From assembly GCF_015277515.1 (NCBI RefSeq), contig NZ_CP063767.1:1116001-1180000 (forward strand): DNA of 64,000 bases, given 5' to 3'. Shown in pieces: positions 1 through 64,000 of the stretch. Under the pieces are notes generated by a model. The model was not told where the DNA came from. It saw only the letters and a program-made list of their open reading frames with translations, and did not search any database. Position 1 is the first letter of the stretch; each line of letters starts with the position of its first letter. The stretch is from Thermophilibacter immobilis (GTDB taxonomy: Bacteria > Actinomycetota > Coriobacteriia > Coriobacteriales > Atopobiaceae). The position numbers and the translations under genes were made by a program.

Positions 1-156
1 GGACTGGTCGGAGGCGGTCGTCGCCTGGGAGGCGTCCGAGCCGGACTGGGTGGTGGCGTTGGACTGGCAGCCCGCGAGAGGGACGGCCACCAGGACGCCC
101 GCTATGGCCGCGGTCGCGGCCTTCCTCACCCAGGTACCCGTGTTCAGATTGAGCAT
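1..156 (-). CDS. Lipoprotein N-terminus (partial, probably iron-uptake related)
   Basis: Only the first 52 residues lie in the window; the gene continues past the left edge. The start ATG at 156 is preceded by a good GGAAAGGAAG ribosome site. The N-terminus has two basic residues, a hydrophobic stretch and a lipobox ending LAGC (Cys30), then a Ser/Thr/Gln/Asp-rich linker, so the product is an exported lipoprotein. It follows the FTR1 permease gene by 76 bp in the same direction. This suggests the periplasmic partner of the permease (EfeO/M75 or Tp34/P19 type), but the functional domain is not visible, so that identity is inference from context. Confidence 0.75.
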   Translation of the reverse strand, partial: MLNLNTGTWVRKAATAAIAGVLVAVPLAGCQSNATTQSGSDASQATTASDQS

Positions 157-232
157 GGAACTTCCTTTCCTATCCAGATGCGTACGCCTTTCGGCATTCC
201 ACGAACGTGGCGAGCGAGTGCGCGCGCCGGGG

Positions 233-1105
233 CTACGAGGCCTCCGGTGACGCGTTGGGTGTGTCGACGAAGATCTTGCCCTTGAGCTGAAGCGTGAACA
301 GGACGAGCACGACGACGAGGTACGTGGCCCATGCGGCGAGCTGCAGCCAGGTGGGCGAGAAGAGGATGTCGAGGTTGAAGAAGGCGCGCAGAAGGGTGAA
401 CCACCAGGTTCCCGCGACGGCCGCGATCATGGCGGAGTGATCGTAGAGGTAGACGGCGTATCCCGGGATGACCGAGGCCTCCTGCAGGTCCTTGATCCCG
501 TACATGACGATGCCCGCGGCCACGAAGATGAGCAGGTAGCCCGTCACCGCGAAGAACTTGTGGATGTCGATGAGGGTGGAGCCCCTGTAGACGAGGTATC
601 CCACGATGACGGCCCCCACCAGACCGAGCAGCACGCCGGCGGCGGGGCCCGCGACCCCCTGCTCCCCCGATGAGCGCACGGTGGCCCACACGAAGACGGC
701 CGTCTCGGCGCCCTCGCGGCCCACCGAGACGATGGCGAGCCATACGAGACCGCTGACGTTGCCCGCGTCGAGCGCCTCCTTGGCCTGCTCCTCGACGCCC
801 CGGGCGAGCCTGCGGGAGTTCTTGCCCATCCAGAAGATCATCCACGTCACGAACCCCATCGCCACGAGGGACAAAGAGCCCCCCAGAATCTCCTGGGTCT
901 GGAAAGTGATGGTCATGGGGCCCCAGGTCCAGTAGACGCCGAGCCCCAGCGGCACGATCGCGGCGATGACCACGCCCAGCCAGAGCTTAGGCATGATGTC
1001 CTCGCGGCCGACCTTGTAGATGTACGCGACCAGGATGCCGACCACGAGGGCCGCCTCGACGCCCTCGCGCAGGGCGATGAGGAAGTTAGCGACGAAGATC
1101 TCCAA
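233..1105 (-). CDS. FTR1/EfeU family iron permease
   Basis: This is a 290-residue polytopic membrane protein with about seven hydrophobic segments. It carries the two REGxE signatures of FTR1/EfeU permeases: REGVE at residues 13-17 and REGAE at 130-134. In this family the glutamates bind iron during transport across the cytoplasmic membrane. The length fits the family. The gene precedes a lipoprotein gene in the same direction, as in two- or three-component Efe-type systems; no DyP peroxidase (EfeB) is visible here. Metal-dependent regulation is likely, but no convincing DtxR or Fur box was seen upstream. Confidence 0.88.
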   Translation of the reverse strand: MEIFVANFLIALREGVEAALVVGILVAYIYKVGREDIMPKLWLGVVIAAIVPLGLGVYWTWGPMTITFQTQEILGGSLSLVAMGFVTWMIFWMGKNSRRLARGVEEQAKEALDAGNVSGLVWLAIVSVGREGAETAVFVWATVRSSGEQGVAGPAAGVLLGLVGAVIVGYLVYRGSTLIDIHKFFAVTGYLLIFVAAGIVMYGIKDLQEASVIPGYAVYLYDHSAMIAAVAGTWWFTLLRAFFNLDILFSPTWLQLAAWATYLVVVLVLFTLQLKGKIFVDTPNASPEAS

Positions 1106-1256
1106 GCGACGCTCCTTGGGTTGGGGTCAGAGCCAGAGGGCTTGAAAGTAAGCCATGGGATACTTGCTCGTTCCTTTATACGCCCTGAAGAGTCGATTCG
1201 CGACGGTCGGCGGCGGGTTAGCCCCTTTGGGGCCGGGGCGTCCGTTTTGGCTAGGA

Positions 1257-1297
1257 TTCCCATGGCGGCGCGAGCCAGCCTCGCGCCGCCATGGGAA
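1257..1297 (-). terminator. Perfect inverted repeat after the fused ABC gene
   Basis: Arms 1257-1274 and 1280-1297 are an 18-bp perfect inverted repeat with a 5-base loop, starting 3 bp after the stop codon of the fused ABC gene. There is no strong T-run, so it could be a terminator or an mRNA-stabilising stem. Confidence 0.5.
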
Positions 1298-1300
1298 GTC

Positions 1301-4300
1301 CTACGAGGCGCGGCCCGTGAGGACGAGGGTCCGCGTGGCGAGCGCGGCCGCCACCTTGCGATGGCTTACGAGAATGACGGCGCGGCCCGCGCGCGCCTCG
1401 TCGAGCGCCCTGAGCACGGCCGCCTCGTTGAGGCTGTCCAGGTTACTCGTGGGCTCGTCGAGCAGGAGGATGGGGGCTTGCGAGAGAAGCGCGCGGCAGA
1501 GGCCCACACGCTGCCGTTCGCCGTCGGACAGGGGGCTCGCGCCCGCGCCGACGGGGGTGTCGAGCCCCCGGGGAAGCCGTGCCACCGTCGAGGCGAGCGC
1601 CGCAGCCGCAAGGGCGCGTTCGAGCTCGCCCTCGCTCGCGTCGGGGCGCGCGAGCATGAGGTTCTCGCGCAGCGTCGCGTCGAGGAGGTAGGTGTCCTGC
1701 GTCATGTATGCCTCGAGGGAGCGCAGCGCACCCGTGCCCAGGCGTCGGACGTCGCGGCCGGCCACCTCGACGGCCCCGTCGTCCACGTCCCAGAAGCGCA
1801 TGATCAGCCCCAGGAGCGTGGACTTCCCGACGCCGCTTCTTCCCACGACGCGCAGCACCTCGCCCGGGCGGACCGTCAGGCAGACGTCGCTCAGCACGTC
1901 CGCGCCGGCCTCGTAGGCAAACGAGACGTGCGCGACCTCCACGCTCGCCCGGGAACCCGGTCGCTCCCCCGGCTCCACGTCGCGCACGGCCGGCTCCTCA
2001 CCGAGCACGTCGAGGATCCGACGGGCGCAGGAGAGCGTCCGCTGGAGCGAGAAGCCCAGGTGCGCGACCTCCTCGACGGGGTCAAGGGCTGCGATCAGCG
2101 CCAGGACGCAGGCGAGCGCGTCCGGGGCCGCGAGCGCGCCCGATGCGACGAGACCGGCCGAGAGCGCCACTGCGGCGGCCACGAAGGCGAGGCCGAGCGC
2201 GGGCGGGAGCGCGCCGAGGGTCGAGGTCCTCGCGTCATAGCCGCGCGAGCCGTCCGAGAGCGAGCCCGCGTGCGCGCCCAGCTCCTGGGAGAAGGCGGAG
2301 GCGCGCCCGTACTGCAGGAGGTCGCCCATGCCCTCGAGGCTGTCGAGCACGAACGCACCCATGAGGGCGGAGTAGTCTGTGACCCGCGTGCCGCGCTCCC
2401 GCGTGAGGCGGGAGCCCGCCAGGGGCATGACGACCCCCACGACTACGAGCGCGACGAGCGTCAGGGCCCCGAGCTCAGCCGAGCGCTCCCAGACGAAGGC
2501 CGTGAGCGCCACCGAGCTGAGCAGGGTGGCGAGCGTGGGCGCGAGAATCCGCGAGTAGAGGCCTTCGAGCGTCTCGACGTCCGAGCTCAGAAGCGCCGCG
2601 AGGTCGCCTGCGCCACGCCCCTGCAGCTTGGCGGGGGCGAGGCTGCGCAGGGCCCCGAAGACCCGGTCGCGCACGAGCTGGAGGGTGCGGAAGGTCTGGT
2701 CGTGCGTGAGGAGGCGCTCGAGGTAGTGCACGACGCCGCGCGCGAGGCCCAGAAGGACCACGGCGGCGAGCCCCGCGACCGGCAGCGCCCGCGAGCCCGC
2801 AGAGGCCAGGGCGGCCACGCAGGCGCCCGCCGCCACAAGCTGGCCGGCCGCGCAGAGGTTGCCCGTGGCCCCCAGGACGCCCGCGACCACAAGCTCCGGC
2901 GCCATGCGGCCGGTGAGGCGCACCATCCCTGCCACGATCCGCGGCGCGGACCCTCTCGTGGGGGCGGGCGTGGGACCCGGGTCCTCGGCACCGGCGGAGT
3001 CGGGGTCCGACGGGGCCTTCCCGGCGGCCTCGTCCAAGGAGGGGGTGACCGGACTCGACCCCGCCTCTGCCTCGTAGTCGGGCAGAGGGATCCAGGAGGG
3101 GTGCCCCGCGGGAAGGCTCACCGCCGGGGCCTGCCGGTAGCGCGCGTAGTCGAGCACGTCGAGGGCCGCCTGCATGGTCTGGGCCCCCATGAGTGGGATC
3201 TCGGGGTGCAGGCGGGTCACCTCCTGGACGCGGAGCTCGGCCTCGGTGGGCACGTACGCGTCGTCGTCATAGGCGACCTCGTTCGCGCGGGCAAAGTCCT
3301 CGAGCTCCTGGAGCTGGTCCCAGAGCCGGCGGTAGGTCCCCCCTCGGCGCATGAGGCTCTGGTGGTCCCCACTCTCCACGATGCGGCCCGCGTCCATGAC
3401 GTAGGTGCGGTCCGCCCAGGCCAGCGTGGAGAGCCGGTGCGAGACCACCAGGACCGTGCGCGTCACGGAGAGGAGCTGGATGCCCTCGAGGAGCTTGCGC
3501 TCGCTCTCGGCGTCGACGTTCGACGCTATCTCGTCGAAGACGTAGATCGGCGTGTCACGCAGGAGGGCGCGCGCGAAGCAGAGCCGCTGGCGCTGGCCGC
3601 CCGACAGGTTGGAGCCGCCCTCGCGCACCTCGGCGTCGAGGCCTCCCGCCGCGAGCACGAAGTCGTCGAGCTGGGCGTTTCTGAGCGCGCCCCAGAGATT
3701 CTCGTCGGTCGCGCCCTCCCGACCGAGCGCGAGATTCGAGCGGAAGGTCCCCTTGAACACGTGGCTGCGCTGGGAGACCACGGTCACGGACCGCCCGAGC
3801 GCTTCGCGCGAGAGCTCCCTGAGCTCGCACCCGCAGACGGTGACGCTCCCCTCGTAGTCGAAGGCGCCTCCGGTGAGCACGCGGGCGAGGGTGGACTTGC
3901 CCGACCCGCTCTCGCCCGTCACCCCCACGAGCGCGTTGACGCCAACCTCAAGCGCGACGTCGTCGAGCGCCCGCGTCAAGCCGTCGTAGGAGAACGTGAG
4001 GTGCTCGGCCGCTATCTCGGGACGCGCGAGGTCGCAGTCCCTCTCGCCATGGGCGGGCTCGGGGAGGTCGAGCAGGGCGAGGATGCGCTCAGCGACGGCA
4101 TTGGCGTTCATGCCCGTGTGGAACAGCGAGCCGAAGCGGCGCATCGGCACGAAGAAGTCGGCCGCGAGCAGCACGATCACGAGGCAACCCGTGAGGTCCA
4201 GGCTGCCGGCGGCGAGCTGGGTCAGGCCCACCACGACGCCCGCCGCTATGCCCGCGTAGGTGAAGAGGTCCATGAGCCAGACGTTTCCCATCTGCACCCT

Positions 4301-4999
4301 GAGCAGGCTCATGGTCACCTGGCGAAACTCCTCGGCCTGGTGGTTGAGCCGCTCGTGCCACGTGGCGTCGGCGCGATACGACTTGAGCGTCACGAGGCCG
4401 CGGATCGCGTCGAGAAACGCCCCCGAGAGGTCGACGTAGGTCCCCCAGTACTCCCCCATGAAGCGCTTGGCGCGCTTCATGAACATCATGATCGAGCCCG
4501 GAACGAGGGGCACGCAGAGCAGCATGACAAGGGCCGCGGGCCAGCTCAGAGGCCAGATCACGACGAACACGGTGAGGGGGGCGGCGAGGGCGTAGATGAA
4601 CTGGGGCAGGTACTCGGAGAAGTAGGGGCGCAGGCGCTCGGCGCCCTCCCCCATGAGCTGAGAGGCCTCGCCGGCCTCCACCCTGCTCTCGAACGAGGGT
4701 CCCAGGCGGACGAGCTTGTCGAACACCTCCCTGCTCATGCTGGCCGCAGCCTGCTGGCCCGCGCGGCGCGCGTGCCAGCAGGCGAGCGCCTGCAGGGCGC
4801 ACAGGGCGGCGAGCTGCGCCGCCGCGACGCCGTATGCTGAGGTCGCAGGCCTCGCGCCGAGGAAGAGCCCCGCGAGCGCGTTCGCCACGCCCAGGAGCAA
4901 GAAGATGCGCGCGACGAGCGCGAGCCACGTGAAGACGACGCAGAGCAGGGCCGAGCGCGTGGCGTCGGGCACGAGACTCAAAAGCCTCTTGTTGAACAT
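1301..4999 (-). CDS. Fused two-module ABC exporter (CydD-CydC-like)
   Basis: The product has 1232 residues in the order TMD1-NBD1-linker-TMD2-NBD2, so one chain makes a complete exporter. Module 1 (about 1-545) has Walker A GESGSGKST near 361, signature LSGGQ near 465 and Walker B ending DE near 489. A Pro/Ser/Asp-rich linker (about 640-690) leads to module 2, with Walker A GRSGVGKST near 1053, a degenerate signature LSDGE and Walker B LLLDEP. TMD1 resembles CydD (an LGPSFESR region and an FHTGMN segment before NBD1), suggesting a thiol or haem-related exporter, but no cydAB is nearby and the substrate is unknown. The start at 4999 was chosen because GGAGG lies 8 bases upstream; an in-frame start at 5041 is less likely. 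Confidence 0.8.
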   Translation of the reverse strand: MFNKRLLSLVPDATRSALLCVVFTWLALVARIFLLLGVANALAGLFLGARPATSAYGVAAAQLAALCALQALACWHARRAGQQAAASMSREVFDKLVRLGPSFESRVEAGEASQLMGEGAERLRPYFSEYLPQFIYALAAPLTVFVVIWPLSWPAALVMLLCVPLVPGSIMMFMKRAKRFMGEYWGTYVDLSGAFLDAIRGLVTLKSYRADATWHERLNHQAEEFRQVTMSLLRVQMGNVWLMDLFTYAGIAAGVVVGLTQLAAGSLDLTGCLVIVLLAADFFVPMRRFGSLFHTGMNANAVAERILALLDLPEPAHGERDCDLARPEIAAEHLTFSYDGLTRALDDVALEVGVNALVGVTGESGSGKSTLARVLTGGAFDYEGSVTVCGCELRELSREALGRSVTVVSQRSHVFKGTFRSNLALGREGATDENLWGALRNAQLDDFVLAAGGLDAEVREGGSNLSGGQRQRLCFARALLRDTPIYVFDEIASNVDAESERKLLEGIQLLSVTRTVLVVSHRLSTLAWADRTYVMDAGRIVESGDHQSLMRRGGTYRRLWDQLQELEDFARANEVAYDDDAYVPTEAELRVQEVTRLHPEIPLMGAQTMQAALDVLDYARYRQAPAVSLPAGHPSWIPLPDYEAEAGSSPVTPSLDEAAGKAPSDPDSAGAEDPGPTPAPTRGSAPRIVAGMVRLTGRMAPELVVAGVLGATGNLCAAGQLVAAGACVAALASAGSRALPVAGLAAVVLLGLARGVVHYLERLLTHDQTFRTLQLVRDRVFGALRSLAPAKLQGRGAGDLAALLSSDVETLEGLYSRILAPTLATLLSSVALTAFVWERSAELGALTLVALVVVGVVMPLAGSRLTRERGTRVTDYSALMGAFVLDSLEGMGDLLQYGRASAFSQELGAHAGSLSDGSRGYDARTSTLGALPPALGLAFVAAAVALSAGLVASGALAAPDALACVLALIAALDPVEEVAHLGFSLQRTLSCARRILDVLGEEPAVRDVEPGERPGSRASVEVAHVSFAYEAGADVLSDVCLTVRPGEVLRVVGRSGVGKSTLLGLIMRFWDVDDGAVEVAGRDVRRLGTGALRSLEAYMTQDTYLLDATLRENLMLARPDASEGELERALAAAALASTVARLPRGLDTPVGAGASPLSDGERQRVGLCRALLSQAPILLLDEPTSNLDSLNEAAVLRALDEARAGRAVILVSHRKVAAALATRTLVLTGRAS

Positions 5000-5106
5000 G
5001 GGCGTGCCTCCAGGCGACGAGGAAGGATGCGGGACCGACATCGGGGGCAGAAAGTTAACCTCGTCTAAGTTCTAGCACATGTGCGTCTCGAGCGGGAGCG
5101 CACGCC

Positions 5107-6293
<1,187 letters not shown>

Positions 6294-6297
<4 letters not shown>

Positions 6298-7253
6298 CCC
6301 GAGAGCTCCCCCGCCGTCGCGCTCGCCCCGAGGGGCGCGGCCTCCACGACCTTGATGAGGACGTCCATGGTGCCACCGCAGACCATGCCCTCGTCCTCGC
6401 TCACGTCGTTGGTCATGTCCACGCAGACGAGCTCGTCTGCGCCCCGGCGCAGAACGCGACGGGCCGCCATGACGACCTCGTGCTCGCCGCAGCCTCCCCC
6501 GATGGTGCCGAAGGTCTGGCCCTGGGAATCGACGGCCATGAGGGCACCGGTCTTGACCGGGGTCGAGCCGTGTCGGCCCACCACCAGGGCGAGGGCGCAG
6601 GCCTCGCCCTGGGCCAGGTACGCCAGCAGCACGGGGTCGCAGTTGGTCTGCTCGAGCAGGCCGTCGCCCCTCTCCCCTCGGCTGCTGCGAGACGCGATGA
6701 GCTCGGCCAGGATGGAGATGCCGATCTCGTCGGGGGTGACGGCACCGATAGCCACCCCGATGGGGGTGTGGATGAGGTCCATGCGCGCTTGGTCGAAGCC
6801 CTCCTTGGCCAAAAGGTCAAAGAGGCCGCGCACGCGCCGTCTGGACCCGATGAGCCCCACGTAGCGCGGCATCTCCTGGGCGAGGATGACGCGCAGGCAC
6901 TCGGCGTCGTGCTTGTGCCCGCGCGTGACGATGACCACGAAGTCCTGGGGCGCCACCCGCAGGCGCGCGAGGGCTGCGGCGAAGCCGTCGCAGATGACGT
7001 GGGCGGCGTCGGGAAAGACGGTGCGGTTGGCGAAGGCCGGCCGGTCGTCCACGACGACGACCTGGAACTCGAGCGCCGAGGCAAAGCGACACACGGACTG
7101 TCCCACGTAGCCGCCGCCCAAGACGATGAGGCGCGCAGGGGACTGGAAGCGTCGGACGTAGGCCGTCTCGGGGACTTCGCTCGGAACAAAGCTCACGTTG
7201 AAGCTCTCCCCCGCCAGATGCCTCCGGTAGAGCTCCGTGTAGTCGTTGCCCAT
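6294..7253 (-). CDS. XdhC/CoxI family molybdenum-cofactor maturation factor, domains in reversed order
   Basis: XdhC proteins bind molybdenum cofactor and promote its sulfuration and insertion into xanthine dehydrogenase-type enzymes. In this 319-residue protein the Rossmann domain comes first (about 30-180; VLGGGYVG and VVVDDRP), and the XdhC_CoxI domain second (about 200-310; a GRHGSTP segment and GTIGGGCGE). The usual family order is the reverse. The gene overlaps the downstream desulfurase gene by 4 bp. ATG 7253 has GGGGAAGG eight bases upstream; a GTG at 7259 is possible. No molybdenum hydroxylase is present in the window, so the client enzyme must lie elsewhere. Confidence 0.8.
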
Positions 7254-7339
7254 GCACACCGCCTTCCCCCGACGTGGGCGTCCCCGCCCCCACCTAGAGG
7301 ATAGCGCGCGGGAGCGAGGCGGGGACGCGAGAAGCTGTC

Positions 7340-8086
7340 CTAGCGCTCTATGTAGTTCAGGAACTCGCGCAGGCGCGGCCCCGCCTGCGCGCCGAGGATG
7401 ACCTCGGGCGTCCCCTCGGCTGCGACCTGGCCCTCGTCCATGAAGACGATGCGGTCGGAGACCTCGTGGGCGAAGTGGATCTCGTGTGTGACCAGGACCA
7501 TCGTCATGCCCATCTCGGCGAGCTTCTTGATGGTGTTCAGCACCTCGCCCACGAGCTGCGGGTCGAGCGCGGAGGTCGGCTCGTCCAGGAGCAACACGCT
7601 GGGCTCCATCGCGAGCGCACGGGCGATGCCGATACGCTGCTGCTGGCCGCCGGAGAGCTTGGACGGGTAGAAGTCGGCCCGGTCGCCCATTCCCACGAGG
7701 TCCAGGTACCTTCTCGCATGCTCCTCCGCCTCGACCTTGCCCATCTTCTTGGCGAGCACGAGCGGCTCGGACACGTTTCTCAGGGCGGTGTAGTTCTTGA
7801 AGAGGTTATAGTTCTGGAAGACCATCGTTGAGTGGCTCCGCAGGTTGCGGATGTCATCTGCCGTGTGGCTCTCAGCGTCGACCGTGACGTCAGCGATGCT
7901 TATGGTTCCGCGCGTCGGCTCGACCAGGTAGTTGAGGCACCGCAGCAGCGTTGACTTGCCGGTCCCCGAGGGGCCGATGATCGAGACGGTCTCGTTCTGG
8001 TCCACCGTCAGGCTGACGTCCCTCAGGACCTCGGTCTGTTCGTAGCTCTTGTAGAGGTGCTCGATGCGCACGAGGGGTTCGCCCAT
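7340..8086 (-). CDS. Polar amino acid ABC transporter, ATP-binding protein (GlnQ/HisP type)
   Basis: This is a 248-residue ABC ATPase with Walker [10 protein letters not shown], signature LSGGQQQR, Walker B LLLDEP followed by TSALDP, and a switch histidine in VTHE. This arrangement is characteristic of the GlnQ/HisP/ArtP polar amino acid uptake group. It energises the permease and lipoprotein encoded just upstream in the operon (order permease, binding protein, ATPase). Only 9 bp separate it from the binding-protein stop. The amino acid transported cannot be told from sequence. Confidence 0.93.
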
Positions 8087-8095
8087 GACGGCCGC

Positions 8096-8941
8096 CTAGT
8101 CCTCGTCGTGGTTGATCAGGGTGGTCATGTCGCTGTGCATCCACTCCGTGATGATCTGGGACATGCGCCCGTCATCGAGCATCTTGTCTATCTCGGCGTT
8201 CACGAAGTCGCAGTAGCGCTGCCCCTCGTCGGTCTTGGGGAAGAAGTAGGCCACGTTGTTGGAGGCGGTGCGCTCGTCGAGGATGCGGCAGGTGACGCTG
8301 TTGGCATCGTTGAACTGGTAGACCACCGTGTCGGTCGTGAACATGGCGTCGATGCGGCCGAGAAGAAGGTCGCTCATGCCGGCGTTGGACTCCTCGTAGG
8401 TCGTGATCGTAAAGCCGAGGTCCTCGGCCATCTGACGGGCGATGGTCTCGGAGGCCTGCCCGCTCGTCACGCCGCAGGTCTTGCCCGCGAGGTCGTCGAA
8501 GGTGTTGATGGTCGTGTTGTCCGGGGCCACCGCGACGCCCTGGGCGTCACCGTAGTACGGGTTGGATGCCAGGTACTTCTCAGTGCGCTCCGGCTTGACG
8601 GCCAGGCAGTTGGCGACGAGGTTGGCCCTTCCGGCGTCGAGCTCGCCGAACATGGCGGAGAACTCGGCCTGCTTGACCGTGAGCTCTATGCCCGTGTCGC
8701 TCTTGATCTGCTCCCAGATGTCGGCGTCGATGCCGGTCCAGGAGCCGTCGGAGCCAAGGAGCGAGTAGGGCAGGCCGTTTCCGCTTGACACGAGGGTCAC
8801 CTTGGTGATGGCGTCGGAGGAGCCCGTGCCCTCGCTCGTGTCGGACGAGCCCGAGCAGCCCGCCAAGACGGCTCCTGCGGCCACGGCACCGCTCGCCAGG
8901 GCGGAGCGGAGGAAGGTGCGACGAGAGATCTGGTTGTTCAT
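8096..8941 (-). CDS. Amino acid ABC transporter substrate-binding lipoprotein with Tat signal
   Basis: The 281-residue product starts with a twin-arginine segment (SRRTFLRS) followed by a hydrophobic stretch and a lipobox ending LAGC, so it is probably exported folded by Tat and lipidated. The rest is a type 3 periplasmic-binding fold (SBP_bac_3), with GIDADIW near the start of the mature domain and a hinge-region FDDLAGK segment. Start 8941 has AAAGGAACC upstream; an in-frame start at 8956 would add five residues. It lies between the permease and ATPase genes of the same transporter and supplies substrate recognition. Confidence 0.92.
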   Translation of the reverse strand: MNNQISRRTFLRSALASGAVAAGAVLAGCSGSSDTSEGTGSSDAITKVTLVSSGNGLPYSLLGSDGSWTGIDADIWEQIKSDTGIELTVKQAEFSAMFGELDAGRANLVANCLAVKPERTEKYLASNPYYGDAQGVAVAPDNTTINTFDDLAGKTCGVTSGQASETIARQMAEDLGFTITTYEESNAGMSDLLLGRIDAMFTTDTVVYQFNDANSVTCRILDERTASNNVAYFFPKTDEGQRYCDFVNAEIDKMLDDGRMSQIITEWMHSDMTTLINHDED

Positions 8942-8981
8942 GAAGGTTCCTTTCACGTTGGGTATCGGTCGGCGGACGAGG

Positions 8982-9644
8982 CTAGAACGCTCGCTCGCAG
9001 CGGCGCTGGACGTATCTGCTCACCAGGCTGAACAGGGAGATGACGGCCCAGTAGACGAGCATCACCGCGGCGTAGATCTCGAAGTACCTGAAGGTCGCTG
9101 AGCCCTCCATCTTGGCGGCGCCCATGATGTCGGGCACGCCGATCATGAACGAGAGCGACGACAGCTTGATGAGGTTGATCACGTCGTTGAAGAGGGGCGG
9201 CACGGCAACGCGCACGGCCTGGGGGATGATGACGTGCCAGAAGGTCTGCCCGTTCGTGAGGCCGAAGGCGGCCGCGGCCTCCCTCTGCCCCTCGTCCACC
9301 GACAGGATGGCGGCGCGGATGCTCTCGGACATGAACGCGCCCACGCTCAGGCTGAGCACGACGGACACGGCGATGAGCGGCGTCATGTCGCGAATCGCCG
9401 TACTGTACACCGCCATGCCGAAGTAGAAGAAGTAGAGCTGGGCCACGACCGGGGTGCCGCGCATGAACGAGACGTACACGCGCGAGATCGGGTAGAGGAC
9501 CTTCACCCTGTACAGGGAGACCATGGCCACGAGCACGCCGATGAACAGCGCAAAGACCGTGGATATAATGGTTAGCTCGAGCGTTACGTCAAGGCGCAGG
9601 GCAATCTTGGGCAAGCAGGAGAGGAAATAGGAAAAGTCGAACAT
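8982..9644 (-). CDS. Amino acid ABC transporter permease (HisM/GlnP family)
   Basis: The product is a 220-residue inner-membrane permease with about five hydrophobic segments. It has the family EAA loop, seen as EGQREAAAAFGLTNGQTFWH, which docks onto the ATPase. The FMRGTPVVAQLYF region is typical of polar amino acid permeases. It is the first gene of the three-gene operon running left; only one permease is present, so it probably forms a homodimer. The ribosome site before ATG 9644 is weak. Confidence 0.92.
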   Translation of the reverse strand: MFDFSYFLSCLPKIALRLDVTLELTIISTVFALFIGVLVAMVSLYRVKVLYPISRVYVSFMRGTPVVAQLYFFYFGMAVYSTAIRDMTPLIAVSVVLSLSVGAFMSESIRAAILSVDEGQREAAAAFGLTNGQTFWHVIIPQAVRVAVPPLFNDVINLIKLSSLSFMIGVPDIMGAAKMEGSATFRYFEIYAAVMLVYWAVISLFSLVSRYVQRRCERAF

Positions 9645-10066
9645 GGGTAGTTCCCGTCGCTGTGTGATGTGTGAGGTGGCCGCCTGCGGGCGACGTCAAT
9701 CGTGAGCTCTTCTCCCGCGCACGCCGAACCGGCGAGATGGTCCAACCTATGCCAGACGGCACGCCCGGGAGCAGAGCATTCGCATCATACAGAAACGGCC
9801 ATAACACAGAGGGGGCCTGCGGGTCGCGAAACGACCTTCGACTGCGACGCCGCTGCAGATCACGCGCTCCACCCCTCTTTCGTAGGCTCGATGCCCAAAG
9901 CTCAGGACGCCTGTAGCCTACCAGCCCGCCTTGCGGGGCGTCAACCTGTTTTTCGTTTGGAAATGACGGGGCGAGAAGAGCGGCATATTCGCCGCGCGCG
10001 AAATTCTCGCTTGCGCCGGGGCCCCAAGGCTGGTAGATTATCTAGTCGCGCGCGGTTGGCGCACAA
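9645..10066. other. Intergenic region between the amino acid transporter operon and tRNA-Pro
   Basis: I see no convincing gene in these 422 bases. On the minus strand a possible promoter for the transporter operon (TTGACG at 9939-9944, 18-bp spacer, TAGGCT at 9915-9920) would give a leader of about 260 nt. No riboswitch or T-box signature was recognised in that leader. The right part contains the tRNA promoter. Confidence 0.4.
10011..10039 (+). promoter_or_regulatory. Probable tRNA-Pro promoter
   Basis: A TTGCGC -35 box (10011-10016) and a TAGATT -10 box (10034-10039) are separated by exactly 17 bp and lie 28 bp before the tRNA-Pro gene. Confidence 0.5.
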
Positions 10067-10143
<77 letters not shown>

Positions 10144-10152
10144 CGAAACCGC

Positions 10153-10183
10153 AGGTCAGAGGCTTAAGCCTCTGACCTTTTTT
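10153..10183 (+). terminator. Element-borne terminator after tRNA-Pro
   Basis: A 26-bp perfect palindrome (10153-10178) is followed by a T-run to 10183, an intrinsic terminator. It lies inside the island, so the element brings its own terminator for the tRNA it restores; the original terminator is now at 30886-30917. Confidence 0.85.
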
Positions 10184-10188
10184 CTTAT

Positions 10189-10220
10189 ACGTACTATTTG
10201 ACGTACTATTTACGTACTGC
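10189..10220 (+). promoter_or_regulatory. Integrase arm-type binding sites, left end
   Basis: Three directly repeated ACGTACT boxes occur at 10189, 10201 and 10212. The stretch 10202-10220 matches the right-end cluster (30684-30702) in 18 of 19 positions. Repeated boxes just inside both ends of an integrase-encoding element are typical arm sites for the integrase N-terminal domain. Confidence 0.65.
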
Positions 10221-10696
10221 AAACCGTGTCCCTCGATTCTTTTGAAGTCCATTTTTGTCTTTTCTCCCGCCGTGAGAAACTGTTCGGTGAACGGTCGCGG
10301 TACGCGTCTTCGTGCAAGATCATCGCATCAGTAATGTGCCGATTCGTCTGCCCTAGAAACCTCTTCCGCTGGCCTGCACGCGTGTAATCCGCCCGTCCTT
10401 CGGCCCCTCGGTTCCGCAAGAGTGCTCGCCTGGCGACAAATGTCCGCGACTATGCTCGCGGCATACGAACTTTCAGCCGGCCTTGGGTATCCTCGGAGTT
10501 GGGCGCATGTGTAGGAATCGTGGCGCCCTGGGGGAACTCCGGGCCATTGCGGCCGATACGGACAGTGGGGACAGGCCAGACAATACAGCCAGAGGTGCCG
10601 ACACCAGCGGATAGCATGCGAATCATCAGGTAACCCAAGGGCGTCACGCTCCATCGGAGGATGGGAGGTGACACCAGATGAGGGAAGGCGACACGC
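10221..10696. other. Left-end island region without a supported gene
   Basis: No reading frame here has a ribosome site together with recognisable protein features; a 69-codon minus-strand frame (10210-10419) resembles nothing I know. It may hold control sequences for the excisionase-like gene that follows. Confidence 0.4.
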
Positions 10697-10897
10697 ATGC
10701 AGGAAGAGCAGACACCAGACCTCTCCCAGATGAACCGACCGCTCAGCACGCAGGAGGTCTCGCGGTACCTCGGGCTGTGCGAGCGCCAGGTCCTGCGCAT
10801 GGTCCATAACGGGCAGATCCCAGCGAAGAAGTTCGGCCACAACTGGTACTACTCGCCGAGGAAGATCGCCCAGCTGGTCGGGATGCTGGACCAATGA
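10697..10897 (+). CDS. Small excisionase-like HTH protein
   Basis: The product has 66 residues and a single MerR/excisionase-type winged HTH: a LSTQEVSRYLGL helix pair, a recognition region CERQVLRMVHNGQ, then a basic wing (KKFGHNWYYSPRKI). AGGGAAGG lies about eight bases before the ATG. It sits near attL, reads away from it, and would lie divergent to the integrase across the joined site in a circular form. It is therefore a candidate recombination directionality factor; a transcriptional role for another promoter is possible. Confidence 0.6.
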   Translation: MQEEQTPDLSQMNRPLSTQEVSRYLGLCERQVLRMVHNGQIPAKKFGHNWYYSPRKIAQLVGMLDQ

Positions 10898-10919
10898 CGC
10901 CGCCTTTGGAAGCGGCGTC
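10896..10919 (+). terminator. Hairpin at the end of the excisionase-like gene
   Basis: Arms GACGCCGC and GCGGCGTC are separated by 8 bases and start within the stop codon. Only a weak T-run (GTTTTG) follows, so termination may be partial. Confidence 0.4.
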
Positions 10920-11039
10920 GTGCGTTTTGTGCGCAGGCCGCCGTTGTGGAAGCTTATGGAAGGTTGGCCGCGGGCCCGTCCTGAAGAGGAGTGCCGTCAC
11001 CTCGTATCCTCGCTGCCTAGTAGGGGCAAGGGGGTTCGG

Positions 11040-11261
11040 ATGATTCGTCGGGAAATCGGAAGCAACCTGGACATGATATCGGCGGACGAGGCGGCGAGGA
11101 TCCTGCGGGTCTCCGCCAGGACGGTCAGGCGGCTCTGCATAGACCGCAAGATTCCCGCCGTCAAAGTCGGCAACCAATGGCGCATCGACAGGACGGAGCT
11201 CATGAGGACGCTCGGCAGGGACAGCAGGATGTCCTGCTGGCTCGGCATGGATGGCAAATAG
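11040..11261 (+). CDS. Second small HTH (excisionase/MerR-type) protein
   Basis: The product has 73 residues with an excisionase-family HTH: ISADEAARILRVSARTVRRL, then KIPAVKVGNQWRIDR as the wing. AAGGGGG precedes the ATG. Its stop codon (11259-11261) lies exactly where homology to the truncated GH2 glycosidase starts, so its C-terminus abuts a rearrangement junction. It resembles the first small HTH protein in size and fold but little in sequence. Possible roles are excision control or a regulator moved in with the element. Confidence 0.55.
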   Translation: MIRREIGSNLDMISADEAARILRVSARTVRRLCIDRKIPAVKVGNQWRIDRTELMRTLGRDSRMSCWLGMDGK

Positions 11262-11899
11262 GCCCGGTTCCCTACGACATGTGGCAGGTCAACCAGAAGC
11301 CCACAATCTCCCGCTTTGCGTGTGGTCACTTTCGCGACGACACCGCTGTCCACCAGGCCCGTCTCTCCTCGGCAGACCCCGCCTTCCAGGAGGAGTGGAC
11401 GCGCGACTGCGAGGGCACGGTTCGCTACCTGCACAATCACCCCTGCATTGTGACGTGGGTCCTCTTCAACGAGGGCTGGGGGCAGTTCGATGCGCGCGAT
11501 GCGGTGCGCCGCGTGCGCGCGATTGACCCCACGCGGCCCATCGACGCTACCAGCGGATGGTTTGACCAGGGCTGCGGTGACTTTGTGAGTGAGCACAACT
11601 ACTTCCGGAAGCTTCGCGTGCACCTTCCTCGAGGCTCCTCTCGCGCCTTTGTGATTTCTGAGTTTGGTGGGCTTACCTGGTACGTAAAGGGTCACAGCTC
11701 CTTCTCGGAACCCTATGGCTACGCGGGGTTTCCCAGCCTGGAGGAATGGCGCCGTGCGGTGCGGGCGCTTCTCGATGAGGCACGCGCGCTCGAGGCCAAG
11801 GGTCTTTCCGGCTACGTGTACACGCAGCTCTCGGACGTGGAGGAGGAGACCAACGGCCTTCTCAGCTTTGACCGTCGTGTGAACAAGCTGCTGTCGTAG
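11261..11899 (+). pseudogene. Truncated glycoside hydrolase family 2 gene (C-terminal catalytic part only)
   Basis: About 212 codons encode the C-terminal part of a GH2 beta-glycosidase: a GPVPYDMWQV start, the acid/base motif in LFNEGWGQF, and the nucleophile glutamate in ISEFGG. The sugar-binding and immunoglobulin-like N-terminal domains of GH2 enzymes (usually 600 or more residues) are absent. The preceding sequence is the unrelated small HTH gene and there is no ribosome site at the break. The fragment is therefore taken as a 5'-deleted remnant. The downstream MFS gene is probably its former transport partner. Confidence 0.75.
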
Positions 11900-11956
11900 A
11901 CGACCACGGCGTGTCCTGCGTGCGTCGCGGGCGCTTCCGAGAGGGGAGAGGTAACC

Positions 11957-13303
11957 ATGGCAGACAAGACAAGGCGTACCGCATCGCGTGCCACCAACCC
12001 CACAGTATCTCGGACTACTTGGTTGGTCATCGTGCTTCTCGCCTTTGTGGGGCAGGTTGCCTGGGCGGTCGAGAATAACTTTCTCAACCTGTTTGTCCAG
12101 GACTCCTTTGGCGCCTCGCTGCAGGACGTAGCGCTCATGGTCTCTGCTTCGGCGCTTACTGCCACGCTGACCACGCTGTTTGTGGGCGCGTGGTCGGACC
12201 GCGTGCGCCGTCGCAAGGTCTTTGTGGTGGCGGGCGCAGCTCTGTGGGGCGTCTCGATCATTGGCTTTGCGTCCATTCAGGGAATCTCGGACACGCTTTC
12301 GCCGGATGCCACCCAGGCGGCGCGCATGGGCGTCACTCTCACGATCGTCTTTGACTGCGTGATGACCTTCTTTGGGAGCCTCTCCAACGACGCGGCGTTC
12401 AACGCTTGGCTCACCGACGTGACGGACGAGACAAACCGCGGCCGTGTGGAGGGAGTGAACTCCGCGATGCCGCTCATCGCGATGCTGGCCGTCTTTGGTG
12501 GCGCGATGGCCCTCATGCACGTGGGCGATGACGGGACCGTGACGTACGACTACCCGGCGCTCTTTGTGACGGTCGGCGTGCTGGTGGGGGCGGCCGCGGT
12601 TGTGGCCGGTATCCTCATGCGGGACTCCCACCCGGCGTCTTCGGTCGAGCAGGGCTGGCTGCGCGGGGTGGCGCGGAACTTCTCGCCTGTGGCGATGCGT
12701 GAAAACCCGGTGCTCTACCTGGTGCTTCTCGGCTACTGCATCTTCTCGACAGCGCTTCAAGTCTTTATGCCATACTACGTGCTCTACCTGCGGCTTCCCT
12801 ATGTGCTTGGCGAGGACTACGTGTTTGTGATGGCTCCGGGCATTGTGATTGCGGCCGTCTTCACCATCTTCTACGGCCGGCGCCTGGACAAGCTTGGCTT
12901 TGAGCGCGCCGTGCGCCTGCCGCTGGTGCTGTTTGTGGCGGGGTGCCTGGCACTCACGCTGCTCACGAGCGTGGCGGGCGTCTTTGTGGGCTCGGTTCTC
13001 ATGCTGTGCGGGTACCTGGGAGCCGTGGCCTGCTTTGCCGCCGAGGTGCGCAACAACACGCCGGCCGACCGCGCGGGGGTTCTCCAGGGCGTGCGCATGT
13101 TTATGGTGGTGCTGGTACCCATGCTTGTGGGACCGTGGATTGGGTCGGCGGTGAGCTCTGGGTCTGGAGCTATTGGCGGATTTGGCGTGGTTGGGGATGG
13201 GTTTACGCCGTCGTCGCTCATCTTCTTAGCCGGCGCGCTGGTGTCGCTTGCGGTTGTTCCCACGCTGGTGGCGGTGAGGCGACGACGGCATGCGGTGGAG
13301 TAG
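11957..13303 (+). CDS. MFS sugar/glycoside transporter
   Basis: The product is a 448-residue protein with about 12 hydrophobic segments. A cytoplasmic loop GAWSDRVRRRK follows TM2, the MFS A-like motif, and the C-terminus is basic. The N-terminal VAWAVENNFLNLFVQD region is typical of MFS sugar and glycoside transporters that accompany GH2 enzymes. GGGAGAGG lies upstream of ATG 11957. It lies 57 bp after the GH2 remnant and was probably co-transcribed with it, so its substrate may now lack the cognate hydrolase. Confidence 0.8.
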   Translation: MADKTRRTASRATNPTVSRTTWLVIVLLAFVGQVAWAVENNFLNLFVQDSFGASLQDVALMVSASALTATLTTLFVGAWSDRVRRRKVFVVAGAALWGVSIIGFASIQGISDTLSPDATQAARMGVTLTIVFDCVMTFFGSLSNDAAFNAWLTDVTDETNRGRVEGVNSAMPLIAMLAVFGGAMALMHVGDDGTVTYDYPALFVTVGVLVGAAAVVAGILMRDSHPASSVEQGWLRGVARNFSPVAMRENPVLYLVLLGYCIFSTALQVFMPYYVLYLRLPYVLGEDYVFVMAPGIVIAAVFTIFYGRRLDKLGFERAVRLPLVLFVAGCLALTLLTSVAGVFVGSVLMLCGYLGAVACFAAEVRNNTPADRAGVLQGVRMFMVVLVPMLVGPWIGSAVSSGSGAIGGFGVVGDGFTPSSLIFLAGALVSLAVVPTLVAVRRRRHAVE

Positions 13304-13330
13304 CGATGCCGTTTGACCTCCTGCCTGCCT

Positions 13331-13410
13331 GGCGCTGTTGAGAAGAAATTCGCCAGAATGGTGCCTCCGCTCGGCTCAAAACGTCGAATTAGTTCTCAGC
13401 AACACCGGTC
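13331..13410. repeat. Non-coding repeat, copy A
   Basis: About 80 bases resemble 22592-22670. Shared blocks include a GCTG(T/C)TGAG start, AAATT, CAGAAT, TCAAAACGT and a final CA-C-CCGG. The ends are partly self-complementary (GTTGAGAA and TTCTCAGCAAC), so it may fold as a structured element. Confidence 0.5.
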
Positions 13411-13524
13411 GGAAAGCACGATAAGAACTCTCGGCCCAGGACTATTGACTCAGCGATTGTTTCGGGAGCCATAACTCGTTTCGCTTGTGCTGCGGCTATG
13501 TTGCAGGTGGATATAAACGCGCAG

Positions 13525-13570
13525 TTCCATCACGTCGCCTGCCACGAAAGTGGCAGGCGACGTGATGGAA
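13525..13570 (+). promoter_or_regulatory. Perfect 20-bp hairpin in the leader of the PTS operon
   Basis: Arms 13525-13544 and 13551-13570 are perfectly complementary with a 6-base loop (CGAAAG). It ends about 35 bases before the AAGGAGG of the regulator gene. It could be an attenuator or operator; a T-rich stretch follows at some distance, so simple termination is less certain. Confidence 0.55.
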
Positions 13571-13613
13571 TGCTTCTTGTCGACTTTTTACTATGCAAAA
13601 CCAAGGAGGAAAG

Positions 13614-15518
13614 ATGCGAACCATCGAGCTCATACAAACACTGCTTGATGACGAGGGTGATTCCCTTGAGACGCTCATGGAACGTTTCAAAGTGAGTACC
13701 CGTACAGTGCGCTCGCATGTCCATGCGGCAAACCAAATGCTTGAAGATATCGCTCTCATTCAGTTCTCGAGAAAAAACAATGTATATGAACTCGAGGTCC
13801 TTAATAAAGATGCATTTCAAACTTGGCTTGATCGGGGCAATAAAGTCGAACAGGAGCAGGCTGGTTCGGTCAGACGCGTGCCCCGTATCCTCAATTACCT
13901 TCTACTTACCGATGGCTGGGTGCGAGTTCCCGATTTGGCCGATCGCCTCTTCGTTTCGTCCCAAAGCATCTCTGTGGACTTGCATGAGGTTGAAGCTGAA
14001 CTCTCTAAGTTTGAGCTTTCGCTTGTAAAGCGTCCGTGGTACGGGATTCGTGTCGAGGGACCAGAAATCAACAGACGCACATGTCTTGCTTCGGTAATCT
14101 CAGCCTCTCTCGTTGGTGGCACCGGAAATACTGAGGCGCTATCCAATCGTGCCAAGACAATAGGGAAGACAGTCGAGCGGGTACTCGGTGAGAATAACTT
14201 TTCTATTAGCTCTATTGCATTTCAGAATCTTGTGGTGCACCTCGTGGTTGCAGCCGAGCGAATAGAGCAGGGTTGCTATGTTCCCATGGATGTCGAGCAG
14301 AGGGAACGCCTGATGGCACTGCCGGAAAGCATTACTGCCCAACAACTTGCGCAGGCCATCGGGAATGATCTTGGGATTTACCTCCCAAGCTCGGAGGTTG
14401 CTTTCATTACTATTCACCTTGCGGGGAAGCATTCTATCGATGCCCTTTCCCAAGAGGTCGATACAGATGGGACCGTAATCAGCGGTAGCGTCTGGGATAT
14501 CGTTGGCGAAATCCTTGATGCTGCTCGTCTTGCTATGTGGATAGACCTTAGAAGCGATCTTGAGCTGCGAATGAACCTTGCTCGTCACATCGTGCCACTC
14601 TCAGTGCGGCTTCGATATGGAATGCCTGCAAAGAACCCATTACTCGAAGAGACAAAGCTGCGCTATCCGCTTGCATGGACAATGGCGCTCGAGGCGGGGA
14701 AAGTGCTTGAGCGCCACTATGGTGCCATGCCCAATGAGGATGAGACTGGCTTTCTCGCCCTGTCATTTGCTCTTTCGCTAGAACGCCGGCGAACGCCGGC
14801 TCGCAAGATGCGGGTACTAGTGGTGTGTGCCTCTGGCATGGGAAGTGCGCGTTTGCTTCGGCAGCGGTTTATCTCGGAGTTTGGCGAACTGCTTGAGCGG
14901 TGCGATACATGCGATGCTGCGAGCGTAGTAGGAAAAGATTTTTCCGATGTCGATTACGTCTTCTCTACGGTCCCGCTGCCTAATCTCCCAGTGCCAGTTT
15001 GCCAGATTAGTTATTTCTTTGACAGAGATGCTGGGGACTACATACGTCGCATCTTGGAGAGGGCGGATGCGAGAGATGCTGCATCCATGTTTTCCCGTGA
15101 ACTGTTCTTTCCTCACGTGAAAGCAAAGGATAAGAGCTCGCTGCTGGATATGATGTGCTCTGAAATGGCAAAAGCGGGAGTCGCTCAGTCTCAGCTTCGC
15201 GATTCCGTAGAACTCCGCGAGGATGCTGCGGCGACTTGTTTCGGAAACAACGTTGCCATGCCACACCCCATGGAACCCATGAGCAATGAGACTCGTGTTG
15301 CGGTTGCGCTGCTCGATAATCCGATGTCCTGGGATGAATGGGGGCATTACGTTCAGGCTGTCTTCCTGGTCTCATATGCCCATGGAGCTCGAGATGGCGA
15401 TGAGGTTTTCTCGTTGCTTGCGGATTTGTTCACAGATGAGAGGTCTATTTCAAATCTTATCGATGAGCAGACCTTTGAGTGCCTGCTCAAGGAATTTGGG
15501 AATGGGAGCCAGAAATGA
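13614..15518 (+). CDS. PRD-containing PTS operon regulator (LicR/MtlR type)
   Basis: The product has 634 residues: N-terminal winged HTH (about 1-60), two PTS regulation domains (about 165-385), an EIIB-like domain with phospho-acceptor Cys in VVCASGMGSARLL (about 400), and a C-terminal mannitol-type EIIA domain with His in AMPHPM. Such regulators sense sugar flux through phosphorylation by PTS proteins and activate the adjacent operon. PRD1 keeps both histidines (VVHLVV, TIHLAGKH). PRD2 keeps the first (ARHIVPL), but its second site reads LALSFA, without His. The start at 13614 has AAGGAGG five bases upstream. The stop overlaps the EIIA gene (ATGA). Confidence 0.9.
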   Translation: MRTIELIQTLLDDEGDSLETLMERFKVSTRTVRSHVHAANQMLEDIALIQFSRKNNVYELEVLNKDAFQTWLDRGNKVEQEQAGSVRRVPRILNYLLLTDGWVRVPDLADRLFVSSQSISVDLHEVEAELSKFELSLVKRPWYGIRVEGPEINRRTCLASVISASLVGGTGNTEALSNRAKTIGKTVERVLGENNFSISSIAFQNLVVHLVVAAERIEQGCYVPMDVEQRERLMALPESITAQQLAQAIGNDLGIYLPSSEVAFITIHLAGKHSIDALSQEVDTDGTVISGSVWDIVGEILDAARLAMWIDLRSDLELRMNLARHIVPLSVRLRYGMPAKNPLLEETKLRYPLAWTMALEAGKVLERHYGAMPNEDETGFLALSFALSLERRRTPARKMRVLVVCASGMGSARLLRQRFISEFGELLERCDTCDAASVVGKDFSDVDYVFSTVPLPNLPVPVCQISYFFDRDAGDYIRRILERADARDAASMFSRELFFPHVKAKDKSSLLDMMCSEMAKAGVAQSQLRDSVELREDAAATCFGNNVAMPHPMEPMSNETRVAVALLDNPMSWDEWGHYVQAVFLVSYAHGARDGDEVFSLLADLFTDERSISNLIDEQTFECLLKEFGNGSQK

Positions 15519-15871
15519 GCGATGAGGAGCGCAAGGCTATGGATAACGAGATGCAGAATATCTCGCTGGGAATTATTGCCTCTTCAGGTCAAGCTCGCAG
15601 CCTAGCTTTTCAGGCACTCGCCAAGGCACGCGGTGGGCATATCGATGAGGCGCATGCCCTACTGGAAGAGTCAAAACGGGCTGCTCTGAAGGCCCATGAA
15701 TGTCAAACGCATTTACTTACCCGTGAAGCGTCTGGGGAGCACATCGAAATCGACGTATTGCTTGTGCATGCGCAAGATCACCTTATGACCTCAATGCTTG
15801 CACAAGAACTTATTGAAGAGCTGATTATTCTTCACGAGACAAAGGCTGATAGGAGGGAGGAGGACATTTGA
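15515..15871 (+). CDS. PTS EIIA, lactose/cellobiose family
   Basis: The 118-residue cytoplasmic helical protein belongs to the Lac/Cel EIIA family. Its phosphorylated histidine lies in the VHAQDHLM motif, and ISLGIIASSGQARSLAFQAL is the typical first helix. It accepts phosphate from HPr and passes it to the EIIB encoded next. The ATG overlaps the regulator stop, so translation is coupled. A Glu/Arg-rich tail ends the protein. Confidence 0.92.
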   Translation: MSDEERKAMDNEMQNISLGIIASSGQARSLAFQALAKARGGHIDEAHALLEESKRAALKAHECQTHLLTREASGEHIEIDVLLVHAQDHLMTSMLAQELIEELIILHETKADRREEDI

Positions 15872-15923
15872 TTCTTTATTCGTGTATTGGCGCGTTTTAG
15901 ATAAACGGGGATTGGAGGGATAT

Positions 15924-16232
15924 ATGAAAGTTCTACTGGTTTGTGCGGGTGGAATGTCTACGAGCATCGTAATGAAGAAGATGCGGGACTATGCAAAAAC
16001 GAACGGAATTAACGACTTTGAAGTCAAGGCGACTGGTGTCGGGAACTTCCGTGATGTTGTCGATGCATATGATGTAGTTCTGCTTGGGCCGCAAATATCC
16101 TACAGACTTGATGAGATCTCCGGCGTAGCGGGCAAATCGAAGCCAGTTGGCGTAATTGCGCCCGCTGACTACGCAATCGGAAACTGCCAGGCAATTTTCC
16201 AGCAGATCGAAGGAATGCTTTCTGGTAAGTAA
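15924..16232 (+). CDS. PTS EIIB, lactose/cellobiose family
   Basis: The 102-residue protein has the phospho-cysteine in the N-terminal P-loop-like motif LLVCAGGMSTS (Cys7), characteristic of cellobiose/chitobiose EIIB. It relays phosphate from EIIA to the sugar bound by EIIC. GGAGGGA precedes ATG 15924; an upstream in-frame start at 15882 lacks a ribosome site. It lies between the EIIA and EIIC genes with short spacers. Confidence 0.93.
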   Translation: MKVLLVCAGGMSTSIVMKKMRDYAKTNGINDFEVKATGVGNFRDVVDAYDVVLLGPQISYRLDEISGVAGKSKPVGVIAPADYAIGNCQAIFQQIEGMLSGK

Positions 16233-16279
16233 CCCAAAGCCGGCAATGCTACTAACAACTACACACGTAAGGAAACGAC

Positions 16280-17572
16280 ATGGCCAATGCACAGGATAGG
16301 CTCATGAAGGTGCTAATGCCCGTCACCACTTGGGTGGAGAAGCGCAAACACCTCCAGGCAGTCAAGGATGGAATGATTGGGGCGACTGCCTTTATCATCG
16401 TGGGGTCGATGTGCCTCATTCCAATGGCACTTATGAATCTAATCGGTTCTGGATCGGTGTATGATTTTTTAAGTGTCATAAATCCTTTTTTTACTAAAAT
16501 TGCAGGATTTACAAACGATTATGTAGGCCTATATGCTGCATATCTTATTGCGCGGTCGCTTGCAAAGCGAGATGAGATTGATGGTCCCATCATCGGCATT
16601 AACGCCGTCGTTGTTCAGTTGATTCTCACGGGTTTTGCCCTTGATGGAGTTGACGGTGCTGTTGCAACGACATACTTTGGTTCTCAGGGTCTGTTCGTCA
16701 GCATCATCTCTGGACTTCTCACAGTTGATATTACTCAGCTCTTTATTAAACGAGGCTGGGTTATCAAACTCCCCGAGAGTGTTCCCGAAATGGTGGCCGA
16801 TAGTTTTAGCGCATTGATTCCTGTTGCCGCGACTTGTGGAATTGCATCGCTCATTACGGTTATTTCTCAAGCTGGTGCGGGAGAGGTATTTCCTGCGCTG
16901 CTTCAGACGATACTTGCGCCTGCAGTTACATCAATGGATACGCTTCCTGCTCTCCTCATAGTAATATTCCTTACACAGCTTCTTTGGTTCTTTGGGTTGC
17001 ATGGGCCTTCGATTACCCAGGCGGTTTGGGCGCCATTTGCAATTGCATACGCGACTGAAAACGTTGCGGCATACGCTGCCGGAGAAGCAGCTACTCACGT
17101 GTTCACTTATGGCTTTTACTACAACATCCTGCAGGTAACAGGCTCTGGTCTTACTTTGGGGCTCGTCATTTTCATGATGCTCTCGAAGTGCGACACCTAC
17201 AAGGCTGTTGGACGCGCGGCCATTGTACCCTCTCTGTTTGGGATTAACGAGCCGGTTATTTTTGGACTTCCTATCATGCTCAACCCATTCATGTTTGTAC
17301 CGTTCGTTATCGGTCCACTTATTCCTACTACCATCGCTTGGTTTGCCTTTAAGAGCGGACTGGTGGGAATGCCAGTTGCAGTACCTCCCGGCTTCATGCC
17401 TCCCGGTGTCGGAGCATTCCTCATGACCTACGACTGGAAAGCGGTCGTGCTTGTATTCGTGCTTCTCGGAATTATGGCTGCGTTTTACTACCCATTTTTC
17501 AAGGCGATGGAGCGCGAGGCTCTTGCACGTGAGGAGCAGCAAGAAGTGGTGGCGGACGAAGCTACGGTTTAA
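16280..17572 (+). CDS. PTS EIIC, lactose/cellobiose family permease
   Basis: The 430-residue membrane protein has about ten hydrophobic segments and the family signature FGINEPVIFGLPIMLNP, near the sugar-binding site. With the separate EIIA and EIIB genes upstream it forms a complete three-part PTS that phosphorylates a disaccharide during uptake. AAGGAAAC precedes the ATG. The substrate is probably a glucoside; the companion GH4 type raises the possibility of an alpha-linked one. Confidence 0.92.
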   Translation: MANAQDRLMKVLMPVTTWVEKRKHLQAVKDGMIGATAFIIVGSMCLIPMALMNLIGSGSVYDFLSVINPFFTKIAGFTNDYVGLYAAYLIARSLAKRDEIDGPIIGINAVVVQLILTGFALDGVDGAVATTYFGSQGLFVSIISGLLTVDITQLFIKRGWVIKLPESVPEMVADSFSALIPVAATCGIASLITVISQAGAGEVFPALLQTILAPAVTSMDTLPALLIVIFLTQLLWFFGLHGPSITQAVWAPFAIAYATENVAAYAAGEAATHVFTYGFYYNILQVTGSGLTLGLVIFMMLSKCDTYKAVGRAAIVPSLFGINEPVIFGLPIMLNPFMFVPFVIGPLIPTTIAWFAFKSGLVGMPVAVPPGFMPPGVGAFLMTYDWKAVVLVFVLLGIMAAFYYPFFKAMEREALAREEQQEVVADEATV

Positions 17573-17594
17573 GAGTCGATAAATTAGGAGGTAG

Positions 17595-18941
<1,347 letters not shown>

Positions 18942-18955
18942 CCTATTAGTCTCTG

Positions 18956-18985
18956 GCACCTTGCGGGCGTTGCTCTGCAAGGTGC
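18956..18985 (+). terminator. Intercistronic hairpin in the sugar operon
   Basis: Arms GCACCTTGC and GCAAGGTGC flank a 12-base loop between the GH4 gene and the next gene, followed by TCTTACTATT. It may reduce read-through or protect the upstream mRNA. Confidence 0.45.
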
Positions 18986-19006
18986 TCTTACTATTCGGAG
19001 GTACAA

Positions 19007-19615
19007 ATGGAAGAGAATTATTCGATATGGGAACACGCATATACAAACCATGGTATAGAAGTCGATGAGGCAGTCTCCGCATTGCAAAAGTGCATCCGAC
19101 GAGCCCGCGAAGAAGATGCGGCTCGATTTGCATACGAATTGTACACGACAAGCCCAGCTCTGCTTGAAAAGGTCTGGAGCCGTCTAGAGTCTATCTCTGT
19201 GGAGGACATTGGATTCGGAAATCTCAATGCAGCGGTTTATGTGCATACGCTTAACGAGATGCGCAAGAACTATCCCTATGATGATCCTGACCAGCCGATG
19301 TTTTTCGTTCACGCGATTCGTATCCTATGCCGAAGCGAAAAGGACCGTTCGAGTGATTTTCTGAAGAACATAATTATTAAAACCGCTGCAATGGGACAGG
19401 TGCCCGAGGTTCCCGATATCGCGCTCGACAAGCATACGCGTCGCGGCCGTGAGCTAGGCCGGGGATCCCGCGAATTCTATGATGAAGGATGCTTGGTCTT
19501 CCCCCAGGCAGAAGTTGACAATGATTACCGCGCTAGGTATGGCAAGGTTCTTGAGGAGTATTCTCCCGAAAAGGCAGAGCCGAGCGCCTTCAAGTTTATT
19601 GCTGGTCGCTTCTAG
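19007..19615 (+). CDS. Stand-alone MgsA/RarA C-terminal-domain-like protein
   Basis: The 202-residue soluble protein resembles the C-terminal part of the replication-recombination ATPase RarA/MgsA (AAA_assoc_2 and MgsA_C region). It shows REEDAARFAYEL, then LESISVEDIGFGNLNA, FFVHAIRILCRSEKD, and a KHTRRGRELGRG segment where RarA has its late HxxAKRLG-like motif. The AAA+ ATPase module (Walker A, Walker B, arginine finger) is missing, and its start has GGAGG, so it is not a fragment of a longer gene. It sits inside a PTS/GH4 operon, so a sugar-linked role is suggested; the function is unknown. Confidence 0.65.
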   Translation: MEENYSIWEHAYTNHGIEVDEAVSALQKCIRRAREEDAARFAYELYTTSPALLEKVWSRLESISVEDIGFGNLNAAVYVHTLNEMRKNYPYDDPDQPMFFVHAIRILCRSEKDRSSDFLKNIIIKTAAMGQVPEVPDIALDKHTRRGRELGRGSREFYDEGCLVFPQAEVDNDYRARYGKVLEEYSPEKAEPSAFKFIAGRF

Positions 19616-19632
19616 AAAGGCTACCGATTGAC

Positions 19633-21042
19633 GTGAGAGATAGTAGTGCGTACTCCGAGAGCTCCGCCTCTCGTGTACTCGATGCGAGAACGGTTGTATC
19701 AATAATCGCTTCGGGTAGTCTCGCCTTCTGTGCGATTGTGTTTGAGACTTCAACAAACGTTGCTATTCCGGTCATGATGTTGGAGCTAGGGGTTGATACG
19801 GCGACAATACAGTGGATTACATCCGCATACCTACTCGTTTTGTCGGTGACGATTCCCGTATTCCCTGTACTCAAGTCACGCTATTCCTTGCGTCGCCTTT
19901 TTGCCGCTTCAACGCTTTCCTTTACAGCAGGAACGCTGCTTTGCTGTACAGCGACTACATTCCCCCAGCTCCTGTTGGGCAGAATTATTCAGGGGCTGGG
20001 GACTGGTGTTGCGATGCCGCTTATGTTCAACGTTGTGATAGATCAAGTACCCTTTGAGCACATGGGCATGATGATGGGCGTTGCGTCGCTGATAATTTCG
20101 TTGGCACCGGCAATTGGGCCTGCTTATGGTGGAGTTGTGCTAGAAGCGTTTGGGTGGCATACGATGTTCTTGTTTGCTGTCCCCCTCCTTGCCGTGGCAT
20201 TCGCTGCAGGAATGGTCTGTTTACGACAGACAACGGAACTGGCTATACGCCCATTTGACGCGACGGGGTTCCTTCTTGTAGCCTCTGGTTTTCTTCTGAT
20301 TGTGGTGGGGGTGAATCGGCTCTCTAACGATGGGCTCACCGCTTTTGTTGCAGCTCTTCTAGTTGCCGGCCTCATTCTTCTTGTTCAATTTGTAAAACAC
20401 GTAAGACATGTAAAATATCCCTTAGTGTCTCCTGAAGTGTTTTCCTCAACTCGATTTATGACTTCAGTAGCTGCAATTGCGAGCGCGTCATTCGTATGCC
20501 TCGGATATGCATGGTTGATTCCCAACTTCATCCAGGTAGCTCTTGGTACGGGGGCAAAAGTTTCTGGCCTTGTAGTGGTTCCTGGGTGTGTAGCGGCAAT
20601 GCTACTCTCCCCGGTTGCTGGTCGACTTCTTGACAGAAAAGGACCATGCACTCCCATTGTCGCAGGTGCGACGCTGATGGTGTTGGGTGCTATTCTGATG
20701 TGCATCTACAGATTAGATACCGCCTGGGGATTGGTGGTGTGTTACCTGCTATCGGGAATGGGCCAAGGCCTGTTGGCTAGCCCCTCGATGACCTACGGTC
20801 TTTCTTCTCTTGACGATAGTCTGCGGGTTGATGGGACTTCAGTTTGTAACTCTCTTCAACAACTAGGTGGCTCGGTAGGGGTGAGCACTGTTACAGCGGT
20901 TGTGGCCGCTGCTCAATCTTCTAGTGCTGACATTACGACAGGAATGGTGCTAGGTGGACAAGCCGCCTTTGTCGTACTGGCAATCGTTGCTGCCGTTGCA
21001 GCCGCATTCTCGTTGACTGCTCTGCGGTTTGCTAAGTCCTGA
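19633..21042 (+). CDS. DHA2 (14-TM) family MFS exporter
   Basis: The 469-residue protein has about 14 hydrophobic segments. Features of the EmrB/QacA group are the FETSTNVAIP N-terminal helix, the LLGRIIQGLGTGVAMPLMFN region and APAIGPAYGG, matching motif C of drug:H+ antiporters. The GTG start at 19633 follows AGAAAGG closely after the previous stop, and it is the last gene of the sugar operon. It probably exports a toxic compound or a sugar derivative; its place in a carbohydrate operon is unusual. Confidence 0.82.
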   Translation: MRDSSAYSESSASRVLDARTVVSIIASGSLAFCAIVFETSTNVAIPVMMLELGVDTATIQWITSAYLLVLSVTIPVFPVLKSRYSLRRLFAASTLSFTAGTLLCCTATTFPQLLLGRIIQGLGTGVAMPLMFNVVIDQVPFEHMGMMMGVASLIISLAPAIGPAYGGVVLEAFGWHTMFLFAVPLLAVAFAAGMVCLRQTTELAIRPFDATGFLLVASGFLLIVVGVNRLSNDGLTAFVAALLVAGLILLVQFVKHVRHVKYPLVSPEVFSSTRFMTSVAAIASASFVCLGYAWLIPNFIQVALGTGAKVSGLVVVPGCVAAMLLSPVAGRLLDRKGPCTPIVAGATLMVLGAILMCIYRLDTAWGLVVCYLLSGMGQGLLASPSMTYGLSSLDDSLRVDGTSVCNSLQQLGGSVGVSTVTAVVAAAQSSSADITTGMVLGGQAAFVVLAIVAAVAAAFSLTALRFAKS

Positions 21043-21173
21043 TTGACCCTGCGAGCTCACCCCGAGTGGGCGAGCAACATGCTAAACAGTTCTCACTACC
21101 TGGCCACGGTAGTGTCTCAAAAGTTGGTGTAAGCGGTGCCTTCGCCCGTGAACCCGCTTCCTCCTAACGCATC

Positions 21174-22472
21174 CTATGCCGCCCTCCTCCTCGAGTCAAC
21201 GCCGTCCGCCTTCACCAGCCGGATGATGGCGGCGGCATGCTCGGCCGCGGTTCCCTCGTACGTCGGTGCCGGCGCTGGCGTACGCTGGGAGTCCTCCTCG
21301 TAGGCCTCCTGGATGGACCCTGCGGAGAACCAGCGTCTCGACTGCCAGGCCTCGTCCATCTCCGAGAGAGCGGCACCGACGTACCTGAGGAGGCTCCTCC
21401 TCGAGGGGAAGACCTGCACGACGCGGCTCCTGCGCTTGATCTCCCGGTTGGTGCGCTCCTGGATGTTGTTGGTCCTGAGCCTGATGTGGTGCTCGTAGGG
21501 GAAGTCGAGGTAGGCGAGCGCGTCAGCCTCGGTCTCCTCCAGGAGCTCGCCCGCCGCGGGGCAGATGGCGCCAACCTCGTCGATCGCCAGGTGGTAGAGC
21601 TCCCTGACGAGGTCCGGGTCACGCTCCGCGAACACGGCCGAGAGCACCTGCCCCACGAGGGCGCGCTGGCGCCTTGTCCTGGCGAGCGAGCAGCAGTTCC
21701 TCTCGAGGTGGACGATGCAGCGCTGCCAGGCGGCGCCCGGGAAGGTCTCCTCGATGGCACGCCTCAGCCCCTCGTGGGCGTCGGAGACGACGCAGATGAC
21801 GTCCGCCACGCCACGGTCGCGCAGGCCCCTCAGGAACCCGAGCCAGGACGCGTAGGACTCCGTGTCGACCGCGTCGACGCCGACGAGGTAGCGGTGGCCG
21901 TCATCGGCGGCCGCTATCGCCGTCACCACGGCCACGGAGCCGACGTGCCCGCCCTCCCGGGCCTTGATGTAGGTGGCGTCGAGCCACAGGTAGGGGAAAC
22001 GCAGGTCGCGGAAGACGCGCCCCTGCAGGTCTGCGACCGTCTCGTCGAGCGTGGCGCACATCCGGGAGACGGCATCCTTGCCGAGCCTGTCGGCACCGAG
22101 CGTGTGGGCCACGCGCTCGACCTTCCTCGTCGAGACCCCACAGGTGACCATCTCGGCCACGGCCGCCACGATCGCGCGGTCGGTCCTGGAGTATCGCTCC
22201 ACCAGGTCCTCGGGGAAGAAGGACCCGCGCCTGAGCTTGGGTATGCGGAGGGTGATCGTGCCGACGCTCGTGAGCAGCGAGCGCTCCCGGTAGCCGTTCC
22301 TCTGGTTGCCGCCCTCGCACTCGAGGTCGGCCTCGACGCTCATCACCTCGTTGACGACGGACTCGGCGAGCACCCTCGCCAGCTCGCCCACGTTCACCAT
22401 CCCGTCGTCGAACCGGGGCAGCCCCGGTGTCACACCGTCCTGCCCATCGCCTATGATTGCCATAGCGGTCAT
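21174..22472 (-). CDS. IS256-family (Mutator) transposase
   Basis: The 432-residue DDE transposase has NGYRERSLLTSVGTITLRIPKLR near the start in order with the IS256 N-terminal domain. The first catalytic Asp lies in YLWLDATY, the second in VVSDAHEGL, and the C-terminal segment reads NNIQERTNREIKRRSRV with the acidic residue. The conserved C/H pair is in WQRCIVHLERN. It is full length with no frameshift, so it may be active. Confidence 0.93.
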   Translation of the reverse strand: MTAMAIIGDGQDGVTPGLPRFDDGMVNVGELARVLAESVVNEVMSVEADLECEGGNQRNGYRERSLLTSVGTITLRIPKLRRGSFFPEDLVERYSRTDRAIVAAVAEMVTCGVSTRKVERVAHTLGADRLGKDAVSRMCATLDETVADLQGRVFRDLRFPYLWLDATYIKAREGGHVGSVAVVTAIAAADDGHRYLVGVDAVDTESYASWLGFLRGLRDRGVADVICVVSDAHEGLRRAIEETFPGAAWQRCIVHLERNCCSLARTRRQRALVGQVLSAVFAERDPDLVRELYHLAIDEVGAICPAAGELLEETEADALAYLDFPYEHHIRLRTNNIQERTNREIKRRSRVVQVFPSRRSLLRYVGAALSEMDEAWQSRRWFSAGSIQEAYEEDSQRTPAPAPTYEGTAAEHAAAIIRLVKADGVDSRRRAA

Positions 22473-22522
22473 CGCCTCTCCTAGTCCCGATACGTCGCTG
22501 TTCGGGATTCTAGGGCGATGGC

Positions 22523-22556
22523 CGTTCCCCTCAGGCCTTCAGGCCTGAGGGGAACG
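22523..22556 (-). terminator. Palindromic hairpin inside the IS, upstream of the transposase
   Basis: Arms 22523-22538 and 22541-22556 form a 16-bp perfect inverted repeat between the right inverted end and the transposase start. Such stems can block translation or transcription entering from flanking promoters. Confidence 0.5.
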
Positions 22557-22591
22557 TGCTTACACCAACTTTCGCGACACGATCTGGCCAC

Positions 22592-22670
22592 CAGGTGCTG
22601 CTGAGGAATAAATTGGACAGAATTGCTCTCACGCGGCGGTCAAAACGTACGGAAAGTTCCCAACAGCGCC
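22592..22670. repeat. Non-coding repeat, copy B
   Basis: This is related to 13331-13410 (shared GCTG-TGAG, AAATT, CAGAAT, TCAAAACGT and CAGC-CCGG blocks). The IS256 copy inserted exactly at its left edge. Confidence 0.5.
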
Positions 22671-22703
22671 GGGGGGGGTGGAGACGCGCCGTTCGGCATA
22701 AGA

Positions 22704-22736
22704 ACGGGGGACGGCCGCAAGACGGCCATCCCCCGT
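22704..22736 (-). terminator. Hairpin after pflB
   Basis: Arms 22704-22716 and 22724-22736 (ACGGGGG-type, one mismatch) lie 25 bp beyond the pflB stop. The T-run on the minus strand is weak. Confidence 0.5.
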
Positions 22737-22760
22737 ACGTGCGTCTATCTCGCAGACGTC

Positions 22761-25031
22761 CTACATGTGGTCGTGGCAGGTGCGCGCGATCACGTCGAGC
22801 TGCTGCTCGCGCGTGAGGTCGATGAACTTCACCGCATAGCCGGAGACGCGGATCGTGAAGTTGGCGTACTCGGGCTTCTCGGGGTGCTCCATAGCGTCCT
22901 TGAGCTTCTCGACGCCAAAGACGTTGACGTTGAGGTGGTGCGCGCCGTTGGCAAAGTAGCCGTCAAGCACGTTCACCAGGTTACCGATGCGCTGCTGCTC
23001 GTCGGTGCCAAGCGCGCCGGGGTTGATGGTCTGCGTGTTGGAGATGCCGTCGAGTGCGTACTCGTAGGGCAGCTTCGCCACGGAGTTGAGGCTTGCGAGC
23101 AGGCCGTTCTTCTCGGCGCCGTAGCTGGGGTTGGCACCGGGCGAGAAGGGCGTGTAGGCAGGGCGGCCGTCGGGCAGCGCGCCGGTGGCCTTGCCGTACA
23201 CCACGTTGGACGTGATGGTGAGGATGGACGTCGTGGGCTCGGAGTTGCGGTAGGTGTGGTGCTTCTTGATCTTGGCCATGAAGGTCTTGAGCAGCCACAC
23301 GGCGATGTCGTCGGCGCGGTCGTCGTCGTTGCCGTAGCGCGGGAAGTCGCCCTCGGGCACGTAGTCGACGACCAGGCCGGACTCGTCGCGCACGGTGCGC
23401 ACGCGGGCGTACTTGATGGCCGAGAGCGAGTCCACCACGTGGCTGAAGCCCGCGATGCCGGTGGCGAAGGTGCGGCGCACGTCGGTGTCGATGAGGGCCA
23501 TCTCAGCGGCCTCGTAGTAGTACTTGTCGTGCATGTACTGGATGAGGTCGAGGATGTTCACGTACAGGCCGGCCAGCCAGTCCATCATGATGCCGAACTT
23601 GTGCATGACCTCATCGTAGTCGAGGTACTCGCTCGTGATGGGGGCAAGCTCGGGGCCAACCTGCATGTGGTTGCCCTGCTTGTCGGTGTACTTGAGGTCC
23701 TTGCCGCCGTTGATGGCGTAGTTCAGGCACTTGGCGAGGTTCGCGCGGGCGCCAAAGAACTGCATCTCCTTGCCGGTCTGGGTCGCCGAGACGCAGCAGC
23801 AGATGCTGTAATCGTCACCCCACACCGGGCGCATGACGTCGTCGTTCTCGTACTGGATCGAGCTGGTGGTGATGGAGATCTTGGCCGCGTAGCGACGGAA
23901 GGCCTCGGGCAGGCGCTTAGAGTAGAGCACCGTGAGGTTGGGCTCGGGCGCGGGGCCCATGTTCTCGAGCGTGTGCAGGAAGCGGAAATCGTTCTTGGTC
24001 ACCATGTGGCGGCCGTCCTGGCCAAGGCCGGCCATCTCGAGCGTGGCCCACACGGGGTCGCCGGAGAACAGCTCGTTGTAGCTGGGGATGCGCGCGAACT
24101 TGACCATGCGGAACTTGAGGACCAGGTGGTCGATGAGCTCCTGCGCCTGGGCCTCGTCGATCTTGCCCGCCACGAGGTCGCGCTGGATGTAGATGTCAAG
24201 GAACGTGGAGATGCGGCCCACGGACATGGCGGCGCCGTTCTGGGTCTTGATGGCAGCCAGGTAGCCAAAGTAGAGCCACTGCACCGCCTCGTGCGCGTCG
24301 CGCGCAGGCTGGGAGATGTCGTAGCCGTAGATCTTGGCCATAGCCTTGATGCCCCTGAGCGCGCGGATCTGCTCGGAGATCTCCTCGCGCAGGCGGATGA
24401 CGTCGTCGGTCATGGTGCCGTCGCCGCAGTTGAGCAGGTCCTCCTGCTTCTTGGCGATAAGGAAGTCGATGCCGTAGAGCGCCACGCGACGGTAGTCGCC
24501 CACGATGCGGCCGCGGCCATAGGTGTCGGGCAGGCCAGTAATTACGTGGCTGTGGCGGGCGGCGCGCATCTCGGGGGTGTAGGCGTCAAAGACGGCCTGG
24601 TTGTGGGTCTTGTGGTACTCACTGAAGATCTGGTCGTACTTGGAGTTGATCTTGTAGCCGTAGCTCTCTGCCGCCTGCTGGGCCATCTTGATGCCGCCGT
24701 AGGGCATGAAGGCGCGCTTCAGGGGCTTGTCGGTCTGAAGGCCAACGACCTTCTCGAGGTCCTTGAGCTCGGGGTCGATGTAGCCGGGGCCGTATGCGGT
24801 GAGGCCCGAGACGACCTCGGTCTCGCAGTCGAGCACGCCGCCGTTGGAGCGCTCCTGCTTCTGGAGCTCCTGGACCTTGCCCCAGAGCTTGTCGGTGGCC
24901 TCGGTGGGGCCGGCGAGGAACGACTCGTCGCCGTCGTACTGGGTGTAGTTGCGCTGGATGAAGTCGCGGACGTTCACGTCGTCCGTCCAGTGACCTGCCG
25001 AGAAGCCCTGCCATTCTTCACGTAGTGCCAT
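22761..25031 (-). CDS. pflB: Formate C-acetyltransferase (pyruvate formate-lyase)
   Basis: The 756-residue glycyl radical enzyme converts pyruvate and CoA to acetyl-CoA and formate under anaerobic conditions. The adjacent catalytic cysteines are in [10 protein letters not shown] (Cys412 and Cys413 by position), and the radical glycine is in [10 protein letters not shown] (about Gly731). Length and both motifs match Escherichia coli PflB. The gene follows pflA with an 18-bp gap and AGGAGG before the ATG. It lies inside the tRNA-Pro island, so it may be an extra copy; I cannot tell whether the chromosome has another. Confidence 0.96.
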
Positions 25032-25049
25032 GCGTTCCTCCTGTAGTTG

Positions 25050-25796
25050 CTATGCCTGCGGAAGCCCCGACACGGCCGCGCCGAGGATTCGTTCCGCGTT
25101 TTCCACACGTTCCTTGCTGGGCGGCTGGGTGTCGCGCAGCGTGTAAGGTATGCCGAGCTCGTCCCACTTGTAGACGCCCAGGCTGTGGTAGGGGAGCACG
25201 TCGACGCGGCGGACGTTCGAGAGCGTCTTGATGAAGTCCGCGGTGCGACGGAGGTACTCGTCGTTGTCGGTGATGCCGGGGACCAGCACGTGGCGGATCC
25301 ACACGGGTACTCCTGCGTTGGAGAGCCAGCGCAGGGCGTCGAGGATGTTCTCGTTAGAGTGGCCGGTGAGGGCACGGTGCTCGACGGGGTCGATGTGCTT
25401 GATGTCTGCGAGAACCAGGTCACAGGCGGCCATGATGCGTTCCCATGCCTGGTAGAATGGCTGCTGGCGGGTGAAGGGCGCGAGCGAGGTGTCCAGGCAC
25501 GTGTTGATGCCGCGGGCGTGGGCGGCTTCGAAGAGCTCCGCCACAAACTCCGGCTGGAGCAGTGCCTCACCACCCGAGACGGTGATGCCGCCCTCACGCC
25601 CCCAGTAGCTTCGATAACGTTCTGCCTGGTCGAGCAGCTCGGCCGGCTCCATGAGGGTGCCGCGGTCGAGGGCCCAGGTATCGGGATTGTGGCAGTAGCG
25701 GCAGCGCATGGGACATCCCTGGAGGAAGACAATGAAGCGTACGCCCGGGCCGTCCGCCGAGCCAAATGACTCGGTCGAGTGAACACGTCCCTGCAT
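25050..25796 (-). CDS. pflA: Pyruvate formate-lyase activating enzyme (radical SAM)
   Basis: The 248-residue radical SAM enzyme has the 4Fe-4S motif CPMRCRYC and the glycine-rich SAM motif VSGGEALLQ. It abstracts hydrogen from the PflB glycine to install the radical. The start at 25796 is set by GGAGG seven bases upstream and gives the length of E. coli PflA; the frame stays open 16 codons further. It is the first gene of the pflA-pflB operon, the reverse of the enterobacterial order, and its upstream region holds an FNR-type box. Confidence 0.94.
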   Translation of the reverse strand: MQGRVHSTESFGSADGPGVRFIVFLQGCPMRCRYCHNPDTWALDRGTLMEPAELLDQAERYRSYWGREGGITVSGGEALLQPEFVAELFEAAHARGINTCLDTSLAPFTRQQPFYQAWERIMAACDLVLADIKHIDPVEHRALTGHSNENILDALRWLSNAGVPVWIRHVLVPGITDNDEYLRRTADFIKTLSNVRRVDVLPYHSLGVYKWDELGIPYTLRDTQPPSKERVENAERILGAAVSGLPQA

Positions 25797-25870
25797 GGTT
25801 TGCCTCCGCCCCCGAGCTAGTCCAAACCCACACTGCGCGCTCAAATGTAGGGTGAGGACCTAGATGTTTC

Positions 25871-25886
25871 CTTGATTGAAATCAAG
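25871..25886 (-). promoter_or_regulatory. FNR-type operator upstream of pflA
   Basis: TTGAT-TGAA-ATCAA is a perfect dyad matching the FNR consensus TTGAT-N4-ATCAA, extended by C and G at the ends. It lies about 75 bp before the pflA start. The FNR-like protein encoded 230 bp away has the ExxSR recognition residues that read this half-site. Confidence 0.8.
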
Positions 25887-26007
25887 TAATGGGAAATTTC
25901 AGAGCAATACTGCGGGAGCGGCGGTGATAAATGGTGCACACCATATGCGACACCCTAGATTGGAAGCCTTATGCGAGGGACATTGATCTGGTAATGCTAT
26001 CGGCGCC

Positions 26008-26080
26008 GCATAAAAACGCTTTATCGAACAGAATTTGTGCACGCTGATCCCAAATTCTGTTCGATAGGCGGTTTTTATGC
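26008..26080 (-). terminator. Long inverted repeat, probable bidirectional terminator
   Basis: Arms 26008-26037 and 26051-26080 are 30 bp, nearly perfect (three mismatches), with a 13-base loop. A TAAAAAC start and GTTTTTA end give a U-run on either strand. It lies 35 bp after the FNR-like gene's stop. A miniature mobile element is an alternative. Confidence 0.55.
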
Positions 26081-26114
26081 GTCACGGCTGTCAGATGACA
26101 GTGCTATCCGTGCG

Positions 26115-26831
26115 CTACACCCCGCGCATGCCGTCGCGGTCGATGATGCGCAGCCGCCCGCGGCCCACGCGCTCGACCAGCCCCTCCTTGCTCAGCGAGG
26201 ATATCGCACGAGAGACGGTCTCGGGCCGCAAGCCCACCGAGGCCGCAATGTCTTCCAGCCCAAGGTGGATTTCGGTGCCCATGCAGCGCTCGTCACGAAG
26301 CAGCAGGTACTGCGCCACGCGTCGCCGCGGGTCGCGAATGCCCAGCATCATGGCCTTTTCTTCCGCGTCATCCAGCTCGGTGCACACCATGCGGATGAGT
26401 CCCATGGCGGCGTCGGGGTGCTCCGAGAGCATGGCCTCGAAGTCCGTACGGTGAATGGAGCACAGCTCAACGCGGGTAAGGCAGCCTACGGAGTAGTGGT
26501 AGACGTTGTCCTCGAGGAACATTCCGTGCCAGATTGCCTGTCCATCGTGCAGCACGTCGAGTACGTACTCCACGCCGTCGGGGTCGATGCGGAAGGTTTT
26601 GATTCGCCCAGACCGTACGATAAGGACTGAGTCGATGGGGTCGCCCTCGTGCACCAGGATGTCCCCGCGCCGGTGGGTGGAACGAACCGAGCGGGCGAGA
26701 AGATCGTGCTTCGCGTTGTCGGGCAGGCCCGCGAACAGGCGAATCCTGTTCACGCAGGTGCCGTTTGCCGCTTTGAAGCCGCAGTCCTCGCACTGCTGGC
26801 AGGGTATGTTGTCGTCGTGGGCCACGTGCAT
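26115..26831 (-). CDS. CRP/FNR-family regulator, FNR-like with N-terminal cysteines
   Basis: The 238-residue protein starts with a cysteine cluster (Cys11, 14, 17 and 25, in CQQCEDCGF), suited to an oxygen-labile 4Fe-4S cluster. A cyclic-nucleotide-fold sensor domain follows (about 30-150), then a C-terminal winged HTH whose recognition helix reads LRPETVSRAISSL. The ETVSR residues match the FNR rule for TTGAT half-sites. An exact TTGAT-N4-ATCAA box lies upstream of pflA. It is the last gene of a minus-strand group with the cupin and a small gene, 2 bp after the cupin stop. Role inferred: anaerobic activation of pflAB. Confidence 0.88.
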   Translation of the reverse strand: MHVAHDDNIPCQQCEDCGFKAANGTCVNRIRLFAGLPDNAKHDLLARSVRSTHRRGDILVHEGDPIDSVLIVRSGRIKTFRIDPDGVEYVLDVLHDGQAIWHGMFLEDNVYHYSVGCLTRVELCSIHRTDFEAMLSEHPDAAMGLIRMVCTELDDAEEKAMMLGIRDPRRRVAQYLLLRDERCMGTEIHLGLEDIAASVGLRPETVSRAISSLSKEGLVERVGRGRLRIIDRDGMRGV

Positions 26832-26833
26832 GC

Positions 26834-27424
26834 CTAGTCCTGAGACGCCAGCTTGAAGCCGTCGAAGGTAAAGCCCGGGCTTACCACGCAGGAGACCAGC
26901 GCATCTTCGCTGGCGGGAAGCGTGCGTTGCCAGACCCCCGCGGGGACAATCAGCTCGCCACAGGCGCCGTGATTGTCTACGCGCAGCGTCACGCGCCGCG
27001 CTCCGCGCTCGTCAGGCTGCTCGCCGTTGCCGCCCAGCTCGAGCGTCACCGCACCGGGCCCGTGCCAGAGCCACAGCTCGTCTGCGTCGACAACATGCCA
27101 CGCGCTGGCGTCACCCGCCGGCAGCAGAAAATAGATGCACGATGCAAGTGGGCGATTCCCACTAGCGTCTGTCGCCAACGCCGACTGCCACGTGCGGCGA
27201 TACCACCCGCCCTCGGGGTGCGGTGCTAGGTCCAGCTCACCAATCACGCGCTGCGCGTAGTCGCTGAGCCGTGGTGTGCCATCTGCTGCCGCGCTGCTAT
27301 CATGCTCGGTAGCGCCTAGTCCGCACGGTGAGGATGACCCTACCGCGCAGGGAAGCCGCCTCCCGCATGGGAGTGCGCCTCGGTCGCCTCGGCGAGCTCC
27401 CTTACCAAACGCCCCAGGAAGCAC
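26834..27424 (-). CDS. Cupin_5 (DUF985) family protein; start uncertain
   Basis: The recognisable domain runs from about residue 55 to the end: LAPHPEGGWYRRTWQS, SCIYFLL, WHVVDADELWLWHGPG, VPAGVWQRTLP and SCVVSPGFTFDGFKL, all marks of the DUF985 cupin family. The frame stays open to ATG 27424, but that would overlap the preceding small gene by 85 bp. The only later in-frame alternative is a GTG just before the domain with no ribosome site. The N-terminal 50 residues are low-complexity and doubtful. The biochemical role is unknown; it may be co-transcribed with the FNR-like regulator. Confidence 0.75.
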   Translation of the reverse strand: MLPGAFGKGARRGDRGALPCGRRLPCAVGSSSPCGLGATEHDSSAAADGTPRLSDYAQRVIGELDLAPHPEGGWYRRTWQSALATDASGNRPLASCIYFLLPAGDASAWHVVDADELWLWHGPGAVTLELGGNGEQPDERGARRVTLRVDNHGACGELIVPAGVWQRTLPASEDALVSCVVSPGFTFDGFKLASQD

Positions 27425-27555
27425 ATCGCGGCGTCCGCAGCGTCACTTGGCGCCGAAGAGAGGTCGACGTTCTCCAGGATTGTCGAGATGCCCTTCTCCG
27501 CGAACGCGACCTCTTCGAGGTCCGCGTTGCCGTCGGCATCGTAGATCCACTTCAT
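27340..27555 (-). CDS. Small acidic hypothetical protein
   Basis: The 71-residue product is acidic in its first half (YDADGNADLEEVAF) with a likely amphipathic helix (CFLGRLVRELAEATEA) and no signal peptide or membrane segment. GGAG lies eight bases before ATG 27555; an earlier ATG at 27582 lacks one. Its end overlaps the extended cupin frame in another frame. I do not recognise the family. Codon use is like neighbouring genes, which supports it being real. Confidence 0.45.
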   Translation of the reverse strand: MKWIYDADGNADLEEVAFAEKGISTILENVDLSSAPSDAADAAMCFLGRLVRELAEATEAHSHAGGGFPAR

Positions 27556-27655
27556 CGTCCCGACTCCATGTCTCGTGTCCATGTGTTTTGGTAGCTATGC
27601 CAGTGATGCCTTCGAGCAAAAATTAGGCGGAGGCGCTCGTGCGTCCCCGCCACAT

Positions 27656-27673
27656 AAAACCCTCTCGGGTTTT
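27656..27673. terminator. Short bidirectional hairpin
   Basis: AAAACCC-TCTC-GGGTTTT is a symmetrical stem with A- and T-runs. It lies between the small gene's promoter side and the end of the abiEii-like gene and could terminate the latter. Confidence 0.5.
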
Positions 27674-27821
27674 GCGATCTGCGTCCATTCTAGCCAACCG
27701 GGATTGGCGGTCAATCGGGTTCGTGGTCTGGACGTCGCCGTGCTAACGGGGGCAGCGTGTGGTCGCATTCTGAGTCCTGCGACTGGTATTGAAGGACGGG
27801 GAGCGGCATCGCGACTTCCCG

Positions 27822-28646
27822 CTACCGTGCGGCATCGATGCGGGCGACGAGTCCGTTGGCCCACGCGATGGCTTCCGCGAGGTCCTGCAGCACGCCGAGC
27901 CCCTCCGCCTGGGCGGCGTAGAGCTCGTCCCAGCCCTCTCCGGAGACGACCCTGGGCGGCCATTGCTGGGCCTTCCGGTAGGCGAAGAGCCTCACGCAGA
28001 CCCGCCTCGTGCGCGCCAGGTCCACGTCGGCGTTGCCCATGATGAGCTGGAGGTCAACGAGGTCGCGCACGCGGTCGCCGCCGCTCGTGAGCCCGTGTAG
28101 CTTCTGGGCCACCTGGTAGCAGAGGTCCATGAGGGCCACGTCCCCGACGGCGGGGAACCCGAGCCTCTCGAGGGCGTCCGACGCCTCGACCTGGCTGGTC
28201 GCGTCGGCCCGCTCGGCGTCACCAATCTCGTCGAACCCCACCTCTAGGGGCACCGTGCACCAGGGCTTTCCCAGGTAGGAGAGCTTCACGTCGAAGGGAC
28301 GCATCACGTACTCGCCGGGGATGCCCGGTGGCGCGGCGGGCTCGCGTCGCACGACGCGGCCGGTGAAGCCCTCCCATCCGGCGGCGAGCGCCTCGGACAG
28401 CCTCGCAGCGTACTCGTCCGGGTCGCTCGCCGTGGCGGTGTCGAGGTCGGTCGTGTAGCGCGTGGCCCCGGACCCGAAGCGCATCCTGACGGCGCTTCCG
28501 CCCTTCACCACGCCGTCGGGCAGCATCTGTGCCACTATCGCGTTCGCCACGAGGGTGCGCATGCGCACGTAGCCGTCGGCGGTGCCGCCGGAGGCCCTCC
28601 GGATGGCGTCGTCCAGGTGCCTCATGCTGTTCGGGCGCCTAGGCAT
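27822..28646 (-). CDS. AbiEii/AbiGii-family nucleotidyltransferase toxin
   Basis: The 274-residue protein has the nucleotidyltransferase motifs of the AbiEii family: KGGSAVRMRFG followed by RYTTDLDTA (metal-binding Asp pair), a mid-protein FDVKLSYLG and a C-terminal KLHGLTSGGDRVRDLVDL segment. In type IV toxin-antitoxin systems this toxin modifies a cellular target and can abort phage infection. GGAGGT lies eight bases before ATG 28646; the start overlaps the antitoxin stop by 8 bp. It lies close to the integrase end of the island, a common place for defence cargo. Confidence 0.9.
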   Translation of the reverse strand: MPRRPNSMRHLDDAIRRASGGTADGYVRMRTLVANAIVAQMLPDGVVKGGSAVRMRFGSGATRYTTDLDTATASDPDEYAARLSEALAAGWEGFTGRVVRREPAAPPGIPGEYVMRPFDVKLSYLGKPWCTVPLEVGFDEIGDAERADATSQVEASDALERLGFPAVGDVALMDLCYQVAQKLHGLTSGGDRVRDLVDLQLIMGNADVDLARTRRVCVRLFAYRKAQQWPPRVVSGEGWDELYAAQAEGLGVLQDLAEAIAWANGLVARIDAAR

Positions 28647-29172
28647 GGGCGCCCACCTCCCCCTCGATCTCCGCAAGCTCGGCCGGCGTGACGTAGCCCC
28701 TCCGCTCCGCCTCGCGCGCCGCGTCGACGGCGCGGAGGGGTCCCAGGGTCCTCGTCGCCTCGCGGATCGCGTCGGCAGCCTTCTGGCAGGCTATGCCCTC
28801 GTACAGCGTGACCCTGTCCGGGTGCCTCCGCCAGACGAGCCTCACGCCCTCGCCGAGGCTGCGCCTGGTCCTCCTGGGCGTCGCCACCCGGATTGCGCGC
28901 GGGTCGGTGGGGCAGAGCCCGAGGAGCGCCACCACGGACTCGCCGTAGAGGTAGGCGCCCTCGCCCGCGGCCCTCACGGCGATCGCGTAGGGGGCCTGCT
29001 CCTGGTAGGGCCACACGGGCACTCGGTAGACGCCCCTGGCCACGCGCTCGAGCCTGCCGCGCGCCGCGTACTGCACCACCTCCGCGTCGGAGGCGCCGAG
29101 CGCCCTCGCGTCCGCGGACGTCACGAGGCCGTAGTCGTCGGCCGCCCCGTATATGTCATCTATCTTAGCCAT
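28639..29172 (-). CDS. AbiEi-family antitoxin
   Basis: The 177-residue product starts with a winged HTH: LVTSADARALGASDAEVVQYAARGRLERVARGVYRVP in order, the AbiEi_4-type antitoxin domain. A C-terminal domain ends near AELAEIEGE. Antitoxins of this family repress their own promoter and neutralise the nucleotidyltransferase toxin. ATG 29172 has no ribosome site but sits 7 bases after a TATACT box, so the mRNA is probably leaderless; the frame stays open 27 codons upstream. It precedes and overlaps the toxin gene. Confidence 0.85.
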   Translation of the reverse strand: MAKIDDIYGAADDYGLVTSADARALGASDAEVVQYAARGRLERVARGVYRVPVWPYQEQAPYAIAVRAAGEGAYLYGESVVALLGLCPTDPRAIRVATPRRTRRSLGEGVRLVWRRHPDRVTLYEGIACQKAADAIREATRTLGPLRAVDAAREAERRGYVTPAELAEIEGEVGAHA

Positions 29173-29178
29173 GGCAAT

Positions 29179-29208
29179 AGTATAGCGAAGACACTCTACA
29201 TTTGACAC
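29179..29208 (-). promoter_or_regulatory. Promoter of the AbiE-type operon, leaderless
   Basis: On the minus strand a GTGTCA -35-like box (29203-29208) and TATACT -10 box (29179-29184) are 18 bp apart. Normal spacing puts the transcript start on the A of ATG 29172. Confidence 0.55.
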
Positions 29209-29364
29209 ATCCTCAATCGAACGCTCCATAATGCAATCCTCCAAAGTCGCCATCGGCGTTCCGTTCGCCCCAGAGTGTGCGTCCGCACGCGCTGCGGCAA
29301 CCGGACTCTCTTCCGCCCCGAATCCGCTTCAGATGCTTCGATGGGTGCCGTCTGCACCCCGTTC

Positions 29365-30603
29365 CTACGAGAGCCCCGCGGACATGATCCTGCCCATGAG
29401 GTCCATGCCGGCCTTCTTGCTGTCTGCGAGCGCGTCGGCGTAGACGTTCAAGGTCATCGCGGCGTTGGAGTGGCCGAGGATGGCGCTCACGGTCTTCACG
29501 TCCACGCCGGAGCCGATCGCCATCGTCGCGAAGGTGTGCCTGAGGTCGTGGAACCTCGGCGGCTCGCCCTGGGAGCCCACGAGCCTCGCCACCCGCACGA
29601 ACGCCCGCCACTCCTGCCCCAGCGCCATCGGGCTCTTCCAGGCGCCGGTGACGGCGCTGCCCACGACGAAGAGCCCCTCGTCCCAGTCGAGGCCCATCGC
29701 CTCGCGCTCGCCGTGCATGGCGCGCGCCCTCGCCTCAAGTACGCGTGCGAGCTCGTCGCCGTAGGGGATGGTCCTGGACGAGCTCCTGGTCTTCGGCGTG
29801 GAGAGCGCGAAGGTGCCGTTCGCCCTCGTGAGCGCGTGCGAGACCCGGATCTTGCGCGACACGCGGTCGACATCCTGCCACCTGAGGGCGCATATCTCGC
29901 CCTGCCTCATCCCCGTCATGAGCGCGAGGAGCACGGCCGTGGAGAACGGGTCGGCGACGCTCCCGAGCGTCTGGTTGAGCTGCCGGACGCTCGTGGCGTC
30001 GAGGGAGTTTATCGGCTTCGTGGGCCTCTTCGGAGCATCGACGAGGTCGAAGGGGTTCGAAGGGATGTCGCCCAGCCTGCGCGCCCTGATGAATGCGGTC
30101 TTGAGCAGCACGTGGGTGTGGGAGACGGTGTTGCCGCCGTAGCCGTCCTGCACCATGTCGCGTTCGAACTCCTGGATCTGCCTCGCGGTGACCTGCCCCA
30201 CGGGGGTCTTGCCGAGCTCGGTGCCCAGGAGGTGCTTCGCGTACCAGCGGTAGCCGTCCGCCGTGGAGGCGAGGATGTTGCCGGTGGACTCCTTCATGTC
30301 TATGTAGTCGAGGACGTAGCGGTATACCGGCGTCTCGCAGGAGACGGTGCCGGAGAGCTCCTCGTCCTTTCGGACCTCCTCGTCGCGCCACTCCCTGAGG
30401 AAGTCCTCGGCGGCGCCCTTCCCGCGGTTGTCCCTGGTGACCTTCCCGGTCTTCCTGCTCACTCTGTCGGGATAGCAGGCGACGGGGGTGTTGCGCGTCA
30501 TCCTCCTCTGCCTGCCGTCGTCGTCCTGCCAGCTGATTGCGGCCCTCCAGTGGCCGGACCTCTCGTCCTTGAAGACGAACCCGTTGCTCAGATTCCTCGG
30601 CAT
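29365..30603 (-). CDS. Tyrosine recombinase (phage-type integrase)
   Basis: The 412-residue product has an N-terminal arm-binding region (GHWRAAISWQDDDGRQRR), a SAM-like core-binding domain (about 100-190) and the catalytic domain with Arg in TGMRQGE, the HxxR box HDLRHTF, His in ILGHSN and the nucleophile Tyr in NVYAD. The residues are intact. The gene lies next to attR, reading inward, and is the enzyme expected to integrate the island into tRNA-Pro. GATGGGGG precedes the ATG. Confidence 0.95.
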   Translation of the reverse strand: MPRNLSNGFVFKDERSGHWRAAISWQDDDGRQRRMTRNTPVACYPDRVSRKTGKVTRDNRGKGAAEDFLREWRDEEVRKDEELSGTVSCETPVYRYVLDYIDMKESTGNILASTADGYRWYAKHLLGTELGKTPVGQVTARQIQEFERDMVQDGYGGNTVSHTHVLLKTAFIRARRLGDIPSNPFDLVDAPKRPTKPINSLDATSVRQLNQTLGSVADPFSTAVLLALMTGMRQGEICALRWQDVDRVSRKIRVSHALTRANGTFALSTPKTRSSSRTIPYGDELARVLEARARAMHGEREAMGLDWDEGLFVVGSAVTGAWKSPMALGQEWRAFVRVARLVGSQGEPPRFHDLRHTFATMAIGSGVDVKTVSAILGHSNAAMTLNVYADALADSKKAGMDLMGRIMSAGLS

Positions 30604-30652
30604 CGTGCCCCCATCAACGTTTGAACCTTTGATGCGCCTGCCCGCGCGCGTC

Positions 30653-30702
30653 GCAGTACGTGCAGTACGTGGATAGTACGTGGCGTACTATTTGCGTACT
30701 GC
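30653..30702. promoter_or_regulatory. Integrase arm-type binding sites, right end
   Basis: Five AGTACG/CGTACT boxes occur within 50 bp: three in one orientation (30653, 30662, 30674) and two in the other (30684, 30695). The stretch 30684-30702 matches the left-end 10202-10220 in 18 of 19 bases. Confidence 0.65.
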
Positions 30703-30831
30703 GGACGACTTTACATGACGGGGGCTGTGGTCGCCTCATGTTCGCCAAGGTCAGCAAATGCCCAGTTAAACAGCACAATTTGTGGAAGTGGTGTCCTCTG
30801 GTGTCTATTGACATTCATCAAGGATTGCGCC

Positions 30832-30876
30832 CTGGGGGTCAAGGGGTCGCTGGTTCGAATCCAGTCCACCCGACCA
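30832..30876 (+). repeat. attR: right 45-bp attachment-site repeat
   Basis: This is an exact copy of the tRNA-Pro 3' end (10099-10143), including the encoded CCA, without the 5' half. It is the displaced original 3' end of the tRNA gene and marks the right edge of the island. Confidence 0.93.
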
Positions 30877-30885
30877 GATATGAGG

Positions 30886-30917
30886 GGTCGTCGGCAGTGT
30901 GCCGACGACCTTTTTTT
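30886..30917 (+). terminator. Original terminator of tRNA-Pro, now displaced
   Basis: An 11-bp stem (30886-30896 and 30900-30910) with a 3-base loop is followed by seven T. It lies 9 bases beyond the tRNA fragment, as expected for the pre-insertion tRNA terminator. Confidence 0.88.
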
Positions 30918-31005
30918 GCGCCGCGGTGGTCACGCTACGGTCCCCCGTCGCGCCTCCTTGTTGTCCCCTGCTGGGATTCTTCGTGAGGATTGGGCCCTCG
31001 CGAGA

Positions 31006-31132
31006 ATTGGGGCAGTTTTTGATGTAAAACGACCTCACGCGGCCACCAGAGGAGCCTGTCCTTCTCGCCAACTGGGAAAACGCTGACAAGAACTTGACTT
31101 TCTCGGCAACAATGTCAAAGATGCTCCCCAAT
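31006..31132. repeat. Palindromic repeat element, copy 1
   Basis: This 127-bp element starts ATTGGGGCAGTTTTTGATGT and ends with a near-complement of the same sequence (31112-31132). The interior differs from copy 2 but shares short blocks such as CTTCTCGCCA. It lies between the displaced tRNA terminator and the promoter of the iminopeptidase gene. Confidence 0.6.
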
Positions 31133-31172
31133 CCTGACGTGGAGCTCAATCGCCGATCGCGCGCAAGCTCGC

Positions 31173-31181
31173 TGGTATACT
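31173..31181 (+). promoter_or_regulatory. Extended -10 promoter of the iminopeptidase gene
   Basis: TGG-TATACT is an extended -10 element 34 bp before the ATG. No clear -35 box is seen. Confidence 0.5.
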
Positions 31182-31214
31182 GGGGCAACTTCCGGCTTCC
31201 AGGTAAGGAGCATC

Positions 31215-32102
31215 ATGGCCAAGATCACAGAGGGCAGCGTCGCGTTCAGGGGCTATCAGACCCACTACTGCATCGTCGGCGAGAATGACCCCGGCAGGCT
31301 GCCTCTGCTCGTCCTCAACGGCGGGCCCGGCATGCCGCACGACTACATGGAGAGCCTGGACCCGCTGGCCGAGGGCGGCAGGCAGGTCATCTACTACGAC
31401 CAGATCGGCTGCGGCAGGTCCACGGTGCCCGAGGGCGCCCTGCGCTACGACGCGCAGCTGTTCGTGGAGGAGCTCAAGGTCGTTCGCGAGACCCTGGGCC
31501 TCGAGCGTCTCCACATCCTCGGACAGTCGTGGGGCACCGTCCTGATGCTCCTCTACCTGCTGCAAGAGAAGCCCGTGGGCGTCGCCTCCATCGTCGTCTC
31601 CTCCGGGCTTCCGAGCGCCAAGCTCTGGATCAGGGAGGCCGGCAAGCTCAAGGGCCTGCTTCCGCCCGAGATGCGCGCGGCCCTCGACGAGGCCGACCGG
31701 ACCGGCGACTACGACTCCTCCGCAGCCCAGGCCGCCGGTGACGAGTTCTATCGCCGCCACGTCTGCTCGCTGGACCCCAAGGACTGGCCCGAAAGCGTCA
31801 AGAGGAGCTTCTCGCAGACGGGCCCCGCTTACCAGGAGATGCAGGGCGCGAGCGAGTTCGTGTTCACCGGCAACCTCAGGACCTACGACGTCGAGGACCA
31901 GCTGAAGGACGTCACCCAGCCAGCCCTGGTCATCTCCGGCGAGTTCGACGAGTGCACCCCGCTCATCGCCAAGGAGTTCTACGACCGCCTGCCCAACGCC
32001 GAGGAGTGGCTGCTCATCGAGGACGGTACGCACCTGTGCAACGTCGAGTTCCCCGACCTCTACAACGAGACCGTCGAGCGGTTCGTCACCCGCCACGAGT
32101 AG
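31215..32102 (+). CDS. pip: Proline iminopeptidase (S33 alpha/beta hydrolase)
   Basis: The 295-residue cytoplasmic serine peptidase removes N-terminal proline. Visible are the oxyanion segment NGGPGMPHDY (most family members have HGGPG), nucleophile GQSWG (Ser105), Asp in SGEFDECTP and His in DGTHLCN. AAGGAG lies just before the ATG. It is monocistronic, between two related palindromic elements, and is the first core gene after the island. Other S33 activities on small amides are possible. Confidence 0.85.
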   Translation: MAKITEGSVAFRGYQTHYCIVGENDPGRLPLLVLNGGPGMPHDYMESLDPLAEGGRQVIYYDQIGCGRSTVPEGALRYDAQLFVEELKVVRETLGLERLHILGQSWGTVLMLLYLLQEKPVGVASIVVSSGLPSAKLWIREAGKLKGLLPPEMRAALDEADRTGDYDSSAAQAAGDEFYRRHVCSLDPKDWPESVKRSFSQTGPAYQEMQGASEFVFTGNLRTYDVEDQLKDVTQPALVISGEFDECTPLIAKEFYDRLPNAEEWLLIEDGTHLCNVEFPDLYNETVERFVTRHE

Positions 32103-32150
32103 GGGCGGCTTTCGCTTCGTCGCGTTTCTCGACCCTCGCTTCTCGGCTCT

Positions 32151-32278
32151 TGCCGATTGGGGCTACTTCTTGATGTGATACAGGCTCAAGGCGAGATTCG
32201 CGGCCTTCTCGTCTGACAAAAGGCCTGTTGGGCGCTGGCGAGAAGGCCATGAGCATCAAAAAAGTGCCCCAATCGGCG
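32151..32278. repeat. Palindromic repeat element, copy 2
   Basis: This 128-bp element has ends TGCCGATTGGGG and CCCCAATCGGCG, each followed inward by an ACTTCTTGATG-like block. It lies between two convergent genes and may also act as a terminator. Copy 1 is at 31006-31132. Confidence 0.6.
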
Positions 32279-32340
32279 AGGGGATCCGCAACGGGGTCCA
32301 CGACGGGAAGGACCTCTGAGGGCAAGCCGAAGAGGAAAGC

Positions 32341-32898
32341 CTACGCCAGGGCGCCCTCGAGCTCGGCCACCGTGCAGATCGCGGAGCCGTAGCACCTCTC
32401 GCAGTGCTCGAGCGCGAAGTCCTGCGTGCCGCAGAGGAAGGTCATCGTGGCGTCGGAGACCACGACGGAGGCGTAGTTGTTGAAGAAGGCATCGGCCAGG
32501 GTGTGCAGGACGCAGATGTTGGTGTCGGCGCCCACGGCGATGACGGTCCTTGTGCCCAGCTCTCGCAGGGTAAGGTCGAGGTCGGTCTGGAAGAAGCCCG
32601 AGTAGCGACGCTTGGGGATCACGAGGTCGCCCTGCCCCACCTCGATCTCGCCGAAGATGCGCGTGCGGCCCGCGATGCCGTGCTCGCCCCAGAGATCGAG
32701 CTCGTGGTCAAGCCCCCTGACATGCTCGTCGTTGCAGAAGATGACGGGAACGCCCGCCCGGTGGCAGGCTGCCACGGTGCGCGCGACCTGGGCGCGATAG
32801 GCCCTCGTGGCCGTGTCCGGGTCGTAGACCCTATCGTCGTCGACGGCCTCGATCGCATCGATGACCAGAAGGGCGCAGACGTCCCTGTCCAGCTGCAT
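32341..32898 (-). CDS. Isochorismatase-like cysteine hydrolase
   Basis: The 185-residue protein has the Asp-Lys-Cys triad of the isochorismatase superfamily: Asp14 in LVIDAIEA, Lys96 in VIPKRRYSGF and Cys129 in ADTNICVLHT. Nicotinamidases and ureidohydrolases share the fold; the GFFQTDLD segment resembles the general cysteine hydrolase group. GAGGAGG precedes ATG 32898. It stands alone between a convergent and a divergent gene; its substrate is not evident. Confidence 0.85.
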   Translation of the reverse strand: MQLDRDVCALLVIDAIEAVDDDRVYDPDTATRAYRAQVARTVAACHRAGVPVIFCNDEHVRGLDHELDLWGEHGIAGRTRIFGEIEVGQGDLVIPKRRYSGFFQTDLDLTLRELGTRTVIAVGADTNICVLHTLADAFFNNYASVVVSDATMTFLCGTQDFALEHCERCYGSAICTVAELEGALA

Positions 32899-32974
32899 GG
32901 CTTCCTCCTCGCTTGATGTGGTTCCATGGTAGCCTGAGTGGGCACGCACCCAAGACGAGAGCGAGGCCGTAGCC

Positions 32975-33286
32975 GTGGATTCCCTTTTCGAGCGCACCTA
33001 CGAGGTGGTCAGGCAGGTCCCCGAGGGACGGGTCGCGTCCTACGGGCAGGTGGCCCGCATGCTCGGCGAGCCAAGAAAGGCGCGCTTCGTGGGCTTCGCC
33101 CTGCACGCGAGCCCCGGCATGGCCGGGGGCGTCCCCTGCCACCGCGTGGTCTTCAAGGATGGCTCGCTCGCGCCCGGCTTCGCCTTCGGCGGGCCGGACG
33201 AGCAGCGCCGCCTGCTCGAGGGCGAGGGCGTGAGCTTTCTGCCGAACGGACGAGTGGACATGGATCGCTGCGCCTGGGAGGCGTGA
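32975..33286 (+). CDS. Short MGMT-family protein with active-site cysteine
   Basis: The 103-residue product is the DNA-binding/methyltransferase domain only (VPEGRVASYGQVARMLG helix region) with the PCHRV active-site motif (Cys55). Alkyltransferase-like proteins of this size usually have Trp or Ala in place of that Cys, whereas full MGMTs carry an extra N-terminal domain. It could therefore be a minimal methyltransferase that repairs O6-alkylguanine, or an ATL. The GTG start at 32975 follows GCGAGG. Confidence 0.8.
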   Translation: MDSLFERTYEVVRQVPEGRVASYGQVARMLGEPRKARFVGFALHASPGMAGGVPCHRVVFKDGSLAPGFAFGGPDEQRRLLEGEGVSFLPNGRVDMDRCAWEA

Positions 33287-33319
33287 GGAAGCCCCTGCCG
33301 CGTGCATCGCGCCCCCCTC

Positions 33320-35122
33320 CTACTCGATGCCGAGCTCGTCGGAGAGCTCGAGCCACTCGGACTCGAGGTCGTCTATCTCGGACAGGGCGCGGTCGAGCTC
33401 GGCCTGGGCGTCCATGAGGGCCGCGTAGTCCGTCGCGGAAACCTCCGCCATCCTCGCGCGCAGCTCGTCGGGCGCTCCCTGGACCTTCTCGAGCCTGCGG
33501 CCCACGGCGTCGAAGCGCTTCTTGAGCTCGCGGCGCTCGACGTTGGTGAGGCCGGACGGCTTCGGGGTCGCGCCCGCGTGTGGTGCGGAGACGGGCCTCT
33601 CGTCGGCGCCCTCCGCATACTCCTCGAGCAGCCGCAGGTACTCGTCCACGCCGCCGGGCACGTGGCGCACCCGGCCGTCCACGAGGGCGAACTGGTCGTC
33701 GGTCACGCGCTCCATGAGGTAGCGGTCGTGGCTCACCAGCAGCAGCGTCCCGGGCCAGCCGTCGAGCAGGTCCTCCATGACGGCGAGCATGTCCGTGTCC
33801 AGGTCGTTTCCCGGCTCGTCGAGGACGAGCACGTTGGGCTCGTCGAGGATCACGCAGAGCAGGGCCAGGCGGCGGCGCTGGCCACCGGACAGGTCGCGCA
33901 CGAAGCTCTGGAGCTCGCGCTGCTCGAAGCCGAGGCCCTCTGCGAGCTGCGTAGGGCTCTGCTCCTTGCCGCCCACGACGTAGCTGCGCCTGTAGCGCGC
34001 GAGAACCTCCAGGACGCGCCAGTCCTCCTTCTGGGAGAGGGCGTCGAGATGCTGCGACATCCACCCGAAGCGCACCGAGGCCCCGATCTTGACCGTGCCC
34101 GCGGTGGGAGCCAGGCGTCCCGTCATGAGGCGCAGCAGCGTGGACTTTCCGGCCCCGTTGGCGCCGAGGATGCCGTAGCGGTCCCCGGGCCCGATGAGCC
34201 AGTCGAGGCCCTCCACGATCGGCGTGGCGTCCGGGTAGGCGAACGTCACGCGGTCCATCTCGATGACCTGCTTGCCCAGCCGGCTCACGGCGAGGCGCCT
34301 GAGCTCGAGCGGGTTTCTCAGCGGCGGGTCGTTCGCGATGAGGGCACGGGCGGCGTCGATACGGAACTTCGGCTTGCTCGAGCGGGCCTGGGCGCCGTGG
34401 GAGAGCCAGTTGAGCTCCTTGCGTAGGGTGTTCTGGCGGCGCTCCTCGGTGGCGGCCGCCTGACAGTCACGCTCGACGCGCTGCTGCACGTAGGCGGAGT
34501 AGCCGCCCTCGAACGGCTCGATCCGACGGTCGTGGACCTCCCACATGCGCTCGCAGACCTCGTCCAGAAACCAGCGGTCATGGGTGACCACGATGAGGGC
34601 GCCCTGGCCCTCGGGCCAGCGGGTGCGCAGATGGTCGGCGAGCCACTCGATCGCGCGCAGGTCGAGGTGGTTGGTGGGCTCGTCCATGAGCAGGACGTCG
34701 TAGTCGCCCGCGAGCAGGCGTGCCAGGTCGCAGCGGCGGCGCTGACCGCCGGAGAGCTCGCCCACCGGCGCGTCCCAGTCGAGGTCGCCGATGAGCTCGT
34801 CCACGATGCGGCGGATGCGCGCGTCGGAGGCCCAGACGTAGTCGGGCACGTCACCCACCACGGCACGGCCCACGGTCGAGTCGTCGTCGAGGGAGTCGCC
34901 CTGGCCGAGACAGCCCACGGTGAGGTTGCCGCGCCAGGTGACCGAGCCCGCGTCCGGCTCGAGGAGGTGCCCCGCGATGCGCAGCAGCGTCGACTTGCCG
35001 TCGCCGTTTCTGCCCACCACGCCGATGCGGTCGCCCTCGTCGATGCCCATGGACTGGTCAACCAGGACGGGCTTGCCGGGCCACTCGTGGCTCACGCGCT
35101 CGAGCCCGATGAGGATGCCCAC
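33320..35122 (-). CDS. ABC-F family ATPase with C-terminal coiled coil (Uup-like)
   Basis: The 600-residue cytoplasmic protein has two ABC ATPase domains (Walker A GRNGDGKST near 38 and GANGAGKST near 320; signatures ELSGGQRRR and DLSGGQRRR), no membrane segments, and a C-terminal coiled coil (about 520-600) as in Uup. ABC-F proteins act on ribosomes or nucleic acids. The GTG start shares one base with the TAG stop of nfo (TAGTG), so translation is coupled. It is the last gene of a nine-gene minus-strand run. Confidence 0.88.
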   Translation of the reverse strand: MGILIGLERVSHEWPGKPVLVDQSMGIDEGDRIGVVGRNGDGKSTLLRIAGHLLEPDAGSVTWRGNLTVGCLGQGDSLDDDSTVGRAVVGDVPDYVWASDARIRRIVDELIGDLDWDAPVGELSGGQRRRCDLARLLAGDYDVLLMDEPTNHLDLRAIEWLADHLRTRWPEGQGALIVVTHDRWFLDEVCERMWEVHDRRIEPFEGGYSAYVQQRVERDCQAAATEERRQNTLRKELNWLSHGAQARSSKPKFRIDAARALIANDPPLRNPLELRRLAVSRLGKQVIEMDRVTFAYPDATPIVEGLDWLIGPGDRYGILGANGAGKSTLLRLMTGRLAPTAGTVKIGASVRFGWMSQHLDALSQKEDWRVLEVLARYRRSYVVGGKEQSPTQLAEGLGFEQRELQSFVRDLSGGQRRRLALLCVILDEPNVLVLDEPGNDLDTDMLAVMEDLLDGWPGTLLLVSHDRYLMERVTDDQFALVDGRVRHVPGGVDEYLRLLEEYAEGADERPVSAPHAGATPKPSGLTNVERRELKKRFDAVGRRLEKVQGAPDELRARMAEVSATDYAALMDAQAELDRALSEIDDLESEWLELSDELGIE

Positions 35123-35994
35123 TAGACCGCCTCCCCTGCCGCCATGCGGCGCAGAAGGGCGATCTCGGCCGCATAGCCCGCGAGGTCGTTGGGGGTCTCC
35201 AGGATCATGGGCAGGCCGGCCAGCCGCGGGCTGGTCATGACGGCCGCGAAGGTCGGGGTGCCAAGCGTGCCCAGGCCAATCTTCTCGTGGCGGTCCTTGT
35301 GGGCGCCCATGGGGTTCTTGGAGTCGTTCAGGTGCAGGGCGCGAAGGCGCCCGAGGCCGATCACGCGGTCGAACTCGTCGAGCACGCCGTCGAGGTCGGA
35401 GGCTATGTCGTAGCCCGCGTCAGAGACGTGGCAGGTGTCCAGGCACACGCCGAGAAGCTCGTCGTGGTCCGTGCCGTCGATGATGCGCGCGAGCTCCTCG
35501 AAGCTGCGCCCGACCTCGGTGCCCTTGCCCGCCATGGTCTCAAGCAGGACGGTCGTAGCCTGGCCGGGGTCCAGGACCTCGTTCAGGCCCTGGCAGATGA
35601 GGCGGATGCCCTCCTCGGCCCCCTGGCCAACGTGACTGCCGGGGTGGAAGTTGTAGTAGTTTCCCGGCAGGGACTCCAGGCGCTCGAGGTCGCCCGCCAT
35701 CGCGCGTCGCGCGAAGTCGATGGTCTCGGGCTTCTGGGAGCAGAGGTTCATCGTGTAGGGCGCGTGCGCGACGAGCCGGCCGAAGCCGTGCTCGGACATG
35801 AGGGCCCGAAGCCCGTCCACGTCTGCGGGGTCCAGGGCGCGCGCGTTGCCCCCGCGCGGGTTTCTCGTGAAGAAGGCGAAGGTGGTGGCACCGATGGAGA
35901 CCGCGTCGGCCCCCATGGCCGCGTAGCCGCGCGCCACGGAGAGGTGGCAGCCGAGCGTGGGCACCATAGGGGTCGTGAGGGTCGCGTCGCTCAT
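35122..35994 (-). CDS. nfo: Endonuclease IV (AP endonuclease)
   Basis: The 290-residue TIM-barrel enzyme cleaves abasic sites in base-excision repair. Zinc-binding family motifs are visible: VAHAPYTMNL, NFHPGSHVGQG, LLETMAG, GVCLDTCHVSDAGYD, LHLNDSKNPMGAHKDRHEKIG and ILETPND. Its ATG overlaps the coaBC stop (ATGA) and its stop overlaps the ABC-F start. Confidence 0.95.
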   Translation of the reverse strand: MSDATLTTPMVPTLGCHLSVARGYAAMGADAVSIGATTFAFFTRNPRGGNARALDPADVDGLRALMSEHGFGRLVAHAPYTMNLCSQKPETIDFARRAMAGDLERLESLPGNYYNFHPGSHVGQGAEEGIRLICQGLNEVLDPGQATTVLLETMAGKGTEVGRSFEELARIIDGTDHDELLGVCLDTCHVSDAGYDIASDLDGVLDEFDRVIGLGRLRALHLNDSKNPMGAHKDRHEKIGLGTLGTPTFAAVMTSPRLAGLPMILETPNDLAGYAAEIALLRRMAAGEAV

Positions 35995-37214
35995 GCGCGC
36001 GCCCCCAGGAGGTCGCGCACGCGGTCGCAGACGAGGTCGGCCACCTGCGCGAGCGGCAGGGTCTCGTGCTGCTCAACACCCGAGGCCGAGACCAGGGCCA
36101 CGCGGCTCGTGTCGGAGCCAAAGGTGGAGTCGGCGCGCGAGACGTCGTTGGCCACGATGAGGTCGGCGCCCTTGGAGCGCAGCTTCTGGGACGCGTGGGC
36201 CAGGAGGTCGTCCGTCTCGGCGGCAAAGCCCACCACCACTCGGTCCCCCTTGCGGGCGCAGAGGTCGGCGAGGATGTCGGCGGTCTGGACGAGCTCGAGG
36301 GCGTGGAGCGGCTCCGCGGACTTCTTGAGCTTGTGGTCGGCGGGGGCTGCCGGCGTGTAGTCGGCCACGGCGGCGCAGCACACGGCGGCGTCGGCGTCCT
36401 CGAACGCGGCATGGGCGGCGGCGTGCATCTGGGCGGCCGAGACCACGTCCGTGCGCCTGACGCCGGCGGGGGCGCAAAGAGAGGTGGGCCCCGAGACGAG
36501 CGTCACCTGAGCCCCGCGCGCGGCAGCGACGGCCGCGATCGCGTAGCCCATCTTGCCGGTCGAGGCGTTGGCGAGATAGCGGACGGGGTCGATCGCCTCG
36601 TGGGTGGGCCCGGCGGTGATGACGAGGCGCGCGCCCGCGAGGTCACGCATGCCCGCGCGCCCGAGGGACGCGAGCGCCGCCGCGACGATGTCATCGACGT
36701 CGGCGAGCTTGCCCGAGCCCACGTCGCCGCAGGCCAGGCGCCCCGAGACGGGCGTCACCAGGGACACGCCGCGCGCGGCGAGGGTGGCGACGCTGGCCTG
36801 GGTCGCCGGGTTCTCCCACATGTGCACGTTCATGGCCGGCGCCACCAGGACGGGGCACGCGGCGGCCAAAAGGGTCGTGGTGAGGCAGTCGTCGGCCACG
36901 CCCGCCGCCATCTTGGCCATGACGTTGGCCGTGGCGGGGACGACGAGCGCGAGCTCGGCCCACTCGGCGAGCTCGATGTGCGGGATCGGTGAGCCCGGGT
37001 AGGCGTAGAGGTCGTCGGCCACGGGGGCCCCCGAGAGCGCCTCGAAGGTGACCGGCCCCACGAAGCGCTCGGCGTCCGCGCTCATCGTGACCCGCACCTC
37101 GCAGCCGGCCTTCTGGAGGCCGCGCAGCACCTCGCAGGCCTTATACGCCGCGATGCCGCCGCAGACGGCCAGAAGGACGCGCCCGCGCTCGGGCTCTGGG
37201 GCTCGCTCGCTCAT
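35991..37214 (-). CDS. coaBC: Bifunctional phosphopantothenoylcysteine decarboxylase/synthetase
   Basis: The 407-residue enzyme makes two steps of coenzyme A synthesis. The N-terminal flavoprotein domain (CoaC, about 1-185) has the GGIAAYKA start, active-site His in SPIPHIELAEWA, APAMNVHMWENPA and the GRLACGDVGSGK flap cysteine. The C-terminal CoaB domain has ITAGPTHEAIDPVR, NASTGKMG and KLKKS. The frame extends upstream without starts of quality; ATG 37214 overlaps the previous stop. Confidence 0.95.
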   Translation of the reverse strand: MSERAPEPERGRVLLAVCGGIAAYKACEVLRGLQKAGCEVRVTMSADAERFVGPVTFEALSGAPVADDLYAYPGSPIPHIELAEWAELALVVPATANVMAKMAAGVADDCLTTTLLAAACPVLVAPAMNVHMWENPATQASVATLAARGVSLVTPVSGRLACGDVGSGKLADVDDIVAAALASLGRAGMRDLAGARLVITAGPTHEAIDPVRYLANASTGKMGYAIAAVAAARGAQVTLVSGPTSLCAPAGVRRTDVVSAAQMHAAAHAAFEDADAAVCCAAVADYTPAAPADHKLKKSAEPLHALELVQTADILADLCARKGDRVVVGFAAETDDLLAHASQKLRSKGADLIVANDVSRADSTFGSDTSRVALVSASGVEQHETLPLAQVADLVCDRVRDLLGARA

Positions 37215-37936
37215 GCGCCCTCGACCCCCTCGGAGGTGACGAGCATGCGATGGCAGTAGGGGCACGTCGTAATCTCGTCGCCGACCATGAGGTCGTGGAA
37301 CTGGCTCGGCTGGAGCTTGACGCGGCAGACCGTGGGCACGTTGCCGTGGAGCCGCTCGACCGCGAGGCCCCCGAAGCGCTTGCGCGCGACCTCGTAGGAG
37401 GCCAAGTGCTCCGACGAGAGGAGCGCTGCCTCGGCGGCGCGCTCGCGGGAGAGCGTCACGATCTGGGCCCTGAGCCCCGCTGATCCCTCGTCGAGCGCCT
37501 CCTGGGTGACGGCCGCCTGGGCGTCGAGCTTCTCCAGGGTGAGGCGGGCGTTCTCCTCGGCGCGCTCGAGGCGCCCGAGGCGCTCGCGCAGGGAGGGAAG
37601 CGAGAAGGCGCACTTCTCGACGCGCTTGGCGAGCGAGGTGAGCTGCTGCTCGAAGCCCGCGAGCTCGCGATGGGTGAGGGCCTCGGCCTCAGCGGCGAGC
37701 TGGACCTCGGCGGTCCTCTCGCGGTAGTGCGCGAGGGCGGCCTCGGCGTCGTCGATGTCGATCTGGGCGTCCTTGCGCTGCCCGACGATCCTGGTGAGCT
37801 CGCTCGTGACCTTCTTGCGCGCAAGCGCGATCGTCTTGAGCCTCTTCTGCTGGGGCATCGAGGCGAGCGTCGAGGCGCTCCTGAGGAGCCTCAGATCGAG
37901 GTCCTGGAGGTTCATGAGGGCTTCTGCTTCGCTCAT
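37211..37936 (-). CDS. Coiled-coil protein with C-terminal zinc ribbon (CT398-like)
   Basis: The 241-residue protein is mostly a long coiled coil (about 10-170) followed by a C4-type zinc-ribbon-like tail with VCRVKL and TTCPYCHRML. Such proteins (zf-RING_7/DUF164 group) are widespread but of uncertain role, perhaps in nucleic acid or motility-related complexes. The start is immediately next to the desulfurase stop and the end overlaps coaBC, so it belongs to the same operon. Confidence 0.75.
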   Translation of the reverse strand: MSEAEALMNLQDLDLRLLRSASTLASMPQQKRLKTIALARKKVTSELTRIVGQRKDAQIDIDDAEAALAHYRERTAEVQLAAEAEALTHRELAGFEQQLTSLAKRVEKCAFSLPSLRERLGRLERAEENARLTLEKLDAQAAVTQEALDEGSAGLRAQIVTLSRERAAEAALLSSEHLASYEVARKRFGGLAVERLHGNVPTVCRVKLQPSQFHDLMVGDEITTCPYCHRMLVTSEGVEGA

Positions 37937-39148
37937 TCAGTGTTCTCCTTGGGTCTTTCGGGCGCGCCCGGTCCTGCGCGCGCTGCGGTGGCGTGAAACG
38001 ATGGCGAGAAGGGCGTCGGCAAAGAGCTCGAGGTCACGGGGATCCACGCGCTCGTCGAACGAGATGCGCAGGGAGCCCAGGGCGCGCCCGCGGGCCATGC
38101 CCATCGCGCGCAGCACGTGGCTCGCGTCGAGCGAGCCCGACGAGCAGGCCGATCCGGCGGAGACCTCGAAGCCGGCCTGGTCGAGCTCGAGGATCAGGGT
38201 CTCGGAGTCCAGGCCGTCCACGACGACGCTCACGATGCCGGGCAGCCTCCCCGCGTCGACGACGACCGTGGTCGTGGGCGCGATGCCGCTTCCCGTGGCG
38301 CAAAGGCGCTCGTAGAGGGCCTGCGCCCGTCCGGCGACGGTGGCGCGGGTCTGGTCGAGCGTGGCGCTCGTGGAGCGCACAACGGCCGCGAAGGCGAGCG
38401 CGCCGCGCACGTCCTGGGTGCCCGCGCGACGGCCCAGCTCCTGCCCGCCGCCAAAGCTGAGCGGGCGCAGGGGGAATCGCCCGCGCACGGCGAGTGCGCC
38501 CACGCCGACGGGGCCGCCGAGCTTGTGGGCGGCCACGCTCACGGCGTCGGCGCGGGAGAGGTCGAGGGGCACGCGACAGAAGGCCTGGACGGCGTCGGTG
38601 TGGAAGAGCGCCCCGGCGTCGTGCGCAACGCGGGCGAGCTCGTCTACGCTCTGCAGGACGCCGGTCTCGTTGTTGGCGGCCATGACCGAGACGAGCGCGC
38701 AGTCCTCGTCGACCAGGGCGCGGACGGTCTCGGCGCGCACGACGCCGTCGGAGCCGGGACGGGCGAGCGCGACCTCGAAGCCGCGCTCGCGCAGGGGCCC
38801 CACGAGGTCGAGGACCGAGTCATGCTCGATGGCCGAGAGCACGACCGTCCTCCTGCGGGCAGCGCGGGCGCGCGCGCCCTCGGCCAGCCCGATCACGGCG
38901 AGGTTGTTCGACTCGGTTCCGCCCGAGGTGAAGGTCACGTCAGCGGGGCGAAAGCCCCCGCCGAGGCAGCGGGCGAGCTCGGCGCGCGCGCCGTCGAGGG
39001 CGCGCGCCGCCTCGCGGCCCAGGGTGTGCAGGGAGTTCGGGTTGGCACCGGCCAGAGGCCCCTCCTCGTAGGAGCGCTCGGCCGCGAGCGACTCGGGTCG
39101 GGCGGGGGCGGAGGCCGCGTAGTCCAGATAGACGATCTTGTGTGGCAC
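37937..39148 (-). CDS. Cysteine desulfurase (second, IscS/NifS-like)
   Basis: The 403-residue PLP enzyme has VYLDYAASAP at the start, TSGGTESNN, FHTDAVQAF, the PLP lysine in VAAHKLGGP and the persulfide Cys in SAGSACSSGS. It likely supplies sulfur for Fe-S clusters or thiolated tRNA as the general enzyme, as distinct from the XdhC-linked copy at 5107-6297. The GTG start is preceded by only a weak ribosome site. No iscU or mnmA is adjacent. Confidence 0.92.
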   Translation of the reverse strand: MPHKIVYLDYAASAPARPESLAAERSYEEGPLAGANPNSLHTLGREAARALDGARAELARCLGGGFRPADVTFTSGGTESNNLAVIGLAEGARARAARRRTVVLSAIEHDSVLDLVGPLRERGFEVALARPGSDGVVRAETVRALVDEDCALVSVMAANNETGVLQSVDELARVAHDAGALFHTDAVQAFCRVPLDLSRADAVSVAAHKLGGPVGVGALAVRGRFPLRPLSFGGGQELGRRAGTQDVRGALAFAAVVRSTSATLDQTRATVAGRAQALYERLCATGSGIAPTTTVVVDAGRLPGIVSVVVDGLDSETLILELDQAGFEVSAGSACSSGSLDASHVLRAMGMARGRALGSLRISFDERVDPRDLELFADALLAIVSRHRSARRTGRARKTQGEH

Positions 39149-39157
39149 CCGGCTCGC

Positions 39158-39835
39158 CTAGGCCTTCTTGGCGGTGCCCGTGAGGCCCGCCTTCCTGATG
39201 GCCGCGATGGCGGCCGGGCGGTCCTGGACGCCAAAGACGGCGCTGCCCGCCACCAAGACGTTGGCGCCGGCGCACGTGACCTCGGCGGCGTTTCGGGCGG
39301 AGATGCCGCCATCGACCTCGATGAGCGGGCGCACACCGTGCTCGTCGCACAGGCGGCGCAGCTGGCGGAGCTTCTTGGTCGACGAGGGGAGGTAGCTCTG
39401 GCCGCCGAAGCCCGGGTTCACGGTCATGACGAGGACCATGTCGAGCTCGTCGATGATCGACTCGAGCATGCCCACGGGCGTCGCGGGGTTCAGGGCGATC
39501 GAGGCCCTGGCCCCGTGGTCGTGGATGAGGGCGACGAGCCGGTTGGCATGGGCGGTGGCCTCGTACTGGAAGGAGACGAGGTCCGCCCCGGCGTCGAGGT
39601 AGCTGGGGAGCATCTCGTCGGGGTTGGAGATCATGAGATGGGCGTCGACGGGCAGCTCGCAGGCACCCTTGACGGCGCGCAGGACGTCCGGGCCAAAGGT
39701 CAGGTTGGGCACGAAGTGCCCGTCCATGACATCGAAGTGGACGTAGTCGGCGTCGCGTATGTCGGCGAGCTCGTCAGCGAGGTGCATGAAGTCGGCGGAG
39801 AGCACCGAGGGCGCAATCTTGACATCTTCTAGCAT
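39158..39835 (-). CDS. rpe: Ribulose-phosphate 3-epimerase
   Basis: The 225-residue TIM-barrel enzyme interconverts ribulose 5-phosphate and xylulose 5-phosphate in the pentose phosphate pathway. Motifs include IAPSVLSADF, HFDVMDGHFVPNLTFG, DAHLMISNPDE, MTVNPGFGGQ and IEVDGGIS. It overlaps the gpsA stop by one base. Confidence 0.95.
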   Translation of the reverse strand: MLEDVKIAPSVLSADFMHLADELADIRDADYVHFDVMDGHFVPNLTFGPDVLRAVKGACELPVDAHLMISNPDEMLPSYLDAGADLVSFQYEATAHANRLVALIHDHGARASIALNPATPVGMLESIIDELDMVLVMTVNPGFGGQSYLPSSTKKLRQLRRLCDEHGVRPLIEVDGGISARNAAEVTCAGANVLVAGSAVFGVQDRPAAIAAIRKAGLTGTAKKA

Positions 39836-40878
39836 CAGTGGTTCTCCTTGTCTTGGAATGCCATTCCGTAGAACTCCTCGCCCGGGCGACGGCCCAAGAG
39901 GCCGTCGATGGCGTCGGCGACGGGCAGCCCCTCGTGCAGGACGGCGTTGACCGCCTCGGTGATGGGGGCCGCGACGCGCAGGCCGCGGGCGAGGGCGAGC
40001 ACGCTCTGGGCGGCGCGCGCGCCCTCGACGACCATGCCGGTGCGCTCCTCGTAGGCGGCGAGGGTCTCACCGGCCACGAGGGCCTCGCCAAAGGTGCGGT
40101 TACGCGAGTGCTCCGAGGTGCAGGTGGCCACGAGGTCGCCCATGCCCGCGAGGCCCATCGGGGTGAGCGGGTCGCTGCCCAGGGCCGCCGCGACGCGGCC
40201 TATCTCGGCCAGGCCGCGCGTCATGAGGACGGCGAGCGTGTTGTCCCCGGCGCCCAGGCCCGCCGCCACGCCGCAGGCGATGGCGATGACGTTCTTGACC
40301 GCGCCGCAGACCTCGACGCCCACGACGTCCTCGCTCACGTAGACCCGAAAGGACGGGCTGACGAGAAGCGCACGCAGGCGCTCGGCCACGTCGGCGTCGC
40401 GCGCGGCGAGCACGGCCGCCGCGAGCTTGCCGAGGCAGACCTCCTCGGCGTGGTTGGGCCCCGACAGCACGGCCACGCGCCACGCTCCGCCCAGCTCGGT
40501 GGCGGCGACGTCGGCCATGAGTTCGTTGGTGCCGCGCTCGACGCCCTTGGTGAGCACGAGCACGGGAGCCTTCGCGTCCACGAGGGGGGAGATCATGCGG
40601 CAGGCGTCGCGCAGGTAGGACGACGGCAGAGCCAAGATGACGGCCTCGGCGCCCTCGAGGGCCTCTGCGGCGTCCGCAGTGGCATGGACGCCGCTCGGCA
40701 GCTCGTAGTCCGTGAGGTGGCGCGGGTTTCTCCGCGTGGCTCCTATGGCCTCGGCCACCCGCGCGCTGCGGCACCACAGGCGCACCTCCCCGACCTGCTC
40801 CGCGAGCAGCCCCGACAGGGCGGTGCCCCATGAGCCGGACCCTATGACGGCCACGCGCCTGGCAACCTGCGCGCTCAT
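39835..40878 (-). CDS. gpsA: Glycerol-3-phosphate dehydrogenase (NAD(P)+)
   Basis: The 347-residue enzyme reduces dihydroxyacetone phosphate to glycerol 3-phosphate for phospholipids. It has the Rossmann motif VIGSGSWGTALS, the catalytic lysines in TKGVERG and CGAVKNVIAIACG, GPNHAEEVC and the GLAGMGDLVATCTS motif. It sits directly downstream of plsY, which consumes its product, with a short overlap. Confidence 0.95.
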   Translation of the reverse strand: MSAQVARRVAVIGSGSWGTALSGLLAEQVGEVRLWCRSARVAEAIGATRRNPRHLTDYELPSGVHATADAAEALEGAEAVILALPSSYLRDACRMISPLVDAKAPVLVLTKGVERGTNELMADVAATELGGAWRVAVLSGPNHAEEVCLGKLAAAVLAARDADVAERLRALLVSPSFRVYVSEDVVGVEVCGAVKNVIAIACGVAAGLGAGDNTLAVLMTRGLAEIGRVAAALGSDPLTPMGLAGMGDLVATCTSEHSRNRTFGEALVAGETLAAYEERTGMVVEGARAAQSVLALARGLRVAAPITEAVNAVLHEGLPVADAIDGLLGRRPGEEFYGMAFQDKENH

Positions 40879-41567
40879 CGACGACCCCCCTCGCCCTTCC
40901 CGGCTCCCTCGCCGGACCTGTGAAACGAGAAGCGGTGCTCCTCGCCCCGAGCCAGCTTGCCCACGTTCTCACGGTGCGCCCAGACCACGGCTGCGGCCAC
41001 GGTCACGACGGGCACGAGCGAGGGGGCGGGAAAGCCAAGGACCGCGCACCAGACGGGCAGCGAGACCGCCGCGGCGAGAGAGCCGAGCGAGACGTAGCGC
41101 GTGGGCACCACAAAGACGATGAAGACCGCGAGCAGCCCCACCGCGACGGGCCACCAGAGCCCGAGCGCGGCCCCGAAGCCCACCGCGATGCCCTTCCCGC
41201 CATGAAAGTGCAGGTAGGGCGAGAAGACGTGTCCGAGCACGCAGCCGAGGAAGACCACGGACATGCTGCAGCCGAACAGCGTCCGATGGTCGAGGGCGGA
41301 CACGTCGCCGGCCAGGGCGAAGGCCGCTATGGCGTGGCGCGCCACGAGCATGCAGACCAGGCCCTTGGACACGTCGCACAGAAGGGTCAGGGCGGCGGCC
41401 CCCTTGCCCACCGAGCGCGCCACGTTGGTGGTCCCGATGTTGCCCGACCCCGTGCGCCTCACGTCGACGTGGCCCGTGGCGTGCGCGATGATGAGGCCAA
41501 ACGGTATGCCGCACACGAAGTAGGAGACGAAGGTGAAGACGGCCGTCCAGAGCCCGAGTGCGCTCAT
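40875..41567 (-). CDS. plsY: Glycerol-3-phosphate acyltransferase PlsY
   Basis: The 230-residue polytopic membrane enzyme transfers acyl from acyl-phosphate to glycerol 3-phosphate. Family loops are seen: IPFGLIIA, RRTGSGNIGTTNVAR, LGHVFSPYLHFHGGKGIAVGFG in order, and AHRENVGKLARGEE. ATG 41567 overlaps the der stop (ATGA). It pairs functionally with gpsA downstream. Confidence 0.93.
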   Translation of the reverse strand: MSALGLWTAVFTFVSYFVCGIPFGLIIAHATGHVDVRRTGSGNIGTTNVARSVGKGAAALTLLCDVSKGLVCMLVARHAIAAFALAGDVSALDHRTLFGCSMSVVFLGCVLGHVFSPYLHFHGGKGIAVGFGAALGLWWPVAVGLLAVFIVFVVPTRYVSLGSLAAAVSLPVWCAVLGFPAPSLVPVVTVAAAVVWAHRENVGKLARGEEHRFSFHRSGEGAGKGEGGRR

Positions 41568-42892
41568 CGCTCCCCCCCCTCCGCCTTCTTGCGAAACCTC
41601 AGGCGCACCGGCGTGCCCGTGAGGTCGAAGCGCCCGCGCAGCCGGTTCTCGACGAAGCGCTCGAAGTTGTCGTCCACGAGGTCGGGGGCGTTGCACCACA
41701 CCGATATCTGGGGCGGCTTGGAGCCGGTCTGCGTGGCGTACATCATCTTGAGGCGACGGCCCTTCTCGCTCTTGGTGTAGCCGCTCTCGCGGATCTGGGC
41801 GAGAAGGTCGTTGAGCTGGGAGGTCTTGAGCTGGGAGGCGCGCGCCTCGGCGGCCGTCACGGCGAGGCCGAGGACCTTGTCGGTGGCCCGCCCGGTGAGA
41901 GCGGAGACGTTGACGGTGGGAATCCAGGAGGCGAAGGAGAGGCGCTGGGCGATCGAGCTCACGACCTCGTCGCGGCCCTGATCGGTCTCGACGAGGTCCC
42001 ACTTGTTGAGGACCAAGACGACGGCGCAGCCCCGGTCGATGGCCATGCCGGCGACCTTCTGGTCCTGCTCGGTCACGCCCACCGTGGCGTCGACGACGAG
42101 CAGGCACACGTCCGAGCGGTCGATGGCCTGAAGGCCCCTCACGAGGCTGTAGTACTCGACGTCCTCGTGCACCTGGGACTTCTTGCGCATGCCCGCCGTG
42201 TCCACGAGGCGGATGGGGCGGCCCTTCCACTCGATGAGCGAGTCGATGGAGTCGCGCGTGGTGCCCGCGACGTCCGAGACGATCGAGCGCTTCTTGTTGG
42301 CGAGGCGGTTAGCCAAAGAGCTCTTGCCCACGTTGGGCCGGCCGACGATGGCCACGGAGAGCGTGTCGTCGTCCGGCTCGTCGGCGGACTCGGGCAGCGC
42401 GGCCACGATCTCGTCGAGGAGGTCTCCCGTGCCGTGGCCGTGGGTCGCGGACAGGGGGCGGGGCTCGCCCACGCCCAGGGCGTAGAAGTCCCACAGGCCG
42501 TCGGTCTCGGTCGAGGGGTCGTCCCTCTTGTTGACGACCAGGAAGACGGGCTTATCCTGGCGGCGGACGATGCGGGCGACCTCCTCGTCCTCGTCGGTGA
42601 CGCCGGTCGAGCCGTCCACCACGAAGACGATGACGTCGGCCTCCTCGCAGGCGATGAGGGCCTGCTCGCGGATGTGCGGGGCAAAGATGTCGGTAGACTT
42701 GACGGACTCGATGCCGCCGGTGTCGATGAGGGCGAAGTCGCGGCCGTTCCAGTCCGCGTCGTGGTAGGAGCGGTCGCGCGTGACGCCGCGAGACTCATGG
42801 ACGATGGCCTCGCGCGTGACCGCGATTCGGTTGACAAGCGTGGACTTTCCGACGTTGGGTCGGCCGACCACGGCGACTACGGGCTTGGGCAT
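41564..42892 (-). CDS. der: Ribosome biogenesis GTPase Der (EngA)
   Basis: The 442-residue protein has two tandem GTPase domains (P-loops GRPNVGKST near 9 and GRPNVGKSS near 185; DTGG and DTAG switch motifs; NKRD and NKWD base-recognition motifs) and a C-terminal KH-like domain. It acts in 50S subunit assembly. It heads the nine-gene minus-strand run, preceded by GAGGAG. Confidence 0.97.
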   Translation of the reverse strand: MPKPVVAVVGRPNVGKSTLVNRIAVTREAIVHESRGVTRDRSYHDADWNGRDFALIDTGGIESVKSTDIFAPHIREQALIACEEADVIVFVVDGSTGVTDEDEEVARIVRRQDKPVFLVVNKRDDPSTETDGLWDFYALGVGEPRPLSATHGHGTGDLLDEIVAALPESADEPDDDTLSVAIVGRPNVGKSSLANRLANKKRSIVSDVAGTTRDSIDSLIEWKGRPIRLVDTAGMRKKSQVHEDVEYYSLVRGLQAIDRSDVCLLVVDATVGVTEQDQKVAGMAIDRGCAVVLVLNKWDLVETDQGRDEVVSSIAQRLSFASWIPTVNVSALTGRATDKVLGLAVTAAEARASQLKTSQLNDLLAQIRESGYTKSEKGRRLKMMYATQTGSKPPQISVWCNAPDLVDDNFERFVENRLRGRFDLTGTPVRLRFRKKAEGGER

Positions 42893-43070
42893 GAATACTC
42901 CTCGCTATTCCATTGGTGTGAAAAGTCTAGCACGCGCACCCGAGGCGAGAGGGGCGAGAGACCCAGGCAACCCACGGCCCACACCTCGCCTGCGACCCCC
43001 GTTCTCCCCTGTAGGGAGCCCATGGCCGCCCTGGGCGGACCGTAGTCGCCGGACGAGAAAAACACGAAGC

Positions 43071-43913
43071 TCAGGCCCCCACGAGCTCCTCGACGCGCTC
43101 GCGCACGGCCTCGATCTGGGAGGCGGGCGTGCTCGCGCCGGCGGTGATGCCGATGGTCTGGGCGCCCTCGAACCAGGAGGCCTCGAGCTCGTCGGCACCC
43201 TCGACGTGATGGGTCCTGGGGCAGCGCGCGGCGGATATCTCGGCGAGGCGCGTCGTGTTGGCCGAGATGCGCCCGCCGATCACCACCATGACGTCGGCCT
43301 CGCGCGCGAGCTCGTCGGTCGCCTCCTGGTGCCCCGAGGTCGCCTCGCAGATCGTGTTGATCACGCGCACCTCCTCGGCGCGCCCGACGAGCGCCCCCAC
43401 GACCTCGGCCAGAAGGGCCTGGCGTGCAGTGGTCTGCACGACCACGCCGACCCGGCGCAGCTCCGGCAGGGCGCGGGCCTCGTCGGCCGAACCCACCACC
43501 ACGGCGCCGGGGGCGTGGGCCAGCGTGGCCTCGACCTCCGGGTGGCCCGCCTCCCCCACGACGACGACCTGGTAGCCCTCGGAGGCGAGGCGCGCGGCGG
43601 CCACGTGCGCCTTCTTGACGAAGGGGCACGTGGCGTCCAGGACGCGCGCGCACAGCGCGCGGGCTCGGGCCTCCTCGTCGGGGGAGGTGCCGTGCGTGCG
43701 CAGAAGGAGGGTGTCGCCCCTTGCCCCCTCGGGGCTCGAGACGACCGAGACCCCCCTGGCGGCGAGGTCGGCGACCACACGCGGGTTGTGGATGAGTGGG
43801 CCCAGCGTGTGGACGCGACCGAGCCCCTCGGCGGCGCCATCGACCATCTCCAGGGCACGCTCCACGCCGTAGCAGGCGCCCGCCTCGCGGGCTATGAGAA
43901 TCCGGGGCGCCAT
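43071..43913 (-). CDS. ispH: 4-hydroxy-3-methylbut-2-enyl diphosphate reductase
   Basis: The 280-residue Fe-S enzyme catalyses the last step of the MEP isoprenoid pathway. The three cluster cysteines appear in AGACYGVERA, LDATCPFV and INTICEAT, with the substrate loop LIHNP and the RTHGTSP motif. The ATG at 43913 was chosen because it begins the conserved RILIAREAG segment; the frame is open further upstream. It follows plsC by 4 bp. The ispG, dxr and uppS genes are at the right end of the window. Confidence 0.93.
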   Translation of the reverse strand: MAPRILIAREAGACYGVERALEMVDGAAEGLGRVHTLGPLIHNPRVVADLAARGVSVVSSPEGARGDTLLLRTHGTSPDEEARARALCARVLDATCPFVKKAHVAAARLASEGYQVVVVGEAGHPEVEATLAHAPGAVVVGSADEARALPELRRVGVVVQTTARQALLAEVVGALVGRAEEVRVINTICEATSGHQEATDELAREADVMVVIGGRISANTTRLAEISAARCPRTHHVEGADELEASWFEGAQTIGITAGASTPASQIEAVRERVEELVGA

Positions 43914-43917
43914 CGAC

Positions 43918-44646
43918 TCACTCCGTCCCGGGGTGCGCCGCGCGCAGCTCGTCGCGCAGCTCGTAGACGCGTCGCATGCCACGCTCCTCCATCTCGTCGG
44001 CCTGCTCCCTGCGCTTGGACGAGGAGAGCTCGGACCACTCGATCGGCTCCCCGACGCGCGCGAAGACGCGCTTCCTGAAGTGCAGGTGACGCGCCCCGAT
44101 GAGGGCGACGGGCTGGACGGGGGCCTTTGCGAGCTGCGCCATGAGGGCGTAGCCGCCGTGGACCTCGGCCTCGGCGTCGTCGCGCACGCGCGTCCCCTCG
44201 GGGTAGATGAGAACGCACTCACCGCGCATGAGGGACGCACGCGCCCTGCGGACGGCCTTCATGTCCGCCGAGCCGCGCGAGACGGGAAAGCCGCCCAGAC
44301 GCGAGAAGACCCAGGTCGCGGGACGAATCCTGTCAAAGTCCCCCTTGTAGACGGTCCGCACGCTCACGCCGGCTCGGAGCATCGTCGTGACGGCGATCAC
44401 CGGGTCGAGCATGGACTCGTGGTTCATGATGACCACGCGTCCGCGCGCGTCGTCGAACAGGAGCTCGGCCTCCTCGACCCTCCAGGGCCACAGGAGCTTG
44501 GTGAGGCCCCAGAGCAGCCAGACCACGAAGCCGGCGAGTAGCCGTCCCGGCAGCGGGAAGTCGGCCATCGCGGAGTCGTAGTAGTCGTCGTAGGTGTTTC
44601 CCGCAAAGGCGCGCAGGGGTTTCGACGGGGCAGCGGGCGCGCTCAT
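43918..44646 (-). CDS. plsC: 1-acyl-sn-glycerol-3-phosphate acyltransferase family protein
   Basis: The 242-residue protein has an N-terminal hydrophobic anchor, the HxxxxD motif (MNHESMLDP), the phosphate-binding FPVSRGSAD and YPEGTRV motifs, and a late PVALIG segment. It would convert lysophosphatidate to phosphatidate. The start overlaps the cmk stop (ATGA), and the gene is followed closely by ispH. Confidence 0.88.
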   Translation of the reverse strand: MSAPAAPSKPLRAFAGNTYDDYYDSAMADFPLPGRLLAGFVVWLLWGLTKLLWPWRVEEAELLFDDARGRVVIMNHESMLDPVIAVTTMLRAGVSVRTVYKGDFDRIRPATWVFSRLGGFPVSRGSADMKAVRRARASLMRGECVLIYPEGTRVRDDAEAEVHGGYALMAQLAKAPVQPVALIGARHLHFRKRVFARVGEPIEWSELSSSKRREQADEMEERGMRRVYELRDELRAAHPGTE

Positions 44647-45356
44647 GAGCGCTCCTCGGCGGCGCGGACCGCCAGCTCGGGCGAGAGCGCCACGATCTTG
44701 TCGACGACCTCCTCGAAGGTGAGGTCCGAGGAGTCGATGCGGCAGGCGTCGTCGGCCGGGCGCAGGGGCGAGGCCTCGCGCGTGGAGTCGTAGGCGTCGC
44801 GCCGCACGAGGTCGGCGAGGACCCTCCTCTCCTCCTCGGCGTCGGCGACGGCACCGGCGTCCTCGGCGAGGTTTCTGCCCGTGCGCTGCACGGCGCGCCT
44901 CCTGGCGCGCGCCTCGGGGCTCGCCGTGAGGAAGACCTTGACGTCGGCGGCGGGAAACACCACGGTCCCGATGTCGCGACCCTCAGCCACCACGTCGCCG
45001 TGCGCGCCGGCCCGGCGCTGCAGGGCAACCATGACCTCGCGCACCTCCGGCACAGCCGAGACCCGGGAGACGGCGCGCTCCACCTCGGGCGTGCGGATGG
45101 CGGCCGTGACGTCGGCCCCGTTGGCGCGCACGGTCTGCGAGCCGTCGGCGGCGTCGCCGAACTCTATGTCTATGGCGCGCGCGGCCTCGGCGACCGCCGC
45201 CTCGTCGGCAGGGTCCACGCCGCGCTCGAGGCAGACCAGGGCGACGCTGCGATACATCGCCCCGGTGTCGAGGTAGGTGAGGCCGCAGCGCCGGGCCACG
45301 GCGCGCGCGACGGAAGACTTGCCCGATCCGGAGGGACCGTCCAGGGCGACGATCAT
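44643..45356 (-). CDS. cmk: Cytidylate kinase
   Basis: The 237-residue nucleotide kinase has the P-loop DGPSGSGKSS, the LDTGAMYRSVAL motif, the CMP-binding EGRDIGTVVFP segment and LTASPEARARRR in the lid region. It phosphorylates CMP and dCMP. ATG 45356 overlaps the preceding stop. The frame is open upstream, but similarity starts here. Confidence 0.95.
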   Translation of the reverse strand: MIVALDGPSGSGKSSVARAVARRCGLTYLDTGAMYRSVALVCLERGVDPADEAAVAEAARAIDIEFGDAADGSQTVRANGADVTAAIRTPEVERAVSRVSAVPEVREVMVALQRRAGAHGDVVAEGRDIGTVVFPAADVKVFLTASPEARARRRAVQRTGRNLAEDAGAVADAEEERRVLADLVRRDAYDSTREASPLRPADDACRIDSSDLTFEEVVDKIVALSPELAVRAAEERS

Positions 45357-46051
45357 GAGAGCTCCCCTCTTCCCGCGCCCCATATGTCGCGGGTGTCGTA
45401 TTCGTTGGGCTGAGTGGCGTGGGCGACGACCTCCTCGGGCGACAGGTTGAAGCCGCCCAGGGCGAAGGTGGACCCGTCGCAGGTGAAGTAGAGCGAGGAG
45501 ACGTTCAGGATGTGCATGTCCCAGAAGCGCGAGGTCGGGATGGCGTAGGCCGTCGCCATGAGCATGCGCAGGTAGCCGCCGTGCGTGACGCAGGCGGTCC
45601 TGCCCTCCAGGGGGCGCAGCAGGTCGAGGACGCGCCGCGCGCGCTCGCGCAGGTGCTCGAAGGACTCGGCGCCCGCGGGAGGCTGCGAGCGGCCGGACGC
45701 GTCGACGGGCCAGGGAAAGCGCAGGCCCTCGTCTTGGGCGGTCCGCACCTTCTTGCCCTCGAGGGGGCCGAAGTCGAGCTCGAGGAGGTCGTCCAGGGGC
45801 GTGCACTCCACCTCGAGCCTGTCGGCGGCCCTCTCGGCGAGGACGCGCGCCCGGGAGAGCGGCGAGCAGTAGATGCGCGCGGGCGAGAAGGCCACGAGCG
45901 CATCGACGCCGCGCTCGCGCTGCCGCTCCCCGTGGGGGGTCAGGGGCACCTCGAGCCGGCCCGAGAAGAAGTGCTCCGTGTTGGAGACCGTCTCGGGGTG
46001 CCTCATGAAGAGCACCCGCTGCCTCACCTGGTCTCCTGGCATGCCGCTCAT
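45353..46051 (-). CDS. Histidine phosphatase family protein
   Basis: The 232-residue protein of the phosphoglycerate mutase-like superfamily has the catalytic motif as MRHPETVSN (RHP rather than the common RHG), the YCSPLSRAR arginine, LLELDFGPLEG, and the second histidine in VTHGGYLRM. Members act as alpha-ribazole or general sugar-phosphate phosphatases; the substrate is unknown. It is embedded between rluB and cmk with overlapping ends. Confidence 0.85.
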   Translation of the reverse strand: MSGMPGDQVRQRVLFMRHPETVSNTEHFFSGRLEVPLTPHGERQRERGVDALVAFSPARIYCSPLSRARVLAERAADRLEVECTPLDDLLELDFGPLEGKKVRTAQDEGLRFPWPVDASGRSQPPAGAESFEHLRERARRVLDLLRPLEGRTACVTHGGYLRMLMATAYAIPTSRFWDMHILNVSSLYFTCDGSTFALGGFNLSPEEVVAHATQPNEYDTRDIWGAGRGELS

Positions 46052-46869
46052 TGCCTCTCCCCTCTTGCGCAGAGCCCCTCGAGGGCCCTGACCTCGTTGT
46101 CGTTAAGCGTTCGATAGTTCCCCTCGGCCACGTCGGACAGCGCGAGGGGGCCGAAGGAGTCTCGGTGCAGGCGCAGCACCCTATGGCCCACCGCCATGAG
46201 CATCTTCTTGACCTGGTGCTTGCGGCCCTCGTGAATCGTGAGCCCCACGACGGCGTTGGGCTCGCCGGCGCCCGTGCGCCCGGGGCCGCGGGGCGCCACG
46301 AGCGAGAAGAGCGGGTCGGACGCGTCGAGGAGCTCGGCCTCGGCGGGGGCGGCGGGGCCGTCCTCGAGCGTGACGCCTGCCCTGAGACGTTCGAGGCCGC
46401 GCTCGTCGGGCGTGCCCGAGACGAGCGCGACGTAGTGCTTGCTCACGTGACGCGAGGGATGCAGGAGCTCCTGCCCCACGTCCCCGTTGGTCGTGAAGAG
46501 CAGGAGCCCCGTCGTGTCCAGGTCAAGCCGGCCCACCGGGAACAGCCCCGGGTGCGCGCGCGTGGGCACGAGCTCGGCCACGCAGGGCCGTCCCTGGGGG
46601 TCGCTCATCGTGGTGAGGTAGCCCGCCGGCTTGTAGAGCATGAGGTAGCAGGGCCGCTCCTCGATCGTGCAGGCGCGCCCGTCGACCGTGACCAGGTCGC
46701 GCGCGGGGTCGACCTTGCTGCCGAGCTCGCTCACGACCTCCCCGTTCACCCGCACGCGCCCCTCGCTCATGAGCCGCTCGGACCCGCGCCGGCTCGCCAC
46801 GCCCGCGCGGGCGAGGTAGCGCTGCAGGCGCATGGGGTACCGACCGTCCGGGCGCACGGGATCGCTCAT
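46048..46869 (-). CDS. rRNA pseudouridine synthase (RluB/RsuA family)
   Basis: The 273-residue protein has an N-terminal S4 RNA-binding domain (RLQRYLARAGVASRR) and a pseudouridine synthase domain with the catalytic Asp in GRLDLDTTGLLL, MLYKPAGYLTT and the IHEGRKHQVKKML motif. It modifies 23S or 16S rRNA. The order scpA-scpB-rluB is conserved in many Gram-positive bacteria. Confidence 0.92.
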   Translation of the reverse strand: MSDPVRPDGRYPMRLQRYLARAGVASRRGSERLMSEGRVRVNGEVVSELGSKVDPARDLVTVDGRACTIEERPCYLMLYKPAGYLTTMSDPQGRPCVAELVPTRAHPGLFPVGRLDLDTTGLLLFTTNGDVGQELLHPSRHVSKHYVALVSGTPDERGLERLRAGVTLEDGPAAPAEAELLDASDPLFSLVAPRGPGRTGAGEPNAVVGLTIHEGRKHQVKKMLMAVGHRVLRLHRDSFGPLALSDVAEGNYRTLNDNEVRALEGLCARGERQ

Positions 46870-47579
46870 CGCTGCCCCTCCGCAGACGGGCCGTCCTGCG
46901 CGGGGGCGCCAGCGACGTCGTCGCCCTCGAAGTCCTCGCCCATGAGCTCGCGCTCGTCGTCCATGTCGGCGGCCGCCTCCTCGAGGGTCGAGGAGAGCGA
47001 GCGGCCGGACAGGCGCTCGCGGATGAAGCGTCGCGACTCCTCGTCGGGGGCGAAGTCCTCCAGGGGCGGCAGCTCGGAGAGGCCCTTGAGGCCGAAGCGC
47101 TCGAGGAACTGCCGCGTGGTGCCGTAGAGGACCGCCTGGCCGCGCTCGGCGTCGCGGCCCGCCTCGCGCACGAGCCCCTTCTCCCTGAGCGAGCCGATAA
47201 CCCCGTCCGAGTTTACGCCGCGGATCGCGCGGACCCCCTCGCGCGTGACCGGCTGGTGGTAGGCGATGACGGCGAGCGTCTCGAGGGCGGCCTGCGAGAG
47301 CCGTCGCGTGTCCCAGGACACAACGTAGTCGGCCACCTGGTCATGGTAGGCGGGGTGCGTGAAGAGGCGCCACCCGCCGGCCACCTCGCGCAGCTGGAAG
47401 CCGCGGTTGGCGTCGGAGTACTCGGCCGCGAGCTCGGCCAGGGCCCCGGCCACCTCGCCGGGGGCCGCTCCCGTGGCCCGCGCCAGGTCCGTGGCCGCCA
47501 CCGCGTCGTCGGAGACGAGCAGAAGCGCCTCGAGCAGCCCCCTGAGCGAGCCCGATTCGATGCGTTCGAGGTCATGCAC
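46866..47579 (-). CDS. scpB: Segregation and condensation protein B
   Basis: The 237-residue protein has two winged-helix domains (about 8-85 and 95-180) with ALETLAVIAYHQPVTREGVRAIRGVNSD region and YGTTRQFLERFGL, followed by an acidic C-terminal tail. It forms the SMC-ScpAB condensin complex. The GTG start at 47579 has a GGGGGGAG site and overlaps the scpA end; an ATG frame starting in between is a different frame. Confidence 0.92.
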   Translation of the reverse strand: MHDLERIESGSLRGLLEALLLVSDDAVAATDLARATGAAPGEVAGALAELAAEYSDANRGFQLREVAGGWRLFTHPAYHDQVADYVVSWDTRRLSQAALETLAVIAYHQPVTREGVRAIRGVNSDGVIGSLREKGLVREAGRDAERGQAVLYGTTRQFLERFGLKGLSELPPLEDFAPDEESRRFIRERLSGRSLSSTLEEAAADMDDERELMGEDFEGDDVAGAPAQDGPSAEGQR

Positions 47580-48408
47580 GAGCGTCTCCCCCCTCTTCGT
47601 AGTCCTCGTCGAGCTCGGCGAGGACGGACTCGTCAAGCTCGTAGGCGGGCGCGCCCGCCACGTGCGTGAGCTCCATCTCGCCGAACGCCTCGTCCTGCCT
47701 CACGCTCACCAGGCCGCGCTTGAAGAGCTCGAGGACGGCCAGGAAGTGGGCGACCACGAGCTCGGGCGCGTCTTGTCCGTCGAGGAGCTCCGAGAAGGTG
47801 GCGGTGCCGCGGGTGCGCACGAGGCGATCCACCGAGGCGATGGTGAGCGCCACCGGAAGGCGCCGTGGGGCGATGTGCTCGGCCTCGAGCAGGACCGTCT
47901 CGCGCCGGGCGTCGAGGTCGGCGCAGATGACGGCGAGGCTGCGCAGGGTGATCCCCTCGAGGTAGTCGGGCATGAGGCCCAGAAACTCCGGGTCGGGGCC
48001 CACGGTGCGCGCCGTCATGCGCCCCTCGGCTGTAAGGCGCGCCCCCAGGGCCGCGCCCGCCCCCCTGAACTGCTTGTAGGCAACGAGCCGGGCGATGAGG
48101 ACCTCGCGTGCCTCGTCGGCGGAGAGCCCCTCGAGGTCGTCGTCCTCGTCGTCGAGGTCGCGCGCGGCCTGGGACGGCTCGTCGGGGACGAGGGAGGCGG
48201 CCTTGATCTCGAGCAGCGTCGAGGCGACGAGGACGAAGTCGCTCGCCACGTCGAGGTCGAGGTCGGCCATGCGCTCGACCTCCTCAAGGTACTGGTTAGC
48301 GACCTCGGAGACCGAGATGGACCCGATGGTGACCTTCTGCCTGGTCACGAGCTGGAGCAGGAGGTCAAAGGGCCCCGACCAGCTCTGTGTGCGCACGCGG
48401 TAGGACAT
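47572..48408 (-). CDS. scpA: Segregation and condensation protein A (kleisin)
   Basis: The 278-residue kleisin bridges the SMC heads and binds ScpB. The N-terminal helix region includes WSGPFDLLLQLV, DLDVASDFVLVASTLLEIKA and an acidic linker (DLDDEDDDLEG); the C-terminal winged helix includes FKRGLVSVRQDEAFGEM. It lies 3 bp after the M50 protease gene's upstream neighbour boundary and is followed by the overlapping scpB. Confidence 0.92.
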   Translation of the reverse strand: MSYRVRTQSWSGPFDLLLQLVTRQKVTIGSISVSEVANQYLEEVERMADLDLDVASDFVLVASTLLEIKAASLVPDEPSQAARDLDDEDDDLEGLSADEAREVLIARLVAYKQFRGAGAALGARLTAEGRMTARTVGPDPEFLGLMPDYLEGITLRSLAVICADLDARRETVLLEAEHIAPRRLPVALTIASVDRLVRTRGTATFSELLDGQDAPELVVAHFLAVLELFKRGLVSVRQDEAFGEMELTHVAGAPAYELDESVLAELDEDYEEGGDARA

Positions 48409-48411
48409 GGA

Positions 48412-49104
48412 CTATCCCACCAGGCCCATCAGAAGGCCAAAGAGCGATCCGGCCGTAGCGTCGAGGTAGGCGCCGAGCGGGTCCACCCCCAGGAAGGTGG
48501 GCAGCACGTACAGGGCGACGATGAGCAGGACCATGGCGTACTGCTGCAGCTCGTAGTACTTCCTTCTCGCCTCTCCCATGAGGAAGAACAGCACCGCCTT
48601 CGAGCCGTCGAGCGGCGGCAGGGGAATCAGGTTGAAGAAGCAGAGCACGAGGTTCACCGAGACGTACGTCGTGAGGATCCTGAGGACCCAGGAGAACGCG
48701 ACGGGCGCCATGGCGCCCGAGGAGACGGCAGGGACCCCCCAGTCCCACGCGAGCGCGACGAGGGCCGTGCCCGCGAGCGCCTGCAGGAGGTTGGACGCGG
48801 GACCGGCGAGCGCCACGAGGAGCTCGTCGCGGCGGGGGTGCGCGAGGCGATTGGGGTTGTACGGGACCGGCTTGGCGAAGGCGAAGACGGGACCGCCCAC
48901 GATCGCCATGATGAGCGGCAGCGCCACCGAGCCGAATCCGTCGAGGTGGGCGCGGGGGTCGAGCGTGAGGCGACCGGCGTCTCTGGCCGTGGTGTCCCCG
49001 CAGCGCAGGGCCACCCAGCCGTGGGCGACCTCGTGGATGATCGCGGAGACCATGACGAGCGCGACGGTGAGGACGATCGATATGAGGCGGTCTGTGGAAT
49101 ACAA
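48412..49104 (-). CDS. Site-2-protease family (M50) membrane metalloprotease
   Basis: The 230-residue polytopic protein has the zinc motif HEVAH in the first membrane segment, ALAGPASNLLQAL in the middle and a second metal-site motif as PPLDGSK. It belongs to the short M50 group (YwhC/SpoIVFB-like) without a PDZ domain. The TTG at 49104 follows GAGGGGAG; a longer upstream frame is low-complexity and not supported. It is probably co-transcribed with scpAB; its substrate is unknown. Confidence 0.85.
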   Translation of the reverse strand: MYSTDRLISIVLTVALVMVSAIIHEVAHGWVALRCGDTTARDAGRLTLDPRAHLDGFGSVALPLIMAIVGGPVFAFAKPVPYNPNRLAHPRRDELLVALAGPASNLLQALAGTALVALAWDWGVPAVSSGAMAPVAFSWVLRILTTYVSVNLVLCFFNLIPLPPLDGSKAVLFFLMGEARRKYYELQQYAMVLLIVALYVLPTFLGVDPLGAYLDATAGSLFGLLMGLVG

Positions 49105-49126
49105 GCGGGGCTCCCCTCTCGCGGCG

Positions 49127-49420
49127 TCAGCGCAGCGAGGCAGCGATGCGGCAGAAGATCCAGTCGAGCACGATAAGGACGAGGGCCACCAGGGCGAAGT
49201 CGCCCCGGAAGGCGCCGCCGACAAAGGTCGGGAACACGAAGAGCCCCCGGACAAGGGCCGGTATGAGCTGCGAGACGACCTCGTTGACCGCCAGGAGCCA
49301 GCCGCGCGACCAGCCAGCGAGAAGCGCGTCGGCCGCGACGAGCGCCGCGAGCGCCCAGGAGAGCGCGCGAGAGATCACGGCGAGGGCGCCCAGCGCGTGC
49401 GAGGCCCACGGGCTACGCAT
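49127..49420 (-). CDS. YggT-family small membrane protein
   Basis: The 97-residue product has two hydrophobic regions (about 10-45 and 60-95) with the intervening segment ending [12 protein letters not shown], as in YggT/YlmG proteins, which are linked to cell division and membrane organisation. The start overlaps the ABC-F end by 8 bp. Confidence 0.6.
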
Positions 49421-51407
49421 CGCGCTCGGCCTCCTCCAGCTGTTCGGAGAGCTCGAGCCACTCCTGCTCGAGCGCGGGGATCTTCTTGGACAGGGCGTTG
49501 TACTCGGCCAGGCAGGCGTCGAAGCGCTTGGCGTCGTTGTAGAGGCCCTCGTCGGCCATGAGGGACACGAGCTCGTCGTAGCGGCCCCTCGCCGGCTCGA
49601 GCGCGGACTCGACCTCCTTCAGACGGTTGCGCTCGCGCTTGAGCGCGCGGTTCTTGCGGTTGCGCCTCTCGGCCTCGGCGCGACGCTGCTCGCGCGTCTT
49701 GACGTTGCGGCCGGCGGGTTCCGTCGTAGCCTCGGCGCGGGGACCAGGGACGGGTGCCGGGGCACCTGCGTCGGTCGGCCGCGCGCCCGCGGCCTCGAGC
49801 TCGGCGCGCTTGAAGAGGTAGTAGTCGTAGTCGCCCTCGTAGACGTTCACCCGGTGATCGCGGACGTCAACGACCTTGTTGGCCACGGCGTGCACGAGGT
49901 GCTCGTCGTGCGAGATGACCACGATCGTACCCGGGAAGTCCACGAGGGCGCGCTCGAGCACGTCGACCGAGTCTATGTCGAGGTGGTTGGTCGGCTCGTC
50001 GAGCATGAGCAGCGGATCCGGGGAGACGAGCATCTTGGCCAGTGCGAGTCGTGCCCGCTCGCCGCCCGAGAGCACGCTCACGCGCTTGTCGACGTCGTCG
50101 CCGTGGAACAGGAACGCCCCGAGCAGGCGCCTCTCCTCGGAGGTGCTCCAGCCGGGCGCCGCGCTGTCCATCTCGGCCATGACGGTATTGGCCTCGTTGA
50201 GCTCCTCGAGCTGATGCTGGGCGTAGTAGGCCTGCGTCACGTTCTGGCCCAGGGTGACGGTGCCGTCGTCAGGCGCGAGCTTGCCGTTCACGAGCTTCAT
50301 GAGCGTGGACTTGCCCGCACCGTTGGGGCCCACGAGCGCCACGTGGTCTCCGCGATAGAGGGTGAGGTCGACGTCGGAGTAGACGTGGTTGTCGCCGAAC
50401 GACTTGGAGACCCCCTCGAGGCGGATGACCATGTCGCCGGTGCGGGGCGGCTCGGGAAAGCGGAAGTGGACGCGTTTGGAGCTCTCGGGCAGGACCACGA
50501 GCTCCTCGCGGACGCGCTCGAGCTTCTTCACGCGCTCCTGGACCTGGCGCGCCTTGGTGGGCTTGTAGCGGAAGCGCTCGACGAAGGTCTCCATGTGGGC
50601 GATGTCGCGCTCCTGGGCGGCGCGCTTGGCGCGCAGCTGCTCGAGGTTGTCCTCGCGCTGGCGCAGGTAGCCCACGTAGTTTCCCGTGTAGGTCTTGAGG
50701 CTGCGGTTCTCGAGGGCGGCCACGTGGGAGACGCAGGCGTCCATGAAGGCGCGGTCGTGCGAGACGAGAAGGACCGCGCCGTCGTAGCCGGCGAGGAACT
50801 GCTCGAGCCACTTGACGCTCTCGAGGTCGAGGTGGTTGGTCGGCTCATCGAGGAGCAGCAGGTCGGGATGGCGCAGGAGGAGCTTGGAGAGGGCAATGCG
50901 CATCTGCCAGCCTCCCGAGAAGTCCCGCGCGGGCTTGTCGAAGTCCTCGACGGGAAAGCCCAGCCCGGCGAGGATGGCGCGCGCGCGGCTCTCGAGCTCG
51001 TAGCCGCCGAGCCGCTCGAAGCGGTCCTGGGCGCGGCCGTAGCGCTCGAGCAGGGCGTCGAGCTCGTCTCCGGGGGGCGTGCTCGAGATCTTGCGCTCCA
51101 GCTCCGTGACCTGGCGCTCGACCTCCTTGACCTCGTGGGCCGAGTCGACGACCTCGGCGAGGGCGGACTTGGAGCCGGCGAGCGTGGCCTCCTGCTCGAG
51201 GTAGCCGATGGTGGCGTCGCGCGCGAAGCTCACGCTGCCCTCGTCGGCGGACTCGAGGCCCATGATAATCTTGAGCAGCGTCGTCTTCCCGGAGCCGTTG
51301 GGCCCCACGAGCGCCCAGCGCTCCCCGGCGTTGAGCTGCAGCGTGGCGGCCACGTACAGGACGCGGCCCCCGAAGGACTTCGTGATCTTGTCTGCGAGTG
51401 CTATCAA
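49413..51407 (-). CDS. ABC-F family ATPase (second copy, Uup/YdiF-like)
   Basis: The 664-residue soluble protein has two ABC domains: GPNGSGKTT, then [18 protein letters not shown], then VLSGGERAR; Walker B LLLDEP and LMLDEP each followed by TNHLD. A linker helical region and a charged C-terminal coiled coil follow. A TTG start at 51407 begins the conserved [13 protein letters not shown] segment. A strong promoter 37-65 bp upstream fits that start; the open frame further up is not coding-like. Roles known for ABC-F proteins are ribosome-associated regulation and antibiotic protection. Confidence 0.88.
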
Positions 51408-51443
51408 GGCGTTTCGTTTCTGCTCGTGTTCCAAACGCTCACC

Positions 51444-51472
51444 AGTATAGGGGTTGCGCCGGGGCTGTCCAA
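51444..51472 (-). promoter_or_regulatory. Promoter of the ABC-F gene
   Basis: On the minus strand TTGGAC (51467-51472), exactly 17 bp, then TATACT (51444-51449). The predicted transcript start near 51437 leaves a leader of about 30 nt to the TTG at 51407. Confidence 0.7.
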
Positions 51473-51631
51473 AAACTACGCGAGAAGCCCCTGCCTCATG
51501 CGGCCGGGCGGTCCGCTCGACGAGTTTCAGGCTTCTTGAAGGCGAGCGGCGACCCGGGCGCGCGAGGCGATAGAATGGCAGGCGAGAAATCGATGCGCCC
51601 CTGGGGCGCGGCACCTTGAAAGTGAGTGCGT

Positions 51632-53473
51632 ATGCCAAGCTCCCGCAAGATCGGGGCCCTCGACGGCCTGAGGGTCCTCGCCATCGCCGCCATCGTTGTC
51701 TACCATGCCAACCCCACCTGGCTTCCCGGTGGCTACCTGGGCGTGAGCGTCTTCTTCGTCCTGACCGGCTACCTGATCACCCTCTCCGTCGAGCGCGAGA
51801 TCGCGCGCACGGGCCGTCTCGACTACCCCCGCTTCCTCATGAGGCGCGTGGGGCGCCTTCTGCCCACGATGCTCGCCGTCGTGGGGGTGAGCGCGCTGTT
51901 GTGCGCCCTGTTCGCGGCACCCCTTCTGCCCAAGGTGAAAAGCGACGCCCTGCCCAGCCTGCTGTTCGTGGGCAACCTCTCCTACCTGGTGCGCAACGTC
52001 TCGTACTTCGCCGCGGCGGGGCTCCCCTCCCCGCTCACGCACTTCTGGTTTCTGGGCGTCACCATGCAGTTCTACCTCGTGTGGCCGCTCGCGCTCCAGC
52101 TCCTGTCGCACGTCGTGCGCCATCGGCGCGGCGCGTGCGTCGTGGTCGCGGCGCTCGCGTGCGCCTCGGCCGTGGAGATGGCGCTGCTCTACGACCCCAC
52201 CGGCGACACCACCCGCATCTACTACGCGCCCGACACGCGCGCCGCGGAGCTGCTCGTGGGCGCACTCTGCGCCCTTCTGACGCGCGGTCGCGGCTGGCGC
52301 TTGAGCCTTCCCGCCCGCTTTGGGGCCGAGCGCTCCGAGGCGGCGCGCCCGCTTCCCGGCTGGGCCTACGATGTGGCCGGGGCAGCCTCACTCGCCCTTA
52401 TCGGCCTCATGATGGTAACGCTCAATGGCTACTCCGACTTCGCCTATCGCGGCGGCATCCTGCTCGTGTCGCTGCTCACGGCCCTCTTCGTGGGCGTGGT
52501 GGCGCGGCCCGCGCCGGGTTTGCTCGCCCGCGCGCTCGGCTGGGCGCCCCTCGTCGCGGCGGGCCGGCGCGGCTTCGCCCTCTACCTGTGGCACTACCCG
52601 CTCCTGCTCGTGATGAACCCCGCCACGAGGACGACCGCGCTGCCCTGGTGGGGCTGGGCCCTCGAGCTCGCGCTCATAGCCGCCGTCTCCGAGCTGTCCT
52701 GGCGCCTGTTCGAGCGCCCGAGCGAGGGGGGAGCGCTCAGGGCCCGCCTCGCCGGCCAGTCGGCGCCGGCCCTTGCCCTCGAGGCCCTGGGGGCGCTGGC
52801 CGTGCTCGTCTTGGCCGTCGTGCCCCTCGACGCCACGGCGACGGGCGTGCCCGCGGACCAGAAGGGCCCCCTCACGGCGGCGTCGGAGGCCGAGGCCCCG
52901 AGCTACGACGTCTCGGACACCTACCTGGCCGGCACCGCCTTCGCCGCGGCCGTGGACACAATCAACAACCTCAACTACGCGGTGGACGCCCAGACCGGCG
53001 CCACCGACGCGAGCGTGCTCCTGATCGGGGACTCGGTCCCGGCGGGCGCCGCCTCCCAGTTCCAGAGCGTCTTTCCGAACGGCTGGATCGACGCCGAGGT
53101 GGGCCGCCAGATCTACGACGCGCCCGCCGTCTACGAGCAGTGCGTGGCCGACGGCCACGGAGCCGACAACGTGGTGTGGTCGGTCGCGGACAACGGCGTG
53201 GCCCGCGAGGAGCAGGTCAGGGCCCTCATCGACGCCTGCGGGGCGGACAAGCGGGTCTTTCTCGTCACGGTGCGCGTGCCGCTCGCGCTGCAGGACCTCA
53301 ACAACCAGACCCTCGTGGACGTGGCCGCCGACTACGACAACGTGGAGGTCGTCGACTGGCACGCCGAGAGCGAGGGTCACGACGAGTGGTTCTGGGGCGA
53401 CGGCACCCACCTGCGCCCCGAGGGGGCTGAGGCCTATGTCATGATGCTGCGTCGCGCCATCACGGGTCGCTAG
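51632..53473 (+). CDS. OafA/YrhL-type acyltransferase with C-terminal SGNH domain
   Basis: The 613-residue protein has an N-terminal acyltransferase-3 membrane domain (about 1-385, roughly ten segments) with the [11 protein letters not shown] start and catalytic His in VVYHANP. A further membrane segment leads to an extracytoplasmic SGNH hydrolase-like domain (about 440-613) with [10 protein letters not shown] and the Asp/His pair in [11 protein letters not shown]. Such proteins O-acetylate peptidoglycan or surface glycans. ATG 51632 was chosen; a GTG two codons upstream is possible. Confidence 0.88.
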
Positions 53474-53480
53474 ACGCACC

Positions 53481-53524
53481 CCCCTCTCGCCTCCGCCCGT
53501 GGTTCTCGGCGGAGGCGAGAGGGG
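53481..53524 (+). terminator. Terminator-like hairpin after the acyltransferase gene
   Basis: Arms 53481-53497 and 53508-53524 are 17 bp, perfect, with a 10-base loop, followed by a short ACCTTTG. It begins 8 bases after the stop codon. Confidence 0.65.
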
Positions 53525-53573
53525 ACCTTTGCGGAGAGGGGAAATTTCCCGGCCGCGGCGACGCGTCTTTTGC

Positions 53574-53579
53574 TATGAT
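53574..53579 (+). promoter_or_regulatory. -10 element of the tRNA-Val/tRNA-Ala pair
   Basis: TATGAT preceded by TGC resembles an extended -10 box, 16 bases before tRNA-Val. No clear -35 box is visible. Confidence 0.45.
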
Positions 53580-53595
53580 GCTCTAGCACGTACGC

Positions 53596-53670
53596 GGGCG
53601 ATTGGCTCAGGGGTAGAGCACTTCCTTCACACGGAAGGGGTCGCTGGTTCGAATCCAGCATCGCCCACCA
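53596..53670 (+). tRNA. tRNA-Val (anticodon CAC)
   Basis: This 75-nt cloverleaf has acceptor arms GGGCGAT/ATCGCCC, anticodon stem CTTCC/GGAAG around TTCACAC, T-loop GTTCGAATC and an encoded CCA. It is 4 bp ahead of tRNA-Ala. Confidence 0.96.
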
Positions 53671-53674
53671 GATC

Positions 53675-53750
53675 GGGGAATTAGCTCAGTTGGGAGAGCG
53701 CGTGACTGGCAGTCACGAGGTCAGGGGTTCGAACCCCCTATTCTCCACCA
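53675..53750 (+). tRNA. tRNA-Ala (anticodon GGC), copy 1
   Basis: This 76-nt cloverleaf has anticodon loop CTGGCAG and acceptor GGGGAAT/ATTCTCC, giving the G3-U70 pair that identifies tRNA-Ala; CCA is encoded. It is identical to 55895-55970. Confidence 0.96.
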
Positions 53751-53758
53751 CACACGAC

Positions 53759-53793
53759 GAGGGTCGCCGGCTTTGATGCCGACGGCCCTCTTT
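53759..53793 (+). terminator. Terminator after the tRNA-Val/tRNA-Ala pair
   Basis: A 13-bp imperfect stem (53759-53771 and 53778-53790, one mismatch and one G-U) is followed by TTTGCTT. Confidence 0.65.
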
Positions 53794-53875
53794 GCTTGGC
53801 CCCCTCGCGGCCTCTCAGGTGACGCAGCCGTGCCCCCTGTCGTAAGCTAGGGGAAACGGCGACGAAGGGACGGGC

Positions 53876-55693
53876 ATGGCACAGGCAGACAAGAGAGGCG
53901 CGCGGGGCACGAGGGGCCCCTCAGTCACCAGGCGGACGCTCGCGCACTTCTGGCGGGTCACGGCCACGCAGGGGCTCCTGTTCGCGGCCGACGTCCTGGT
54001 GACGGTGGGCTACGTGTTCTTCCTCACCTTCGTGAACCCGCTCGTGGTGGGCCAGATCGTCGACGCGGTGGGCGCGGGCGGCGTGGCCCCTGACGAGGTC
54101 CTCTCCACCTTCGGCCCCTACGTCCTCGCCCTCGTCGGCGCCAACGTGGCCGGCCAGGCCTGCAGCAAGCTCCAGGACTACACCGTCTCCAAGCTCGACA
54201 TCGCCGGCAGCTACGAGCTCGGGGCCCTCGCCTTCGACACCCTCGCCAACCAGAGCATGACGTTTCACGCCAATCGCTACGGCGGCACGCTCGTGAGCTC
54301 GACCTCGAAGTTCGTCGCCGCCTACTCAAGCCTCATCCGCACGCTCACCTACACGCTTCTCCCCAGCGCGGCCAGCATCGTCTTCACCATCGGCATGCTC
54401 GCGCCGCTCGTTCCCGTCTACGTGGCGCTGCTCAGCGTGATCCTGGTCGTCTACGTGGTCGTGGTGTTCAAGCTCTACCGCAAGATCTTGCCCCTCAACG
54501 CCGAGGCCTCCGCGGCGCAGAACCGCCTCTCCGGCGAGCTGTCGGACTCCATCACCAACATCATGGCCGTCAAGACCTCCGGACGCGAGTCCTACGAGCG
54601 CGCGCTGTTCAGGCGCGCCAACGAGGACGTGCGCACGACGAGCGCGGCGCGCATGAGCCACACCATCCGGACCGGGGCGACCACGAGCACCCTCATCGTA
54701 CTCATGATGGCGCTCACGGCCGTCTTCATCGTGGGCGGCCACGCCTGGTTCGGCATCTCGGCGGGCACGCTCGTCATGATCTTCACCTACACGAACAACC
54801 TCGCCAACCGCTTCAACTACTTCAACTCGATGTTCCAGCAGATCAACCAGGCCCTGGGAGACGCCCATGACCTCACGGTCATTCTGGACGAGCCGCGCCT
54901 GGTAGCCGACGACGAGGGCGCCCCCGACCTCGCGGTCACGAGCGGCGCCATCGACTTCGACGACGTGCGCTTCCACTACGCCGACGCGAGCGAGCGCGAC
55001 TGCGTCTTCGACGGCCTCACGCTGAGAATCCCCGCCGGCCAGCGCGTGGGGCTCGTGGGCCGCTCGGGCTCGGGCAAGACCACGCTCACGACGCTCCTTT
55101 TGCGCCTCCAGGACCTTCAGGGCGGCTGCATCTGCATAGACGGGCAGGACATCGCCCACGTCCACCAGGTGAGCCTCAGGCGCCAGATCGCCTACGTGCC
55201 CCAGGAGCCCCTGCTGTTCCACCGCTCCATCCGCGAGAACATCTCCTACAGCCGCCCCGAGGCCACCGAGGACGAGGTCGTGCGGGCGGCGCGCGAGGCC
55301 AACGCCCTCGAGTTCGTCGAGAGGCTCCCGGACGGCCTCGAGACCCAGGTCGGCGAGCGCGGCGTCAAGCTCTCCGGCGGCCAGCGCCAGCGCGTCGCGA
55401 TCGCCCGCGCCATCCTCATGGACGCGCCGATCCTCGTGCTCGACGAGGCCACGAGCGCCCTGGACTCCGAGAGCGAGAAGCTCATCCAGGACGCCCTCGA
55501 GAACCTCATGCGCGGCCGCACCTCCATCGTGGTGGCGCATCGCCTGTCGACCGTGGCGAGCCTGGACCGCATTGTTGTGCTCTCGGAGGGGCGCATCGTG
55601 GAGGACGGCACCCACGCCGCGCTCGTGGCCGCCGGCGGCGAGTACGCGCGCCTGTGGGGCCGCCAGAGCGGCTCTTTTCTGGGCAGCGAGTAG
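53876..55693 (+). CDS. ABC exporter half-transporter (MsbA/LmrA-type)
   Basis: The 605-residue protein has an N-terminal membrane domain with six segments (about 20-340) and a C-terminal ATPase with Walker A GRSGSGKTT (about 398), a LYVPQEP-like Q-loop region, signature KLSGGQRQR, Walker B VLDEATSALD and the H-loop VAHRLST. All catalytic residues are intact, so a homodimer could work alone. AAGGGAC precedes the ATG. The gene stands alone between two identical tRNA-Ala genes; lipid or drug export is likely, but the substrate is unknown. Confidence 0.9.
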   Translation: MAQADKRGARGTRGPSVTRRTLAHFWRVTATQGLLFAADVLVTVGYVFFLTFVNPLVVGQIVDAVGAGGVAPDEVLSTFGPYVLALVGANVAGQACSKLQDYTVSKLDIAGSYELGALAFDTLANQSMTFHANRYGGTLVSSTSKFVAAYSSLIRTLTYTLLPSAASIVFTIGMLAPLVPVYVALLSVILVVYVVVVFKLYRKILPLNAEASAAQNRLSGELSDSITNIMAVKTSGRESYERALFRRANEDVRTTSAARMSHTIRTGATTSTLIVLMMALTAVFIVGGHAWFGISAGTLVMIFTYTNNLANRFNYFNSMFQQINQALGDAHDLTVILDEPRLVADDEGAPDLAVTSGAIDFDDVRFHYADASERDCVFDGLTLRIPAGQRVGLVGRSGSGKTTLTTLLLRLQDLQGGCICIDGQDIAHVHQVSLRRQIAYVPQEPLLFHRSIRENISYSRPEATEDEVVRAAREANALEFVERLPDGLETQVGERGVKLSGGQRQRVAIARAILMDAPILVLDEATSALDSESEKLIQDALENLMRGRTSIVVAHRLSTVASLDRIVVLSEGRIVEDGTHAALVAAGGEYARLWGRQSGSFLGSE

Positions 55694-55849
55694 GGAGCGC
55701 GAGCGCGCGGGCGCTCCACGGCGCGTTTTTCTCGCCGAGCCTGCCACCGCGCACGGACGGGCGCCTTTCCGGCGTCTTTCTGTGCACGGCGGCAGGCTCA
55801 CCACGTTCGTACCCTCCGAGCTCGTCTCGCGAGAAATTCAGAATGGCGG

Positions 55850-55877
55850 TTGACCGCCCGCGCTCCTCTGGTATAGT
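55850..55877 (+). promoter_or_regulatory. Promoter of tRNA-Ala copy 2 and tRNA-Met
   Basis: TTGACC (55850-55855), 16 bp, then TATAGT (55872-55877), 17 bases before the tRNA. Confidence 0.78.
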
Positions 55878-55894
55878 GTTCTGCGCGAACGCAT

Positions 55895-55970
55895 GGGGAA
55901 TTAGCTCAGTTGGGAGAGCGCGTGACTGGCAGTCACGAGGTCAGGGGTTCGAACCCCCTATTCTCCACCA
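55895..55970 (+). tRNA. tRNA-Ala (anticodon GGC), copy 2
   Basis: Identical over all 76 bases to 53675-53750, with anticodon GGC, the G3-U70 pair and encoded CCA. It is followed by its own terminator before tRNA-Met. Confidence 0.96.
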
Positions 55971-55979
55971 CGTTATCTC

Positions 55980-56006
55980 GGCGGCGGCTCCGGTCGTCGC
56001 CTTTTT
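55980..56006 (+). terminator. Terminator between tRNA-Ala and tRNA-Met
   Basis: A stem GGCGGCG/CGTCGCC (one G-U pair) with an 8-base loop is followed by five T. Confidence 0.6.
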
Positions 56007-56011
56007 CATAG

Positions 56012-56087
56012 GGGCTCGTGGCGCAACGGTTAGCGCAGGGGACTCATAATCCCTGGGTTGCAGGTTCAAATCCTGCCGGGCCCACCA
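56012..56087 (+). tRNA. tRNA-Met (anticodon CAT), probably elongator
   Basis: This 76-nt cloverleaf has acceptor GGGCTCG/CGGGCCC with a G1-C72 pair (initiators lack that pair) and anticodon loop CTCATAA. The anticodon arm matches the common actinobacterial elongator tRNA-Met pattern. A tRNA-Ile2 whose C34 is modified to lysidine has the same CAT anticodon and cannot be fully excluded. Confidence 0.9.
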
Positions 56088-56096
56088 CACATGCAG

Positions 56097-56130
56097 CGGC
56101 CCAGACTCCCCTTGGAGTCCGGGCCGTTTT
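56097..56130 (+). terminator. Terminator after tRNA-Met
   Basis: A 13-bp stem (56097-56109 and 56114-56126, one mismatch) with a 4-base loop is followed by TTTT. Confidence 0.75.
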
Positions 56131-56261
56131 CGTATGCGTGCGCTTCTCGACCGCGTGAAACGCCCGCTTGAGACGCCGAAAAAAGACAGGCGGGGCAGAT
56201 GCGGCTGTTGGCGCTCTAAAAGCGCATGAAGCGCCCCACCGAGAGTGCCGGATCTCACAGA

Positions 56262-56311
56262 GCGGGCTCCTTGCGGCGTCTCAGACGAGAAAAGCGACGC
56301 AAGGAGCCCGC
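56262..56311 (-). terminator. Inverted repeat after the alpha-hydroxy-acid dehydrogenase gene
   Basis: Arms 56262-56275 and 56298-56311 are 14 bp and perfect, with a 22-base loop that itself contains CGTCT/AGACG. It lies 37 bp beyond the stop codon. Confidence 0.5.
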
Positions 56312-56347
56312 AGAGAGGGAGTGGCGTGGCAAACGCCCGCGGAGGCG

Positions 56348-57376
56348 CTACCCCTGCCAGAGCATGTCCGCACAGATGTCGTCGACCGTGGCCGCACCGC
56401 ACATCTCCATGACGTCGGAGAGCTCGCCGGAGAGCTCTCCGAGGTAGTCGCGCACGCCAGCCTCCCCCCCGCCAAAGGCGGCCACCACGAACGGACGGCA
56501 GACGAGGCAGGCCCGCGCCCCCAGCGCGAGAGCGCGAAAGACGTCCAGGCCTGAGCGCACGCCGCCGTCCACGAGGACCGCGACATCGTCTCCCACGGCG
56601 CGCGCGACGGACGGCAGCACGTCGGCCGTGGCCGGGACGCCGTCGAGCACGCGCCCGCCGTGGTTAGAGACCACGATCGCGTCCACGCCGGCATCGGCGG
56701 CGCGCTGCGCCGCAGACGGGGTCATCACGCCCTTGAGCAAGAAGAGAGTGCCCGCCGCGTGACACCTGTCCGCGACCTCGGCGATCTGGCAGGCGCCCTT
56801 GGCGCCTGCGGGAGGGACGTGGCCCCTGAGGAAGGGCAGGCCCGCCGCGTCGATGTCCATGGCCACGGCGACCGGATGGGCCCCCAGCGCCTGGGCGAGA
56901 CGCACCTCGAGCGTGGCCGCGTCCCAGGGCTTTACCGTGGGGACGCCGCATCCGCCCAGCTCGGAGATGACCGCCGTCGCCTCGGACATGATGCGCGCGT
57001 CCATGCCGTCTCCCGTGAAGGCGAGCGTGCCCTCCTCGGAGGCGGCCGAAAGGACGCAGCGGTTGTAGCCGGTCGTGTCGTACTTCTGGCCGTAGTGGCG
57101 CTGGACGTCGCCCACGGGGCCCACCATCACGGGCACGGACAGCTCGCGACCCAGGACGCGCGTGGCGGTGGAGGCCGAGAAGGCCTCGTGCAGGGTGTCC
57201 ATGTTGACCGAGAGCGCCTGCCACGCCTCCCAGTTCTTGACGGCGACCGTTCCTGTGCCCTTGGCCCCCGGCCCGGGCATCGCGCTTCCGCACGCCTTGC
57301 CGTTGCAGACGGGGCAGGCTTTGCAGTACGGCCCGATGTTGCCGCGCGCGGCGGCCGCAAGCTCGGCATATGTCAT
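56348..57376 (-). CDS. FMN-dependent alpha-hydroxy-acid oxidizing protein
   Basis: The 342-residue TIM-barrel flavoprotein is of the lactate/glycolate oxidase group, with KGVMTPSAAQRA (FMN-binding lysine), the catalytic SNHGGRVLDG segment, and LVDGGVRSGLDVFRAL for the FMN phosphate. The N-terminus carries four cysteines (CKACPVCNGKACG), absent from classical lactate oxidases, perhaps binding metal or a cluster. The substrate is likely a short 2-hydroxy acid such as lactate. It stands apart from the proS cluster by 51 bp. Confidence 0.85.
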   Translation of the reverse strand: MTYAELAAAARGNIGPYCKACPVCNGKACGSAMPGPGAKGTGTVAVKNWEAWQALSVNMDTLHEAFSASTATRVLGRELSVPVMVGPVGDVQRHYGQKYDTTGYNRCVLSAASEEGTLAFTGDGMDARIMSEATAVISELGGCGVPTVKPWDAATLEVRLAQALGAHPVAVAMDIDAAGLPFLRGHVPPAGAKGACQIAEVADRCHAAGTLFLLKGVMTPSAAQRAADAGVDAIVVSNHGGRVLDGVPATADVLPSVARAVGDDVAVLVDGGVRSGLDVFRALALGARACLVCRPFVVAAFGGGEAGVRDYLGELSGELSDVMEMCGAATVDDICADMLWQG

Positions 57377-57427
57377 GAGAAACCTCTCTCCTTAGCCCGC
57401 ACCCCCGCAGCCCCTCGCAGAAGATCT

Positions 57428-59146
57428 CTACGCGCGCTCGGAGCCCACGCGCTCGGCGAGCCAGTCCGCGACCTCGTCCAGGGCCACGTCAAGGCGCTCG
57501 CCCGTCGCGCGCACCTTGACCTCGGCGGTGCCGGCGGTAACGCCGCGCTTGCCGAGGATGACCTGGTACGGCAGGCCGATGAGGTCGGCGTCGGCGAACT
57601 TGACGCCGGCGCGCTCGCCCCGCTCGTCCAGGAGGGCCTCGACGTTCGCGGCCGAGAGCTCCTCGGCCAGGCGCTGGGCGCAGGGGCCGACGACGTCGTC
57701 GCCGACGGTGAGTGCGACGACCTCGACCTCGTAGGGGGCCACCGAGACGGGCCACGAGATGCCGCGCTCGTCATGGTGCTGCTCGACCACGGCCGCGAGG
57801 GTGCGCGAGATGCCCACGCCGTAGCACCCCATGAGGAGGGGCCTCTCGACCCCGGACTCGTCGGCAAAGGTGGCCCCCATGGCCTCGGAGTACTTGGTGC
57901 CGAGCTGGAAGACCTGGGAGACCTCGATGCCGCGTGCGCCCGACAGGGGCTTGCCGCAGCGAGGGCAGGGGTCGCCCGCGCGCACGCTCACGAGGTCGGC
58001 CCACGCGTCGGCCTCGAAGTCGCGGCCAGGCCGCGCGCCCGTGTAGTGGTAGTCGGCCTCGTTGGCCCCGCAGGTCCAGCTCGTGGACGCGCGCAGGCTC
58101 TCGTCGCAGACGAGGCGCACGCCGGCGGGCAGGCCCACGGGCCCGATGAAGCCCTTGTGCAGCCCCGCCCCCTCGAGCTCCTCCTCGCTCATAAGATGGT
58201 AGACACCGAAGGCGTGCTCGGCCTTGACCTCGTTCATCTCGTGGTCGCCGGGCACGATGGCCACCACGGGGCTCCCCTCGCCGTCCACGAGCGCCAGGGC
58301 CTTGCGCGTGCCGCTCTCGGGAAAGCCGAAGAACTCCGCGACCTTCTCGATCGTGCCCAGGCCCGGGGTGCGGACCTTGGCGAGCGCGCCGTCGCCCGGG
58401 CCCTCGGTGACGGCCACCCTCGTGGCGGCCGCCTCGTCGTCGGCCGCGAAGCCGCAGTCGTCGCAGTAGACGAGCGAGGCCTCGCCCGCGTCGGCCAGGG
58501 CCATGAACTCGACGGAGGTGTCCCCGCCGATCTGGCCCGAGTCGGCGACGACGGGCAGGGCCTTGAGGCCGCAGCGGGCGCAGATGCTCGCGTAGGCCTC
58601 CTTCATGCCGTCGTAGCTCTCCTGCAGGCTCTCCTGCGTGGCGTTGAAGGAGTAGGCGTCCTTCATGATGAACTCGCGGCTGCGCATGAGGCCGAAGCGC
58701 GGACGCATCTCGTCGCGGAACTTGTCCTGGATGTGGTAGAGGTTGAGCGGCAGCTGCTTGTAGCTGCGCAGCTCGTGCTTGACCAGGTCCGTGACCGTCT
58801 CCTCGTGCGTGGGCCCGAGCACGAACTCGCGCTCGTGGCGGTCGGAGAGACGCATGAGCTCGGGACCGTACGCGTCGTAACGGCCGCTCTCGCGCCAGAT
58901 GTCGGCGTCGACCATGATGGGCATGAGACACTCCTGCGCGCCGCGCGCGTCCATCTCGTCGCGCACGATGGCCTCGATCTTCATGAGGGAGCGCCAGGCG
59001 AGCGGCAGGTAGGTGTAGAGGCCCGCCGCCTGCTTGCGTATCATGCCGGCCCGCAGGAGCAGGCGGTGACTCGCGAGCTCCGCCTCGGCGGGGTCCTCCT
59101 TGAGCGTGGGGGCGTAGAGTCGAGACATCTTCTGGTAGCGCTTCAA
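57428..59146 (-). CDS. proS: Prolyl-tRNA synthetase
   Basis: The 572-residue class II enzyme has motif 2 (FRDEMRPRFGLMRSREFIMKD region), an inserted editing domain (about 225-400; CDDCGFAADDEA), motif 3 in LLMGCYGVGISR and the anticodon-binding C-terminal domain (VILGKRG). This is the bacterial ProS form with the INS domain. A TTG at 59146 has AAGGA seven bases upstream; ATG 59128 is the alternative. It is the last gene of the uppS-proS cluster. Confidence 0.95.
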   Translation of the reverse strand: MKRYQKMSRLYAPTLKEDPAEAELASHRLLLRAGMIRKQAAGLYTYLPLAWRSLMKIEAIVRDEMDARGAQECLMPIMVDADIWRESGRYDAYGPELMRLSDRHEREFVLGPTHEETVTDLVKHELRSYKQLPLNLYHIQDKFRDEMRPRFGLMRSREFIMKDAYSFNATQESLQESYDGMKEAYASICARCGLKALPVVADSGQIGGDTSVEFMALADAGEASLVYCDDCGFAADDEAAATRVAVTEGPGDGALAKVRTPGLGTIEKVAEFFGFPESGTRKALALVDGEGSPVVAIVPGDHEMNEVKAEHAFGVYHLMSEEELEGAGLHKGFIGPVGLPAGVRLVCDESLRASTSWTCGANEADYHYTGARPGRDFEADAWADLVSVRAGDPCPRCGKPLSGARGIEVSQVFQLGTKYSEAMGATFADESGVERPLLMGCYGVGISRTLAAVVEQHHDERGISWPVSVAPYEVEVVALTVGDDVVGPCAQRLAEELSAANVEALLDERGERAGVKFADADLIGLPYQVILGKRGVTAGTAEVKVRATGERLDVALDEVADWLAERVGSERA

Positions 59147-59235
59147 AGCGGGGTCCTTCCCTCGGTCCAGCAACGAGGGGCGCCGAGTCGCGCGCCCCCT
59201 GACGATTCTATGACAAACGACCGCGTGCGGGGCCG

Positions 59236-60333
<1,098 letters not shown>

Positions 60334-61719
60334 CTAGCCAATCACGAAGCGTAGGACGTCGTTTCTGACGACGACCAGGAAGACGAGGGCGAAGAAGGCC
60401 AGCCCGACGAGACTCACGGCATTCTGGACGCGCGTCGACAACGGCCTGCGCAGGGCGAGCTGCACGACCTCGATGAGGATCTTGCCGCCGTCGAGCGGCG
60501 GGATGGGCAGCAGGTTCATGAAGCCGAGTGACATGGAGACCGCCGCCGCGAGCAGGGCGAGGTTGGAGGGGCCGGTCGAAGCGGCGTCTGAGGCCATGAC
60601 CGCGATGCCCACGATCGAGCTCGACTGGCCGAGCACCTCCATCGTGTGCTGGGGCATGACGAGACGCACGGCGAAGCTCGCCACCTCCCCCGCGTAGGCG
60701 ACGGAGGCCTGGGCGGCCTCGGCGAGCGTGGGGCGATAGGTCGCCACGCTCGAGTAGATGCCGAGCGCCTCGGTGGGCTCGCCGTCCGGCAGGTCCACCT
60801 CCACGGTCTTGGTCTCGCCGTCGCGCGCGTAGGTGAGGGAGAAGTCCTCCCCCGCCTCGAGATGCGGCGAGAGGGCGTCCACGAGCTCGTCCCAGGTCGC
60901 GACCGAGGTGTCGTCCACGGCGGTGATCGAGTCCCCCGCCGCGAGGCCGACCTCGTCGGCAACCGAGGACGCCTCCACGCCCCCGAGCGTGCTCACGTTG
61001 GCCGCGTAGTCCACGCCGTGGACCATGAGCGCACAGGTCACGATCGCGAAGGCGAGGACGATGTTGACGGCGGGGCCGGCGAGCAGCATGAGGCAGCGCT
61101 TGAGAAAGCCGACGCCCTGGTAGGTGCGGTCCCGCTCGTGCGCGAGGAGCTCCCCGTCGGTGAGTCCCGTCCTGTGAGGCTCGCCCGCCGCGGTGGAGCC
61201 GAGAAGCGAGAAGTCGTGGCCGCGGTCGTATTCGGTCAGGAGATTGGCGTCGCGCGCGAGGGTCTCAAAGGCGGCGGGGTAGTCGCGCTGTGCGGGGCTC
61301 TCCCCCAGCTCGGCGTCGTAGAAGGGCCGCACCGCCGCCCAGTCCGTGAGCGTGGCCAGAAGGCCGTAGGCGCGCTCAGTGTCGCAGCCCAGCTCTCCGG
61401 CGAGGTCGGCCGCGCTCACGCGCCCGCGGCGCATGACACAGGCGAGGGCGGCCGCGAGGAGCTCGTCTGCGGTGCCCTCCATACCGCAGATGCGCGTGTA
61501 GCCACCCAGGAGGAGGGGGGTGACCCCCACCTCGGTGCCCACCTTCGCGCTCCTGCGCGAGAGACGCCAGCGACAGGGCAGCCCCAGAAAGAACTCGGTC
61601 ACCCGGACGTGGAACGCGCGGGCCGCCAGGTAGTGGCCGCCCTCGTGGACGAAGACAAGCACGGAGAGGACGAGGAGCCCCCAGAAGACGGCTGAGAGGA
61701 CGGATGCGACGGTGCTCAA
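60334..61719 (-). CDS. rseP: RseP-like intramembrane metalloprotease with a large cytoplasmic insertion
   Basis: The 461-residue M50 protease has the zinc motif HEGGH (25-29), PDZ domain (about 235-310; SSVADEVGLAAGDSITAVD) and second metal motif LLPIPPLDGGK near 405. Between GGYTRICGME (72-81) and GFLKRCLMLLAGP (204-216) it has about 120 residues, where RseP typically has about 35. The insert (about 85-195) starts with a helix-turn-helix-like stretch VSAADLAGELGCDTERAYGLL. The TTG at 61719 has GGAGG seven bases upstream and overlaps the dxr stop (TTGA). Substrates are unknown; an anti-sigma factor is typical. Confidence 0.88.
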   Translation of the reverse strand: MSTVASVLSAVFWGLLVLSVLVFVHEGGHYLAARAFHVRVTEFFLGLPCRWRLSRRSAKVGTEVGVTPLLLGGYTRICGMEGTADELLAAALACVMRRGRVSAADLAGELGCDTERAYGLLATLTDWAAVRPFYDAELGESPAQRDYPAAFETLARDANLLTEYDRGHDFSLLGSTAAGEPHRTGLTDGELLAHERDRTYQGVGFLKRCLMLLAGPAVNIVLAFAIVTCALMVHGVDYAANVSTLGGVEASSVADEVGLAAGDSITAVDDTSVATWDELVDALSPHLEAGEDFSLTYARDGETKTVEVDLPDGEPTEALGIYSSVATYRPTLAEAAQASVAYAGEVASFAVRLVMPQHTMEVLGQSSSIVGIAVMASDAASTGPSNLALLAAAVSMSLGFMNLLPIPPLDGGKILIEVVQLALRRPLSTRVQNAVSLVGLAFFALVFLVVVRNDVLRFVIG

Positions 61720-62915
61720 GGGCGAACCTCCAAGAGGGCGGCCGAGGCGAGCGCGCGAGCGCGCTCGTCGGCCTCGACGAGCTGTTCCACGCTCTCTACC
61801 CGTTCGGCAGAGCTCGCGTCCATGACGGACGACACGATCCGCTCGATGTCGAGAAAACCACACAGGCCCCGGCGAAAGGCTTCGTTGGCCACCTCGTTGG
61901 CGGCGTTCAACGCGCAGGGCAGGGTCCCGCCCGCGCGTCCCGCCTCGCGAGCCAGGGCCAAGCAGCCGAAGGTCTTCTCGTCGGCCTCCCCGAAGGTGAG
62001 GGGGTCGGCCGCGCACCAGTCGACGCGCTCGCAGGCGGCCTCCCAGCGATCCGGGTAGCTGAGGGCGTACTGGATGGGGGCGCGCATGTCCGAGCCGCCG
62101 AGCTGGGCCTTCACGATCCCATCGACGAACTCCACCATCGAGTGGATTCTGCTCTGCTGGTGCACGAGGACGCGTATGCGGTCGATGGGCTGCTGGAAGA
62201 GGTGGTGGGCCTCGATGACCTCGAGCCCCTTGTTCATGAGGGTCGCCGAGTCCACCGTAATCTTGGCGCCCATCCTCCACGTGGGGTGCGCCAGGGCCTC
62301 GGCGACGCTCACGCCGGCGAGCTCAGCGCGGACGCGCCCGTAGAACGGCCCTCCCGAGCAGGTGAGCCAGATGCGGCTCACGTTCTGGGGGCTCTCCCCC
62401 ACCAGACACTGGAAGATGGCGCTGTGCTCGGAGTCGACCGGCAGGAGCCTCCCCGGTCGGGCGAACGGCATGAGGAGGTCGCCCCCCACGACGATGGACT
62501 CCTTGTTCGCGTAGGCGAGAACCTTGCCGGCGGCGAGCGCGGCGTAGCCGGCGTGGATGCCCGCGAAGCCTACGAGGGCGTTGACCACAACGTCGACGTC
62601 GGGAAGCGAGGCGAGCGCGGTGGCGGCGGCGGGACCGGACGAGAGCACGCAGCCGGCGGGCAGCCCCTCGAGGGCGCCGTCGTGCGCGCGGGCGGGGTCG
62701 GCCACCGCCACGTGCGCGCAGCCGAACTCGCGCGCGGAGGCGCAGAGCCTCTCGGTCGAGGACCTCACCGAGAGGGCGACCACGCGCAGTCGGTCGGCGT
62801 GGCGGCGGCAGACGTCGAGCGTCTGGGAGCCGATCGAGCCCGAGCAGCCGAGAACGGCGACGCGCAGCGGGTAGGTGCGGGGGGAGCGAGGAGCGGTGTC
62901 CTCGAAGATGGTCAC
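61716..62915 (-). CDS. dxr: 1-deoxy-D-xylulose-5-phosphate reductoisomerase
   Basis: The 399-residue enzyme catalyses the committing step of the MEP pathway. Motifs are VLGCSGSIGSQTL (NADPH), ALANKES as YANKESIVVGG, PVDSEHSAIFQ, LTCSGGPF, and MNKGLEVIEAHHLF with LHQQSRIHSMVEF following as VHQQSRIH. The GTG at 62915 has GGAGGT and overlaps the cdsA stop (GTGA). Confidence 0.95.
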   Translation of the reverse strand: MTIFEDTAPRSPRTYPLRVAVLGCSGSIGSQTLDVCRRHADRLRVVALSVRSSTERLCASAREFGCAHVAVADPARAHDGALEGLPAGCVLSSGPAAATALASLPDVDVVVNALVGFAGIHAGYAALAAGKVLAYANKESIVVGGDLLMPFARPGRLLPVDSEHSAIFQCLVGESPQNVSRIWLTCSGGPFYGRVRAELAGVSVAEALAHPTWRMGAKITVDSATLMNKGLEVIEAHHLFQQPIDRIRVLVHQQSRIHSMVEFVDGIVKAQLGGSDMRAPIQYALSYPDRWEAACERVDWCAADPLTFGEADEKTFGCLALAREAGRAGGTLPCALNAANEVANEAFRRGLCGFLDIERIVSSVMDASSAERVESVEQLVEADERARALASAALLEVRP

Positions 62916-63862
62916 AGAAGGACACCTCCGAACAGGAGCAGGAAGTAGGCGGTCATGCACCCGAAGAGCAGGGAGTCGGAGCGGTCGAGCAGGCCCCCGT
63001 GGCCCGGGAGCAGGTTGCCCGAGTCCTTGACGCCCACGCCGCGCTTGACGCGCGACTCGAAGAGGTCGCCTATCACGCCGGCAAGCCCCACGACGAGGCC
63101 AAAGACCATGCAGGTGGCGACGCCAAGCTCGGGCACGACGAAGGTGCCCAGAAGCGCCCAGATGGCGACGGAGCCCACGATGCCCCCCACGAGCCCCTCG
63201 ACGCTCTTGTGCGGCGAGATGCGCGGGGCGAGCTTGTGAGCGCCGATCGACGAGCCCACGAAGTAGGCCAGGGCATCGTTGGCCCAGATTGACAGCATAA
63301 CGCCCAGGGTGAGCAGCGCCCCGCCCAGGCCGGGGTCGGACACCCGCAGCAAGACGACGCTCGAGAAGGCGAGCGAGGTGTACAGGGGTCCGAAGGCCGT
63401 GACCGCGACGTCGGCGATGCTCGCGCGCGGGTTGAAGACGAACCAGATCGCGCAGCCCATGAGCAGCACAAAGACGACGAGCGTCAGGGCGAGAAGGCCG
63501 CGCACGCGCGCCGCCACGGGGAAGAGCAGGGCCGCGGCCAGACCGAGGGTCTCGTTGGGCATGCGCCCGCCCAGCCGGCAGACGCGGAAGAACTCGGAGC
63601 AGCACAGCCACGCCTCGGCGACGATGAGCAGGGTCGTCATCCAGGGGCCCGCGAACAGGCACGCGAGCGTCGCGACCGCGTAGATGACCCCCGAGGTCGT
63701 GCGCGTGAGGAGCTTCTCGGCGGTGCCGCGCACCTTCTGCGCGGGAAGGCTCCCCTCGCTCCTGCGGTCCTCCTTGGAGGCGCGCCGCGCCTCGAGGCGG
63801 TCGATCTGTCGGTCGAGGCCCGCCCCCGAGACGGGGCCCTCGTCCTCGCGGCGCTTGGTCAC
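62912..63862 (-). CDS. cdsA: Phosphatidate cytidylyltransferase
   Basis: The 316-residue membrane enzyme makes CDP-diacylglycerol. About eight hydrophobic segments follow a charged N-terminal tail of about 55 residues, which is longer than usual. The CDP-transferase signature appears as [12 protein letters not shown] and later [30 protein letters not shown] in order. The GTG at 63862 overlaps the uppS stop (GTGA). Confidence 0.93.
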
Positions 63863-64000
63863 GAGCCCACCACTCCCCCGAAGCGCCGCGCGCGCCCCTG
63901 GTAGGACGCCACGGCGCGCAGGAGATCCCAGCGCGAGAAATCGGGCCAGAGCGTGTCCGTGACGTAGAACTCGGTGTAGGCGAGCTGCCAGAGCAGGTAG
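63859..64000 (-). CDS. uppS: Isoprenyl transferase (undecaprenyl diphosphate synthase), C-terminus
   Basis: Only the last 46 residues are in the window; the gene runs past the right edge. They contain the conserved [20 protein letters not shown] segment and the [11 protein letters not shown] motif that end cis-prenyltransferases. It makes the lipid carrier for cell-wall synthesis and leads the cluster with cdsA and dxr. Confidence 0.92.

Follow-up and report, generated by a model that had tools for sequence, protein, structure and literature searches.

The window, by which we mean the whole stretch of DNA that was analysed (64 kb), encodes a lac-family PTS operon that includes a short gene of a different kind, referred to below as the orphan gene. 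The following genes and features were identified:

13593..15518, + strand: BglG-type PTS regulator, 641 aa, with a fructose-IIA-like C-terminal domain (NCBIfam matches under cut-offs)
15515..15871, + strand: lac/cellobiose-type PTS EIIA (TIGR00823, E 4.7e-31, under cut-off; start assigned at an ATGA overlap)
15924..16232, + strand: lac/cellobiose-type PTS EIIB (TIGR00853, E 2.9e-19, under cut-off; start assigned by us)
16280..17572, + strand: lac-family PTS EIIC (TIGR00410, E 3.3e-86, above cut-off)
17598..18941, + strand: GH4 phospho-glycosidase (6dux, 1.1e-199; 1u8x, 1e-187)
18955..18986, + strand: 13-bp inverted repeat in the GH4-orphan interval (terminator/attenuator-like by consensus match only)
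18997..19001, + strand: GGAGG ribosome-binding site, 5 nt upstream of the ATG (read directly)
19007..19615, + strand: orphan RarA/MgsA-C-type protein, 202 aa (profile matches, tree, predicted structure)
19633..21042, + strand: DHA2/EmrB-type MFS exporter (a neighbour in coriobacterial loci only)

The orphan gene at 19007-19615 is real and is under strong purifying selection. Compared with its nearest relative, in Tractidigestivibacter montrealensis (L001), it shows 88 silent and 8 replacement codon changes, and the second codon positions are identical throughout. The preliminary description of this DNA gave the gene a ribosome site of its own, which the GGAGG ahead of the ATG bears out, and placed it between a GH4 gene (65 bp upstream) and an exporter gene (17 bp downstream), which holds given the 6dux match and the EmrB-type assignment listed above. 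Inverted-repeat matches of the kind found in the GH4-orphan interval number 13 in 8 kb, against 7.8 expected.

In having EIIA, EIIB, EIIC, a BglG-type regulator and GH4, the operon resembles lac/cellobiose-family PTS operons with GH4, from which it differs in the additional orphan gene. The EIIC is the sole lacE-family match in the host genome, and the closest solved relatives of the GH4 protein are 6-phospho-alpha-glucosidases. The MFS exporter probably lies outside the conserved orphan unit. An exporter is clustered with the orphan in three of 80 loci (L002, L003 and the window), and by eye in L001 too. Just past the exporter gene is a 432-aa ORF (21174-22472, - strand) that we take, by eye, to be transposase-like. 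Just 5' of the regulator gene, positions 13526-13569 form a perfect inverted repeat, with arms of 20 bp and a loop of 4 bases, further copies of which were not found within the window.

Fold and relation to RarA

RarA (MgsA) is a widely conserved DNA-repair ATPase, and MgsA_C is its C-terminal domain. The window protein has the RarA C-terminal fold, is motor-less and is not RarA itself. Pfam alone leaves the match doubtful for the window protein, in which MgsA_C is found at E 0.011 (16.1 bits, under the 27-bit cut-off). The match is settled by profile and structure tests. Across the family, 12 of 17 members, the window among them, match MgsA_C at E up to 1 (best 5.1e-9). With phmmer, PDB entry 2r9g (the C-terminal fragment of Enterococcus faecium RarA) is matched at E 3.4e-7 over residues 20-187, and a profile-profile comparison of the orphan family with nine host RarAs gives a probability of 98.1 (E 8.6e-14, 133 columns). 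NCBIfam provides no family for the orphan protein up to E 1.

An AF2 model based on 46 sequences (14 cellular and 32 phage rows) has a pLDDT of 91.8 and a pTM of 0.79; an earlier model based on 17 cellular rows was poor (pLDDT 64), and it was with the phage rows that the higher value was obtained. When the model was searched against the PDB with Foldseek, the top 19 matches were all RarA/MgsA structures, and VIA-align superimposes it on 2r9g with Z 16.9 and an rmsd of 2.0 over 120 residues (model residues 9-132). Past residue ~132 the model is mostly a confident prediction that RarA structural alignments hardly cover. After the RarA entries, VIA-align lists chiefly collar domains of clamp loaders (Z 7-10), a range in which the score may reflect a common helical arrangement, and we base no claim on them. 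Identity with RarA C-domains in the structural alignments is 16-27%.

The RarA C-terminal match proposed in the preliminary description is thus confirmed, by structure prediction as well as by phmmer and profile comparison. Of the two profiles named there for a check, MgsA_C is supported by the family profile-profile comparison and by Pfam under its cut-off; for AAA_assoc_2 (PF16193), Pfam gave no match in the orphan protein up to E 1 in a search whose HMMER filters discard weak matches. The AAA+ motor is missing from the 202-residue protein, as had been described, with no Pfam AAA match in the ORF up to E 1.

A search with RarA motor sequence found no RarA motor elsewhere in the 64-kb window. 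Elsewhere in the host genome there is a single full-length rarA (G000:C1:1487714-1488181), and with the family profile a second, RarA-length gene (open frames of 422-486 aa) was identified in 9 of the 16 genomes that contain the first homologues. Run over the window, 79 loci with cellular orphans and 54 loci from viruses, the motor search places RarA immediately 5' of the orphan in a single cellular locus (L098) and gives a weak AAA match in another (L111). The homologues are therefore not regularly found beside a separate AAA+ gene, an arrangement that had been raised as a reason to doubt the original proposal: a RarA motor adjoins the orphan in only 1 of the 79 cellular loci. At L098 (5869-7809), a full-length rarA is followed after 36 bp by the orphan copy.

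The likeness to the RarA/MgsA C-domain (PF12002; 2r9g, 3pvs, 3bge, 3ctd, 8g28) is one of fold, and S24, K28, R31, R59, E66, D67, G69 and K112 are common to both. Unlike RarA/MgsA, the orphan lacks the AAA+ motor and has residues of its own (R32, E44, W57 and the D-x-H-T motif), and its gene is set in a sugar operon.

Motor-less relatives in phages

The cellular orphans belong to a motor-less family whose other members come mainly from bacterial viruses. In PHROGs, the window protein matches PHROG 16866 (unknown function) with an E of 6.5e-13, compared with only 0.011 for MgsA_C, and PHROG 33349 (named ATPase) at E 9.3e-12; the phage family is recorded in PHROGs yet unexplained there. The cellular orphan alignment gave no match when searched against viral contigs. 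The host RarA alignment gave 72 viral loci, mostly with matches to the C-terminal part only, and motor-less ORFs of about 185-322 aa were obtained from 54 of these (the label "phage" for these loci is based on the IMG/VR collection).

For the orphan tree, 156 rows were thinned at 90% identity to 104 (50 cellular, 38 phage, 15 RarA and one Bradyrhizobium plasmid row) and the tree was rooted at its midpoint; L001-L003 were added manually to the orphan alignments and trees. The cellular orphans form a single clade (100/99) nested among the motor-less phage proteins (89 orphan rows), and the 15 RarA rows form a separate clade (100/100, on a branch of 2.9) with all orphans outside it, in a tree with long branches that are flagged for possible false joining. 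We infer transfer from phage to cell, a direction that depends on rooting with RarA. An origin of the gene as a RarA truncated in the sugar operon by loss of its motor is ruled out by the tree and the PHROG matches.

The signature D-x-H-T-x-x-G is present in all 50 cellular rows and in 36 of the 38 phage rows, and in none of the 15 RarA rows. Residues R32, E44, W57, R114, D117, D141, H143, T144 and G147 are fixed or nearly so in cellular and phage orphans and mostly other in RarA, with the RarA alignment being uncertain around D-x-H-T (T144 is T in about half, and D141 is D in 40%, of the 15 RarA rows). Across 85 orphan sequences, 47 positions are conserved at 95% or more. The window protein therefore shares profile, tree position and signature with the motor-less phage proteins of PHROG 16866 and PHROG 33349. 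It differs from them in that the phage members often have a sliding-clamp-binding-like C-terminus and are often near TAGT (TET-associated glycosyltransferase) genes. The C-terminal motif occurs in 18 of the 38 phage rows, against a mean of 0.54 in shuffled tails, and in none of the 50 cellular or 15 RarA rows; the pattern is our own version of the known motif, and at 18 of 38 it is not defining for the phage family.

This tail, together with the RarA C-fold, would suit an accessory to replication or repair that works as RarA does and whose position in a sugar operon is incidental. In 3 of the 54 viral loci the orphan is immediately preceded by a separate AAA+ gene, which is also consistent with such a role, and these three mutually related loci (L213, L223 and L239) possibly represent a RarA split within one phage lineage. 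However, the clamp-like tail is absent from every cellular row, the host already has rarA, and the linkage to two EIIC clades described below spans orders and phyla. We consider this explanation unlikely.

Gene neighbourhoods were compared for 38 non-redundant viral loci with flanks of about 1.5 kb (among L208 and L211-L265). One recurrent gene cluster is near the phage orphan in 20 of these (19 upstream, 1 downstream), and 16 of its 20 proteins match TAGT (E up to 0.01), both being raw counts. According to one report, TAGT likely adds a second glucose onto glucosylated hydroxymethylcytosine in T6-like phages (PMC13390438). A second upstream cluster occurs in 8 viral loci, with ParB_N in both members tested. 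Downstream of the orphan, 14 loci have a gene of a third cluster, whose products are mostly some 120 aa long.

One phage protein is matched by 93 isolated-phage records, of which 56 are from Microbacterium phages and 5 from Arthrobacter phages; the other 32 are under other names (Bacteriophage sp., Listeria, Bacillus, Enterococcus, Acinetobacter, Salmonella). The annotation is AAA-ATPase in 38 of the 40 phage records listed. No AAA domain was found with Pfam in two translated phage orphans from Microbacterium/Arthrobacter phage records, where the label is AAA-ATPase or ATPase (206 and 239 aa), so the annotation is likely wrong for phage orphans, the two that were examined having no ATPase module. 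The orphan of Microbacterium phage Jayden has no MgsA_C match at E 0.01, yet carries D-x-H-T, and the gene upstream of it, recorded as a glycosyltransferase, has no Pfam match.

Plasmid pCC829_1 of Bradyrhizobium barranii (L137:6989-7543) encodes a 184-aa orphan that is 35.5% identical to the window protein; a ThsB-type TIR gene lies some 1 kb away, and in the tree this orphan groups with one viral row (L263). In BFVD, the orphan model is matched structurally by giant-virus proteins of Pithovirus, Pandoravirus and Cedratvirus, among them two from Heterosigma akashiwo virus that are labelled putative glycosyltransferase.

Coupling to lac-family EIIC

The stand-alone RarA-C-fold proteins of cells are most commonly encoded in an operon with a lac-family EIIC from one of two neighbouring clades. 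We surveyed 80 loci that were hand-chosen from homologue matches and are not a random sample; 77 of them yielded 82 orphan copies, the context counts leaving out L001-L003, where overlapping long ORFs in high-GC DNA masked the gene from the ORF caller. A PTS gene lies within 5 kb of the orphan in 61 of the 82 cellular copies. The adjacent co-directional gene is EIIC in 37 and EIIA in 15, together 52 copies. Genes within 5 kb also include GH4 (10 of 82), purine nucleoside phosphorylase (14, adjoining the orphan in 9) and an FAD-dependent protein (12). The preliminary description had suggested looking for a repeated association with PTS or GH4 genes. The survey finds one as far as the PTS is concerned, but the link is to the importer, mainly EIIC, and not to GH4 or the exporter.

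Two main layouts were identified. One, to which the window belongs, consists of a BglG-type regulator, EIIA, EIIB, EIIC and sometimes GH4. The other, in 32 of the 82 copies, has a divergent RpiR-type regulator that faces an orphan-EIIC pair, and is found on a Cetobacterium plasmid too. Ten of these 32 copies have a further co-directional gene within 100 bp and 22 have none, which in the latter leaves the orphan as the one candidate enzyme at the locus. In Enterococcus faecium DO plasmid 3 (L135:7971-11684), an IS110 element lies between the orphan and the EIIC gene.

No PTS gene is present within 5 kb of the remaining 21 cellular copies, six of which have an operon for a BMP-type nucleoside ABC importer nearby. 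A divergent orphan branch is found beside this importer (L090-L093, L095 and L096). Several of the BMP-type loci also have genes for nucleoside hydrolase, phosphorylase, deoxyribosyltransferase or ADP-ribosylglycohydrolase (families assigned with Pfam in L093 and extended to the others by clustering). In L100-L102, the orphan is flanked on one side by a sugar ABC importer and on the other by a type I phosphodiesterase (assigned with Pfam in L100).

Each of the 11 genomes examined contains between 1 and 24 lacE-family matches. The orphan loci provided 53 EIICs, of which two that are not adjacent partners and lie outside the linked clades (L098_14 and L125_2) were dropped along with three duplicate rows; the EIIC at L098, a locus among the 61 PTS-linked copies, falls outside these clades. 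The 51 linked EIICs form two pure neighbouring clades, an RpiR-type clade of 36 rows (100/99) and a BglG-type clade of 15 rows (99/98) that includes the window EIIC. All 67 unlinked lacE paralogues, from nine of the same genomes, are outside both, with some long-branched ones adjoining the linked clades in the tree. These results are from a FastTree of 120 rows and, for 73 rows, from both a FastTree and a careful tree, the latter with 22 of the 67 unlinked paralogues. A single clade of linked EIICs, seen initially with 30 high-scoring paralogues (99/95), split in two once 40 more, chosen by us from the middle of the list of lacE-family matches, were added.

The presence of the EIIC predicts the presence of the orphan in the 36-row RpiR-type clade, for which co-occurrence was run (the window clade being BglG-type). 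In the Lactobacillales, an RpiR-type EIIC (at least 58% identical) is found in 15 of 148 genomes, 14 of which have the orphan; in the Erysipelotrichales (at least 72%), it is found in 16 of 148 genomes, all 16 with the orphan. The exception is G853 (L177), which has the EIIC without an orphan and with no trace of one within the 4.3 kb examined; a 386-aa ORF lies upstream of its EIIC on the opposite strand. This coupling shows that the orphan and EIIC are partners.

The distribution of the orphan family is patchy. Within the window's family, 2 of 140 genomes have it at E 1e-3. At 1e-30 it is found in 3 of 396 genomes in the window's phylum and in 51 of 294 in the order of G151. At 1e-25 the counts are 33 of 295 genomes for the order of G154, 2 of 341 for the class of G150 and 1 of 199 for the order of G152. 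Such patchiness, the plasmid copies and the G853 EIIC that does without the gene are what would be expected of a hitch-hiker that moves along with a transferred PTS cassette but plays no part in it. The strong purifying selection and the retention of the gene with EIIC in two regulator contexts argue against this explanation, which we disfavour as scarcely credible.

Proposed role of the orphan protein

We tentatively propose, with confidence a little short of even, that a phage-related protein has been repurposed as a dedicated partner of lac-family EIIC, and that it probably binds or processes the imported sugar or glycoside phosphate. EIIC would import a phosphorylated sugar or glycoside, and the orphan protein would bind this product and probably also process it chemically. 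The polar residues of the orphan family (R32, E44, W57, R114, D117, D141, H143, T144 and G147) are the candidates for this action, and K28, R31, R59, E66, D67 and K112, which are shared with RarA, may act alongside them. In the window, the substrate would be an alpha-glucoside, given a GH4 protein whose sequence predicts a 6-phospho-alpha-glucosidase, and elsewhere the product may be handed on to a purine nucleoside phosphorylase. Since GH4 is near only 10 of the 82 copies, no single substrate is implied.

The density of fixed polar residues, with 47 positions involved, speaks for a protein that binds a ligand or catalyses a reaction more than for a mere scaffold. Taken together with the copies in which the orphan is the only local candidate enzyme, this conservation favours a binding or processing role. 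Several facts count against this reading: 21 of the 82 copies are PTS-free, the EIIC at L098 is outside the linked clades, G853 has no orphan, and 10 of the 32 RpiR-type copies have a further co-directional gene. No enzyme folds were found among the structural relatives, the clear ones being RarA C-domains, and we know of no RarA C-domain that is an enzyme.

Most of these observations would equally be explained by a regulator without catalytic activity, and an adaptor or sensor of this kind is the main rival, which we regard as possible though somewhat doubtful. The sensing or scaffolding linked to sugar phosphates that the preliminary description put forward may likewise apply. RarA C-domains form oligomers, and the orphan protein might do so too, binding its cognate EIIC or regulator and gating transport or expression by the level of sugar phosphate. 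Pairing in an operon with EIIC, often opposite a divergent RpiR/SIS regulator, the co-occurrence with EIIC and the RarA C-domain fold would all be accounted for. Less easily explained are the many polar residues that are very highly conserved, several of them in phages too, and the copies beside ABC importers and nucleoside genes that have no EIIC within 5 kb.

If the proposed partnership of binding or processing is correct, PTS operons of the linked EIIC clades contain a component for which no description was found. No account of a stand-alone MgsA_C protein, and none of RarA in PTS operons, was found in the titles and abstract openings of the open-licence literature, and no PTS operon with an orphan-type component has been described to our knowledge. 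The RarA C-domain exists on its own in a broad phage family and, in bacteria, regularly shares an operon with certain sugar importers, so that a new and unexpected function for this fold is suggested. The same role would make the orphan protein a way into the study of a group of DNA-glycosylation cassettes in phages.

The nucleoside importers near cellular copies and the DNA glycosylation genes near phage copies hint that the ligand may be a sugar-nucleoside or sugar-base. The family could then be a class of enzymes or binding proteins for sugar-decorated nucleosides, with a function in phage DNA glycosylation near TAGT and in salvage by gut bacteria, a reading that we consider very unlikely. 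A glycosylated nucleoside would enter by the lac-type PTS or by the BMP-type ABC importer, and would be split by GH4 (in the case of alpha-glucose-6-phosphate), purine nucleoside phosphorylase, nucleoside hydrolase or deoxyribosyltransferase.
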